Part shown: positions 1 to 45,598 of the stretch, piece after piece
Layout of the letters: each line of letters starts with the position of its first letter
Position numbering within the stretch: the first letter of the stretch is position 1
NCBI GenBank assembly: GCA_021734345.1
Contig: JAIPJC010000008.1
Coordinates: 1 to 45,598, forward strand
Length of the DNA: 45,598 nucleotides
Direction of reading: 5' to 3'
DNA from: Kiritimatiellales bacterium
GTDB taxonomy: Bacteria > Verrucomicrobiota > Kiritimatiellia > Kiritimatiellales > Pontiellaceae
The notes under the pieces: model-generated
The model's database searches: none
What the model saw: the letters and a program-made list of their open reading frames with translations, nothing else
What the model was told of the DNA's origin: nothing
Program-made: the position numbers and the translations under genes

Positions 1-141
1 CCTGCCATCGCGGCCCAGGATTCCCCGGCATCCTCGCCATCGTCCTATGCCGAACGCCGCCGCGCCCTCCTGCAGAAAATCGAGGAGCGCCGCCAGCAAA
101 ACTCCACACCCCCGGCACCCGACATGCCGGGCGGCGCTTGA
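1..141 (+). CDS. C-terminal end of an unidentified protein (5' truncated by window edge)
   Basis: Frame 1 is open from the first base to a TGA at 139-141, giving the last 46 residues of a protein that begins outside the window. The tail is low-complexity: Ala/Ser/Pro, then an Arg/Glu/Gln-rich helical stretch (ERRRALLQKIEERRQQN), then Pro/Gly. It converges with the minus-strand M50 protease gene, whose stop is 21 bases away. Too little remains to assign a family. Codon usage fits the neighbours and the reading frame is clean. Confidence 0.55.
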   Translation, partial: PAIAAQDSPASSPSSYAERRRALLQKIEERRQQNSTPPAPDMPGGA

Positions 142-162
142 CCTCCGCCCTCCGACAGACTG

Positions 163-789
163 CTAAACCAATCCGATCAGCCGGAGGGAGAGCTGGATGC
201 AGGTGGTGGACATGAACGAGCCCGCGCTGAAAATATAGCCCCCGGCCGGGGTCAGGAAAATGAGTGCCGCAAAGCCGAGGAAGATGCGCGGGGCGTACTT
301 GCGCCTGATTTCCTCCAGCTTCGGGCTGAAGGCGGAGAGGACGGAGTAGCCGTCGAGCGTCGGAACGGGTAGCATGTTGAGCACAAAGAGCGCGCCGTTC
401 ACATAGCTCGCGATGAAGAAGAATTGGATCACCGGTTCCGAAAGCGCCGCCCGGATGGTAATGGATGCCGCGACCGCAAACAGGGCGCAGAGAATCAGGT
501 TCATCAGCGGGCCGGCGAACGAGATCATGGCGCGCTTCCGGTTTTCAGGCACGGCGGAGGGATTGACGGGAACCATGCCCCAGGCAATCCCGATCAGGAA
601 CAGCATGACGAGCGACTGCTTGCCCATCTGCACCAGCGGATTAAGGGTTAGATGGGCGCGCGGCGTTTCGTCGCCATAGTAGACGGCGGTCCAGGCATGG
701 GCGAACTCGTGGCAGCAGATCGAGAAGCCGGCCGCAAAGATCCACGAAAAATAGTAGGCCGGGTTTTCGGTGATGTTTTCTACGAACAT
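163..789 (-). CDS. M50 family (site-2-protease-like) membrane zinc metalloprotease
   Basis: A 208-residue integral membrane peptidase of the small YwhC/M50B type, expected to cut substrates within or near the membrane. The zinc motif HEFAH lies at residues 27-31 (His27, Glu28, His31) in the first membrane helix. The third metal ligand is in the NMLPVPTLDG motif (Asp146). Several more hydrophobic segments follow. The ATG at 789 is chosen because GGAGGA lies 5 bases before it; the open frame runs further upstream, but there it only shadows the HD gene. The start overlaps the end of the HD hydrolase gene by 10 bases, so translational coupling is likely. No PDZ domain is visible, and the substrate is unknown. 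Confidence 0.9.
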   Translation of the reverse strand: MFVENITENPAYYFSWIFAAGFSICCHEFAHAWTAVYYGDETPRAHLTLNPLVQMGKQSLVMLFLIGIAWGMVPVNPSAVPENRKRAMISFAGPLMNLILCALFAVAASITIRAALSEPVIQFFFIASYVNGALFVLNMLPVPTLDGYSVLSAFSPKLEEIRRKYAPRIFLGFAALIFLTPAGGYIFSAGSFMSTTCIQLSLRLIGLV

Positions 790-1565
790 GCTTCCTCCAG
801 AGTTTTCCTTAGGCTGAACACCACGCTTCCAACTTCTGGAAGCCCGGTCGGCATATAGGCTGCGATTTGGTCGACGATGTTGCGCTCGCGCATGATGCCG
901 AGCGTGGCGGGATAGTTCATCTGGTAGCTCCACGAGAGGATCAGCAGCAGGAAGTCGGCGACGCATTTTAGGTCGGAGTACGACGGCGCGCCGCGCTGCA
1001 TGATTTTTTCAATCAGCGCCGGACAGGGATTGCCGTCGAGCGGAAGGTCCAGCGCGAGACCGGAATGTTCGCCCAACTGATTGCCCTGCAAGGCGTCGAG
1101 GATGATGCGGTAGATGTCGAGCCGGTCGGCGTCGCGGATGAGCTCGATCCAGCGGTAGTGCGGCGCGGACAGGTTGCCGGGGACGATGTGCGCATTGTGG
1201 TGGCGTACGCCCGAGAGAATCGCATCGCGCAGATCCGGTTCGACTTCGTCGAGCAGTCCGCTCTCGCGGATGGCCTGCCAACCGCGTTCGCCGTGGTCGA
1301 TCGACTTGGCGTCCATGAAGGTGCCGTATTCGGCGAGCTGCGGGAACCGGCCGACATCGTGCAGGAATCCAAGTGCTTCGGCGGTGCGGATATCGGCGGG
1401 GCACCAGCCACAAGACGCGGCGAGCTCGCGGCAGTTGCGCGCCACGAAGGCGCAGTGCTCGCGCTTGAGCTCCATCAAATGCCGCATCGATCCCACGCGG
1501 TCAATGTAGCCGTTGGCGTATTCGATGAAGTGCCTGCGGACGGCTTGGAGTTGCTCGCTGTTCAT
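780..1565 (-). CDS. HD-domain metal-dependent phosphohydrolase
   Basis: A 261-residue soluble protein with the full HD superfamily signature: His37, the His69-Asp70 doublet in FLHDVGRF, His122-His123 in VRHHN, and Asp145/Asp147 in RDADRLD. This suggests a metal-dependent phosphomonoesterase or phosphodiesterase, probably on a nucleotide-type substrate; the true substrate cannot be read from the sequence. No synthetase or sensor domain is attached. The gene lies 12 bases downstream of the membrane-protein gene, and its 3' end overlaps the start of the M50 protease, so it belongs to the same transcription unit. The ribosome-binding site is weak, which would fit coupling to the preceding gene. 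Confidence 0.85.
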   Translation of the reverse strand: MNSEQLQAVRRHFIEYANGYIDRVGSMRHLMELKREHCAFVARNCRELAASCGWCPADIRTAEALGFLHDVGRFPQLAEYGTFMDAKSIDHGERGWQAIRESGLLDEVEPDLRDAILSGVRHHNAHIVPGNLSAPHYRWIELIRDADRLDIYRIILDALQGNQLGEHSGLALDLPLDGNPCPALIEKIMQRGAPSYSDLKCVADFLLLILSWSYQMNYPATLGIMRERNIVDQIAAYMPTGLPEVGSVVFSLRKTLEEACS

Positions 1566-1577
1566 TAATTTTCTGCG

Positions 1578-2117
1578 TCAGTAGACGAAGAGGCCGAGCA
1601 GCAGGAGCGCGATGCCGAAGGCGGTTTTGGCCAGGGCCGTCGCCTTGAAGAGCTTTCCATTCTCCATGAACGGCGCGGAAATCTTGCGGAAATACCATGG
1701 CGACATGAGCAGGAACAGGCCATAGATGATCCAAAGATAGACGAGCACTATGACAACGAGACGCCACTCCGACTCGTGCCAGCGCGCGATTTGCAGGATC
1801 GGCACGGCGATGAGCAGCAGGAGTCCGCCGAGCGCGCGCGGCGCAAGCAGTTCCTTCATATAGACCACGCTCGCAACGAATACCGCCGGGGCAAGGATGT
1901 AGATGTATTGCTTATAGGCGTCGAGGAAGCCCATGTTCATCTTCAGCGCCTGCTGGGCACCGAGCCAGCAACAAAGCGCCGTTAAAACCCACGCGGGGAT
2001 CACGCTGCGCGGAAACAGGGCGATCTGTTTTTTAATCAGTTCCGGCCGAAACAAGCCGGTCAATCCGCCCGCCGCACTCAATGTGCCCAGAATAATAGCA
2101 ATACCCTGCAATGTCAT
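1578..2117 (-). CDS. Hypothetical polytopic membrane protein
   Basis: About 179 residues with roughly five or six hydrophobic helices, including an N-terminal one (IAIILGTLSAAGGLTGLF) and two near the C-terminus. No family recognised. Two in-frame ATGs lie at 2123 and 2117. AGGAG directly abuts the first and is 6 bases from the second, so the second is preferred. It lies between lemA and the HD hydrolase with short gaps, suggesting one operon. Charged loops such as KQIALFPR and FRKISAPFMENGK fit an inner-membrane protein without catalytic motifs. Confidence 0.7.
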   Translation of the reverse strand: MTLQGIAIILGTLSAAGGLTGLFRPELIKKQIALFPRSVIPAWVLTALCCWLGAQQALKMNMGFLDAYKQYIYILAPAVFVASVVYMKELLAPRALGGLLLLIAVPILQIARWHESEWRLVVIVLVYLWIIYGLFLLMSPWYFRKISAPFMENGKLFKATALAKTAFGIALLLLGLFVY

Positions 2118-2156
2118 ATCCATCTCCTAAAGTTCCGTGTTGTAGCGGGTTCGTTG

Positions 2157-2729
2157 CTAAAAAGCAACCACCGGCGCGGCGGCGGCTTCGGGCGCGGACT
2201 CGAACGGGGTCTTGGTCTTGAACCCTTTCATGCCCGCGATGATTGATCCGGGATATTGGCGGATATACTTGTTGTAGGCGGCGACGGACTCGTTGTAGCG
2301 GCGGCGCTCGACAGAGATCCGGTTTTCCGTTCCGGCCAGTTCCTCCTGCAACGCAAGGAAGTTTTGGTTGGCCTTCAGGTCCGGATACTTTTCAACCACC
2401 ACCATCAAGCGGCCGATCGCGCTTTCGAGCATGCCGGCCGCCTTGACGCTTTGGTCGGCATTGCCGGAGGCCTTGGCTTCGCCCCACTGGCTGCGCAGGC
2501 GCGTGACTTCGGTGAGCAGTTCTTTTTCGTGGGTAGCGTAGCCCTTGACGGTGTTGACCAGGTTCGGAATCAAGTCGTAGCGACGTTGCAACACGGTTTC
2601 GACGTTGGCCCACGCCTGCGTCACGGTTTCATCCCGATCGATGATCTTGTTGTTGATCCCGATGAACATCATCACGATCACGATGAGAAGGGCGAACAGT
2701 CCGCCGACGGTAATTAATGCAGTTTTCAT
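2157..2729 (-). CDS. lemA: LemA family protein
   Basis: A 190-residue LemA protein, full length for the family. An N-terminal signal anchor (ALITVGGLFALLIVIVMMFIG) is followed by the characteristic WANVETVLQRRYDLIPNLVNTVKGYA block and the ENRISVERRRYNESVAAYN helix. LemA proteins are membrane-anchored helical bundles of unclear function, often encoded beside TPM/YgcG proteins as here. The ATG at 2729 is preceded by GGAG within the end of the upstream nucleotidyltransferase gene, with only three bases between that stop and this start, so the two are probably translationally coupled. Confidence 0.95.
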   Translation of the reverse strand: MKTALITVGGLFALLIVIVMMFIGINNKIIDRDETVTQAWANVETVLQRRYDLIPNLVNTVKGYATHEKELLTEVTRLRSQWGEAKASGNADQSVKAAGMLESAIGRLMVVVEKYPDLKANQNFLALQEELAGTENRISVERRRYNESVAAYNKYIRQYPGSIIAGMKGFKTKTPFESAPEAAAAPVVAF

Positions 2730-2732
2730 AGT

Positions 2733-3446
2733 TTATTCTCCTTTATTGATATAGGCATCGACCGCGTCGATTACGCATTCGATGGTTTTCAGATAGTTTC
2801 CGAACAGCTCGTCAACGGCGACGTCCTTCGCTTTTTTCGTTCCATCCTTCAAGCCTTGCACGGTTTGGAACACAGACACATCGAACTTCAAATGCGTTGC
2901 CAATTTTTCCAGCGCCGGGAACTTTTTCGACGGCACCGGAGCCTCGAAAAGCCGTAGCGACGCACGGAACAGCACGAGAAAGGTCGAGAGCGACTGGGTC
3001 ATTAAATCGGCCACCGCCTTGGCTTTGCCCTGCGTCAGCAGATAGCTCTGCCGTAGGCGGATCAGATTGCCGCGCAGCTCGTGCTCGATTTCCAGCCGCA
3101 GGTTTTTCGTATCGATTTCCAATCCCTGGACGAGGTCCTCGCCGTGCAGCACCGTGTGGCATTCGCGGATGTCGAGCAGCTCGATCGGGAACACGTCGGT
3201 CGCCCGCGCCAGCCGCTCTTCCGTAAACAGCATCGGGGCCGGATTGCCAGCCTTCGCCCACGCAGACGCGGCCTTCGACAGCGCGTTGAGCGTACCGAGG
3301 CCGAGATCCCCGGTCACAACCAGCACGTTGTAATCCGACTGCTTGCCGGCGTGGTCGCCTGCCGCCGCCGAGCCGTACAGAATCACCGACTTCAGCCCCG
3401 CCGGACAAGCCTGCTTGAGTTCTTCCACTAGTTTTTCTGGTGTCAT
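2733..3446 (-). CDS. Nucleotidyltransferase-fold protein with helical C-terminal domain
   Basis: 237 residues. The N-terminus matches the polymerase-beta/MNT nucleotidyltransferase fold: LYGSAAAGD at residues 24-31 (Gly25-Ser26), then Asp38-Tyr39-Asn40, where the usual second catalytic Asp is Asn. The C-terminal half is all-helical and HEPN-like in character, but this is inference. The Asn may be a family trait or may mean reduced catalysis. The gene sits between the TPM and LemA genes, an unusual insertion into that common pair, so a role connected with the LemA/TPM membrane proteins is possible. GGAAC lies 7 bases before the ATG. Confidence 0.75.
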   Translation of the reverse strand: MTPEKLVEELKQACPAGLKSVILYGSAAAGDHAGKQSDYNVLVVTGDLGLGTLNALSKAASAWAKAGNPAPMLFTEERLARATDVFPIELLDIRECHTVLHGEDLVQGLEIDTKNLRLEIEHELRGNLIRLRQSYLLTQGKAKAVADLMTQSLSTFLVLFRASLRLFEAPVPSKKFPALEKLATHLKFDVSVFQTVQGLKDGTKKAKDVAVDELFGNYLKTIECVIDAVDAYINKGE

Positions 3447-3459
3447 AAAAGTTCCTTTC

Positions 3460-3533
3460 GTATTGCGTATTGCGTAAAACTTTCCGGTGGCTATTCCTGC
3501 AGGTCAATACGTAACACGCAGTACGCAGTACGA
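3460..3533. repeat. Imperfect inverted repeat built of short tandem units
   Basis: Between the TPM and nucleotidyltransferase genes, an 18-base arm at 3460-3477 (tandem CGTATTG/CGTATTG units) is matched by an inverted arm at 3516-3533 (CACGCAGTACGCAGTACG) with about three mismatches, giving a 74-base stem-loop. It lies within an apparent operon, so it may be a mobile intergenic repeat, or a processing or attenuation hairpin. No U-tract follows on the transcribed strand. Confidence 0.5.
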
Positions 3534-3536
3534 TAC

Positions 3537-4292
3537 TCACCACCCACCACTGGAGCCGCCGCCACCGGACATGCCGCCACCAAAACCACCGCCGCCCCCG
3601 AAGCCGCCACCGCCGCCGGAGCTATAGCCCCCGCCCCGGCCGCCGCTGAGCAGCATCATGGCGATGAACGGATGGCGGATTGCAAAAAAGACGAAGAAGA
3701 TCAGCAGGATCAGCGAAACGATCGGGTTGCCCTTCCGACCATCGGAAGTCCGGGCGGAGGTTTGATAGCGCGTTGCCGCGCCGGTCAGTTGAACGCCGTA
3801 TTCCTTGGCGATCTCCTGCGACAACGCGGCGACGCCGACCACGATGCCTTGGCTGGGATTGTTCGCCTTGAAATAGGGCGTAATCAAATCGCGCCGGATA
3901 CGTCCAGCCGCCGAATCGGGAATCGCACCTTCGAGTCCATAGCCCACCTCGATGCGCATCTTGCGCTCCTGCATCGCCGCCAGCAGCATTAACCCGTTGT
4001 CCTTGCCCTTCTGGCCGATGCCCCACTTGGCGAACAGGCGATTGGTAAAGTCATCGATATCGCCGCCATCCAACGATTGGACCGTCACCACGGCGATCTC
4101 AGCGCCCGTCTTTTGCCGCACCTCGGTGATCATATCCGTCAGTTGCCGCTCGTCGGCCGCCGATATCACGTTGGCAAAATCGTTCACAAAGCCGCGCGGT
4201 TGCAGGCTATTGAGCAGCTTGTCCGACGCCTGCGCAAACGGGATGCAGACCAGCAGCAGAAAAACGGCGAGTGTTCGTTTAATGATTCGCAT
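3537..4292 (-). CDS. TPM-domain (YgcG-like) secreted/membrane protein
   Basis: 251 residues: signal peptide (FLLLVCIPFAQA), a TPM domain beginning LQPRGFVNDFANVISAADERQLTDMI with the GAEIAVVTVQSLDG and NGLMLLAAMQERKMRIEVGYGLEG blocks, one C-terminal membrane helix (PIVSLILLIFFVFFAI), and a Gly/Ser-rich tail. TPM proteins are extracytoplasmic, and some relatives have been reported to have phosphatase activity. Pairing with LemA is widespread and is seen here with one gene inserted between them. It appears to be the first gene of the minus-strand run. The ribosome-binding site is weak. Confidence 0.92.
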   Translation of the reverse strand: MRIIKRTLAVFLLLVCIPFAQASDKLLNSLQPRGFVNDFANVISAADERQLTDMITEVRQKTGAEIAVVTVQSLDGGDIDDFTNRLFAKWGIGQKGKDNGLMLLAAMQERKMRIEVGYGLEGAIPDSAAGRIRRDLITPYFKANNPSQGIVVGVAALSQEIAKEYGVQLTGAATRYQTSARTSDGRKGNPIVSLILLIFFVFFAIRHPFIAMMLLSGGRGGGYSSGGGGGFGGGGGFGGGMSGGGGSSGGW

Positions 4293-4366
4293 GCCGGAGA
4301 GAGTACCGCACCCGTGCGTTCAAACAATTATAAACTGCGCATAGGGTTGCAATGCGGTGGTTGTAC

Positions 4367-4742
4367 TCAGCGCGCGACGGATGGGCTTTCCGATGCAGGG
4401 ATTTCAAATCGCCCGAGATTGCCACCCGAAGAAGCGTACGGAACATGGAATTCATCGGAGAGCGCGGCGACAAAATGGTTGCGGTGTGCGATGGTGCGGA
4501 CGTCGGCGCGCTTTTCGGTGAAGGGAGAGAGAATGAGCATGCGGTTTGCTTCGAGCGCGGGGCTCCAATCCTTGGGAAGACACATGTGTTCGATCCCACG
4601 GGCGGGGCAAAGGATGATGCTTACTATCGGCAGGACATTTGCGGGAACAGGGAAGACCGGTTTTGTGATTCTCGACCAAATCGCCGTTGCCGATAGCATG
4701 GAAAACCTGCCCTTGAATCTCTATGTGCATAACCGAGTTCAT
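4367..4742 (-). pseudogene. Broken DprA/Smf-like Rossmann protein gene
   Basis: Two minus-strand frames together give recognisable pieces of one protein. Upstream, from ATG 4742: HIEIQGQVFHAIGNGDL and TGLPCSRKCPADS. Then, in a shifted frame from about 4640: IILCPARGIEHMCLPKDW, RMLILSPFTEK and RNHFVAALSDEFHVPYASSGG. These resemble the start (GN.dLL...CSR.CP) and the end (vv.CPARGIE...R.LILSPF...RN.FVAALAD...A..GG) of DprA-like DNA-processing homologues. About 60-80 residues that normally lie between the CSR.CP and CPARGIE blocks are missing at the junction, and the C-terminus is also lost. I read it as a deletion-frameshift remnant. Codons are still intact in each piece, suggesting recent decay. 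Confidence 0.65.
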
Positions 4743-4881
4743 TGTCCAATGTATGTGTGGGTCCGCTAGTTCCACCTACTGTTTATCGCCAAAATATTCC
4801 TTAAAAGAAACCTTGAACCACTGAAGCTACGCCCTAGTATACGTGCAACTCCAAGCCTTATGGCTGTGGACATGGTTTCTT
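4743..4881. other. Short non-coding stretch, nothing recognised
   Basis: This segment between the DprA-like remnant and the hairpin at 4882 has no convincing coding frame, RNA gene or repeat. It is somewhat richer in A+T than the neighbouring genes and may be decayed sequence from the same rearranged region. Confidence 0.4.
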
Positions 4882-4908
4882 GCTCCGTGAACCGGTTAAT
4901 CACGGAGC
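4882..4908 (-). terminator. Perfect stem-loop immediately after the BECR-like gene
   Basis: Nine-base arms GCTCCGTGA (4882-4890) and TCACGGAGC (4900-4908) with a 9-base loop, starting 3 bases beyond the stop codon of the minus-strand gene at 4911. No T-run follows on the minus strand; on the plus strand a TTTTATATTT tract follows. It may act as a 3'-end hairpin for the minus-strand operon, or as a terminator for plus-strand transcription. Confidence 0.5.
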
Positions 4909-4910
4909 TT

Positions 4911-5384
4911 TTATATTTCCCAGAGCTTAACGCTTCCGTTTGTATAGCGCTGGATGTCCTGCTTCCCTGCACAATACGCCGTTGAAAACTTCCACCCTCC
5001 ATCTTTTCGCTCTTCCAGCCAGATGATGTACTGCTCCTGTACAACTACGTACAACCGCCTCTTACGCCGACGATCAGGCACCAGCCAGCACTGGGTTCCT
5101 TCAACCTTTCCTGCCAAAATCGGCGTGATCCATTTGATCCGCTCTATTCGCTCGTGCGCCGTTTTACTTTTTGAATAGGGATGCCGGATACGGTCCGGCG
5201 AAGTGCGGAAGGCATGCTCAAACCGGTCGCGAAAAATGAAGGCGGTTTGGCCGTCATGAAGCCGGATTTCACCCCGGTTGCCGCCGTCCGGGAAAAACTC
5301 CTGCTCATACAGCCGGAAGCCCTCTGCTTCAACCTCCTCTTCCGTCATCCACGAAAGATCTGTTTTCAACAACTCCAAATCCAC
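4911..5384 (-). CDS. Small putative BECR-fold (barnase/EndoU/RelE-like) nuclease
   Basis: 157 residues from the GTG at 5384. That start is chosen because AAGGA, inside the stop region of the upstream DUF3800 gene, is 7 bases before it; an ATG at 5432 in the same frame would overlap DUF3800 with poor ribosome-binding spacing. The C-terminal half has the layout of phage/polymorphic-toxin BECR nucleases: His57 in FRDRFEHAF, a helix with ERIERIKWITPIL, then strands W-LVPD, RLYVVVQEQYIIWLE and a final WKFSTAY strand with Ser135/Thr136/Tyr138. The fold assignment is inference from motif order. It would act as an RNase or toxin, or as a processing nuclease, together with DUF3800. Confidence 0.55.
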   Translation of the reverse strand: MDLELLKTDLSWMTEEEVEAEGFRLYEQEFFPDGGNRGEIRLHDGQTAFIFRDRFEHAFRTSPDRIRHPYSKSKTAHERIERIKWITPILAGKVEGTQCWLVPDRRRKRRLYVVVQEQYIIWLEERKDGGWKFSTAYCAGKQDIQRYTNGSVKLWEI

Positions 5385-5388
5385 GGTG

Positions 5389-6081
5389 CTATCCTTGTGA
5401 AAGACGGATTTTAAAGAGGTTGAATTTTTCATGCTCCGGCGAGGGAGAAACTTCCAACAACGCACAGCCCCTCCTGGAGGCCAGATATTCGATCAACTCC
5501 CTTTTCGGTGATTCAGGCGGAAGGTTCCCGCACCAGGCGGCGGCGACCGCACCCGTCAACAGATCCACCAATTGCCCCAACGGTGTGCGATGGGAGTCAA
5601 TCACCGTTAGATCCGAAATCCACGCGCAGCCTTTCAATTTATTTTCCAGCACCTTGCGCAGTTCGGTAAAGCGATGGGCCTCCTTGTTTTGAATGAAGTC
5701 GAGCAGGATCAGGTATTCATTGTTGGGCTCAAACCAGTGCCACAGCATCTCATAGTAGAATTTATAGAACCCCAATTCGCGATCCGCCCTGGAGAATTTT
5801 TCAAAATCAAGCTTGGTTTGATCCACCACGATCGTACGAAACTGCAAGCCGGGCAGCTCGAAGAAAAAGTCAATCAAGCGTTTGTAGGCCTCCAACTTGA
5901 GACGGCTGACTTTACTCCATTTTACTTCTCCCCCGAGACCGTTCTCGCGGCAGCAGTCGCGCAGAAGACTGGATAACTGGTTCCGTTCGTTCCGGGGCAT
6001 CCAGAGTGAGCCAATGGCCATGTAGGGATTCCGTGTATGGCCGTCGTGGCGGCTTTCATCGCAATAGACGACATATTTCAC
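5389..6081 (-). CDS. DUF3800 family protein (RNase H-like fold)
   Basis: 230 residues. It begins MKYVVYCDESRHDG, the N-terminal strand with the acidic residue (Asp8, Glu9) that marks DUF3800. Further family features follow: GGEVKWSKV, an internal acidic strand (YLILLDF) and TPLGQLVDLLTGAV near the end. DUF3800 is predicted to be an RNase H-like nuclease common in phages, mobile elements and defence islands. The GTG at 6081 is the start, with GGAGG 7 bases upstream. The next gene begins 4 bases after its stop. The context (methylase remnants, membrane protein, BECR-like nuclease) suggests a defence or mobile-element role. Confidence 0.85.
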   Translation of the reverse strand: MKYVVYCDESRHDGHTRNPYMAIGSLWMPRNERNQLSSLLRDCCRENGLGGEVKWSKVSRLKLEAYKRLIDFFFELPGLQFRTIVVDQTKLDFEKFSRADRELGFYKFYYEMLWHWFEPNNEYLILLDFIQNKEAHRFTELRKVLENKLKGCAWISDLTVIDSHRTPLGQLVDLLTGAVAAAWCGNLPPESPKRELIEYLASRRGCALLEVSPSPEHEKFNLFKIRLSQG

Positions 6082-6118
6082 TCTTCATCCTCCTGCTGCT
6101 CTTTTATATCGACACGGT

Positions 6119-6901
6119 TCATGAAACTTCCTCTTCCATTTTTTCTTTTATCTGGGTTCGGATGGTATTTACGAAATTGTCTAAATGTTGCATCCCCTCA
6201 TCGGCGACCTGATTCATCAAGGAGTGGTACTTGGCTCGATCAATTTTGAACCGCAACTCATCCCTGGCCAAGAGAAGCAGTTCGCGCGACATTTTCGAAA
6301 GGGGCTTCAGGTAGCTAAACACAACATCACGACACTTTTCCGTTTCGGCATACTGTTGCTTAAATAACTCGCCTTTTCCCCCATAACATTCCGCAATAAC
6401 ACGATAAGTCTCCGATATCTGCTCCTTGCATAAATGAATGGAGGGACTCATCGGGTCGGATTGCAGGAGCATTTCCGTTTCCTGCTGAAGCCGTGCATTG
6501 GTCGCCTCAAAAGCAGCAATTTGAACATCCATCGCCTTTATATCCACAGCAATAAAACCAGAAGGCATTTTGGCGGCAACCGCATCTGTCATCGCTTTGC
6601 CAAGCAGGCAGCTAAACCTGCACACACACTCGATTGTTTCCAATGAACAGAAAAAGTGAAGCTTGTTCAGCGCAACCGTAACTTCCGTTGCTTCGGCATC
6701 AGTGGAACCCCCCTGTGGTAGGGGACGGTCGGGAATCGACATATAATACATAAAGAAACGATGTACAGCCTCCGAAGCCTGTAGCAGCACCTCTTGCTTA
6801 AGCCTAAATTCAGTCTCTTCCCGACGTTTCTGGCGGTCGAACCAGAATGCCAGCAAAGCTGCCAACATAACGCCGAGAACTGTTGTTAATGCTTCCTGCA
6901 T
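6119..6901 (-). CDS. Membrane-anchored coiled-coil protein of unknown function
   Basis: 260 residues: one N-terminal membrane helix (ALTTVLGVMLAALLAFWF), then a basic stretch and long amphipathic helices through to the C-terminus (for example LREL-like heptads around EATNARLQQETEMLLQ and NTIRTQIKEKMEEEVS). No enzyme motif is visible. The ATG at 6901 overlaps the TAA of an upstream methylase tail (TAATG), and GGAG precedes it, so the gene was once coupled to a restriction-modification gene. DUF3800 follows after 37 bases. It could be the membrane component of a defence module; the function is not recognised. Confidence 0.75.
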   Translation of the reverse strand: MQEALTTVLGVMLAALLAFWFDRQKRREETEFRLKQEVLLQASEAVHRFFMYYMSIPDRPLPQGGSTDAEATEVTVALNKLHFFCSLETIECVCRFSCLLGKAMTDAVAAKMPSGFIAVDIKAMDVQIAAFEATNARLQQETEMLLQSDPMSPSIHLCKEQISETYRVIAECYGGKGELFKQQYAETEKCRDVVFSYLKPLSKMSRELLLLARDELRFKIDRAKYHSLMNQVADEGMQHLDNFVNTIRTQIKEKMEEEVS

Positions 6902-7053
6902 TATTCTCCAGCCTCCATTAGATCCTTGCCCATGCGGTATTTGATATCGTAGTTGATGATGTAGTCCAGCTCCTCGTCTGTGAAGCCGGACTGAAGCCAA
7001 GGTTGCTCGTTATCAAACAACCACCGTCTTTGCCAGTTTAATGACGGCACCAC
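6901..7053 (-). pseudogene. C-terminal tail of an Eco57I-type/N6 DNA methylase
   Basis: A 50-codon minus-strand tail ending in TAA at 6901-6903 reads WLFDNEQPWLQSG then FTDEELDYIINYDIKYRMG and a short acidic end. The 'DEELDyIINYDIKYRMG' ending is typical of large Eco57I-class restriction-modification methylases. No start codon or catalytic part is present, and a TAG separates it in frame from the hsdM/hsdS remnant. Its stop overlaps the start of the membrane-anchored gene by one base, showing the original operon order. Confidence 0.7.
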
Positions 7054-7227
7054 CTACCTTAATCCACCGCCCAGAAGCTTCGGAAGCAGGACGACGAGGG
7101 TGCGGGATTGGTTGTATGCCGCCGCGCCCATATTGTTTTGCAACTTGTCGGCGGTGAGCCAGAGCGTGGCTTCGAAGCCGAAGTTGGCGGAGGTTTTGGT
7201 ATTACTACTCGTTTTCTTCCCTGCCAT
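7054..7227 (-). pseudogene. Deletion fusion of hsdM N-terminus to hsdS C-terminus (type I restriction-modification remnant)
   Basis: From ATG 7227 the frame reads MAGKKTSSNTKTSANFGFEA, LWLTADKLQNNMGAAAYN, which is the conserved start of HsdM (normally followed by a long helical domain and the methylase domain). At once it continues SRTLVVLLPKLLGGGLR and stops. The segment 'esRTL..lr..LLPKLlsGelr' is the usual C-terminus of the specificity subunit HsdS. An in-frame deletion has therefore removed nearly all of hsdM and hsdS, which are normally adjacent in that order. The junction is near 7110. Non-functional. Confidence 0.7.
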
Positions 7228-7359
7228 GCGCCTCAGCCCCGGTTTCGATGGTTTAATTTTTCGAAACAAGGTAGTCCGGCGGGTATTTCCCGTCAATGGC
7301 AAAGCAGGGAGTTTATAAGAGAGACTGAATGATTGAGCGACTTTCAGACGGATTACAGC
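7228..7359. other. Intergenic stretch upstream of the hsdM remnant
   Basis: No convincing gene. It would contain the old promoter region of the type I system. On the plus strand it runs into the REP-like pair at 7360-7421. Confidence 0.4.
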
Positions 7360-7421
7360 GTAGGTTGGAACTCCAGTTCCGACGGTGCGGATGGATGGAC
7401 GGGGCTGGAGCCCCATCCTAC
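7360..7421. repeat. Inverted pair of REP-like hairpins with GTAGG heads
   Basis: Unit 1 (7360-7383, plus) is GTAGG followed by the stem TTGGAACT-CC-AGTTCCGA. Unit 2 (7397-7421, minus) is GTAGG followed by ATGGGGCT-CC-AGCCCCGT. Head and loop are conserved while the stems differ in sequence yet stay paired, with one wobble each. A 5' GTAG tetranucleotide before a hairpin, arranged head-out in inverted pairs, is the layout of REP/BIME elements mobilised by RAYT transposases. The head of unit 2 overlaps the stop codon of the radical SAM gene. Confidence 0.6.
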
Positions 7422-8395
7422 TCCCAGATGCCGGGAATGGGGGCCTGGCAGGCGGGGCAGGCTCCGCCGAGGATGTGGTTTTGCCGGACGGTGTAGCCGC
7501 GGCGTTCGATGAGCAGTTCACCGCACCCTGGGCATGTGGTGCTTTCCCCTTCGCTATCCTGCATGTTGCCGACGTAGACGTATTTCAGGCCGGTTTCGCG
7601 GGCGATCTCGCGGGCGCGCAGGAGGGTTTCGGTCGGGGTGGGTGGCAGGTGCTGGAGCTTGTTCTGCGGGAAGAAGCGCGAGAAGTGCAGCGGGGTTTCA
7701 ACGCCGAGGTTTTCGGCGATCCAGCCACAAAGCTGTTTGGTTTCGTTTTCGGAATCGTTGAGCGTGGGGATGAGGAGGTTGGTGATTTCGAGCATGACGC
7801 CGCATTCCTTCATGGTCACGAGCGCGTTCAATACCGGTTTGAGGCGGGCGTCGCAGACGTTGCGATAGAAATCGTCGGAGAAGGATTTGAGATCGACGTT
7901 GGCGGCAAAGACATGTTGGCAGATTTCGCGGAGCGGTTCGGGGTTGATGTAGGCGGCGGTGACGAGCACGTTTTTGATGCCGGCCTCGGCGGCAGCGACG
8001 CAGCAGTCGTAGGTGTATTCGTAGGAGACAAGCGGCTCGGTGTAGGTGTAGGCGATGGCGGGGCAGTTCCGGGTTTTGGCCATTTGGGCGATGTCCGCGG
8101 GAAAGATTTCGGACGGCGACGCGACTACATTCTCCGCCTGCGAGATCTGCCAGTTCTGGCACTGCCTGCAGTGGAGGTTGCAACCGGCGGTGGCGATGGA
8201 GAGGATGGGCGTGCCGGGCAGGAAGTGGTAGAGCGGCTTTTTTTCGATGGGATCGACGTTGATCGAACACGGCAGGGCATAGGTGGTGCAAACGACTTCC
8301 CCACCGATATTTTTGCGCACCCGGCAGTCGCCGGTTTCACCGGGAGCCAGTTCGCACCCTTTCGGGCAGATCATGCATCTAACTTTTGTCTTCAT
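7418..8395 (-). CDS. amrS: AmmeMemoRadiSam-type radical SAM enzyme
   Basis: 325 residues. A Cys-rich N-terminus (CMICPKGC, GDCRVR) precedes the radical SAM motif at residues 72-79 (CNLHCRQC), which binds the 4Fe-4S cluster and SAM. Then come the YTEPLVSYEYTYD block typical of this family, related to pyruvate-formate-lyase activating enzymes, and a C-terminal double-cysteine knuckle (CPGCG, CPAC). The family usually occurs with AMMECR1 and Memo partners, which are not in this window, so the substrate is unknown. ATG 8395 is preferred over GTG 8404; both overlap the HNH gene, implying coupling. Confidence 0.88.
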   Translation of the reverse strand: MKTKVRCMICPKGCELAPGETGDCRVRKNIGGEVVCTTYALPCSINVDPIEKKPLYHFLPGTPILSIATAGCNLHCRQCQNWQISQAENVVASPSEIFPADIAQMAKTRNCPAIAYTYTEPLVSYEYTYDCCVAAAEAGIKNVLVTAAYINPEPLREICQHVFAANVDLKSFSDDFYRNVCDARLKPVLNALVTMKECGVMLEITNLLIPTLNDSENETKQLCGWIAENLGVETPLHFSRFFPQNKLQHLPPTPTETLLRAREIARETGLKYVYVGNMQDSEGESTTCPGCGELLIERRGYTVRQNHILGGACPACQAPIPGIWE

Positions 8396-8741
8396 CCTTT
8401 CCACCGGTCGAAAATAGTGCGTCGAGACCTTCGAAGGCGGAGAATCCGCCTAGTTTGACCGCGGCCTCGGAGCCGCCGTAGCCTTTCATCTTGTGTTTTT
8501 CGTGTTCGTGGTCGTGGCAGTATATGCAAAGCAGTTCCCAGTTACTGCCATCGGGGGGATTATAGTCGTGGTTGTGGTCCTTGTGGTGGACAGTCAGTTC
8601 CTTGAGGTTCTTGCCGGAAAACTCGCGCCCGCAACTGCCGCAAATGTGCGGGAACATTTTGAGGGCCTTGGCGCGGTAGCCGTTTTCCTTTTCCGCGAGT
8701 TCGCGGTACATCTTTTCAAGCGGGTCGTTCTTCTTCTGCAT
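8379..8741 (-). CDS. YajD-like HNH nuclease
   Basis: 120 residues. An HNH/zinc motif is complete: Cys34-x2-Cys37, the HHKDHNHDYN core around His52-His53 and Asn60ish, then Cys72-x2-Cys75 followed by His76. This is the arrangement of YajD-type small HNH nucleases, which are found in many bacteria outside mobile elements and have no settled function. GGAAAG lies 6 bases before the ATG. Its 3' end overlaps the start of the radical SAM gene, so the two are cotranscribed. The C-terminus is an unusual acidic/Gly tail. Confidence 0.85.
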   Translation of the reverse strand: MQKKNDPLEKMYRELAEKENGYRAKALKMFPHICGSCGREFSGKNLKELTVHHKDHNHDYNPPDGSNWELLCIYCHDHEHEKHKMKGYGGSEAAVKLGGFSAFEGLDALFSTGGKDEDKS

Positions 8742-8839
8742 GATTTCTTTCCTTGCACCATTGAATTTTAACCACGAAATACACGAATCACACTCAACAT
8801 GAGATACTCCACAACCGGTTAATGACCAGCGAATTAATG

Positions 8840-8884
8840 AAATCTACGAATATGGGGTTCCGCGGGCTCTTCATTCGTAGATTT
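8840..8884 (-). terminator. Long stem-loop downstream of the SDR epimerase gene
   Basis: Perfect 12-base arms AAATCTACGAAT (8840-8851) and ATTCGTAGATTT (8873-8884) around a 21-base loop, 65 bases beyond the epimerase stop. A/T-rich ends give a short T-run on both strands. It is a plausible terminator, although the loop is longer than usual; it could also be an intergenic repeat. Confidence 0.5.
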
Positions 8885-8949
8885 TATTTATTCGTTGGGT
8901 CAACACCTTCGAAATTTGGTTGCATCCATGCCGCTATGTGTTTGGTGGG

Positions 8950-9795
8950 TCATAAAATGTTCGTCAATGCTGATTCGAGATCAGGGTGGCAAAATTCAAA
9001 CTTGGCATCGATCAGTTTTTTCGGGAGAACGCGGGTACTGCCGAGTAGCAGCGCGTCGGCCATTTCGCCGAAGAGCAGCCGGGCGGCGAAGGCGGGCAGC
9101 GGCATGACGGTCAGGCGATGCAGCACCTTGCCAAGCGTTTTCGTAAACTCCAGATTGGTGGTCGGATGGGGCGCGACGAGGTTGACCGGCCCGCCGATGG
9201 TTCCGTGGTCGATCAAAAAGCGGATGGCCTTCACTTCGTCATCGAGGCTGATCCAGCTCATGTATTGTTTTCCGTTTCCGAGGATTCCGCCGACGCCCAG
9301 CTTGAACGGCAGAAGCATCTTCTGCAACGCGCCGCCTTTGGTGCAGAGCACGATGCCGGTCCGGATGTTGACGGTGCGGATTCCTGCCGCCGTCGCGGGC
9401 GCGGTGGCGGACTCCCACTTCTGGCAGACATCGGAAAGAAAGCCTTCGCCCGCCTCGCTCTCTTCGTCGAGGACTTCGTAGTCCCGGTTTCCATAGAATC
9501 CGATAGCGGAGCCGCAGATAAAGACGGAGGGCTTGGCCACGCTTCGGGCCATCTGCTCCGCCAGTTGCCGCGTTCCGGCGACGCGGCTTTCTTCGATGCT
9601 CCGCTTCCTGGCCGGCGTCCACCGTCCTTCGGCAATACTTTCGCCTGCCAGATGCACGACCGCGTCCACGCCGGTAAAATCAATCGGAGCATCGTAGGTG
9701 CGTGGCAACCGCCCGACCATGTGTCCATCGGCCGCGAGGCTTTGCCCCAGCGCCGATCCGATCAATCCCGACATTCCTGAAATCAATACCTTCAT
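8950..9795 (-). CDS. TIGR01777/YfcH-like NAD(P)-dependent epimerase (SDR family)
   Basis: 281 residues. Rossmann start MKVLISGMSGLIGSALGQSL with the GxxGxxG nucleotide-binding pattern, then VDAVVHLAGESIAEGRWTPA, a signature of the YfcH/TIGR01777 group, a Ser-x-Tyr region in GSAIGFYGNRDYE, and the C-terminal DUF1731-like segment (FAARLLFGEMADALLLGSTRV, PKKLIDAKFEF). The substrate is unknown; relatives are annotated as sugar-nucleotide epimerases or cell-division inhibitors without firm proof. ATG 9795 is taken rather than upstream in-frame codons because it gives the canonical family N-terminus. It is transcribed away from trpB2. Confidence 0.88.
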   Translation of the reverse strand: MKVLISGMSGLIGSALGQSLAADGHMVGRLPRTYDAPIDFTGVDAVVHLAGESIAEGRWTPARKRSIEESRVAGTRQLAEQMARSVAKPSVFICGSAIGFYGNRDYEVLDEESEAGEGFLSDVCQKWESATAPATAAGIRTVNIRTGIVLCTKGGALQKMLLPFKLGVGGILGNGKQYMSWISLDDEVKAIRFLIDHGTIGGPVNLVAPHPTTNLEFTKTLGKVLHRLTVMPLPAFAARLLFGEMADALLLGSTRVLPKKLIDAKFEFCHPDLESALTNIL

Positions 9796-9861
9796 GGGCT
9801 CATCCGTTGCGCGAATCCTACACCGCACGCTTGAAATGGCAATGTTTAGATGGGGAGCGCC

Positions 9862-9891
9862 TTGACGTTTTTAAATGTAATCGCGTACATT
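9862..9891 (+). promoter_or_regulatory. Candidate sigma-70 promoter of trpB2
   Basis: TTGACG at 9862-9867 and TACATT at 9886-9891, separated by 18 bases, about 46 bases before the trpB2 start. The surrounding sequence is A/T-rich in an otherwise GC-rich region. Confidence 0.55.
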
Positions 9892-9937
9892 CGTTCCGTA
9901 TTTTTTGTTGAACTGGATCACGAGAAAGGGAGCCCCG

Positions 9938-11302
9938 ATGAGCGAACAGATTAAAGTGACACTAACCGAAGACGAACTACCGAAGCAGTGGTACAACCTG
10001 AATGCGGATTTTGCCAAGCCGATGCCGCCGCCGGTGGACATCACGGGCAAGCCGATCGGACCCGAGGCGTTGGCCCCGGTCTTCCCGATGAACCTGATCG
10101 AACAGGAAATGTGCACCGACCGCTGGGTGGACATTCCCGATGAAATCATGGGCTACCTGAAGATATGGCGCCCGACCCCGATGTACCGCGCGCGCCGCCT
10201 CGAAAAGGCGCTCGGAACCCCGGCGAAGATCTACTACAAGAACGAAGGCGTCTCGCCCGCCGGGAGCCACAAGCCCAACACCGCCGTGGCGCAGGCGTGG
10301 TACAACAAGCAGTTCGGCATCAAGAAACTCACCACCGAAACCGGCGCCGGACAGTGGGGCTCCGCCCTGTCGTTCGCCTGCGCGCTCGTCGGCGGCATCG
10401 AATGCAAGGTCTTCATGGTGCGGATCAGCTTCGAACAAAAACCGTTCCGTAAAATGATGATGCGCACATGGGGCGGCACCTGCGTTCCGAGCCCGAGCAT
10501 GGACACCGCCGTCGGCCGCAAGATACTGGCCGAAGATCCGAACACGCCCGGCAGCCTCGGCATCGCCATCAGCGAAGCGATCGAGGAGTGCGTTCAGCGC
10601 GAAGATACCCGCTACTCGCTGGGCTCCGTGCTCAACCACGTCATGCTCCACCAGACGGTGATCGGCCTCGAAGCGCAGGCGCAGATGAAGAAGATCGACG
10701 CCTACCCCGACGTGGTCATCGGCTGCGCGGGCGGCGGCTCCAACTTTGCCGGCATCGCCTTCCCGTTCATCAACGACCGCATGCACGGCAAGGACATCCG
10801 CATCGTGGCGACCGAGCCCGAAGCCTGCCCGACGCTCACCCGGGCGAAATACCGCTACGACTCAGGCGACGTCGCCATGATGACCCCGCTCCTGCCGATG
10901 CACAGCCTCGGCCACACGTTCGTCCCCCCGCCGCTGCACGCCGGTGGCCTGCGCTACCACGGCATGGCGCCGATGGTCAGCCACGCCATGAACGAAGGGC
11001 ATATCGAAGCCACCGCCATCGGGCAGACCGAATGCTACGAAGCGGCCATCCTGTTCGCCCGGACCGAAGGCTTTATCCCCGCCCCGGAAACCTCGCACGC
11101 CATTGCGCAAACCATCCGCGAAGCCAAGCGCGCCAAGGAAGAGGGCAAGGAAAAGACCATTCTCATGAACTGGTCCGGCCATGGCTTGATGGACCTCAAG
11201 GGTTACGAGTCCTACCTCGACGGCAACATCAAGGATTATCCGCTGCCCGACGAGCTGCTGACCAAATCCATCGCCTCGATGGACGGCCTCCCGATGCCGT
11301 GA
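9938..11302 (+). CDS. trpB2: TrpB2-type tryptophan synthase beta chain
   Basis: 454 residues, the length of TrpB2 (the longer, TrpA-independent branch of the PLP-dependent beta subunits). The PLP lysine is Lys112 in [12 protein letters not shown]. The phosphate-binding loop GCAGGGSN is at 262-269. The long N-terminal extension with [11 protein letters not shown] and the segment RWVDIPDEI are typical. It would join indole with serine to make tryptophan; some TrpB2 proteins may instead salvage indole or act on other amino acids. The start ATG 9938 has GAAAGGGAG just upstream. No trpA lies in the window. A strong terminator follows, so the gene is monocistronic. Confidence 0.93.
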
Positions 11303-11329
11303 AGTGATTCGTGACGATTGAAGTGTGAA

Positions 11330-11368
11330 ACGCAAGCCGCGGTCTTCCGTGGCTTGCGTCTTTTTTTT
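11330..11368 (+). terminator. Rho-independent terminator of trpB2
   Basis: The arm from 11330 (ACGCAAGCCGCGG) pairs with the arm ending at 11359 (CCGTGGCTTGCGT): 13 pairs with one G-U and a 4-base loop. Then comes C and eight T at 11361-11368. Confidence 0.92.
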
Positions 11369-11391
11369 AAAAGGGTTAAAAGCTTCGAACG

Positions 11392-11565
11392 ATGAGCGAA
11401 CGAACGTTTAAACTATTGATTGTATCGATCGGCACAGTTGCGGTGTGTTTGGTCTTGTTGCTGCTGGGCCTCACCGTGGCCGGTCCACCTTCCGAACCCA
11501 ACCTAAAGGCCGGGCCGAGCGGCGCCCCCGCGCCGTTCACGAAGGATCTCGTGTTGCAGAAGTAG
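11392..11565 (+). CDS. Small single-pass membrane protein (57 residues)
   Basis: From ATG 11392 the frame codes for a short polar start (MSERTFKLLI), one strongly hydrophobic helix (residues 8-31, VSIGTVAVCLVLLLLGLTVAG) and a Pro/Gly-rich tail ending KDLVLQK, with a TAG at 11563. The helix looks like a signal anchor. No good ribosome-binding site is visible; AAGGG is 17 bases upstream. It lies between the trpB2 terminator and a secreted protein gene. The coding assignment rests on the clean frame and the coherent membrane topology. No family recognised. Confidence 0.5.
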   Translation: MSERTFKLLIVSIGTVAVCLVLLLLGLTVAGPPSEPNLKAGPSGAPAPFTKDLVLQK

Positions 11566-11686
11566 GCTCCCCAAAGATTGGAGCCGGCACGTATTAAGTT
11601 GTACAAGTTTTGGCGCAATCCATACTAGACGCCGCTAGGGTGCTGCGAATACCCTCAACGGCCAACATCGAACAAAGGATTCCACC

Positions 11687-12511
11687 ATGATGAAACAAAC
11701 GTCCTCCCTACTGATCGCCCTGCTGGTTGCAGGAATTTCCCACGCCGCCGAAAATAAAAGTCCGGCGGTCGGCTACTCCGATACACCCAAGCTCCCGTCC
11801 GGCTGGCGCGTCCACGACATCGACCGCCCGCAACCCATCGCCGTTACACCGGGATCACAGGTCGGCGAAGCGCCGTCCGACGCCATCGTCCTGTTCAACG
11901 GCACCGACCTGTCGAAATGGGCGGGTGTGAAACAAGCCGATGCCAAGAAGAAAAAGTACAATCCAGATGGACTGGCGCTGTGGAAGGTTGAAAAAGGCTA
12001 CATGGAATGCACCCCCTTCGGCGACATCTATACCAAGGATGACTTCGGCGACTGCCAATTGCACATTGAATGGCAGAGCGAGAACCCGCCTAAAGGCGAT
12101 TCCCAGGGACGGGGCAATAGCGGCATTTTCCTGATGGGGCTCTACGAGATCCAGGTGCTGGACTGCTATGAAAACCGCACCTATGCCGACGGCTCGGCTG
12201 GCTCGGTCTATGGGCAGAACCCGCCGATGGTCAATGCCTGCCGCAAGCCGGGCGAATGGCAAGTGTACGACATCGTCTTCCAGGCGCCGCGCTTCGCGGG
12301 CGACAAGCTCGTTTCGCCGGCCTACGTCACGGTCTTCTTCAACGGCATATTGGTGCAGTACAAGACCGAGATCCTCGGACCGACCATGAACAAGATGCTG
12401 CCGCACTACAAGCCGCACGCCGCAAAGCTGCCGATCAAGCTGCAGGACCACAACAACCCGACGCGCTTCCGCAACATCTGGATCCGCGAGCTCGAACTTG
12501 CCAACCCATAG
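11687..12511 (+). CDS. Secreted DUF1080 (3-keto-disaccharide hydrolase-like) protein
   Basis: 274 residues with a clear signal peptide (SLLIALLVAGISHAAE). The DUF1080 lectin-like beta-sandwich starts at SDAIVLFNGTDLSKWAG and contains DCQLHIEWQSENP, RGNSGIFLMGLYEIQVLDCYEN and FRNIWIRELE, the standard family blocks. DUF1080 proteins are abundant in Planctomycetes, Verrucomicrobia and Kiritimatiellota; some have 3-keto-glycoside hydrolase activity, so a periplasmic role in carbohydrate breakdown is likely. AAAGGA lies 7 bases before the ATG at 11687. The gene converges with the large minus-strand gene, with 6 bases between stop codons. Confidence 0.92.
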   Translation: MMKQTSSLLIALLVAGISHAAENKSPAVGYSDTPKLPSGWRVHDIDRPQPIAVTPGSQVGEAPSDAIVLFNGTDLSKWAGVKQADAKKKKYNPDGLALWKVEKGYMECTPFGDIYTKDDFGDCQLHIEWQSENPPKGDSQGRGNSGIFLMGLYEIQVLDCYENRTYADGSAGSVYGQNPPMVNACRKPGEWQVYDIVFQAPRFAGDKLVSPAYVTVFFNGILVQYKTEILGPTMNKMLPHYKPHAAKLPIKLQDHNNPTRFRNIWIRELELANP

Positions 12512-12517
12512 CAGCAG

Positions 12518-15500
12518 CTACCGCAACCGCATTTGGACGCGATAGAATCCGGCATTGCCGGAGGACATATCCATGCTTTCCGAAAGCGCCCCTCGCGGAA
12601 GTTCCATGCTTCCTGCAAAGGCGGAGGTGGAGAGGTTGGTGGTCTGAACAACCGTGAACACGAATGCATCGGCATAGCTTGCGGGCCAGTCGATATCCAG
12701 CTGCGCCTGCCCAGGAACCGGAGTACTGATCAGGATGATCGGCGGCGACAGATCCGCCACGGGCACTCCCGGAAGGTCGGGGGCATTCGCCGGATCGCTC
12801 TGTTCCAGATATTCCTGCAAGTCGCTGTAGCCATCGCCGTCGAGGTCGGAAGTGGCCAACCCGCCGCTACCAACGAGGAACAATCCTTCGTAGTCATCGG
12901 GGATGAGGTTGCCATTCGCATCGGAGCCCGAAGCAACGGGCACGGCGGTGAGATTCAGCGCAATGACTTCGAGCGGATCGGTGCCGGGGCAGAGATTCCA
13001 ATCGGGATCGGTATAGGCCTCGACACTCACCAGCGCACCGGGTTGAAGCGTGAACGTGATCGGAAACCGGTACGGATTCCCCGAGGCGACATAGAGACTT
13101 TTCGCCGTTCCGCCGCCGGTATAGAGCACGGGACAGGCGGCCTCGAACGAGTTCGTGCGCACCTCCAGCGAGAATGTGCCAACGGGGCGGGAAGCAACCA
13201 GGGCAAGCGCCTGGATTGCTTCATTGAACGCGCTGGCCATCTGTGGTGCGGTTCGCGAGGTTTGCGCGAGATAGTTGCTTTGGAGAGTTCCGGTATAGAT
13301 AAAACTGCGTAGCACATCGACGGGCAAGGGATACTTTCCGACGGTATTGGTGCTGCGTCCCAAATCGCTACAGGTGTCGTAGATATCCTGCGTCAACGCC
13401 CGCAGGTTGGTCAGCGAAGGAACCGCACCTTGAAGATATGCAACGAGCGTCGGGAGATGGTAGGCGGGTTCGCCGCCGGGACCGGCGACTTCCAACCCTT
13501 GGAGACTGGAGGATGTCATTCCGTCCATATCTCGGTCCGCCGAGCGCCCTTTAAAGAGCGACAGCCAGGCATTGGTGACTACGCCGCGCCCATAGAGAAG
13601 ATCCGCCATTTTACGTTCGGCGAGCAAGCCTGCGATCGTTTCGTCGAGGCCGAGGCTGTCGACCTCGATATCGCGAATCTGGCTCCCATAAGCGTCCTGT
13701 GCCAAGGCCACCCAGTTGGCTGCTTCGATGGCGAGCGCGCCGCCTTGGTAGGTATAGCCCACATCAATGGAAGCGGCCGCAGGTTGGGAATAGAGGCCAA
13801 CCAGCTCCCCGCCGCGCTGGTTGCCGAGGGTGCTGCCATTCACGTCAAAACGCGGATCGCTGACGGCGGCGAGGAAAGGCGGCTCCATCGAGCGCGGAAG
13901 GGCGGAAAAGTGCGCCGCCGGATTGTCGGTCGTGACGCCCAGCACCAAGTTGGTGGTTTTCGCAAAACCGCGCAATCCGCCGGATGTCGAGAAGAGCCGC
14001 ACCTGGGTATCGATCGCACTTTTCTTGGTGGCGTTGGCGACGCCGTCGTACGGGCGCGGGGTTAGCACCAAATCGTACACCGAGCCCTGCTCGATGTGAT
14101 CCACCGGCACATCCGCCGCATTGGTCGGATCGGTTCCCGCCAGCAGTTCTTCGAGATCGGAATAGCCGTCGCCATCGGAATCCAGCCCGCTGGCCACGGG
14201 ATCAAGGCCGTTGGCCAGCTCGACGTAGTCGGGAACGCCGTCGCCGTCGGAGTCCAGGTTGGAGGGCGTGTCCGTAAAGGTGTAGGCGGCCTCGCGGATG
14301 ATCGTCTGTCCCGTTCCGCCAACGGCATAGTATTGCACCGTGGCGTCCTGGAAGAGCGTGAAGGGGGCGCTATAGAGCGCCCATGCCGCGGTGGCGGCGG
14401 TGCGGTAATAGACCGTCGCGGATGGTGTCGTGGAGAAGGAGACCGCAACGGAAGTTCCATACGACCCCGGATCGGGCGAAACCATGATGCCGACCAGCTC
14501 GTCGCCGCGAGCCGCATCGAAGCTGTAGGTGGAGATGGCGGCGTGCAGTTGGTTGTCGAGGGTATAGGCGGCCGAAGGATTGGCCGCGCCGAGCGATACG
14601 GCCTGCGGGTTGCCCAGACCGTCCAAGGTTCCCGCGTCTGTTTCCACCGTTGCCGAAACCGAACCGCCGGCCACGATCGAACTGCTGGCCCAATCGCCGG
14701 CACGCAAAAGCTGGAGGCGGCGCGGCGCATTGTTCACAAAGGGTTCGCTCGCAAAAGTCATCACATTGGCCTGGGCGCCAACCCGGCCGCGAGGCAACAT
14801 TTCCGTTCCGGTCGACACAAACTGCCCGCCGGAAAAAGTATGCTGATTGGCCGTAATGACACCGGACAAATCGCCGGATGAAGACGATAACACAACAAGA
14901 TCATCCGTTCCGAAAGGAAGCACCCCGACGAACCGATCAGGCAATGCAGAAGAAATTTCCTGCAGAAGATTCGGCGCGCCGGTTCCGTCATAGTCGTAGA
15001 TTGCGGCAGCCACTCCGCCATCAAACACGACGGCAAGCCGGGTGATCCCCGCCCCGGCGACCAACTGAATCGATTGAATCGGTGCTCCCAGGTCATAGGA
15101 ATTAACGACGGACAAGGCATAGGCCCCCGGACTCGGCTCGGTGATGGCGAGAGCTCTCAGGGTGGATTGCCCCGGCTCCCACGCCAAAAACTGCGCATAG
15201 CTGGAGCCTTGGGGAATGAAGCCGACATAGTTCGGCGCGGTCGGCAGGCCGAGTGCCCGATAGACAACCTGAACGAGTGATCCGGACGTGAGACTGTAGA
15301 GCCGCAGGGTGCCCGTCCCGTCAATGATGGCCAACGCGCGGAGGCCGGTTTTATATTCCACCTCGTTCAAGCGGCTCCAGGCCGAACCGAGGGTATTGGC
15401 GGAGCCGAATGTGATGAGCTGGGTTCCGTCGGAACGGATTCGGGTTCCTTTATAGGGGGAGCTTCCATTCATAATGGAAATCGAAAAGAGGTCGTCGTTC

Positions 15501-15922
15501 ACCGTATTTCCGGCTCCGCCGATATCCATTGCAACAACCGACCGCGGTCCGATTCCGGCGGCCGAGGCGGTGATTGGAACAGGCGGCTGGGAGGGGGAAT
15601 TGAGGTGGTAGAGATTATAGCGGTTGAGCATCGGTGCCGTGGCGACGAGCACATCGTGCCCGGCGTTGAGCACATTGCCGCAGGCGATACCGGTGGCTTC
15701 GTCCAGACCCAGCGAGCGCGACGCGAACCACGTAATCGTCGACGCCGAGAGCTGATAGCCAATGCGCACGGTGGCGTTGGCACCGTCCACCAACACGAGG
15801 TCGGAGCGTCCGTCGCCATCGAGATCGGCCGTGGTTAAAAAGTCCAAGCCGGACTGGTAGACAAAATCCGCCTGGGCGGCGAACAGGCCGCAGAAAAGTA
15901 GGGCAAAGGTTGTTTTTTTCAT
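12518..15922 (-). CDS. Large secreted protein with FG-GAP-like, chitobiase C-terminal-like and calcium-binding repeats
   Basis: 1134 residues; signal peptide MKKTTFALLFCGLFAAQA. The N-terminal ~400 residues contain FG-GAP/VCBS-like blades (TTADLDGDGRSDLVLVDG). A chitobiase/hexosaminidase C-terminal-like segment follows (PDPGSYGTSVAVSFSTTPSA, then a strand with TVYYRT), then thrombospondin-type-3-like calcium repeats (DSDGDGVPDYVELANGLDP, DSDGDGYSDLEELLAGTDP). A long unassigned middle comes next, with a second calcium repeat near the C-terminus (DLDGDGYSDLQEYLEQSDP). ATG 15922 is preferred: AGGTGG lies upstream. It is the third gene of a giant-protein cluster. No catalytic site is apparent, so an adhesive or structural surface role is inferred. 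Confidence 0.85.
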   Translation of the reverse strand: MKKTTFALLFCGLFAAQADFVYQSGLDFLTTADLDGDGRSDLVLVDGANATVRIGYQLSASTITWFASRSLGLDEATGIACGNVLNAGHDVLVATAPMLNRYNLYHLNSPSQPPVPITASAAGIGPRSVVAMDIGGAGNTVNDDLFSISIMNGSSPYKGTRIRSDGTQLITFGSANTLGSAWSRLNEVEYKTGLRALAIIDGTGTLRLYSLTSGSLVQVVYRALGLPTAPNYVGFIPQGSSYAQFLAWEPGQSTLRALAITEPSPGAYALSVVNSYDLGAPIQSIQLVAGAGITRLAVVFDGGVAAAIYDYDGTGAPNLLQEISSALPDRFVGVLPFGTDDLVVLSSSSGDLSGVITANQHTFSGGQFVSTGTEMLPRGRVGAQANVMTFASEPFVNNAPRRLQLLRAGDWASSSIVAGGSVSATVETDAGTLDGLGNPQAVSLGAANPSAAYTLDNQLHAAISTYSFDAARGDELVGIMVSPDPGSYGTSVAVSFSTTPSATVYYRTAATAAWALYSAPFTLFQDATVQYYAVGGTGQTIIREAAYTFTDTPSNLDSDGDGVPDYVELANGLDPVASGLDSDGDGYSDLEELLAGTDPTNAADVPVDHIEQGSVYDLVLTPRPYDGVANATKKSAIDTQVRLFSTSGGLRGFAKTTNLVLGVTTDNPAAHFSALPRSMEPPFLAAVSDPRFDVNGSTLGNQRGGELVGLYSQPAAASIDVGYTYQGGALAIEAANWVALAQDAYGSQIRDIEVDSLGLDETIAGLLAERKMADLLYGRGVVTNAWLSLFKGRSADRDMDGMTSSSLQGLEVAGPGGEPAYHLPTLVAYLQGAVPSLTNLRALTQDIYDTCSDLGRSTNTVGKYPLPVDVLRSFIYTGTLQSNYLAQTSRTAPQMASAFNEAIQALALVASRPVGTFSLEVRTNSFEAACPVLYTGGGTAKSLYVASGNPYRFPITFTLQPGALVSVEAYTDPDWNLCPGTDPLEVIALNLTAVPVASGSDANGNLIPDDYEGLFLVGSGGLATSDLDGDGYSDLQEYLEQSDPANAPDLPGVPVADLSPPIILISTPVPGQAQLDIDWPASYADAFVFTVVQTTNLSTSAFAGSMELPRGALSESMDMSSGNAGFYRVQMRLR

Positions 15923-15940
15923 AATCGCTTCCACCTGGAG

Positions 15941-18900
15941 TTAAGGAATCGTGACGGTTCCGGCCGGAATAATGCGATCCAGCTCTTTGGTTTGTTCATT
16001 GAATCGCATCAATAGATACTGGTATTTGGCACCGCGCACGACGGGCTGCGTATCAAAGAGATAAAGCCCCCATGCATCGGCGCTGCTCCGCCCGCGAACG
16101 ACTCCGACAAAGGGATCATAAATCGCGGTAACGCCGCCGCCCGTTCCGTAGGCAATCGTCTCCATCAGCGGGGTAACCTGCGCCACATCGCCGCTTACAT
16201 TGGGATAGACCACGTTGGCGAGCTGATAGCGGTAAAGCACGCAGGGCATCACGGTTTCGGTGTGGTTGAACGCATTGGTGTAGAGAAAGGCCATCGGATC
16301 GTACAGCTTGCCAAAATAAATTCCGTCCTTCGACTGATCCACCTGAACCGTCGCCGGGATTTCGCCGATGCGGATGCCGACCTTGTCGTAGCCATTCAAG
16401 CCGTCATAAACGGTGTTCGACAAGTACTGGGCGGCGAGGCTGGCGTGGAAAACGGTCTCCTGCACCACGGGCATCGGCCGGGCCGGCCACGGAACCTGCG
16501 GCCCCAGATCGGGAACGGTGCTCCAATGGAAGGTTTCGGCATTGCTCCACGGGCCTTCGATTCCCGTTGTGCCAATGGCACGCACCATGATGGTGTAGTC
16601 GCGATCGAGTTCAACGGCATCGGCGAGTGTAAACTGCGGGGAGCCTGCCACACCAAAGGTGGTGCCCACCCGCCCCGTCCGGTAGATGCCGAAATTCAGG
16701 GTGTTTGTGACTCCCCCAACTACGACCTGGAACATATTGCTGACGCCGCCTTGCTGCTCATACCCCTGCGTTCCAAAGGTGGGAAGCAGTGTTTTTTTAT
16801 CCACGGCAACCGCCACATCGAACCGTTCGACGCCGGGCGTTGTGCAGAACCAATTCAGTTCCAGGCCGGGCGCGGCGGTCGCCGTGCCGGTCGAATCGAT
16901 GGCTTCCAACAATGGGGTCGGAAGATCCACGCGCGGTTCCACGTCGAGGCAGAAGATCAGGATCATCGGGCCGGCATTGCCGTGCTCGTCGAACAACTGG
17001 TAGTAGTAGCAAATGGTTCCACCGTTGACGGATCCGCCGGAATAATCGGTAATGATCGCCCCCCAGATTCCATCCATCTCGCCTTGGGAAACCAAGGTGC
17101 GGCGGCCGCCATCCACGCGGCGGTAGAGCCGGTAGGTTTTGGCGGTGGCGACGGCCGGAATGGTAATGACGGGATATTCAATCGTCGGGCCGGGCCCCCA
17201 GCAATGCGGCCCCGGATCGACTTCCACGGGCACGATTATCAACTGGTCTTCGCCCTTGAAAACCAACTCGCGGGCGGGAGAACGCTGCGTGTAATACGCA
17301 TAGCCACTCTGTTTCCCGCTGGACGAGCCAACCCGGCAAAAGAAGGTCGCCGGATTCTTCTCCGACCCCGCGACCGCAAACGAGTTCGACTCCCGCAGGG
17401 TTCCGTCGGCGAAATAATAGCGCCCCAGCGGAATGGCATTGGTCTCCGATCCAATGCCCCGGTAGGTTCCCGTGTAATAGGAAAATTCGGCCCAGCTGAC
17501 CCTGCTCCTTACATCGGGACGAATACATGTCAAGTCGACGATTCCCGGAGTTGATGCGCCGGGATCGACGACCGAGTCGAAGTTGCAGGTCAAGACCTCC
17601 GTCTGGATATCGATGCTCACGCCGGTGGCGGGAGGCGGACCGATCCAGTCGCGCAGTACGCCGAAGGCCGGGGCGCTGTTGCCGGAAAGATTGCTTCCGC
17701 CGGCGGAGGCATCCGCCGAGCGAACGGTGTACCAATAGGTAATGTTCCAATCATTGGTGCCCAGCGAGTGATCCTCGAACTTGATCCGGGATCCGCCGGA
17801 GCCGGGAGTAATCGCGCCGGAGATCCGGTTGCTGACGGCGTAGACCGCATTGCTTTGCATTTCGCGGATGCTGGCATAGCGGTAGACATAGTAGGACGCA
17901 ACATCGGTATCGGCAGGGTTATGGGCCCACGAAACCTCAACCCATTGCGAGCGCGTTCCCCCCGCATATTCCGAAACCGCACGGGCTCGGACGGCATGCG
18001 GAACACCCGGAGCCATGCGGTCGAACGGCGAGGCCAGCAACCCGTCGGAGAGCGCGCCATCGCGTCCGAGCAGATCCAGTGCGGAAACAAAATAGTAGTA
18101 TTCCGCGCCGTCGGGAAACTGCGCCCCGCCGCGATCCCAGTTGTTGTCGTCAATCGTGAAGTAGGCATCAAGCGCAAGCGAGTCGGCATCGACGACGATG
18201 GGCCGGCGGTTCACCCGTACGACGTTGGTGCCATCCACCAGTCCATCAATGTCGGAATATGCGGGAGGATTCAGGTCGTATCGGCGCGCAGGGTCTTCCG
18301 CATAGGCTCTGGGAATGCGATAGAGGTTGTAGCCGAACTGCAACAGAGAAACTCTTTTGAGGGCGGCGGGAACATCCCAGCGCAGGCGCACGTTCAAATG
18401 GCCCATCGGGGATTCTTCCAGAATTTGGAGGAGCGGGCCGGGAGCAGGCAGCACTTCGGGGGATCCCGCCAGCACCGTTGTCCGCCCAATCACCTCGGCG
18501 GTGTTGTGGTCGCGGATTTCAAACGTGGAATACCCGCTGGACGGAATCTTGCAGGCAAAGGCTTGTCCGATCGCCATCGAAACGGCGGGGTTGGCCCGCC
18601 CCATAAACACCAGGTTTTCGTAGAGGTCGAGGTCGTCCTGCGAGCCATCGATGACGGCGGCCAGCTTTTCGGAGAGCGTCAACGACTCCACCGGCGCGGC
18701 ACCGGAATAGAGCGAATCAACCGCGCCCTCGAGCTGGGCCAGGTTTTCGCCGAGCTTTTCGCCGCGCACCAGCAGCAGCGCAATACTGCGCGGGTCGGTG
18801 GTTTGCTTTGCCGTCCCTTTGAACGTAAAGAGATTCAGGGACGAGGCATTGCCCGCCTTTAAATAGATGTCCATCGGCCGGTCTTTCAACAACACGTTGT

Positions 18901-19075
18901 CGGTGGCCATCCACTGGAGCCACGCCCACTCCGAACCATCGGCCGCGGTCGTCACGGTGCCGGCGGTGAACATCATGTCCCCGAGCCCCTGATCCTGCGC
19001 CTGTGCCGGCGGCTGGAACAACGCCAGCCCCGCCAACAAAACGATCCATCTGCTTTTCCGTTTCATGTTTTTCAT
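15941..19075 (-). CDS. Large secreted protein with fibronectin-III-like modules
   Basis: 1044 residues; signal peptide IVLLAGLALFQPPAQAQ. After a unique ~180-residue start, the chain is a series of beta-sandwich modules of fibronectin-III style, with WDVPAALKRVSLLQFGYNLY, WVEVSWAHNPADTDVASYYV and later LELNWFCTTPGVERFDVAVA; 'YYFVSALDLLGRDG'-type strands recur. No enzyme motif was found. The gene ends 18 bases before the third gene and starts 19 bases after the end of the first, so the three are cotranscribed. The ribosome-binding site is weak (GAGAGAAG). It probably acts outside the cell as a scaffold or adhesin; no closer family is recognised. Confidence 0.8.
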   Translation of the reverse strand: MKNMKRKSRWIVLLAGLALFQPPAQAQDQGLGDMMFTAGTVTTAADGSEWAWLQWMATDNVLLKDRPMDIYLKAGNASSLNLFTFKGTAKQTTDPRSIALLLVRGEKLGENLAQLEGAVDSLYSGAAPVESLTLSEKLAAVIDGSQDDLDLYENLVFMGRANPAVSMAIGQAFACKIPSSGYSTFEIRDHNTAEVIGRTTVLAGSPEVLPAPGPLLQILEESPMGHLNVRLRWDVPAALKRVSLLQFGYNLYRIPRAYAEDPARRYDLNPPAYSDIDGLVDGTNVVRVNRRPIVVDADSLALDAYFTIDDNNWDRGGAQFPDGAEYYYFVSALDLLGRDGALSDGLLASPFDRMAPGVPHAVRARAVSEYAGGTRSQWVEVSWAHNPADTDVASYYVYRYASIREMQSNAVYAVSNRISGAITPGSGGSRIKFEDHSLGTNDWNITYWYTVRSADASAGGSNLSGNSAPAFGVLRDWIGPPPATGVSIDIQTEVLTCNFDSVVDPGASTPGIVDLTCIRPDVRSRVSWAEFSYYTGTYRGIGSETNAIPLGRYYFADGTLRESNSFAVAGSEKNPATFFCRVGSSSGKQSGYAYYTQRSPARELVFKGEDQLIIVPVEVDPGPHCWGPGPTIEYPVITIPAVATAKTYRLYRRVDGGRRTLVSQGEMDGIWGAIITDYSGGSVNGGTICYYYQLFDEHGNAGPMILIFCLDVEPRVDLPTPLLEAIDSTGTATAAPGLELNWFCTTPGVERFDVAVAVDKKTLLPTFGTQGYEQQGGVSNMFQVVVGGVTNTLNFGIYRTGRVGTTFGVAGSPQFTLADAVELDRDYTIMVRAIGTTGIEGPWSNAETFHWSTVPDLGPQVPWPARPMPVVQETVFHASLAAQYLSNTVYDGLNGYDKVGIRIGEIPATVQVDQSKDGIYFGKLYDPMAFLYTNAFNHTETVMPCVLYRYQLANVVYPNVSGDVAQVTPLMETIAYGTGGGVTAIYDPFVGVVRGRSSADAWGLYLFDTQPVVRGAKYQYLLMRFNEQTKELDRIIPAGTVTIP

Positions 19076-19094
19076 ATTCTTCTCTCGTTAAAGC

Positions 19095-22000
19095 TTAGTA
19101 ATCGGCATCCCAAGATCCGTTGTCGTAGGTGATCGTCACGGTCTTTTTGAACTTTACGCAGAATGGGCAGGAGCCCACGCGACCAGAAATCTTGCCCTTG
19201 CCTTTCATGCGCATGTCGTCGCCATCCTTCAGGCCGATCAGCGTCACTTCGCCCGCGACATTGACGACACACAGGGCTTCGCCGTCCGCACCGAGGAAGA
19301 TCTTTCCTCCAACCGGTCCGTCGACGAAAGCGAAGATGCCCGCACCGACCCCGGCCTTGACGCGGAAGAGGCAGCCAAAGTCCACGATCGGCATCCAGCC
19401 TTCGCCGTAGACATAGATTCCGGTAAACGGCGGCTCGCCCAGCACGGACTGGACATCGGGATCCCAGGCAAACGGATCGAGCGAGCAGGCCTTCCCAAGG
19501 AAAATTCCGCCTTCGACCTCATAGCTGGTAAAGGTGCAGTGTATGTTGGCCGACAAATAGTTTTCCATGGCGCCGAAGGCCACCGCGGCATAGAAGTCGT
19601 CGATGGCAAAGGATTCGAATCCGATCTCGCCCTCGGTCATATCGAACGAACCGCCCATGCCAATCAGCGTTAGCGAGCCGCCGGTTTCGCTGAAGGCAAA
19701 CTTCGTGGCGATATCCGCCCGGATATCGGAACCAAACATGCCTAGGCCGATGTCGGTTGTACCGAGCGTGACTTCCGGCAACGAGTCCCCATCCACACTG
19801 CACCCGCCGGCCATCGTGGAATTCAGATCCTTGATAATCAGGTAGGCATTGAACTCCATCTCGTCCGGAACCTTCCACTGGAATTTTCCATCCACCCGCA
19901 GCTCGTTCAAGGAGTCGTGGCGGATGTGGGCATAGCCATCGATTTGTCCCGCGCCGAGGATGTCGGAAAGGTCGCCCAGGGCCCCGTTGATCTCCTCGTC
20001 GATTCCCGCAAGGTATTCGCTGACCAAATCCTTCATGGCCAGATTCAACTGCTGCAAGGCGCTGTCGATCGCTTCCTGAATGGCGGACTCCACTTCATAC
20101 AACTGGGAGCGGAGCACCTGCTGCACGTCGGCGCACGGCACGGAACCATAGAAGGCGTCGGTGATTTGCAGGCGGATCATCGCCTTCACTTCTTCCGGCG
20201 TGTATTCGTCAAATGTCGATCCGGTATCCGGCAGCTCCGCAAACCAAGCCATGATTTGATCGCTGATCTCGTTGATGGGATCCTGTAGCATCGGCGAGTT
20301 CAACGTATCGGCGATTTCGTTGGCAATGGTTCCAGCAGCATCCAACTGGGTCTGCACCGATGCGATCACATCGCGCAGTTCCAGCAACACCGCCGTGATG
20401 GATTCCAGGCTCGGCGTAGCCGACTCAAGGGCCTTGTCGAGTTCTTCCTGGATGGTTCCACTGATCGAATCGTAGAGCGTTTCCGCCAGCACCGATAGAA
20501 TGCCGACCCCGAGATCAGCCATGGTGGCATACTTCCCGCCGGACTTGGACAGCAACCCGGGGACATCCGCGGGAAGCACAACCCCGTTGGTCACGGTAAC
20601 CACGCTGGCAAAGGCATCGATCAGTCCCAGTGCGCGATCCAGATTCCCGTCGATTTGACTGAGCAGGTTGACGGACATGTTGGCGCTGTCGGCCAGGTTT
20701 TTGAGAATGTAGTCGATGTTCTGGAATCCGGGATCGCCGACCCCGTGGATGTACTGCGTCACCACGCCGCCAAAATAATTGGCGTCTGGTGCGTTGATGT
20801 AGGCGGTATAGAGATCCGTGTAGAAATTATCGATCACCGGATCAATAACCTCCGTGAAAATCGGATCGAACAGCTTTTCGGGCAGATCGGCGAGCGTGTC
20901 ATCCATCGCCGACAATCCGGACTCGATGGCGACATGAATCTCGTCGCCAATGGCACCGGTGAAGGCGGATGCCATTCCGGTGGCTTCGTCCACCGCGTTG
21001 AACGCCATGTTGGCCAGATTGATCTGCGGCACGCCGTCGTACTGCGCCCCGAAGGAAATTTCGGCATTTTCGGCGCTCAGGTAGTCCGTCTGGTGCTGCA
21101 CCTGCACCACCAGCAGATCCTCGGTGAGCTCGGCCGGCGATTTAAAGGATTTTGTCGCCGTGGACCATTCCAACGGATAGTCGAAGTCGATCACGCTCAG
21201 CCACGTCCGCAAGGCATGAACCCGATAGGTGTCATTGGCCGGATTGCGATAGTTCGCATAGGTAACCGCCGTAGGATAACCCGTATTCAACGTATCGAAC
21301 CCATCCGGATCGCTGTTGAAAAAGGTTTTCGTCCCGCCTTCTTTCCAGCCACCCATCATGTAGATGTTGGCCACGGTGCTGTTGGTGCTGGCGCTGGTCT
21401 GGAAATGCACCTGAAGATCGCTGAAGAAAGCGACGTCCAGGTTGCCCGCAAAGTTGATCCAGCCGCGGTCGGTCATCGAATCGCCGCTTTGCGAATAGTC
21501 GTTGTAATACGGCATGGCCACTGGATTAAAGTAGTACGTTTCGCTCCCCGGCCCCGCCAGCTCCACCCGGTTTGGAACAGCCAAGCGCGAAGGAACCCCT
21601 TCGATCTGGTCGGCCGGAGCACCGAGCTCGCCGGTCGGCAGGAAACCCAGCACGCCCGAAAGCGTTTGGTCGACATTGGCGCATTGCGTGGTGAGTCCCA
21701 TGCAGAGCTTGCGGGCCTGGTTGCCGCAGGTGCTGCTGGCCGTCGGCGCAAAAAAGAGGCTCAGCGGCTGGATCAGCGCATCCCAATACTTCAAGTTTTT
21801 TGGGGCCGAACTGGCCAGCTGGGCCTCTTCGAGTTCGCCGAGGCAATCCAGCATCAGATTTTCGAAATCCATGTTGATATCGCAGGGTGCCGGAACGGAT
21901 ACGGTTCCATTGATCCGGGATTCTTCCGGCTGGCTGGAAAGGTAGGAAAGACCGTAGTTATAAAATTCGAATGGATAGTTGTAAATCGTCATCGACCCCG

Positions 22001-24815
22001 GGAAGGACTTGAAGATGGCCTCGTGGATGCCGCTCACCCCGGACGGGCGAAGATAATATTTAGAGCGCCCCGTGAGCGGCCAGCTGCCGGCGTTTTGGCC
22101 ACCGACCACCGAACTTGCATACAGCGCGGCGTCGACGCCAACGCGCAGGTTCAGCCCGGCATAATCGGCAAGACCGTTGCTGTAGTTCGCTTTACTGGGG
22201 CGTTCCATGGCCGCCGCGGCATTGACGGCCATCCCGCTGAGCAGGATTTCCGCCGGGCCGCGCTGATCCGTTGCATCAAACGCCGAGAGATCGCCGCGGA
22301 TAAAGTGCCCGGGCATATAGAAAAAGCCTTCGTTGAAGCGATCGGTCCGCTGGGCAAACTCCCCATTCCAGCGCGTCCCCCATTCCAATGCGCCGCCGCT
22401 CACAATATTCACCGCCGTGCGCAAGCCACCATCCATGCTCAGAGCCGTGTCCGAGGCCACCTGCCCGACTACGGTCGCTGATCCGGCCACGCCCGCACAT
22501 TCCGGACCGGGGCAGTCGCGGGTGTACAAAACCGAAAGGTCATTGGGCGTCTTCAACTGGCTGATGGAGCTATCAATCAAATCCTGCTTGATGCTTATTT
22601 CCGAAGGATCAAACCACTTCTGTTCCACCCCGTACGGGAAATGCGTCGTCATGGCGACCGATGCCAAAGAGACCTTCACGCTGAACTGGGCTTCGCCGTT
22701 TGGCCCGGTTTCCACTTCTGGATTCGTTTGCAGCAGATCAACGCCCCGATAATAGGCATCGTTCGATTTCTTGACCGCCATCGCCGGGTCAACCAGCAGT
22801 CCGGCCTTGCCCGCCAGCATGCTCAGCTGGCTCGATCTCGTGTACGCAACGCTACCTCCGCCAAACGAAAATGTTCCCGCGGCCGGATTCCAGGAAATGC
22901 TCCCGACGTTGAATACGAGCGGCTTCGTCTCCTCCGCCATGAACATGTTGGCCGCAAAGCTTACGGAGCTGGCGGGATACAGGCTCTGATTCAGTTTCTT
23001 GTTCACAAACTTCACCGTCGGATCGAGCACCGTGGCTGAATTGGTGCTGATTCCCAGGCCGGCGGGCAACAGCACCAGGATATCGCCATAGGCTCCGATT
23101 CTTGAAAGATTTATGCCGTCGGTGTGCCAGTAGTCCACGTCATTGATGACCTGCCGATTGGGGAATAGCACATTGATGACCGTGGTCTCGGTCGTATCGA
23201 GGCTATAGTCCAGCGTGGTCAGGTTCTTATCCACCTTCAAGTTGGTGAACGAGAATGACCGCCCTTCCAGCAGGCCCGTTCCCGTGATCCAATGTTCGAT
23301 CGGCGAACTCGCGACGCGCGTGCCCCAGTCCGTGATCGTGATATCCGTCACGACATCGCCGAACCAGAGGTTCCCGGAATAGTGGTTGACCGTTACGGCG
23401 ATCGTTTTGTCGTTATTATTCTCAAACGCCTCCGGGATCGCGCCTAATGCATCGGCAAAGGCACGAACCGTGTAGTTCAAATCGGGCAAATGCGTCGCGG
23501 CAGGAATCGTCAAAACCGGAGTCAAGGTATCCGTCTTGATCTCCATCGCGCCAATGTTCCATGGCACCGTGTCATAAGCACTCAATCGCAGTGTTCCGCC
23601 GGTATCATAGAGATATTTGCTAAACCGAACCGAAGGAGCGGAGAGGCTCGTATTCCCGCCCCGGCTCTGCACCGCAAATTCCAACGGAATCGTCTTACTC
23701 GCACTAAATCCCTTCCAAAGCTTGGAAACGGTGGTGCTACCACCGGACTTCAAGGACGTCGCCACCAGGTCCGGCTTGGAATAGAGTTTAATGCTGTCGA
23801 ATTCGCGTCCGTCATTCCCGCTCCACTGCTGATTATCCGATTGTTGAAAGCGAATCACCATCGAGTTGTTTAGCGCCAGCCCGTTTGCACTGGCGAGTGC
23901 ATCAATATCCAAAACCCGTGTTTGCCAGGCACCCGAACTCGTTGACAACGAATCAACCCGCGTGTAGCTCGTCCCGCTATTGTTGCTCAAGAAGATCCCA
24001 TCCACTAGATCGTCTTCATCCGAGTTATCCCGGTATCGGAATTCCAGCGTCACATCCGTATACCCAGTCAAATCCAAGGCCAGATCCATGCTGTTGGTGG
24101 ACACGGCTCCGGCGGCAACGGAATCCATTCGCACCACCTGATTGGTCGAAAAAATAAGCTGTTGCGGATACACCGTGCCGGTGGAAGCCCCGGCTGCCGT
24201 TGTCCCGGAAGGGTATCCATTCAGATAATATCCGGAAAGCGATGTGCCGAACCCCGTTGCAACCGGATGCGAACCGCCCCACCGGTACCACACGGCATTG
24301 CTCCATGCCGCGCTGATAATATAAAATTTACCGGCAATCAGGGGAATGTTCATTTCGCCGGACGTTACCAAATTCGTGCCCACGGCAGCGGTGACCGTAC
24401 TCGATCCCTTCAAGGTATAGGTGCCGCCCTCCGTACTGCTTTCATAGACCGAAAAAAGAATGGTCGACGAAACCGACCGTCCCAGATACACCGCCTGTTT
24501 CTGCAGGTTTACGGATTGGTCGCAGCGATAGTAGTTTCCACGCGTTAAATTTGCCGATGTCGCGCTCGAAAAAGTAGTCCCGCCCTGAACATCCACCGTC
24601 TGCAAAAGAGAGCTGTCCGCCACCAGCCCGATGCGCCCTTGGGCCGAGGAGGTGAAAGAAAAAGGTACGCTAGGCAGCGTCGCGTTTAGAAATTCCTCCG
24701 TCAGCGGCGGAGCCCCGGCAAAGGTGGAGATTACGCTCAGGCCTAAGCACATCCACAACGCCGCTTGCATGCGCAAGCCCCGAGCTCCCATCACATTCCG
24801 CAATCTAAAATTCAT
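19095..24815 (-). CDS. Giant secreted protein with CARDB-like domain and long helical region
   Basis: 1906 residues; signal peptide near residues 17-34 (MQAALWMCLGLSVISTFAGA). Lectin-like beta-sandwich segments come first (LALDLTGYTDVTLEFRYRDN). A CARDB-type adhesion domain follows around residues 345-470 (starting KPDLVATSLKSGG, with the ENNNDKTIAVTV ending). Further on is a long unassigned region, then a helix-rich block (about residues 1250-1650: ALGLIDAFASVV, LESITAVLLELRDVIASVQ, DEEINGALGDLSDIL), then a beta-rich C-terminus. ATG 24815 is chosen because GAGGT lies upstream and it gives a signal peptide. First gene of the cluster; no known enzyme motif. Confidence 0.8.
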   Translation of the reverse strand: MNFRLRNVMGARGLRMQAALWMCLGLSVISTFAGAPPLTEEFLNATLPSVPFSFTSSAQGRIGLVADSSLLQTVDVQGGTTFSSATSANLTRGNYYRCDQSVNLQKQAVYLGRSVSSTILFSVYESSTEGGTYTLKGSSTVTAAVGTNLVTSGEMNIPLIAGKFYIISAAWSNAVWYRWGGSHPVATGFGTSLSGYYLNGYPSGTTAAGASTGTVYPQQLIFSTNQVVRMDSVAAGAVSTNSMDLALDLTGYTDVTLEFRYRDNSDEDDLVDGIFLSNNSGTSYTRVDSLSTSSGAWQTRVLDIDALASANGLALNNSMVIRFQQSDNQQWSGNDGREFDSIKLYSKPDLVATSLKSGGSTTVSKLWKGFSASKTIPLEFAVQSRGGNTSLSAPSVRFSKYLYDTGGTLRLSAYDTVPWNIGAMEIKTDTLTPVLTIPAATHLPDLNYTVRAFADALGAIPEAFENNNDKTIAVTVNHYSGNLWFGDVVTDITITDWGTRVASSPIEHWITGTGLLEGRSFSFTNLKVDKNLTTLDYSLDTTETTVINVLFPNRQVINDVDYWHTDGINLSRIGAYGDILVLLPAGLGISTNSATVLDPTVKFVNKKLNQSLYPASSVSFAANMFMAEETKPLVFNVGSISWNPAAGTFSFGGGSVAYTRSSQLSMLAGKAGLLVDPAMAVKKSNDAYYRGVDLLQTNPEVETGPNGEAQFSVKVSLASVAMTTHFPYGVEQKWFDPSEISIKQDLIDSSISQLKTPNDLSVLYTRDCPGPECAGVAGSATVVGQVASDTALSMDGGLRTAVNIVSGGALEWGTRWNGEFAQRTDRFNEGFFYMPGHFIRGDLSAFDATDQRGPAEILLSGMAVNAAAAMERPSKANYSNGLADYAGLNLRVGVDAALYASSVVGGQNAGSWPLTGRSKYYLRPSGVSGIHEAIFKSFPGSMTIYNYPFEFYNYGLSYLSSQPEESRINGTVSVPAPCDINMDFENLMLDCLGELEEAQLASSAPKNLKYWDALIQPLSLFFAPTASSTCGNQARKLCMGLTTQCANVDQTLSGVLGFLPTGELGAPADQIEGVPSRLAVPNRVELAGPGSETYYFNPVAMPYYNDYSQSGDSMTDRGWINFAGNLDVAFFSDLQVHFQTSASTNSTVANIYMMGGWKEGGTKTFFNSDPDGFDTLNTGYPTAVTYANYRNPANDTYRVHALRTWLSVIDFDYPLEWSTATKSFKSPAELTEDLLVVQVQHQTDYLSAENAEISFGAQYDGVPQINLANMAFNAVDEATGMASAFTGAIGDEIHVAIESGLSAMDDTLADLPEKLFDPIFTEVIDPVIDNFYTDLYTAYINAPDANYFGGVVTQYIHGVGDPGFQNIDYILKNLADSANMSVNLLSQIDGNLDRALGLIDAFASVVTVTNGVVLPADVPGLLSKSGGKYATMADLGVGILSVLAETLYDSISGTIQEELDKALESATPSLESITAVLLELRDVIASVQTQLDAAGTIANEIADTLNSPMLQDPINEISDQIMAWFAELPDTGSTFDEYTPEEVKAMIRLQITDAFYGSVPCADVQQVLRSQLYEVESAIQEAIDSALQQLNLAMKDLVSEYLAGIDEEINGALGDLSDILGAGQIDGYAHIRHDSLNELRVDGKFQWKVPDEMEFNAYLIIKDLNSTMAGGCSVDGDSLPEVTLGTTDIGLGMFGSDIRADIATKFAFSETGGSLTLIGMGGSFDMTEGEIGFESFAIDDFYAAVAFGAMENYLSANIHCTFTSYEVEGGIFLGKACSLDPFAWDPDVQSVLGEPPFTGIYVYGEGWMPIVDFGCLFRVKAGVGAGIFAFVDGPVGGKIFLGADGEALCVVNVAGEVTLIGLKDGDDMRMKGKGKISGRVGSCPFCVKFKKTVTITYDNGSWDADY

Positions 24816-24997
24816 CTCTTTTACCTCATCTCTCTGCAAAAGCATTCGCAACGACCCACCACCGCGTAGTACGAAAAAATGCCTACCTGAGATAGGGAAT
24901 TTGAGAAGAATGATCCAGAGAGTCAATCAATATATTAGGAAAATGATACTTTTTTTAGATCTTTAAGCGGAACGGGCAACCGGTCTCACCTTTGCAG

Positions 24998-25981
24998 CTA
25001 TTCCCCGGCGTACTTCAGTCCCCACTGGGCGCGCAGGGCGTCCATGGTTTGCATGATGGAGAGGGTTTCGGAGAGCGGCATCACGTCGCTCTCTTTTTTT
25101 CCGGCGGCGATGCACTCCATGGCGTGGGCGATTTCGAATTTAAAGTTTTCGCCGTCGCCATAGGGCAGCTTGATGGTCTCGCGCTCGGTGCCGTTGCGGT
25201 GGATATGCAACTCCTGCGCCCCGAGAAACCACGGCACGCGGATATAGCCCTTGGCACCGCAGACGATGGCCTCGGTCGGTGCATGGTGCGTGAAGGAGGA
25301 GGACAGCATGGCCCGCCGCCCACCGCTGTAGTCGAACAGGCAGAACGAGCGGTCGTCCACTCCTGTATTGCCCATGACGGCCGAGCTTTGGATGCGCAAT
25401 GGCGGTTCGCCAAAGACGATGGCCGCGAAGGTGATGGGATAGATTCCGAGGTCGAGCAGCGCCCCGCCCGCCAGCGCCTTGTTGCGAAGCCGGTGCTTTG
25501 CGCCAAAGTCTCCGGAAATGCTGAAGTCGGCCTTCACGCTCAGCACTTCGCCGATTGCTCCGCCCGCCAACAGCTCGCGCAGCTTTCCAATGGCAGGCAG
25601 AAACCGCGTCCACACCGCCTCCATCAGGAACAGGTTTTTTTCGCGCGCGAGGGCGATCAACTCCTCGGTCTGGGCGGCGTTGACGGTGAAGGGTTTTTCG
25701 CAAAGTACATGCTTGCCGTTTTCAAGGCAGAGCTTGGCGTTCTCGAAATGGAGGTTGTGGGTGGTGGCAATGTAGATGGCATCGATATCGGGATCGGCCA
25801 CCAACGACTCATAGTCCGCATAGGCGCGTTCCACGCCGTGTTCCCTGGCAAAAGCCTCCGCGCGCCCCGGCGAGCGCGACGCGCCCGCCAGCAAGGTTCC
25901 GTTTTCCAGGCACTGGAGGCCGCGCGCAAACATGTGCGCAATACCGCCGCATCCGATGATACCCCATTTGATCGTTTCCAT
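24998..25981 (-). CDS. Gfo/Idh/MocA family oxidoreductase
   Basis: 327 residues. Rossmann NAD(P)-binding start METIKWGIIGCGGIAHMFAR; the substrate-pocket EKP motif is at about 95-97 (LCEKPFTV); the C-terminal alpha/beta domain has AGGALLDLGIYPITFAAIVFGEP, a block typical of trans-1,2-dihydrobenzene-1,2-diol dehydrogenase-like members. It probably oxidises or reduces a sugar or cyclitol; the substrate is not readable. ATG 25981 is set by AAGGAG 7 bases upstream. Monocistronic on the minus strand, with the PAS gene divergent. Confidence 0.92.
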   Translation of the reverse strand: METIKWGIIGCGGIAHMFARGLQCLENGTLLAGASRSPGRAEAFAREHGVERAYADYESLVADPDIDAIYIATTHNLHFENAKLCLENGKHVLCEKPFTVNAAQTEELIALAREKNLFLMEAVWTRFLPAIGKLRELLAGGAIGEVLSVKADFSISGDFGAKHRLRNKALAGGALLDLGIYPITFAAIVFGEPPLRIQSSAVMGNTGVDDRSFCLFDYSGGRRAMLSSSFTHHAPTEAIVCGAKGYIRVPWFLGAQELHIHRNGTERETIKLPYGDGENFKFEIAHAMECIAAGKKESDVMPLSETLSIMQTMDALRAQWGLKYAGE

Positions 25982-26112
25982 GGCCCGCTCCTTGTTCAAA
26001 GAAAGAGAACGATGCTGGAGATCCGGTGGCGAGGCAAGCCCGTCCCATGGAAACTTGCTTTACGGCATTTTATCCGGAAATTGACATTCACTTTGATAAG
26101 GTTAGGAAGATT

Positions 26113-26142
26113 TTGACATTGTCCGCCACAACGGATTATAAA
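26113..26142 (+). promoter_or_regulatory. Candidate sigma-70 promoter of the PAS-domain gene
   Basis: TTGACA at 26113-26118 and TATAAA at 26137-26142 with an 18-base spacer, 25 bases before the ATG at 26168. A second TTGACA at 26081-26086 lies upstream. Among the best promoter matches in the window. Confidence 0.65.
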
Positions 26143-26167
26143 GGGCGCCCATTACGGAGATCCTTCC

Positions 26168-26614
26168 ATGAAAAAATATGTTTATGCAGAGGCAAAGAAC
26201 CTGATTCAATCGATTTGCGATGCTGCGGCGGCCGGGGAATACGATAGCCGCGAAAAGTTCCATGCCTTGCTGGCTGCAAACCCCAATCTCGCCGTCCAGG
26301 GCTACAACGCCTTTGGAAAAATCTTTTTCTGGAACCAGGCCTCCGCCAACCTCTATGGCCATAGCGAAACCGCCGCCGTCAACAAGGAGCTGTTCGAACT
26401 GATCCTCCCGCCGGAACTGCGCCCGCTGGCCCGCGACATGATCCGGACCGCCCGCCGGACCGGAAAAACCCCCGATGCGGCGGCGTGCGACCTGCTCCGG
26501 TACAACGGAGAATATGTCACCGTCTTTTCCGGGCATGTCATGTTCCAGTGGGGGAACGCATCCTCCCCTGAATTCTACTGCATCGATGTCGAGATCGCGC
26601 CTCAACCCGCCTGA
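26168..26614 (+). CDS. Single PAS-domain protein
   Basis: 148 residues forming one PAS-like domain and little else. AANPNLAVQGYNAFGKIFFWNQ is the first strand region, followed by ASANLYGHSETAAVNKELFELI, and the sheet ends with VTVFSGHVMFQW. It is a stand-alone sensor domain without histidine kinase, GGDEF or HTH partner; relatives are often annotated MEKHLA or PAS. It might sense a ligand or redox state, or dimerise with another protein. GGAGA lies 7-8 bases before the ATG. No neighbour suggests a partner. Confidence 0.75.
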   Translation: MKKYVYAEAKNLIQSICDAAAAGEYDSREKFHALLAANPNLAVQGYNAFGKIFFWNQASANLYGHSETAAVNKELFELILPPELRPLARDMIRTARRTGKTPDAAACDLLRYNGEYVTVFSGHVMFQWGNASSPEFYCIDVEIAPQPA

Positions 26615-26647
26615 GCAGAAACTCCGGGAATGCAGGCTGTCAGATGG

Positions 26648-27187
26648 CTACATCCATTTAACGATCTCTTCAATCGCTAGGCGCGAACGGGTTTTACGCT
26701 CGCCCTCCGACCAACCGACGGTGATGAGGCCGACGGGCTTGATGCCGCGTGGCCAACCGATAATGCGACGCACTTCCTTGGGCTTGATCCAGCCGATCCA
26801 GCAGGTGCCCAATCCCAGCTCCTCGGCTTGCAGCACGAGGTGTTCCCCGGCGATGCCGAGATCGAGCAACGGATAGTCCACACCGGAAATCTTCGGCGCA
26901 ATCCTGTGGGTGATCGCCGACGTTTCCATGCCTAGCGCAATGATCGCGCCTGCGTTCTCCGCCCACTTCATCGGAATCCCGGCCAGGAAGGCTTCGTTGA
27001 CCAACCGCATCCGGATTGCTTCATCCTGCACCACCGCAAAACGCCATGGCTGCTTGTTGCAGGCCGATGGTGCCAGCCGCGCCGCTTCCAGCATGAGTTC
27101 CAGAAATTCCCTTGGAACCGGCTTCGGTTCGTACGAACGGCAGCTGGTGCGGTGCTTCACCAATTCGATGAATGGTTTGACTTCCAT
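26648..27187 (-). CDS. Nitroreductase-family flavoprotein
   Basis: 179 residues, the usual size of a compact nitroreductase. FMN-contact signatures are present: KHRTSCRSYEPKPVPREFLE near the start, ARLAPSACNKQPWRFAVVQD, and LDLGIAGEHLVLQAEELGLG with GTCWIGW in the core. It would use NAD(P)H and FMN to reduce a nitro compound, quinone or similar acceptor; the substrate is unknown. ATG 27187 gives the canonical start; no strong ribosome-binding site is visible, and an in-frame ATG 12 codons upstream is an alternative. It is divergent from the cytosine methyltransferase gene. Confidence 0.9.
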   Translation of the reverse strand: MEVKPFIELVKHRTSCRSYEPKPVPREFLELMLEAARLAPSACNKQPWRFAVVQDEAIRMRLVNEAFLAGIPMKWAENAGAIIALGMETSAITHRIAPKISGVDYPLLDLGIAGEHLVLQAEELGLGTCWIGWIKPKEVRRIIGWPRGIKPVGLITVGWSEGERKTRSRLAIEEIVKWM

Positions 27188-27293
27188 GCACTGGAAGCTA
27201 GCACAGGCGAATCCTTCCATCCATGGGAACTTTTTGCATTGTTCCCGTAAAATAATGGAGTTGCCAACCGAAGTCTGGTATAACCAGCCCATT

Positions 27294-28571
27294 ATGAAAG
27301 AGAAGATCAACAGACCGGTGGGAATAGACCTATTCGCGGGAGCGGGTGGCATGTCACTAGGATTTGAGCAGGCCGGCTTCGACATTGCGGCGGCAGTTGA
27401 AATCGATCCGATCCATTGCGCCACACACGAATTCAATTTCCCCTGCACTAAAACCATATGTGCCAGCGTCGTGGACATCAAGGGATCCGAAATCCGCCGA
27501 ATGGCAGGCATTGCCGACCGGGATATTGACGTGGTTTTCGGCGGTGCCCCTTGCCAGGGGTTTTCCATGATCGGGAAGCGCGCCCTTGACGATTCACGCA
27601 ACCAGTTGGTTTTCCATTATGTGCGGTTGGTGCGAGAACTTAAGCCCAAATATTGCGTATTCGAAAACGTGAAAGGACTCACCGTCGGGAAACACGCCAA
27701 GTTCCTGGAAGAACTCATCGAAGCACTCCAAGACGCTGGCTATGGGATTCTGCTTCCGTACAAAGTGTTGAACGCGTCCAAATATGGGGTGCCTCAACAA
27801 CGCCACCGGCTTTTTCTGATCGGAACCCGCAAAGGTGAACCTTCCCCGCAATATCCAGAACCGATTTCCGAACACGTTCATGTGTGGGACGCCATTGGCG
27901 ATTTGCCGAATGCCGACGACTACCCCGGACTTGAGAAGATCGATGCGGCACACACCGCATGGGATACCGGGCATTCCTATGCCCGGAAATTGAGAGGACT
28001 GGATGCTGATCCGACCAATTACGGATACAAGAGGATGTTCGACAATGGCATCCTCACATCCAGCATGCGTACCAAGCACACCCCGTTATCCCAAGAGCGC
28101 TTCCTTTCCACGAAACAAGGCGACACGGAACCGGTCAGCCGCTTCCACAAACTCGATCCGGCAGGCTTTTGCAATACGCTTCGCGCCGGAACCGATAGCG
28201 CGCGCGGAGCGTTCACATCGCCCCGCCCGATACATCCATTCCTCCCCCGGGTCATCACCGTTCGCGAGGCGGCCCGACTGCATTCCTACCCCGACTGGTT
28301 CCGGTTCCACGTTACGAAATGGCACGGATTCCGGCAGATCGGAAACAGCGTTCCTCCTTTGCTGGCACGAGCCGTTGCCTCCGAGCTCATGAAGGCCATG
28401 GGCGTGAAGCCATGCAGGCCTACCCGCATCCTGCATCCCCAGAATCCGGAATTGCTTTCCTTCGACATGAAAACCGCGGCATGCTTTTATAGCGTTCCAT
28501 ACGACACCATTGCCCAAAGAACCCGGAAAGACGTATCCCCCAAGAACCAAATGCAACTCCAGATTGGATAA
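27294..28571 (+). CDS. DNA (cytosine-5-)-methyltransferase of a type II restriction-modification system
   Basis: 425 residues with the ordered C5-methyltransferase motifs: I (IDLFAGAGGMSLGF, residues 11-24, SAM binding), IV (GGAPCQGFS, catalytic Cys87), VI (FENVKG, Glu124), VIII (QQRHRLF, 169-174) and X (GNSVPP). The region between VIII and X is the target-recognition part; it does not reveal the site. It should methylate the same sequence cut by the endonuclease encoded 6 bases downstream. ATG 27294 is taken because it yields the standard motif I spacing; no ribosome-binding site is obvious. Confidence 0.95.
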   Translation: MKEKINRPVGIDLFAGAGGMSLGFEQAGFDIAAAVEIDPIHCATHEFNFPCTKTICASVVDIKGSEIRRMAGIADRDIDVVFGGAPCQGFSMIGKRALDDSRNQLVFHYVRLVRELKPKYCVFENVKGLTVGKHAKFLEELIEALQDAGYGILLPYKVLNASKYGVPQQRHRLFLIGTRKGEPSPQYPEPISEHVHVWDAIGDLPNADDYPGLEKIDAAHTAWDTGHSYARKLRGLDADPTNYGYKRMFDNGILTSSMRTKHTPLSQERFLSTKQGDTEPVSRFHKLDPAGFCNTLRAGTDSARGAFTSPRPIHPFLPRVITVREAARLHSYPDWFRFHVTKWHGFRQIGNSVPPLLARAVASELMKAMGVKPCRPTRILHPQNPELLSFDMKTAACFYSVPYDTIAQRTRKDVSPKNQMQLQIG

Positions 28572-28576
28572 CCAAA

Positions 28577-29368
28577 ATGAGCCAGCCGAATCGCTACCAA
28601 GTCATCATCGAAAGAATTTTCACTAACCATTTTTCTGACTGTGATGAATTCGAGTTCGACCGGGAAGAGGTGGTCTCCGTTGCCATGGAGCTGGGTATCG
28701 ATCTCCCGAAAAACCTTGGCGACATCATCTACTCGTTCCGCTACCGAAACGAACTACCCGAATCCATCCGCGCGACCGCAACCGACGGACGAGAATGGGT
28801 AATTGAAGGAGCAGGGCGTGCAAGATATCGCTTCAAGCAGGTCCTACTGAGCCGGATCGAGCCGCGCCCCGAGTTGATCACGATCAAGATTCCCGACTCC
28901 ACCCCCGAGATTATTTCCGCCCATGCCCTCAACGACGAACAAGCGTTGCTGGCCATTGTTCGCTACAACCGCCTCGTGGACATCTTCCTAGGAATAGCGG
29001 CCTATTCCCTCCAAAACCATTTGCGCACCACCGTTGATGGGGTCGGGCAAATCGAGATTGATGAAATCTATGTCGGCCTCGACCGCCAAGGGCGGCAGTT
29101 TGTGGTTCCCGTACAGGCCAAAGGCGGTTCGGACAAACACGGAATCGTTCAAAGCCAGCAGGATGTGTCGTGCTGTGCGCAAAAATTCCCCAACCTGATT
29201 TGTCGCGCTGTCTCCGCCCAATTCATGGACGCCGATATCATTGCCCTATTCGAATTGGCTGTGCTGGATGGCGAAGTCAAGGTTGTGGATGAAAAGCACT
29301 ACCAATTGGTTCCCGCCGCATCCATCTCCCCGGAAGAGCTTAGCCTCTATAGCAGGCTCCCCGAATAG
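28577..29368 (+). CDS. Putative restriction endonuclease (PD-(D/E)xK-like), partner of the C5 methyltransferase
   Basis: 263 residues, starting 5 bases after the methyltransferase stop. A likely nuclease core lies at residues 158-184: GQIEIDEIYVGLD, then RQFVVPVQAKGG, giving acidic residues (Glu160/Asp162/Glu163), a strand, and the Q-A-Lys182 end of a PD-(D/E)xK-type site. The N-terminal half is probably DNA-binding and dimerising. The assignment rests on position and this core; no close family member is recognised and the recognition site is unknown. The two genes form a compact type II system. Confidence 0.65.
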   Translation: MSQPNRYQVIIERIFTNHFSDCDEFEFDREEVVSVAMELGIDLPKNLGDIIYSFRYRNELPESIRATATDGREWVIEGAGRARYRFKQVLLSRIEPRPELITIKIPDSTPEIISAHALNDEQALLAIVRYNRLVDIFLGIAAYSLQNHLRTTVDGVGQIEIDEIYVGLDRQGRQFVVPVQAKGGSDKHGIVQSQQDVSCCAQKFPNLICRAVSAQFMDADIIALFELAVLDGEVKVVDEKHYQLVPAASISPEELSLYSRLPE

Positions 29369-29393
29369 ATTTGCGCCCACGGGCTGCACATGG

Positions 29394-30176
29394 CTACATA
29401 GTCCGCCAGAACTTGAGGTTTTTGGCCTCAATCTCACGCTGGCTTGGCAGGGGATAGAAAATGCTTTCCCCTTTGGTGGCAAAGGTGAAGCCATGTTTCA
29501 ACAGGCGGTAGGAAATGCTGTCGAGGTTGCTGTCCAAAGTCATGCCTTTGCTTTTCTTATCCGGATTGGAGAGCATCTCGAGGTATCCGTCCCGGATTGT
29601 CGAAGGGTGCAGGGACGCCACTGGCGAAGGCTGGAAGGGGTTCTGCTCGAATTCCTTGAGGAATTCGGGAATGTCGATATTGAGCTGGGTGTAGAACTGC
29701 TTCGGTGCGCTCTTGTGGTTGGCGGGATCGGTGATGTATGCCCCGAAATCGCTGGGATTGAATCTCGACATCACCAGCATGTGCATCGGCTCGATTTCGG
29801 CATAAATCCTTATCGCATCTTCTCCCAAGGAACCGTGTTCGCCTCGTTCAAGACCAAGGCAGTGGCCTTCCTGCGTTGTGATATAGAGCTTGCCGATCGC
29901 CGAGAGATCGACATGCTCGAGTACGCGGTAGGAGGCAATGAACTTGGTCGCCTTGGGCCGCCCGTCTTCGTGGGGCTTCAGCTCCTTCAGGATGTTTTCG
30001 ATGTCGAAGAAATCGTTGCGGTAGGCCGCATCGACTTCTGCGAAGACCACCTTGCCGGAATAGTGCCGACTGGAGCCGGACGTGTAGTGCCGCGCAAACA
30101 TTTCGGGCTCGAGCTGCGAGGCGATCAGGGTCGCGTTCGGGTAGAGCACCATATAGATTCGGTTTTCGTAATTCAT
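29394..30176 (-). CDS. Unrecognised protein, downstream partner of hppA-1 (family A, copy 1)
   Basis: 260 residues, soluble-looking, no signal peptide or membrane helix. It aligns along most of its length with the gene at 32584-33348: shared blocks include EVD...DFF, PH-DG-PK, YRVLEH-, GKLYITT-G--L-LE-GE and TQLN-D. The ATG is 3 bases after the hppA-1 stop, so translation is coupled. No known domain is recognised. Its constant placement beside a membrane pyrophosphatase suggests a pump-associated regulator or accessory protein. It converges with the restriction endonuclease gene, 25 bases away. Confidence 0.75.
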
Positions 30177-30179
30177 ATC

Positions 30180-32252
30180 CTACAACCCCCAGAATTTCTT
30201 CAGCATTGGAGCAATCACCAGCGAGATGATCGCCATTAGTTTTATCAAAATATTCAACGACGGCCCAGCGGTATCCTTGAAGGGATCCCCCACGGTATCG
30301 CCGACCACCGCCGCCTTGTGGGCCTCCGAACCCTTGCCTTGGCTGGCGCCGCCTTCGATCATTTTCTTGGCATTGTCCCAAGCCCCGCCGGCATTCGACA
30401 TGAAGATGGCCAAGACAACCCCCGAAGCGGTCACGCCGATCAAGGTTCCCGCCAGCATGCTCGGCCCCCCGACGAACCCGACCAGAACAGGCGTCACCAC
30501 CGCCACCACGCCCGGGATAACCATGCCCTTCAAGGCTGCGGCGGTGGAAATGTCGACGCACTTCTTGTAGTCCGGCAGATCGGTCTCCTTCAGGATGCCC
30601 GGTTTTTCCCGGAACTGCCGGCGGACCTCCTTGATCATGGCAAAGGCGGCTTCGCCGACGGCGTTCATGGCCATGGAAGAGAACAGATAGGGCAGCACCG
30701 CCCCTAGCAGCACTCCGGAAACAACCTTCGGATCGACCAGATCGATGGCGCCCACGCCGACTTGCTGCCGGAAGGCCGAAAACAGGATGATCGCCGTAAG
30801 GGCGGCCGAACCGATGGCAAACCCTTTGCCGATCGCGGCGGTGGTGTTCCCGACCGCATCAAGCTTATCTGTAATGCCCCGCACTTCCGGCGGAAACTCC
30901 GACATTTCCGCCAGGCCGCCGGCGTTGTCGGCAATCGGGCCATAGGCATCGACGGCAAGCTGGACGCCCAAGGTCATCAGCATGCCCAAGGCGGCGATGG
31001 CGATCCCGTAAAGCCCGGCCAGGGCCTGGCTGGAAAGGATGGCCGCCACGATAATCAAAATCGGGGGAAAGGCCGAAGCCATACCCACGCCCATTCCCGT
31101 GATGAGCGTCGTGGCCGCACCGGTTTCGCAGGATTTCACGATCTTGTTCACCGGCCGTGTATCCGTACCGGTGTAGTATTCGGTGATCATTCCGATCAGC
31201 GTGCCGGCCACCATGCCGAGTACCGACGAGAAAAACACATTGAGCCAACTCATCTCCCCATCACCGGTGTTCCGGCCCAAAAAGAAAAGGCAAAGCAGAA
31301 AGGAGAACATGGCGGCAATACCGGCCGCGCCAAAGGTTCCCTTGTTCAGGGCCGCCTGCGGCGACTGCCCCTCCTTCACGCGCACCATCCCCACGCCGAT
31401 CATCGCGGCAACAATGCCGGTAACCGCCAAAAGAAGGGGGAAGACCACCAGCTTCAACCGGTACGCATCGCTCCCGGCAATACTGACCCCGAGGACCATG
31501 GCTCCGATGATCGAACCCACATAGGACTCGAACAAGTCCGCCCCCATGCCGGCCACATCACCGACATTGTCGCCTACATTGTCCGCGATGGTGGCCGGGT
31601 TCCGGTGATCGTCCTCGGGAATCCCCGCCTCGACCTTGCCAACCAGGTCCGCCCCGACATCGGCCGCCTTGGTGAAAATACCGCCGCCAACCCGGGCAAA
31701 CAACGCCATTGAACTAGCACCAAGGCTGAAGCCGGTAACAATCGGAAGAACCTCGCTGGCAAGGATGCCGACGGAGGAACCAAAAAAAAGCCTTCCCAGA
31801 AAAAGAAGAATAAAAAAGCCGAGCATGGACAGCCCGACCACGCTCATCCCCATCACGCTCCCGCCCGAAAACGCGACCTTGAGGGCGGGAATCAACCCGC
31901 CCTGGGCGGCATGGGTGGTCCGGGTATTGGCGGCGGTGGCAACCTTCATGCCGATAAATCCGGCCAGTGCGGATGCCATGGCACCTACCACGAACGCCAC
32001 GGACTGGTATCGCAACGCGCCCTGGTTGGCGATGGCCAGGAAGGCGGCCACAAAAAGAACAAAGGGGATCAGGACCTTGTATTCCCGGGTCAGGAACGCC
32101 ATGGCGCCATCGGCAACGAACCCCCCGATTTTTATGAGCTTCGGATTCTCGACCGGCTGACTGAAAATCCACTTTGTTTTTACTGCCGCATAGCCCAAGG
32201 CAAGAAAACTGCCTCCCGCAACGATCAACAATGTCCAACCAAATGTATCCAT
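30180..32252 (-). CDS. hppA: Membrane-bound pyrophosphatase, K+-dependent type (copy 1)
   Basis: 690 residues, about 16 membrane helices. The active-site signature is intact: GVDxx-like [39 protein letters not shown], and later the second acidic loop near [22 protein letters not shown] carries Ala at the position that is Lys in K+-independent enzymes, so this is K+-dependent. The [12 protein letters not shown] helix has the Glu placement shared with Na+-pumping members; whether it moves H+, Na+ or both is not decided. It hydrolyses PPi to build an ion gradient. The start at 32252 has AGGGAGA 4 bases upstream; the partner gene follows at once. Confidence 0.95.
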
Positions 32253-32583
32253 CTATCTCCCTCTTCCATGACGGCCATGCGTTTCCGCAGGCGGTTTTGT
32301 TCTAGTTCAGTGGTTTTCCATGAATCGTAATCGGGCAAGCCATCCACCGATACTGAAATGGAAAGCAAACCCATCAACATGCACGGATAAATTAAAAAAG
32401 CCGGGAAGTCAAGTTTGGCAGCAGGCCAACGGACGCTTACAAGCCTCGCCGGCAATTCCGGCTGGTTGAATACCAGAAAGACGAACATGCGGCTTGATCG
32501 GCCAAGGCGGGCTTGCGATCATGGTTCCGTACCCGACCGGCGCATTCGCGGCGCACAGGGCGGCAACCACCGGAGGAATAGCC
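32253..32583. other. Divergent intergenic region between the two pyrophosphatase units
   Basis: 331 bases without a gene. It must carry promoters for hppA-1 (minus) and the partner protein (plus). A minus-strand candidate promoter is listed separately; on the plus strand nothing clear was found, only the GGAGGAA ribosome-binding site before 32584. Confidence 0.5.
32384..32412 (-). promoter_or_regulatory. Candidate promoter of hppA-1
   Basis: On the minus strand, TTGACT (32412-32407) is followed after 17 bases by TATCCG (32389-32384). The -35 is good and the -10 weak. The 5' leader would be about 125 bases. Confidence 0.35.
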
Positions 32584-33348
32584 ATGCAAAGCACGAGACT
32601 CTACCTGTCCATGATACCCGAGGCCTTGGTGGCTTCGATGCTTCCGCCGATCGAGTTCGGCCGCTATCTGGCGGTGGGTACGCACAAGCGGTCGAGCGGC
32701 GCGGCGATCTACATCGAGGTCGACCCGGAGTTCAAGAGCGATTTCTTCAACATGGACATCGTGCCGAAGCGCTGCGTGCCGCATGCCGATGGCTCGCCCA
32801 AGCATTCGCTCTACCTCGGGATCTACCGGGTGATGGAGCACATTCCACTCGAATCGCTGGGCAAGCTCTACCTCACCACCCGCGATGGGCAGGTGCTCGA
32901 ATTGGAACAGGGCGAACTTCCAACCGGCTTCGACGCCGCGCACTATCTCTACGACGAGATATGCCCCGTCCATCCGCTCATCGCCAGCTCCCTCGATCCC
33001 GTGGCCTTCACCCGCTTTGCAACGAATCCGGATTCACCCCTGTGCGTGCCGAAAATCTTCTTCACGCAGCTTAATCCGGACACCCTGATCGACTCCGGCC
33101 GTACCGCCAAGGGTTCGCTGGCGATCCGAAATTTGCCCGACCGCATACAGGAGTGTTTCGAGAGTCTGGACGCGAAGGACAAGCCCACCAAGACCGTCGA
33201 CCGGCTCCGCCAGCCCACCCTCCGCTGGAACCATATCAAGAACGGGTTCTATATCGGCGACCAGACCCGCCTGCTCTACTACCCCTTCCCGGCCAAGGAC
33301 AAGCTGGAGCGCGACCACCACATTTGGTGGCGTTCCGCCACGCTTTGA
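32584..33348 (+). CDS. Unrecognised protein, upstream partner of hppA-2 (family A, copy 2)
   Basis: 254 residues, homologous over its length to the product at 29394-30176 (EVD...DFF, PHADG-PK, YRVMEH, GKLYLTT-DGQ-LELEQGE, FFTQLN-DT, C-terminal NGFYIGD / YYPFPAKDKLE). No signal peptide or membrane helix, and no recognised fold. The start ATG is set by GGAGGAA 6 bases upstream; an earlier in-frame codon only lengthens it into the intergenic region. It precedes hppA-2 by 157 bases in the same direction. The two copies are too different to be a recent duplication. Confidence 0.75.
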   Translation: MQSTRLYLSMIPEALVASMLPPIEFGRYLAVGTHKRSSGAAIYIEVDPEFKSDFFNMDIVPKRCVPHADGSPKHSLYLGIYRVMEHIPLESLGKLYLTTRDGQVLELEQGELPTGFDAAHYLYDEICPVHPLIASSLDPVAFTRFATNPDSPLCVPKIFFTQLNPDTLIDSGRTAKGSLAIRNLPDRIQECFESLDAKDKPTKTVDRLRQPTLRWNHIKNGFYIGDQTRLLYYPFPAKDKLERDHHIWWRSATL

Positions 33349-33457
33349 CCGTTGCACTTTGCGTCAATTCACCCCATGGAGGTTCTTATGGCGCATAATT
33401 TAATTTGATTCTCGCTCCCGCACAATCTACAGTGCTAATCCGTAGAGAATTAACCAT

Positions 33458-33484
33458 GTTTAATTTAAGGCGCTTATATTAAAC
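33458..33484 (+). promoter_or_regulatory. Near-perfect palindrome upstream of hppA-2
   Basis: Arms GTTTAATTTAAG (33458-33469) and CTTATATTAAAC (33473-33484) around GCG pair at 11 of 12 positions. It is in an A/T-rich stretch just before the AAAAGGAT ribosome-binding site and ATG 33506. Candidate operator or 5'-leader hairpin. Confidence 0.5.
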
Positions 33485-33505
33485 GTCTTAAACAAAAGGA
33501 TAAAT

Positions 33506-35857
33506 ATGCATACCGTCATTACGCCTATTTGGTGGATCGCACCGATCACATCCCTGTTCGCACTGGGATTCGCAGTCTATTTCTACAAGAAGATGATGGC
33601 CGCGAACGAAGGCAACGCGACCATGATCGAAATCGCGGGGTATGTGAAAGATGGCGCGATGGCCTATCTGCTGCGGCAATACAAGGTGGTCGCGCTCGTG
33701 TTCCTCGTGCTGTTGCTTGTTTTCGCGCTGCTGGCCTTCTTCGGCATCCAGAACCCTTTCGTACCGATCGCGTTCTTGACCGGCGGTTTCTTCTCTGGAC
33801 TGTGCGGGTTCATCGGCATGAAGACTGCGACGGCCGCCTCCTCGCGCACCGCACAGGGTTGCTCCGAAGGCCTCAACCGAGGGCTTCAGGTCGCCTTCCG
33901 CTCCGGCGCGGTGATGGGACTCGTCGTAGTCGGCTTCGGCCTGCTCGACATTTGCCTGTGGTACCTGATCCTCGACAAGGTTGTCTACACGGCGGAACAC
34001 ATGGCCAACGGCTGGCACTTCCTCGGCATGGAGCTGGTTCCGGCGGGCTGCACGATCATTGAAAAGCTGATCCACATGACCACCACGATGATCACCTTCG
34101 GCATGGGCGCCTCCACCCAGGCGCTGTTCGCACGCGTCGGCGGCGGCATCTACACCAAGGCAGCGGACGTGGGTGCCGACCTCGTCGGCAAGGTCGAGGC
34201 CGGCATTCCTGAAGACGACCCGCGCAACCCGGCCACCATCGCCGACAATGTCGGCGACAATGTGGGCGACGTTGCCGGGATGGGCGCCGACCTCTATGAA
34301 TCCTACTGCGGCTCGATCCTCGCCACCGCCGCGCTCGGCGCGGCCGTCGGCGCGCACCACGCCTTGGCTGCCTGCAAGGCCGGGGGCTTTGACAACGCAA
34401 CCGAGGCCCTGGCCGCTGGCAGTACCGCGGTCGAAACCGCCGTGCAGCAGGCCATCGGGCTGGTGACCGCCCCGATGGTCGTGGCGGGCGTCGGCACCGC
34501 GCTCTCCATCATCGGCATCTTCATGGTGAGGTGCCGCGAGGGGGCAACGCAGAAAAACCTGCTCAAGGCGCTGCTGACCGGAACGCTCGGCAGCTCGGTC
34601 CTGATTTTGCTGGCGCTCGTCGGCTTGTGGCTCGCCGGCATGGTTTCCGGCGGCATCGTCCTTTCCGTCATCTCCGGACTGGTCGCGGGCGTGGTCATCG
34701 GCCAGTCCACCGAATACTACACGTCGGACGAATACAAGCCCACCCAGGGCATCGCCGGGCAGGCCGTGATGGGCCCAGCCACCACCATCATCGACGGCCT
34801 GGCGACCGGCATGTATTCCGCCGGCATCCCGGTCATCACGATTGTCATCGGCATTCTCTGCGCCTTCGGGTTTGCGGGCGGGTTCTCCGACATGTCGATG
34901 GGCCTCTACGGCATCGGCTTCGCCGCCGTCGGCATGCTTTCGACGCTCGGCATCACGCTTGCCACCGACGCCTACGGGCCGATCGCCGACAACGCAGGTG
35001 GCAACGCCGAGATGGCGCACCTTCCGCCGGAAGTGCGCGAACGCACCGATGCGCTCGACTCGCTCGGCAACACCACCGCCGCCACCGGCAAGGGCTTCGC
35101 CATCGGCTCGGCGGCGCTCACCGCCATGGCGCTGCTCGCCGCCTATCTTGAGGAAGTGAAGATCTGGATCGGCAAGCTGGCCGGCAACGGAACCTTCCTG
35201 GGCTTTACCGCGCGGGAGGCCAAATGGGCCGACCTTTCGCTCTTTGTGGATAAATTCGAACTGAACATCATGAATCCGCTGCTGCTCTGCGGCCTGTTCA
35301 TTGGCGGCATGATGGCCTTCGTCTTTTGCGCCATGACCATGAAGGCCGCCGGCCGCCCCGCCGGCGCGATGGTTGAAGAGGTTCGCCGCCAGTTCCGCGA
35401 GATCCCCGGCATCATGGAAGGCACCGGCAAGCCCGACTATGCTGCGTGCGTCGCCATCTCGACCAAGGGCGCGCAGCGGGAAATGCTCGTGCCCTCGCTG
35501 ATGGCGATCATCGTTCCGGTTGCCACCGGCCTGGTGCTCGGCGTACCGGGCGTGATGGGCCTGCTCGCCGGCGGGCTCACCACCGGCTTTGTGCTCGCCA
35601 CCATGCTCAACAACGCCGGCGGCGCGTGGGACAACGCCAAGAAGCATATCGAAAAAGGCGCACACGGCGGCAAAGGCTCGGACGCCCACAAGGCCGCTGT
35701 TGTCGGCGATACGGTCGGCGATCCGTGCAAGGACACCTCCGGGCCATCGCTCAACATCCTGATCAAACTCATGACCATGGTCAGCGTCGTCTTTACCCCG
35801 GTGGTCGTGAAATTCTCCCCGGCCATCCAGGAATGGTTGCATATTGCCACGAAGTAA
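33506..35857 (+). CDS. hppA: Membrane-bound pyrophosphatase, K+-dependent type (copy 2)
   Basis: 783 residues, longer than copy 1. The catalytic loops are intact ([39 protein letters not shown]) and GNTTAATGKG marks the K+-dependent type. GADLYESYCGSI replaces the ESYVGSI helix of copy 1. Extra residues relative to copy 1 occur around the segment after VVGFGLLDICLWYLILDK and near KIWIGKLAGNGTFLG. It pumps H+ or Na+ at the expense of PPi. ATG 33506 has AAAAGGAT at good distance. The two pumps may differ in ion specificity or be expressed under different conditions. Confidence 0.95.
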   Translation: MHTVITPIWWIAPITSLFALGFAVYFYKKMMAANEGNATMIEIAGYVKDGAMAYLLRQYKVVALVFLVLLLVFALLAFFGIQNPFVPIAFLTGGFFSGLCGFIGMKTATAASSRTAQGCSEGLNRGLQVAFRSGAVMGLVVVGFGLLDICLWYLILDKVVYTAEHMANGWHFLGMELVPAGCTIIEKLIHMTTTMITFGMGASTQALFARVGGGIYTKAADVGADLVGKVEAGIPEDDPRNPATIADNVGDNVGDVAGMGADLYESYCGSILATAALGAAVGAHHALAACKAGGFDNATEALAAGSTAVETAVQQAIGLVTAPMVVAGVGTALSIIGIFMVRCREGATQKNLLKALLTGTLGSSVLILLALVGLWLAGMVSGGIVLSVISGLVAGVVIGQSTEYYTSDEYKPTQGIAGQAVMGPATTIIDGLATGMYSAGIPVITIVIGILCAFGFAGGFSDMSMGLYGIGFAAVGMLSTLGITLATDAYGPIADNAGGNAEMAHLPPEVRERTDALDSLGNTTAATGKGFAIGSAALTAMALLAAYLEEVKIWIGKLAGNGTFLGFTAREAKWADLSLFVDKFELNIMNPLLLCGLFIGGMMAFVFCAMTMKAAGRPAGAMVEEVRRQFREIPGIMEGTGKPDYAACVAISTKGAQREMLVPSLMAIIVPVATGLVLGVPGVMGLLAGGLTTGFVLATMLNNAGGAWDNAKKHIEKGAHGGKGSDAHKAAVVGDTVGDPCKDTSGPSLNILIKLMTMVSVVFTPVVVKFSPAIQEWLHIATK

Positions 35858-35866
35858 TTCCGTGCA

Positions 35867-35889
35867 GGGCAGGTTGTTGCCTGCCCTAC
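35867..35889 (-). repeat. Single REP-like hairpin with GTAGG head
   Basis: On the minus strand, GTAGG overlaps the start of the 7-base perfect stem GGGCAGG / CCTGCCC with a 6-base loop. Same layout as at 7360 and 37430. It lies 10 bases after the hppA-2 stop and may also act as its terminator. Confidence 0.55.
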
Positions 35890-35988
35890 ATTTATCGCCG
35901 CAAGCATTGCCTTTTCCGGGAAATCCCTATAAACATCGCCGCCATTCCACGAATGATATGGTGTTCGTGCGGATTTTTGGAGGGGAAC

Positions 35989-37281
35989 ATGGAATTCCAC
36001 ACTATTATCAAGACTGTCTTTGAAGTGGCGCTGATGGGCGCGTTTATCCTGTCGCTCGGCTACTTTGCTGTAACCGCGTTTGCGATGGTGCTTTCCAAGC
36101 TTCGGAACGAACCGGAGCTTATCACCGACGTTTCGCTCTACCCGACCGTCACGGTCCAGATCCCGACCTACAACGAACTGGCGGCGCTCCACTGCGCCAC
36201 CTGCTGCCTCGACTTCGACTATCCCGCCGAAAAACTCCAGATCATGATCGGCGACGATAGCAACCAACCGGAAATATCGGCCAGGATCGACGCGTTTGCC
36301 GCCGACCATCCGCGCATCGAAATCAGCCGCCGCGGCGATAATGCCGGCTTCAAGCCGGGCAACCTCAACGTCATGCTGCCCAAAGCAACCGGCGACTATC
36401 TCCTCATTCTCGACTCCGACTTCCTGCCGGAAAAGGATTTCCTGAAACGCCTCGTCGTGCCGGTCATCAAGGATCCAACGCTGGCCGGAGCGCAGGCCGC
36501 GTGGAAAATCATCAACGTGCACGACAACCAAAGCACGCTCATGGGAACCGGCATCGTCAACATTATCCATACCGTCATCCTGCCCTTCCTCAAGGCCGTT
36601 ACCAACAGCAGCGTCTTTTGCGGCTCCGGCGAACTGGTCAAGAAAAGCTATCTCCTGGAACTGGGTGGCTGGACAAAAGGCGCGCTGACCGAGGACGTCG
36701 ACTATTCGCTACGCCTCATCACGGCCGGCAAGCGCATCGCCTATGTCGAAGATCTACAGGTTAAATGTGAAGTACCCTACACCCCGCGCGACCTGTTCCG
36801 GCAGCAAATGCGCTGGGCCTACGGTGTGATGCGCGCGTTCATGGCTCACGGCGGCAAGCTGTTCCTCTCGCGCACCATCCAGAAGCGCACCAAGTTCGCG
36901 GCGTTCTGCTTTGGCGGCGGCTATGTGATGATCACCCTGCTGCTGCTTACCTCGATCTTTGGATTGCTCAACCTCGTTTCCGGCATGTTCGGCCTCGACC
37001 CGGCATCCGCCCAATCCCCCACCTACACCGTCGGCCATTTCGTCTACGACACCGCCGTCAACCTGCTGCTCACCTGCGGAATGCTGGTCACCTCCATCGC
37101 GGCCGGCTTCATCAACGGCTTCGGCTTCCGCAGCCTCGGCCGGCTGGTGGTCGCCTCGTTGTCGATCGGCGTGATCTGCATGTTCTTCGTCGGCCGCGGC
37201 CTCGTCACGGCGTGGCTGGGCCTTCCGATGAAATGGTTCATGCTGCGCAAAGCCGGCAACGAACAGATAGTCAAAGGCTGA
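35989..37281 (+). CDS. BcsA-like processive glycosyltransferase, family 2
   Basis: 430 residues. One N-terminal membrane helix (EVALMGAFILSLGYFAVTAF) precedes the GT2 catalytic domain: GDD at 88-90, LDSDF with the DxD metal site at 142-144, TED at 234-236 (catalytic base) and RQQMRW (Q-x-x-R-W at 272-276) typical of processive polysaccharide synthases. Four or so C-terminal helices follow. It would polymerise a sugar from a nucleotide-sugar donor and move it across the membrane; no partner or PilZ domain is visible. GGAGGGGAAC directly precedes ATG 35989. Confidence 0.9.
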   Translation: MEFHTIIKTVFEVALMGAFILSLGYFAVTAFAMVLSKLRNEPELITDVSLYPTVTVQIPTYNELAALHCATCCLDFDYPAEKLQIMIGDDSNQPEISARIDAFAADHPRIEISRRGDNAGFKPGNLNVMLPKATGDYLLILDSDFLPEKDFLKRLVVPVIKDPTLAGAQAAWKIINVHDNQSTLMGTGIVNIIHTVILPFLKAVTNSSVFCGSGELVKKSYLLELGGWTKGALTEDVDYSLRLITAGKRIAYVEDLQVKCEVPYTPRDLFRQQMRWAYGVMRAFMAHGGKLFLSRTIQKRTKFAAFCFGGGYVMITLLLLTSIFGLLNLVSGMFGLDPASAQSPTYTVGHFVYDTAVNLLLTCGMLVTSIAAGFINGFGFRSLGRLVVASLSIGVICMFFVGRGLVTAWLGLPMKWFMLRKAGNEQIVKG

Positions 37282-37329
37282 TCCCGAAAAAAAAGGTTCG
37301 TGCCCCATTTGCGGGGAATGCAATTTTTT
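37282..37329. other. Start of the 329-base intergenic region after the glycosyltransferase
   Basis: No gene between 37282 and 37610. The stretch holds two inverted pairs of REP-like hairpins and a strong bidirectional terminator, listed separately; the first 48 bases show nothing further. Confidence 0.5.
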
Positions 37330-37404
37330 GTGGATGCGATGCCCTCATCGCATTTTCAGCAGCAGGGACTCTCTTGCGCAAAGCGGTGAGGGCACCGCTT
37401 CCAC
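37330..37404. repeat. Inverted pair of REP-like hairpins with GTGG heads
   Basis: Unit 1 (37330-37353, plus): GTGG, then ATGCGATG-CCCT-CATCGCAT. Unit 2 (37381-37404, minus): GTGG, then AAGCGGTG-CCCT-CACCGCTT. The stems are perfect but different; head, tetraloop CCCT and spacing are conserved. A second subfamily beside the GTAGG elements. Confidence 0.6.
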
Positions 37405-37429
37405 GATGACAACTCCATTTCCGGGGAGC

Positions 37430-37501
37430 GCCCGGTCGGGGACCGGGCCTACAGTTTTTTCGCATTCCCCCATGGGTTGTAGGCCGGGTGCCCCACCCGG
37501 C
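37430..37501. repeat. Inverted pair of REP-like hairpins with GTAGG heads
   Basis: Unit 1 (37430-37452, minus head): stem GCCCGGTC / GACCGGGC. Unit 2 (37479-37501, plus head): GTAGG, stem GCCGGGTG / CACCCGGC. Heads point inwards relative to each other. Stems differ while remaining fully paired, as at 7360. Confidence 0.6.
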
Positions 37502-37559
37502 GAATGTGCATGAGGAGCACAATCTACCGCATATTCCCCGTAGATGGGTCATGAAACCC

Positions 37560-37590
37560 AAAAGGCGAACCGGATGCGGTTCGCCTTTTT
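37560..37590. terminator. Bidirectional rho-independent terminator
   Basis: Perfect 13-base arms AAAAGGCGAACCG (37560-37572) and CGGTTCGCCTTTT (37577-37589), loop GATG, with T-runs on both strands. It lies between the convergent glycosyltransferase and ppnP genes and ends both transcripts. Confidence 0.93.
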
Positions 37591-37610
37591 CGTAAACCAT
37601 TTGCAGATCG

Positions 37611-37928
37611 CTACTCGGCAATATACGAGCAGCAATAGTCCGCGATCTCTTTGACCACCAGGCTGAACTTCGAGTTGGCCGGTACCTCGAACGCCTCGCC
37701 ACCCTTCACGGTTTTCCAGTCGCTGGAACCCGGCAGCAGCACGTCCAGTCCGCCCGTCAGGATCTCCATGAGTTCCTTGGCGTCCGTTCCGAAGGTGTAT
37801 TCGCCCGGCATCATGATGCCCAGCGTCTTCTTGGTTCCATCCGCGAACAACACCGTCCGGCTTGTTACCTTGCCGTCAAAATAAACGTTCGCCTCGCGCA
37901 CCACCGTCACATTCTTGAATTCCGACAT
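37611..37928 (-). CDS. ppnP: Pyrimidine/purine nucleoside phosphorylase
   Basis: 105 residues, the full size of the PpnP (formerly DUF1255/YaiE) cupin family. [41 protein letters not shown] and the C-terminal [17 protein letters not shown] with DYCCSY are the family blocks. It splits nucleosides with phosphate, releasing base and pentose-1-phosphate. ATG 37928 has AAGGAGAT 6 bases upstream; the longer frame would only add a non-homologous extension. Monocistronic, terminated by the hairpin at 37560. Confidence 0.95.
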
Positions 37929-38044
37929 CCGTATCTCCTTGGTTAAAAACGCGCAAACATTGCCCAACCGCGCCGCGGCGGCAAGTAGAATTTGACAACC
38001 GCACGGCACCGGCTATCCTTCCGGTGAACAAAGGGAGGTGCAGG

Positions 38045-38581
38045 ATGAAATCATTCATGGCGGCAGTATGTGTGTTGGTGGTGGCCGGGTGCTCCAACGT
38101 GCTGATGAAGGAGCCCTTCCCCGATTCGACGCTGACGGAGCAGCAGAAAACGGAACTCACGGGTCGGTGGCGGATCGACGATGACGTGGTAAGTCTAGCC
38201 TTTACCAGCAACGGGATTCCTTGGCTGGCGATGGTCGAGTGGAAAGACGACCGCTTCCAACTGAATACCTACCAGCTCCATTTCACCAAACACGGCGACG
38301 CGCTCTATCTCTCCATGCCCGCCGAGCCCAACGAGACAACAAACGGCTACTATTTCGCGGAAATCAAGGTGGGCGGACAGGGCATAACGGTCTGGAGTCC
38401 CAGCGTCGCGGCTTTCGAAGGACTGGTAAAGGCCGGAACCCTCAAGGGAAATGTCAAAACCAGTGGCCATGCAAAGGAGATCTCGCTCGACACCCCTGCG
38501 CAGGAAATCCTCGAACTCATCGCCACCAACCCCGCCACCATCGACTACAAGAACCCGCTCGTTTTCCAAAAGCTGGATTAG
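38045..38581 (+). CDS. Predicted lipoprotein of unknown function
   Basis: 178 residues. A lipobox (VLVVAGC, Cys near residue 16) after a short charged-then-hydrophobic start marks a lipoprotein. The mature part has strands such as GRWRIDDDVVSLAFTSNGIP and DALYLSMPAEPN, suggesting a small beta-barrel or sandwich domain; no family recognised. GGAGGT is 5 bases before ATG 38045. The last 34 bases (38548-38581) are repeated exactly at 43916-43949, beyond the ABC operon. Confidence 0.75.
   Translation: MKSFMAAVCVLVVAGCSNVLMKEPFPDSTLTEQQKTELTGRWRIDDDVVSLAFTSNGIPWLAMVEWKDDRFQLNTYQLHFTKHGDALYLSMPAEPNETTNGYYFAEIKVGGQGITVWSPSVAAFEGLVKAGTLKGNVKTSGHAKEISLDTPAQEILELIATNPATIDYKNPLVFQKLD
38548..38581 (+). 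repeat. 34-bp direct repeat, left copy (3' end of lipoprotein gene)
   Basis: Positions 38548-38581, which end with the TAG of the lipoprotein gene, are identical to 43916-43949. Bases just outside differ on both sides. The two copies enclose the GntR-ABC operon (about 5.3 kb between them). Confidence 0.95.
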
Positions 38582-38680
38582 TTTTCTTGTAGACGGTGCT
38601 TCCAGTTTCGTTGGTCCCCAAAGCAAGCCATTCGCTCGCAATGCGGGCGGAAACCATGCATCCGCCTTTTGAAAACCCGC

Positions 38681-38716
38681 TTGACACCGAATGGTGTACT
38701 ATAATACATAGTACAC
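38681..38716 (+). promoter_or_regulatory. Operator palindrome and promoter of the GntR gene
   Basis: Perfect 8-base arms GTGTACTA (38694-38701) and TAGTACAC (38709-38716) with a 7-base spacer; the right arm abuts the ATG at 38717. TTGACA is at 38681-38686, and TATAAT (38700-38705) lies within the palindrome, though their spacing (13 bases) is short. Such inverted GTGTACTA/TAGTACAC sites are typical of YtrA-type GntR autoregulation. There is no room for a ribosome-binding site, so a leaderless or very short leader mRNA is likely. Confidence 0.7.
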
Positions 38717-39094
38717 ATGCTTCCCTTCAAAATACAGTTTGCGCCTGGACGTCCGGTCTACGAGCAAGTGCTCTTTGCTGCGAAGAAGGCGATTGTCTGC
38801 GGGCAGCTTAAACCCGGCGATCCGTTCCCATCCGTCCGGGTGCTGAGCCAAGAGCTGCGCATTAACCCCAACACCGCCCAGAAAGTTTCCGGACGCCTGC
38901 GCGAAGAAGGATTGATCGAAGTTAAGCCCGGCCTCGGTTCAGTCATCACCGAATCCGCCCACGCGCTGAAATCGCAGAAAAAAGAACTGCTCGAACGCGA
39001 GCTGGAGCGACTCGTGGTCGAGGCTAAAAAACTTCAATTGACAGAAGCGGATGTACAGGAAGCCTTGCACCAGCACTGGGAAAACCTGTCGTGA
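38717..39094 (+). CDS. YtrA-subfamily GntR transcriptional regulator
   Basis: 125 residues: a winged-helix N-terminus (RPVYEQVLFAAKKAIVCGQLKPGDPFPSVRVLSQELRINPNTAQKV, with the recognition helix near 38-56) and a short helical C-terminus of the YtrA kind (EADVQEALHQHWENL) instead of a ligand-binding domain. YtrA regulators usually control an adjacent ABC transporter, which follows here. It likely binds its own operator just before the start codon. No ribosome-binding site. Confidence 0.92.
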   Translation: MLPFKIQFAPGRPVYEQVLFAAKKAIVCGQLKPGDPFPSVRVLSQELRINPNTAQKVSGRLREEGLIEVKPGLGSVITESAHALKSQKKELLERELERLVVEAKKLQLTEADVQEALHQHWENLS

Positions 39095-39215
39095 GAAATG
39101 TGGCCGCATGCTTCCGTCCACGTTGCGAATGGACAGAAATTGATTCGCTGCAAAAGAGCGCAAAGACCAGAAAAGACGTGCGAATAAAATATAGAAACGC
39201 AGATTGGGGGAAACC

Positions 39216-40121
39216 ATGGGGAATGTGATACGGACCAACGAGCTAACAAAAACCTATAAAGGGAAAGCGGCGGTCAACAATCTTTCGCTGGAGGTTCCGG
39301 ACGGCAGCATCTATGCCTTTCTCGGCCCGAACGGCGCGGGAAAGACCACCACCATCAAGCTGCTGATGAACATTCTATTCCCAACCTCTGGAACCGCCGA
39401 AGTGCTCGGGGTTCCTTCCAGCAAGATTGGGCCAGATCAATTCCAGCAAATTGGCTATGTCTCGGAAAATCAAAAAATCCCCGGCTGGATGACCGTCCCG
39501 CAATTGATGGCCTACTGCAAACCGATGTATCCGACCTGGGACGATGCCTTCTGCAAAAAGTTGTTGGCTCAATTCGGCCTGCCAAACGACGTGAAACTCA
39601 AAAACATGTCGCGCGGAATGAAGGTAAAGGCGATGCTGCTATCCTCCCTTGCCTACCGCCCCAAACTGCTGGTGCTCGATGAACCGTTCAGCGGGCTCGA
39701 TCCGCTGGTGCGCGACGAATTTATCCGGGGCATCCTCGAGCTGACCGAAACCGAGGGGTGGTCGGTCTTCATCTCTTCGCACGACATTGACGAAGTCGAG
39801 CGACTGGCCGACTGGGTGGGGTTCATCGACAAAGGAACACTGCACGTCTCGGAAAGCATTGAATCCTTGCAAGCCAGATTCCGGCAAATCGAAGTCGCCC
39901 TACCCGACGGCTTCAAAATTCCAAAGGAACTTCCCAAAGAATGGCTGGTTCCCGAGCAATCCGGCCATGCGTACCGCTTCGTGGATAGCCAGGTTGGCAA
40001 CGGCTCCGCAGAACGTTTCCGCTCCATATTTCCAGCCATTGGAAATATGGATCCCCAGCCCCTCTCCCTACGCGAAATCTATCTCACTCTCGCCCGCCAC
40101 GTTAAAGGAGCCGCGCAATGA
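39216..40121 (+). CDS. ABC transporter ATP-binding protein
   Basis: 301 residues: Walker A GPNGAGKTT (residues 37-45), Q-loop region around YVSENQKIPG, signature MSRGMKVKAML (a variant of LSGGQ, common in this export-type group), Walker B LLVLDEP, and the H-switch SSHDIDEVERL. The C-terminal ~80 residues form an extra subdomain. It would energise export or extraction by the membrane protein encoded next, whose start overlaps its stop by 4 bases (ATGA). ATG 39216 has GGGGG upstream. Confidence 0.93.
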   Translation: MGNVIRTNELTKTYKGKAAVNNLSLEVPDGSIYAFLGPNGAGKTTTIKLLMNILFPTSGTAEVLGVPSSKIGPDQFQQIGYVSENQKIPGWMTVPQLMAYCKPMYPTWDDAFCKKLLAQFGLPNDVKLKNMSRGMKVKAMLLSSLAYRPKLLVLDEPFSGLDPLVRDEFIRGILELTETEGWSVFISSHDIDEVERLADWVGFIDKGTLHVSESIESLQARFRQIEVALPDGFKIPKELPKEWLVPEQSGHAYRFVDSQVGNGSAERFRSIFPAIGNMDPQPLSLREIYLTLARHVKGAAQ

Positions 40122-42967
40122 GCCTCGTTAAACACATTCTGAAAAACGACATCCGCCGCCTGCGTGTATTTTTGGCCTTCTGGCTTCCAGTAGTATTGCT
40201 TGCGGCCTCCGTCAATTTCATCCGACCGGCAGCCGGCGACTTTGCCCTGCAAGCCGTGCAGGAGAGCATCATTGCGCTAACGACCTTCCTTCAGCTCATC
40301 ATGATGGCGTTGATGGTGCCGGCAGTGATGCACAGCGAACCTCTGACAGGGACTACGGCTTTCTGGTTTACGCGCCCCATGGAAAAAACCGATATCATGA
40401 AGGCCAAGCTCCTTTTTGGCTGTGTTTTTTTCGTTGTGCTTCCCTCCCTGGTCAACACTCTGTTCCTAGTGGCGAGCCGGGTTCCGGAATCCTTCATTTT
40501 TCCGATGGTGCTGGAATACCTCTTGCGGTATTCAAGCAGTCTACTGCTGTTCATGGCCATGGCCTCTCTTACTGCCAATTTTGGCCAATATGCACGGGTG
40601 GGCAGCATCTATCTGGCGATCGGCATGGTTTTTGGCGCCATCATGGTAGCCACCCAGCAATACGACACAATCATTTGCCTTCTGCCCGGAACCGCCCTCG
40701 CCGACAGCCGCTATTTGCTTTCCGAGCTGGTTAGCATCGCCATCCTGTCCTTGCTCATCTACACCCAATACCGCAGACGACGCACTATGCGTTCATACGT
40801 TTTACTCGCTGTGGAGTTCTTCCTTGCGCTATGGATTTCCACCTATGCCCCGTGGAGTATCTTCACGAATCCTGTCGGATCGCTTTCAGAAAAACAGTCC
40901 GAGCATGTCAGTATCACCGTCGACAAAACCGAACTCCCCTATGCGCGCGACGTCATTTCAATGGGCAAAGTCTCTCAAAAGGAGATTTGGGGGAAATTGC
41001 GCTACGAAGGGTTGCCGGAAAACTGTTTCGCACGGGAAAACCAAATCAATGTCACATTCGAGGTGGACGGGTGTGAGGTCAATAAGTGTCGTCCCGAGGT
41101 ACGCGCCTTGGGCCCCGGATATGCCCATATAGAAGCCTTGCAGGCCGCACTTGAGCCGCTGGACCTCATCCCGGAAAGAAACCACGACTATTATCCGAAC
41201 AGGTTGCTCAAACTTTCCATGTCGGACTATCTGGCTGCCAGGCATGATGCGGGAATCTATCGCGCGGACATCTCCTTCGATGTTTACCAATACCAGCGGT
41301 TGGCCTGCCTGCCCTTGAGAGCCGGGCAAGAATTTGCGACCGCGCGAGCCCGGATCGGCATTGCATCGGTACTTGCCGAAACCGAAGGGTGTACCGTGAT
41401 TATCCGGGAACAGTACATCAATCCACTGTTTATGCGTAACCGGGATCCGATGCCCGGAAGCCGCTTTCTGTACCTGCTGGTCAATTCCGAAACCAAGGAA
41501 GCCTTCCTCCCGGAACGAAACCACCAGAACGCCATGCGTGGCGATCATGCTTCATTTGTCGTCATGAACAAGCCATTGCAATTCAGCTCCAGCAACAAAG
41601 CCACCTACAGCATTGATGAAACGTGGCTTGAGAATGCAGAACTTGTAATCGTGGAGGCCCAATGGATAGGCGAAGCGCATCATGATCTGGAAGACCTCAC
41701 ATTCAGACTGGAAAAATCACCTCCGGCCCCTAAGGTGATTCCCGATACTTCGGCTAAAGACAACCTGGAAAAACTTGCGGCAATCCATCTTCCTGAAAAC
41801 CCTAATCGAAATGAGGTTAGAAGCTACATCAAAGAAATTCACAGCATTTCCGCCACGCAGGAAAGTTTTTCAGGCAAAGACCCCCAAATCGGCATGCTCC
41901 TTCAGATCGATCCTGAACACCTCGATCTACTGATTCAGACGGTTCTTGATTCCGATCCAAACTACTATGAACGACGGGCTCTTAGGGTACTGGCTCAGCC
42001 CGAGCATAAAGACCTTGTGCTCAGGTATCTTTTTCAGGTTCCCGTGCTTGCCAGCGCGGTAAACCATTATGGCTGGCAGGAAGATGCCCGCGAGATCTTG
42101 CTGGAGGGACTTCGGGAAAAAGAAACCCTGCCCGAAGACTGGCTCGTTGCGGTTATTCGCTTGAACGATCCAACAACCTATTCCCTGCTGGCCGACTTTT
42201 TCGTCAGAGGAGATTCTTTCCGGGCCAAAACCTATGGGGCGATCCATGATCTCCCCGGCATTGAGCTTGAAGATGCCGTTTCCAAGGCTTGGGAAAAAGC
42301 CCAGATTGGCAGCCCCGCCCAGCGTTGCGATATGATTCCCATTGCGCTGGCCCACGGCCATTATAACGCTCTCGCGGCTGCCGTTATGAGCCTATCTAAA
42401 AGCAGCATGGACGAACCTCGAAAAGCGAGATTCCGCGAAAGCATTCAGGCGCACACTGGCATAACCGGTTCCGACGAGGGGTTGCGGGCATGGTTCGATG
42501 TCAACAAAGACCGCCTTCGGTTCGATCCAGAAACGAAACTATTTGTGAGCGCAACCGAGCCAGTCCGAACGGTACTTCTGCCCGATGATGCCGTCATAGA
42601 AGGAACCATCCGGAATTTAAGAACGGATGGCGTTATCGGGTACTGGAACCGACCGGAAGACCATATCCGATTCAATATTCCGGAACTGGACATGGGAACA
42701 TACCGGATCACCGCAAAATACGCCGCCCCGGCAGGGTACGGAGGGAAGGTATCGTTTAGGCTGAACGACACTAAGCTCGAAAAAAAATTCAGCCCCACAG
42801 GAGGCTGGCGCGTATCTGGTGAAGCAACCGTGGGAGATTTCGAACATCTAGGCGGCTCTTTGGACATTACCCTGACCATGCTCGAACAGAACGGAACAAA
42901 CTTGGTCGTGATCGATCTATATTCGCTGACACTTGAAAAAAAACAACCGGAGGGAACACGGGAATGA
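40118..42967 (+). CDS. ABC-type membrane protein with large extracytoplasmic region and C-terminal beta-sandwich domain
   Basis: 949 residues. The first ~250 contain about six or seven membrane helices of ABC-2 type. The rest is hydrophilic: a beta-rich part (around 255-560), a helical, HEAT-like stretch (about 600-770, including LDLLIQTVLDSDPNYYERRALRVL), and a terminal domain at 820-949 with IPELDMGTYRITAKYA, GGKVSFRLND and LEQNGTNLVVIDLYSLTLEK. This last domain resembles CBM6/35-like lectin folds and is repeated in the next gene. Such a long fusion to a permease is unusual. It probably handles a cell-envelope glycan or exported factor. Confidence 0.7.
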   Translation: MSLVKHILKNDIRRLRVFLAFWLPVVLLAASVNFIRPAAGDFALQAVQESIIALTTFLQLIMMALMVPAVMHSEPLTGTTAFWFTRPMEKTDIMKAKLLFGCVFFVVLPSLVNTLFLVASRVPESFIFPMVLEYLLRYSSSLLLFMAMASLTANFGQYARVGSIYLAIGMVFGAIMVATQQYDTIICLLPGTALADSRYLLSELVSIAILSLLIYTQYRRRRTMRSYVLLAVEFFLALWISTYAPWSIFTNPVGSLSEKQSEHVSITVDKTELPYARDVISMGKVSQKEIWGKLRYEGLPENCFARENQINVTFEVDGCEVNKCRPEVRALGPGYAHIEALQAALEPLDLIPERNHDYYPNRLLKLSMSDYLAARHDAGIYRADISFDVYQYQRLACLPLRAGQEFATARARIGIASVLAETEGCTVIIREQYINPLFMRNRDPMPGSRFLYLLVNSETKEAFLPERNHQNAMRGDHASFVVMNKPLQFSSSNKATYSIDETWLENAELVIVEAQWIGEAHHDLEDLTFRLEKSPPAPKVIPDTSAKDNLEKLAAIHLPENPNRNEVRSYIKEIHSISATQESFSGKDPQIGMLLQIDPEHLDLLIQTVLDSDPNYYERRALRVLAQPEHKDLVLRYLFQVPVLASAVNHYGWQEDAREILLEGLREKETLPEDWLVAVIRLNDPTTYSLLADFFVRGDSFRAKTYGAIHDLPGIELEDAVSKAWEKAQIGSPAQRCDMIPIALAHGHYNALAAAVMSLSKSSMDEPRKARFRESIQAHTGITGSDEGLRAWFDVNKDRLRFDPETKLFVSATEPVRTVLLPDDAVIEGTIRNLRTDGVIGYWNRPEDHIRFNIPELDMGTYRITAKYAAPAGYGGKVSFRLNDTKLEKKFSPTGGWRVSGEATVGDFEHLGGSLDITLTMLEQNGTNLVVIDLYSLTLEKKQPEGTRE

Positions 42968-43428
42968 AAAAATCCATGAAACAGGTAATAATCCATCTCA
43001 TATTATTCAGCGTTGCAACTGCGTGTTATGCGAAAGCACCAGACCGGATCGTCCTTCGGGGTGGAGACGCCAACATTGAAGGAACTATTCTCAGGTACTG
43101 GCAAGATACCAATCACCTTGGCAACTGGTTCCGCCCCGAAGATATCATTCGCCTCAAAATCCCCGAACTCGATGAGGGGAAATACAAGGCCATCATAAAA
43201 TATGCCTGCCCGGATGAGAATGGAGGAAAGGTATCGATCAAATTCAACGAACAGGAATTCAAGAGAACCTTTGGATCAACGGGCAGTTGGCAAACTACCA
43301 TGAACAAGACCATCGGATATTTTGAGCATGACGGTGGCTCCGTGGATATTGCCATGACCATCCTGAAACAGAACGGAGAAAACCAAGCTGTCATTGACTT
43401 GCACTCTATGACGCTCGAAAAAATGTAG
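42964..43428 (+). CDS. Secreted free copy of the permease's C-terminal beta-sandwich domain
   Basis: 154 residues: signal peptide (IIHLILFSVATACYA) plus one domain homologous to the last ~130 residues of the preceding protein (NIEGTI-R, WFRPEDIIRLKIPELDEGKY, GGKVSIKFNE, FEHDGGSVDIAMTILKQNG, VIDLHSMTLEK). Carbohydrate-binding-module-like by fold pattern; ligand residues cannot be named. The ATG overlaps the upstream stop (ATGA), so they are translated together. It may be an extracytoplasmic partner that binds the same ligand as the permease domain. Confidence 0.75.
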   Translation: MKKSMKQVIIHLILFSVATACYAKAPDRIVLRGGDANIEGTILRYWQDTNHLGNWFRPEDIIRLKIPELDEGKYKAIIKYACPDENGGKVSIKFNEQEFKRTFGSTGSWQTTMNKTIGYFEHDGGSVDIAMTILKQNGENQAVIDLHSMTLEKM

Positions 43429-43456
43429 ACTTCATCAAAACGAAAGGAAGGCCGGA

Positions 43457-43903
43457 ATGAGTAGAATCACATTAACCATCATGTCCGCATTGTTTATTGC
43501 CGTAACACTCCCAGCAGCAAAAGAGACCAATGATGCAAAGATATATAGCAAGGCCAAGTTTATCCGATGCAAGGAAGGAGTGAACATTTATGGTGGCGAT
43601 GCTGATAAACCATGTTTCAAATCCATTCCTAAAAAATTCGCCGGGCGTGAAATTACGTTGCGTGTGATTGATTCCTCCGATCCTCTCGAATTTGAGGTCA
43701 AAGAAGCCGGCATCGTTACACTCGTAGTAGAAACGGTTGGCGCAAGGAAATTAGTCAAGCAAGGTTGGGTTGAGGTCGGCAAAGTAGTCATCACCGGCCT
43801 GAATGGAGCACCACGCGAACTTCCTGTTGTGCAAAAAGAACTTTCTGCCGGAAAGTTCTCCATTCCGAGCGAAGGGTTGTCAGGAAGCCGGTTGCTGAAA
43901 TAA
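43457..43903 (+). CDS. Small secreted protein of unknown function
   Basis: 148 residues: signal peptide (TIMSALFIAVTLPAA) and a beta-rich mature part with KFIRCKEGVNIYGGDADKPC, KFAGREITLRVIDSSDP and FEVKEAGIVTLVVETVG. No family recognised. AGGAAGG is 5 bases before the ATG, and 28 bases separate it from the previous stop, so it is the last gene of the operon. Two Cys could form a disulphide outside the cell. Confidence 0.7.
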   Translation: MSRITLTIMSALFIAVTLPAAKETNDAKIYSKAKFIRCKEGVNIYGGDADKPCFKSIPKKFAGREITLRVIDSSDPLEFEVKEAGIVTLVVETVGARKLVKQGWVEVGKVVITGLNGAPRELPVVQKELSAGKFSIPSEGLSGSRLLK

Positions 43904-43915
43904 AACGAAGCGAAC

Positions 43916-43949
43916 CAAGAACCCGCTCGTTTTCCAAAAGCTGGATTAG
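43916..43949 (+). repeat. 34-bp direct repeat, right copy
   Basis: Exact duplicate of 38548-38581, here not part of a gene. Ends with TAG at 43947-43949 and is followed directly by unrelated sequence. Confidence 0.95.
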
Positions 43950-43962
43950 CCGCCATTGAAGC

Positions 43963-44328
43963 CTAGTGGCAACCGTGTCCACTACAGCTGCTTTCAGGAT
44001 CAAGCTTGACGAGGTTGCCCTCCATGAATGCTTCAATGGCATCATGGACGGTTGTCCCTTGGGTTGTGAATACCTTGATGCCTTGGCGCTCTACTGCGGC
44101 AACTGCGTTTTTGCCCATGCCCTTGCAAATCACGGCTGTAATCCCACGCCCGGCCAACGCATCCATGGGATGGCACTGGCCGTGTTCATGGTCGGCCTTC
44201 GGGTTGGCGAGGCTTTCGCATGTCTTCGCCTTCGGGTCATAGAGCACAAAACAGGGGGCACTGCCGAAGTGTCCGGAAATTTCCGCATCGGCTCCGTTTT
44301 CCGTCATCGTTGGGATACATAGCTTCAT
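43963..44328 (-). CDS. NifX/NifB-like dinitrogenase iron-molybdenum cofactor domain protein
   Basis: 121 residues. The MKLCIPTMTENGADAEISGHFGSAPCF start with the GHFGSAP block and the GKNAVAAVERQGIKVF, GTTVHDAI regions are the NifX-like fold. A C-terminal SSCSGHGCH tail could bind metal. Outside nitrogen fixation such proteins are thought to handle Fe-S or Fe-Mo clusters; no nif genes lie nearby. ATG 44328 has GGAG 8 bases upstream. Its start overlaps the stop of the DUF134 gene. Confidence 0.88.
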   Translation of the reverse strand: MKLCIPTMTENGADAEISGHFGSAPCFVLYDPKAKTCESLANPKADHEHGQCHPMDALAGRGITAVICKGMGKNAVAAVERQGIKVFTTQGTTVHDAIEAFMEGNLVKLDPESSCSGHGCH

Positions 44329-44657
44329 TGATTTTCTCCTTTGCATTTTTTCCGGCGGCCACGCCCGACACACTCGATCACGCCACCTTCGATTTTAAGC
44401 ATTTTGCCATTCACCAGACAGTCGGCCACCTTGGCATGGGCAGCCTTGAGTATATTGCCGAAGGTTTGTCGCGAAACACCCACCTGTTCAGCAGCCTCCT
44501 CGTGGTAGTGCCCCTCCAAATCAGCCAGTCGAATAGCTTCCAACTCGTCTACCGTAATAATGATTTCCTCCAATTCGCACCCTGGGATCCCGGCTGGTTT
44601 AAAACAACCGGTCCGGGGATGCTCCTGGACTCTTCTGCACTTCATTGGCCGGGGCAT
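44325..44657 (-). CDS. DUF134 family HTH protein
   Basis: About 110 residues from the ATG at 44657; AAGGAG abuts an earlier ATG at 44663, so the later one has better spacing. The blocks PRPMKCRRV, ELEEIIITVDELEAIRLADLEG, and EEAAEQVGVSRQTFGNIL (a sigma-region-4-like helix-turn-helix) identify DUF134. It is commonly paired with the NifX-like gene, as here (4-base overlap). It would bind DNA, probably regulating cofactor-related genes. Confidence 0.9.
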   Translation of the reverse strand: MPRPMKCRRVQEHPRTGCFKPAGIPGCELEEIIITVDELEAIRLADLEGHYHEEAAEQVGVSRQTFGNILKAAHAKVADCLVNGKMLKIEGGVIECVGRGRRKKCKGENQ

Positions 44658-44687
44658 TCGCATCTCCTTGTTTCTGGCATATGCTAT

Positions 44688-44717
44688 TTACTACGCCCGG
44701 ACGACCCCGTGCTGCAA
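44688..44717 (-). promoter_or_regulatory. Candidate promoter of the DUF134-NifX pair
   Basis: On the minus strand TTGCAG (44717-44712), 18 bases, TAGTAA (44693-44688), about 31 bases before the ATG at 44657. Confidence 0.4.
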
Positions 44718-44766
44718 GCTCAAAAGATCGGGAAAAATCCAACGCGGCCGGAGCTGCATCGCATGG

Positions 44767-45598
44767 CTACGAAAACAGGCCGGACATGAGGTCGGCTTCC
44801 ATCTGGCCGAGCCCCTTCATCTGCTTGGTGGATTCGAGCATGTCGGACAGGCCGAGCAGCTCCTCGTGCAGGATCATGCGGGCCAGCTGCCGATGCCGGG
44901 AAGGCACGTTGACCTGGAGCTTGTTGTCGTCCTGGATGAGGGTAAAGGCTATGTCGTCCTTGCGGATCTGGTAGGTCGGCTGGTCGGTGTGCAGATTGTG
45001 CACGAAGAATTCCTCGTGCTGCAGGGCGTGCAGGAAGCGGTGGAGCAGGAACTCGGCAACATCGTGCGACGGGAATTCAAGCTCGATCGCCTCGATGTCC
45101 TCGGCCCCGCCAACCATTTCCGTGCGGAGACCGGATCCACCTTCGAACGATTTGACGAGCAGCGGCGGCGCAAGCATGGTCGTTACGACGGTCATCATGA
45201 TGGCCACCCCGAAGATGCCCTGGTCGATGATTCCGCTGGCGAGGCCGATGCCGGCCACGATGAGCGCCACCTCGCCGCGCGGCAGCATGCCGAGGCCGAT
45301 GCGCAGCGCGCCGCGGAAATTGAATTTCGTGAAAAAGGCCGGGAGGCCGCACCCGAGCACCTTGGCAAAGACGGCCATGATCGAATAGACGGATCCGAAG
45401 ATGATCACGGGTTTCATCGCCGAGAAGTCGACCATCATGCCCATGACGCAGAAAAAGATCGGAACGAGTATGTTGTAGACGCCCTGCAGGTGGTGTTCGA
45501 TCTCGTGGGCGAGGTCGGTGCGGGAGAGTGCCAGCCCCATGATGTAGGCCCCGATAATCATCGTGTATTTTTTGTAGTCGGCCAGCACGGCCAGCAGC
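44767..45598 (-). CDS. Cation:proton antiporter (CPA2/Kef-like), C-terminal part, truncated by window edge
   Basis: The visible 277 residues hold the last membrane helices of a monovalent-cation/proton antiporter (LGLALSRTDLAHEIEHHLQG-like loop, FFCVMGMMVDF, GLGMLPRGEVALIVAGIGLA, IFGVAIMMTVVTTMLAPPLL). A cytoplasmic C-terminal domain of about 120 residues follows (from EDIEAIELEFPSHDVAEFLL). The frame stays open to the window edge, so the N-terminal half is missing. It exchanges Na+ or K+ for H+, and could work with the ion-pumping pyrophosphatases in cation balance (inference). Confidence 0.9.
   Translation of the reverse strand, partial: LLAVLADYKKYTMIIGAYIMGLALSRTDLAHEIEHHLQGVYNILVPIFFCVMGMMVDFSAMKPVIIFGSVYSIMAVFAKVLGCGLPAFFTKFNFRGALRIGLGMLPRGEVALIVAGIGLASGIIDQGIFGVAIMMTVVTTMLAPPLLVKSFEGGSGLRTEMVGGAEDIEAIELEFPSHDVAEFLLHRFLHALQHEEFFVHNLHTDQPTYQIRKDDIAFTLIQDDNKLQVNVPSRHRQLARMILHEELLGLSDMLESTKQMKGLGQMEADLMSGLFS

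Follow-up and report, generated by a model that had tools for sequence, protein, structure and literature searches.

The PDC-M04 (rlfA-rlfB) gene pair and a convergent structured RNA: a possible defence cassette linked to restriction-modification genes

The locus and its surroundings

In the window, the whole 45,598-nucleotide stretch of Kiritimatiellales DNA that was analyzed, three genes follow one another on the minus strand. Gene 1 (6119-6901) starts with ATG and encodes a 260-residue protein with an N-terminal membrane segment and a coiled coil. Gene 2 (5389-6081; GTG start, 230 residues) encodes a DUF3800 protein, protein A, and gene 3 (4911-5384; GTG start, 157 residues) encodes protein B, a predicted BECR-fold RNase. 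The gaps are 37 bases between genes 1 and 2 and 4 bases between genes 2 and 3, and the preliminary description had read all three ORFs, their coordinates, and their spacing correctly. An in-frame ATG at 5432 would extend protein B to 173 residues, but translation more probably begins at the GTG (5384), the point from which the same-genus homologue aligns. The plus strand immediately beyond gene 3 holds a small RNA gene (approximately 4846-4918) that converges on gene 3, is not annotated, and had been overlooked by the preliminary description.

Gene 1 starts inside the stop codon (TAATG) of a 50-residue remnant (6901-7053, minus strand) of a DNA methyltransferase C terminus, with 91% identity over 23 residues to a Synechocystis DNA methyltransferase, so that the methylase tail recognized earlier is indeed present. 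This remnant is preceded by a scrap of an HsdM N terminus (7057-7194, minus strand), which matched class I DNA methyltransferases only weakly (E 0.01 to 0.8) and in which a putative HsdS C-terminal motif is recognizable by eye. The three-gene stretch has a G+C content of 47 to 53%, compared with 57 to 59% around it, as would fit acquired DNA. The restriction-modification (R-M) operon that hosted the pair in the window has decayed, and genes 2 and 3 with their RNA, together with an unrelated orphan gene before them, are what remains. Downstream of the RNA, a short ORF (4367-4699, minus strand) resembles a decayed piece of a defence gene or of one like DprA; Pfam gave nothing, and hence no support for the DprA-like reading.

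No relative of gene 1 was found in 194 related genomes, among the collected loci with genes for A and B, or in 84,980 genomes scanned for close relatives, a scan that a fast-evolving distant relative could escape. The plasmid, phage, and viral-contig collections gave none either, again in scans that detect close relatives only, and the gene is not present in the same-genus locus L040. Given this lack of relatives and a same-genus relative that does without it, gene 1 is an orphan that landed in the locus, a bystander within the gene run and not a conserved part of the cassette. The three genes had earlier been grouped into one module, in which the membrane protein would anchor or trigger both nucleases. 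Tight spacing in a single operon-like run and the low G+C content common to the stretch would suit such a module, but the trio never co-occurs elsewhere in the collections searched, which makes this arrangement hardly credible. One other locus (L093) has, upstream of the pair, a 202-residue protein with an N-terminal membrane segment and a coiled coil; its first 50 residues, the part compared, show no detectable similarity to gene 1.

Two nuclease-fold proteins linked to restriction genes

Protein A matches PF12686 (DUF3800) with 36.3 bits (E 1.1e-8), above the gathering cut-off of 21, and the PADLOC model PDC-M04A over 226 of its 232 positions (E 1.5e-63). Its AlphaFold2 model (pLDDT 91.5) has an archaeal RNase HII as its best match in the PDB (Z 13.2 over 166 residues), and Foldseek also returned RNase HII (E 3.4e-6); Argonaute PIWI domains matched as well, with lower scores. 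A sequence search of the PDB yielded only a chance-level match. Residues D8, E9, E52, D128, and D173, invariant or nearly so in the family, are all present in the window copy. Protein A is, by this prediction, an RNase HII-like protein with the acidic residues of the RNase H-type fold, the fold that the preliminary description had proposed. Its nearest named relative, RlfA of phage P1 (approximately 33% identity), was assigned an RNase H fold in a 2013 survey (PMC3710099), and AlphaFold work on other DUF3800 proteins agrees with this fold (PMC10910872).

Protein B is recognized by PDC-M04B (E 2.9e-14, with ten models matching). Its score against PBECR2 (PF18810), 16.2 bits, stays below the gathering cut-off of 27.1 and is only suggestive at the sequence level. 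The AlphaFold2 model (pLDDT 95.8) has the colicin D tRNase domain as its best solved neighbour with a Z of 6.1, a moderate value of a kind that the search tool itself warns is common, and nearly all of the 12 best structural matches are of the colicin D, BrnT, CdiA-CT, HigB, or RelE type. These neighbours, almost uniform in kind, agree with the weak PBECR2 match and with the conserved H, RxxRxxW, and TAY motifs: in the alignment, the candidate catalytic positions H57, R79, R82, W85, and T135-A-Y are conserved among 87 sequences, and all occur in the window copy. A sequence search of the PDB, Foldseek on its own, and a close-relative scan of the viral contigs gave, respectively, no match, nothing significant, and nothing. 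We assign protein B a predicted BECR fold of the colicin D-like tRNase kind. The earlier BECR-like reading of gene 3 thus survives comparison of the model with BECR structures, but its sequence score does not reach the family cut-off.

The preliminary description could match the genes to no described system. Genes 2 and 3, however, already have two names: they constitute the PADLOC candidate two-gene system PDC-M04, in which A directly precedes B, and they are the same pair as rlfA-rlfB of phage P1. Our literature search found no paper that deals with PDC-M04 or tests it for anti-phage activity. By profile, B directly follows A in 111 of 126 A loci, and in six further loci once ORFs with extended starts are read correctly, so that the order holds in at least 117 of the 126.

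HsdS lies directly upstream of the pair in at least 23 of 53 same-strand neighbours, HsdR is encoded by 24 of 42 downstream genes, and the pair is often wedged between hsdS and hsdR; in Phyllobacterium it sits in an hsd operon. This slot is known to take other defence genes, since DarTG2 has been described between hsdS and hsdR (PMC12255303). A relative from the same genus as the window (G024; 62% identity for A and 46% for B) carries the pair directly behind a type III methyltransferase, in a type III R-M operon and with no gene 1, and DUF1156/DUF499 operons are among the other contexts. Adjacent to the same-genus type III R-M operon is a HicA-like toxin gene (L040:5268-5519, minus strand). 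The earlier suggestion of two nuclease-fold proteins (RNase HII-like and BECR) side by side, linked to R-M genes and probably serving defence, is supported. Known as an anti-phage candidate, though uncharacterized, the pair is carried from one bacterium to another within restriction operons.

Phages and prophages often carry the pair as well, with A relatives in 18 phage records and 34 viral contigs, and many phage and prophage loci with the pair have no R-M genes. The P1 annotation gives rlfA and rlfB a possible part in lytic replication, and the pair sits after repL and oriL. One might therefore suppose that the pair serves phage lytic replication, as the names RlfA and RlfB imply, and that the RNA controls this process, a reading that the abundance of phage relatives would also suit. 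The genes are non-essential for P1, however, and are replaced or deleted in P1-like plasmids, and chromosomal pairs lie between hsdS and hsdR. We consider a replication function improbable.

A structured RNA on the opposite strand

When the 260 bases after gene 3 were read in all loci, a conserved element was found at every clearly readable end of the gene, corresponding to a small RNA on the opposite strand, in the same slot from Xanthomonas to Streptococcus. In the window, all parts of this RNA are on the plus strand: a P2/P3 hairpin (4850-4870), a covarying pseudoknot in which a short strand (4874-4876) pairs with the loop of the next hairpin (4891-4893), and a terminator hairpin (4882-4908) followed by TTTTATATTT. 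A generic terminator scan does not report this last hairpin because its loop of 9 bases exceeds the limit of 8 that the scan allows. A putative promoter, TTGAAC-16-TAGTAT (4813-4840, plus strand), is weak, with 8 of 12 positions matching and a score below the tool's own threshold; its position agrees with that of the promoters upstream of the RNA in other loci. Across the loci, promoter-like sites upstream of the RNA score 8.7 on average, compared with 7.4 in shuffles and 7.3 on the opposite strand.

The RNAs fall into three classes. In class 1 (16 sequences, the window included), 99.3% of the cells are paired, and both partners have changed in five pairs, compared with 2.4 in shuffles. The window RNA (4848-4910) is detected at E 1.4e-18 by a sequence profile from which the window was left out; its fold has a z-score of -4.65 relative to shuffles, and a covariance model that includes the window scores it at 84 bits. 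In class 2 (58 sequences), ten pairs have changed on both sides; doubly changed cells number 114, compared with 33 in shuffles. One pseudoknot pair is C-G in 37 sequences and U-A in 19, with no break. The class 2 model gives one match per locus, at the equivalent position, and almost no others in 1.1 Mb of sequence; it also finds loci outside its training set, five of them Gram-positive. It does not find the window RNA, so that classes 1 and 2 need separate models, and it picks up two further class 1 RNAs, weakly but where they are expected (L081, E 0.01; L077, E 0.42). Class 3, which includes P1, has a conserved 24-base motif in the same place and always antisense, present nowhere else in its locus except for one nearby second copy. 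The small RNA itself is well supported. One viral contig carries two tandem class 2 copies (L053:7797-7867 and 7919-7989), and in the five Gram-positive loci (L046, L073, L097, L098, and L123) the RNA is flipped to the sense strand, with a promoter-like site of its own and a separate terminator.

With the RNA placed between B and hsdR and ending in a terminator hairpin, it might be regarded as a mere terminator or attenuator that shields downstream hsdR from read-through and is no partner of A or B. Its T-run and promoter point the opposite way, however; phage loci that lack hsdR also have it, and in the five Gram-positive loci it lies on the sense strand. Termination would, moreover, need neither a pseudoknot nor class-specific co-inheritance, and we hold this explanation to be quite doubtful.

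Mapped onto the tree of A, the RNA classes, three in number, require two changes only, which is the minimum. Class 1 by itself occurs in PVC bacteria, Acidobacteria, Alphaproteobacteria, and an actinobacterium; since the classes follow the A tree despite this spread of hosts, it is A, and not the host, with which the RNA moves. The RNA has evolved together with the pair in many phyla and is probably a third working component of it. This exact tracking could also mean that A itself, an RNase H-fold nuclease guided by RNA or bound to it, acts as the effector, with the RNA serving as guide or scaffold and B as the processing enzyme. The RNase HII and PIWI matches of A would fit such a role, as would the DUF3800 proteins found with Cas12a2 and VI-F loci, for which a part in interference or crRNA processing has been discussed. 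Against this, the RNA has no variable, guide-like stretch, its loops and linkers being conserved within classes, and we regard A as effector as rather unlikely.

That RNAs neighbour DUF3800 genes is a known idea. The Rfam 15 paper names other DUF3800-linked motifs, and Rfam holds DUF3800-I to -XI, of which RF02963 (DUF3800-IV), used as a probe, confirmed that these motifs are in the library. Like them, the RNA described here is structured and lies beside a DUF3800 gene, but no known Rfam family matched it in the window or in 22 other loci, even at permissive E-values. Within the scope of our searches, the RNA, its link with PDC-M04, and its occurrence in P1 seem to be new, with the proviso that a 2017 paper, reportedly the original description of the DUF3800 motifs, may hold a variant that Rfam does not list.

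A possible guard of restriction

Genes 2 and 3 and the convergent RNA may form one mobile defence cassette, an RNA-held tRNase toxin that guards R-M, a working model that we rate at somewhat below an even chance. Protein B, a putative BECR-fold RNase most like the colicin D tRNase domain, would be the toxic effector, presumably directed at tRNA; protein A, as an RNase HII-like nuclease, would bind, trim, or sense the RNA; and the folded RNA, probably together with A, would keep B silent. Placed in or beside R-M operons, the cassette might fire when a phage disables or bypasses restriction and so provide a second line of defence, as PrrC does in EcoprrI. Several observations weigh against this guard model, namely, the weak promoter in the window, the moderate Z of protein B, and the many phage and prophage pairs without R-M genes. 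The annotation and non-essentiality of rlfAB in P1 neither support nor exclude a toxin. In the window itself the R-M operon is broken, so that guarding in cis cannot work there now. The data show the gene pair, the folds as predictions, the RNA with its structure, placement, orientation, and inheritance along with A, and the R-M linkage, whereas the toxicity of B, its tRNA target, its inhibition by the RNA, and the trigger are inferred.

The precedent for such an arrangement is PrrC, an anticodon nuclease silenced by the type I R-M enzyme to which it is linked (PMC2610378). In both cases an RNase toxin or toxin candidate lies in an R-M operon, here often in the slot between hsdS and hsdR. PrrC, however, is an ABC-ATPase/HEPN protein without an RNA partner, and there is no homology; Pfam and the structural matches show neither an ABC-ATPase nor a HEPN domain in A or B, so that only the R-M setting is common to both. 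In its manner of working, the cassette would resemble the type III toxin-antitoxin systems ToxIN, CptIN, and TenpIN, which link an endoribonuclease to a pseudoknotted RNA. In those systems the RNA is a repeat array upstream of the toxin gene, whereas here it is a single unit, antisense, and downstream in convergent orientation; the toxin fold also differs, and the RNase H-fold protein is an addition.

In comparison with PDC-M04 as listed by PADLOC, both window proteins match the models and follow in the same order, A then B, but PADLOC lists no RNA, and in the window an orphan gene precedes the pair and the host R-M operon has decayed. The P1 genes belong to the same two families in the same order, overlap each other, and are followed immediately, on the other strand, by a class 3 RNA; the differences are the RNA class, which is class 1 in the window, and the setting, a lytic replicon instead of an R-M operon. 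The PDC-M04 proteins were previously listed as candidate defence proteins with no mechanism, and the RNA partner turns them into a concrete, testable RNA-protein module. Since it is present in a standard laboratory phage, it can be tested at once. The RNA partner also connects the long-standing puzzle of RNA motifs beside DUF3800 genes with defence and R-M.

A still broader claim would be that a BECR toxin that cuts tRNA, its RNase HII-like partner, and a small pseudoknotted RNA make up a widespread three-part defence machine that guards restriction systems and is carried both by hosts and by temperate phages such as P1. We think this somewhat unlikely. If true, it would be the first toxin-RNA pair with this combination of folds, and it would account for the structured RNAs that lie beside so many DUF3800 genes.

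Blind searches for the RNA in 97 and 289 genomes returned two strong copies without an intact pair. In one genome (G370, C105:1709-1783, locus L160), the RNA lies beside hsdR, only a C-terminal fragment of B is left, and A was not found. In the other (G082, C753:17768-17835, locus L157), a class 1 RNA is convergent with a Fic-type gene, and the genome holds neither A nor B. If the RNA were the antidote, one would expect it to outlast the toxin in this way, although two cases are no proof. A Fic-type gene follows the RNA in locus L132 as well (L132:8481-9605), and the RNA may thus have been exchanged between defence genes.
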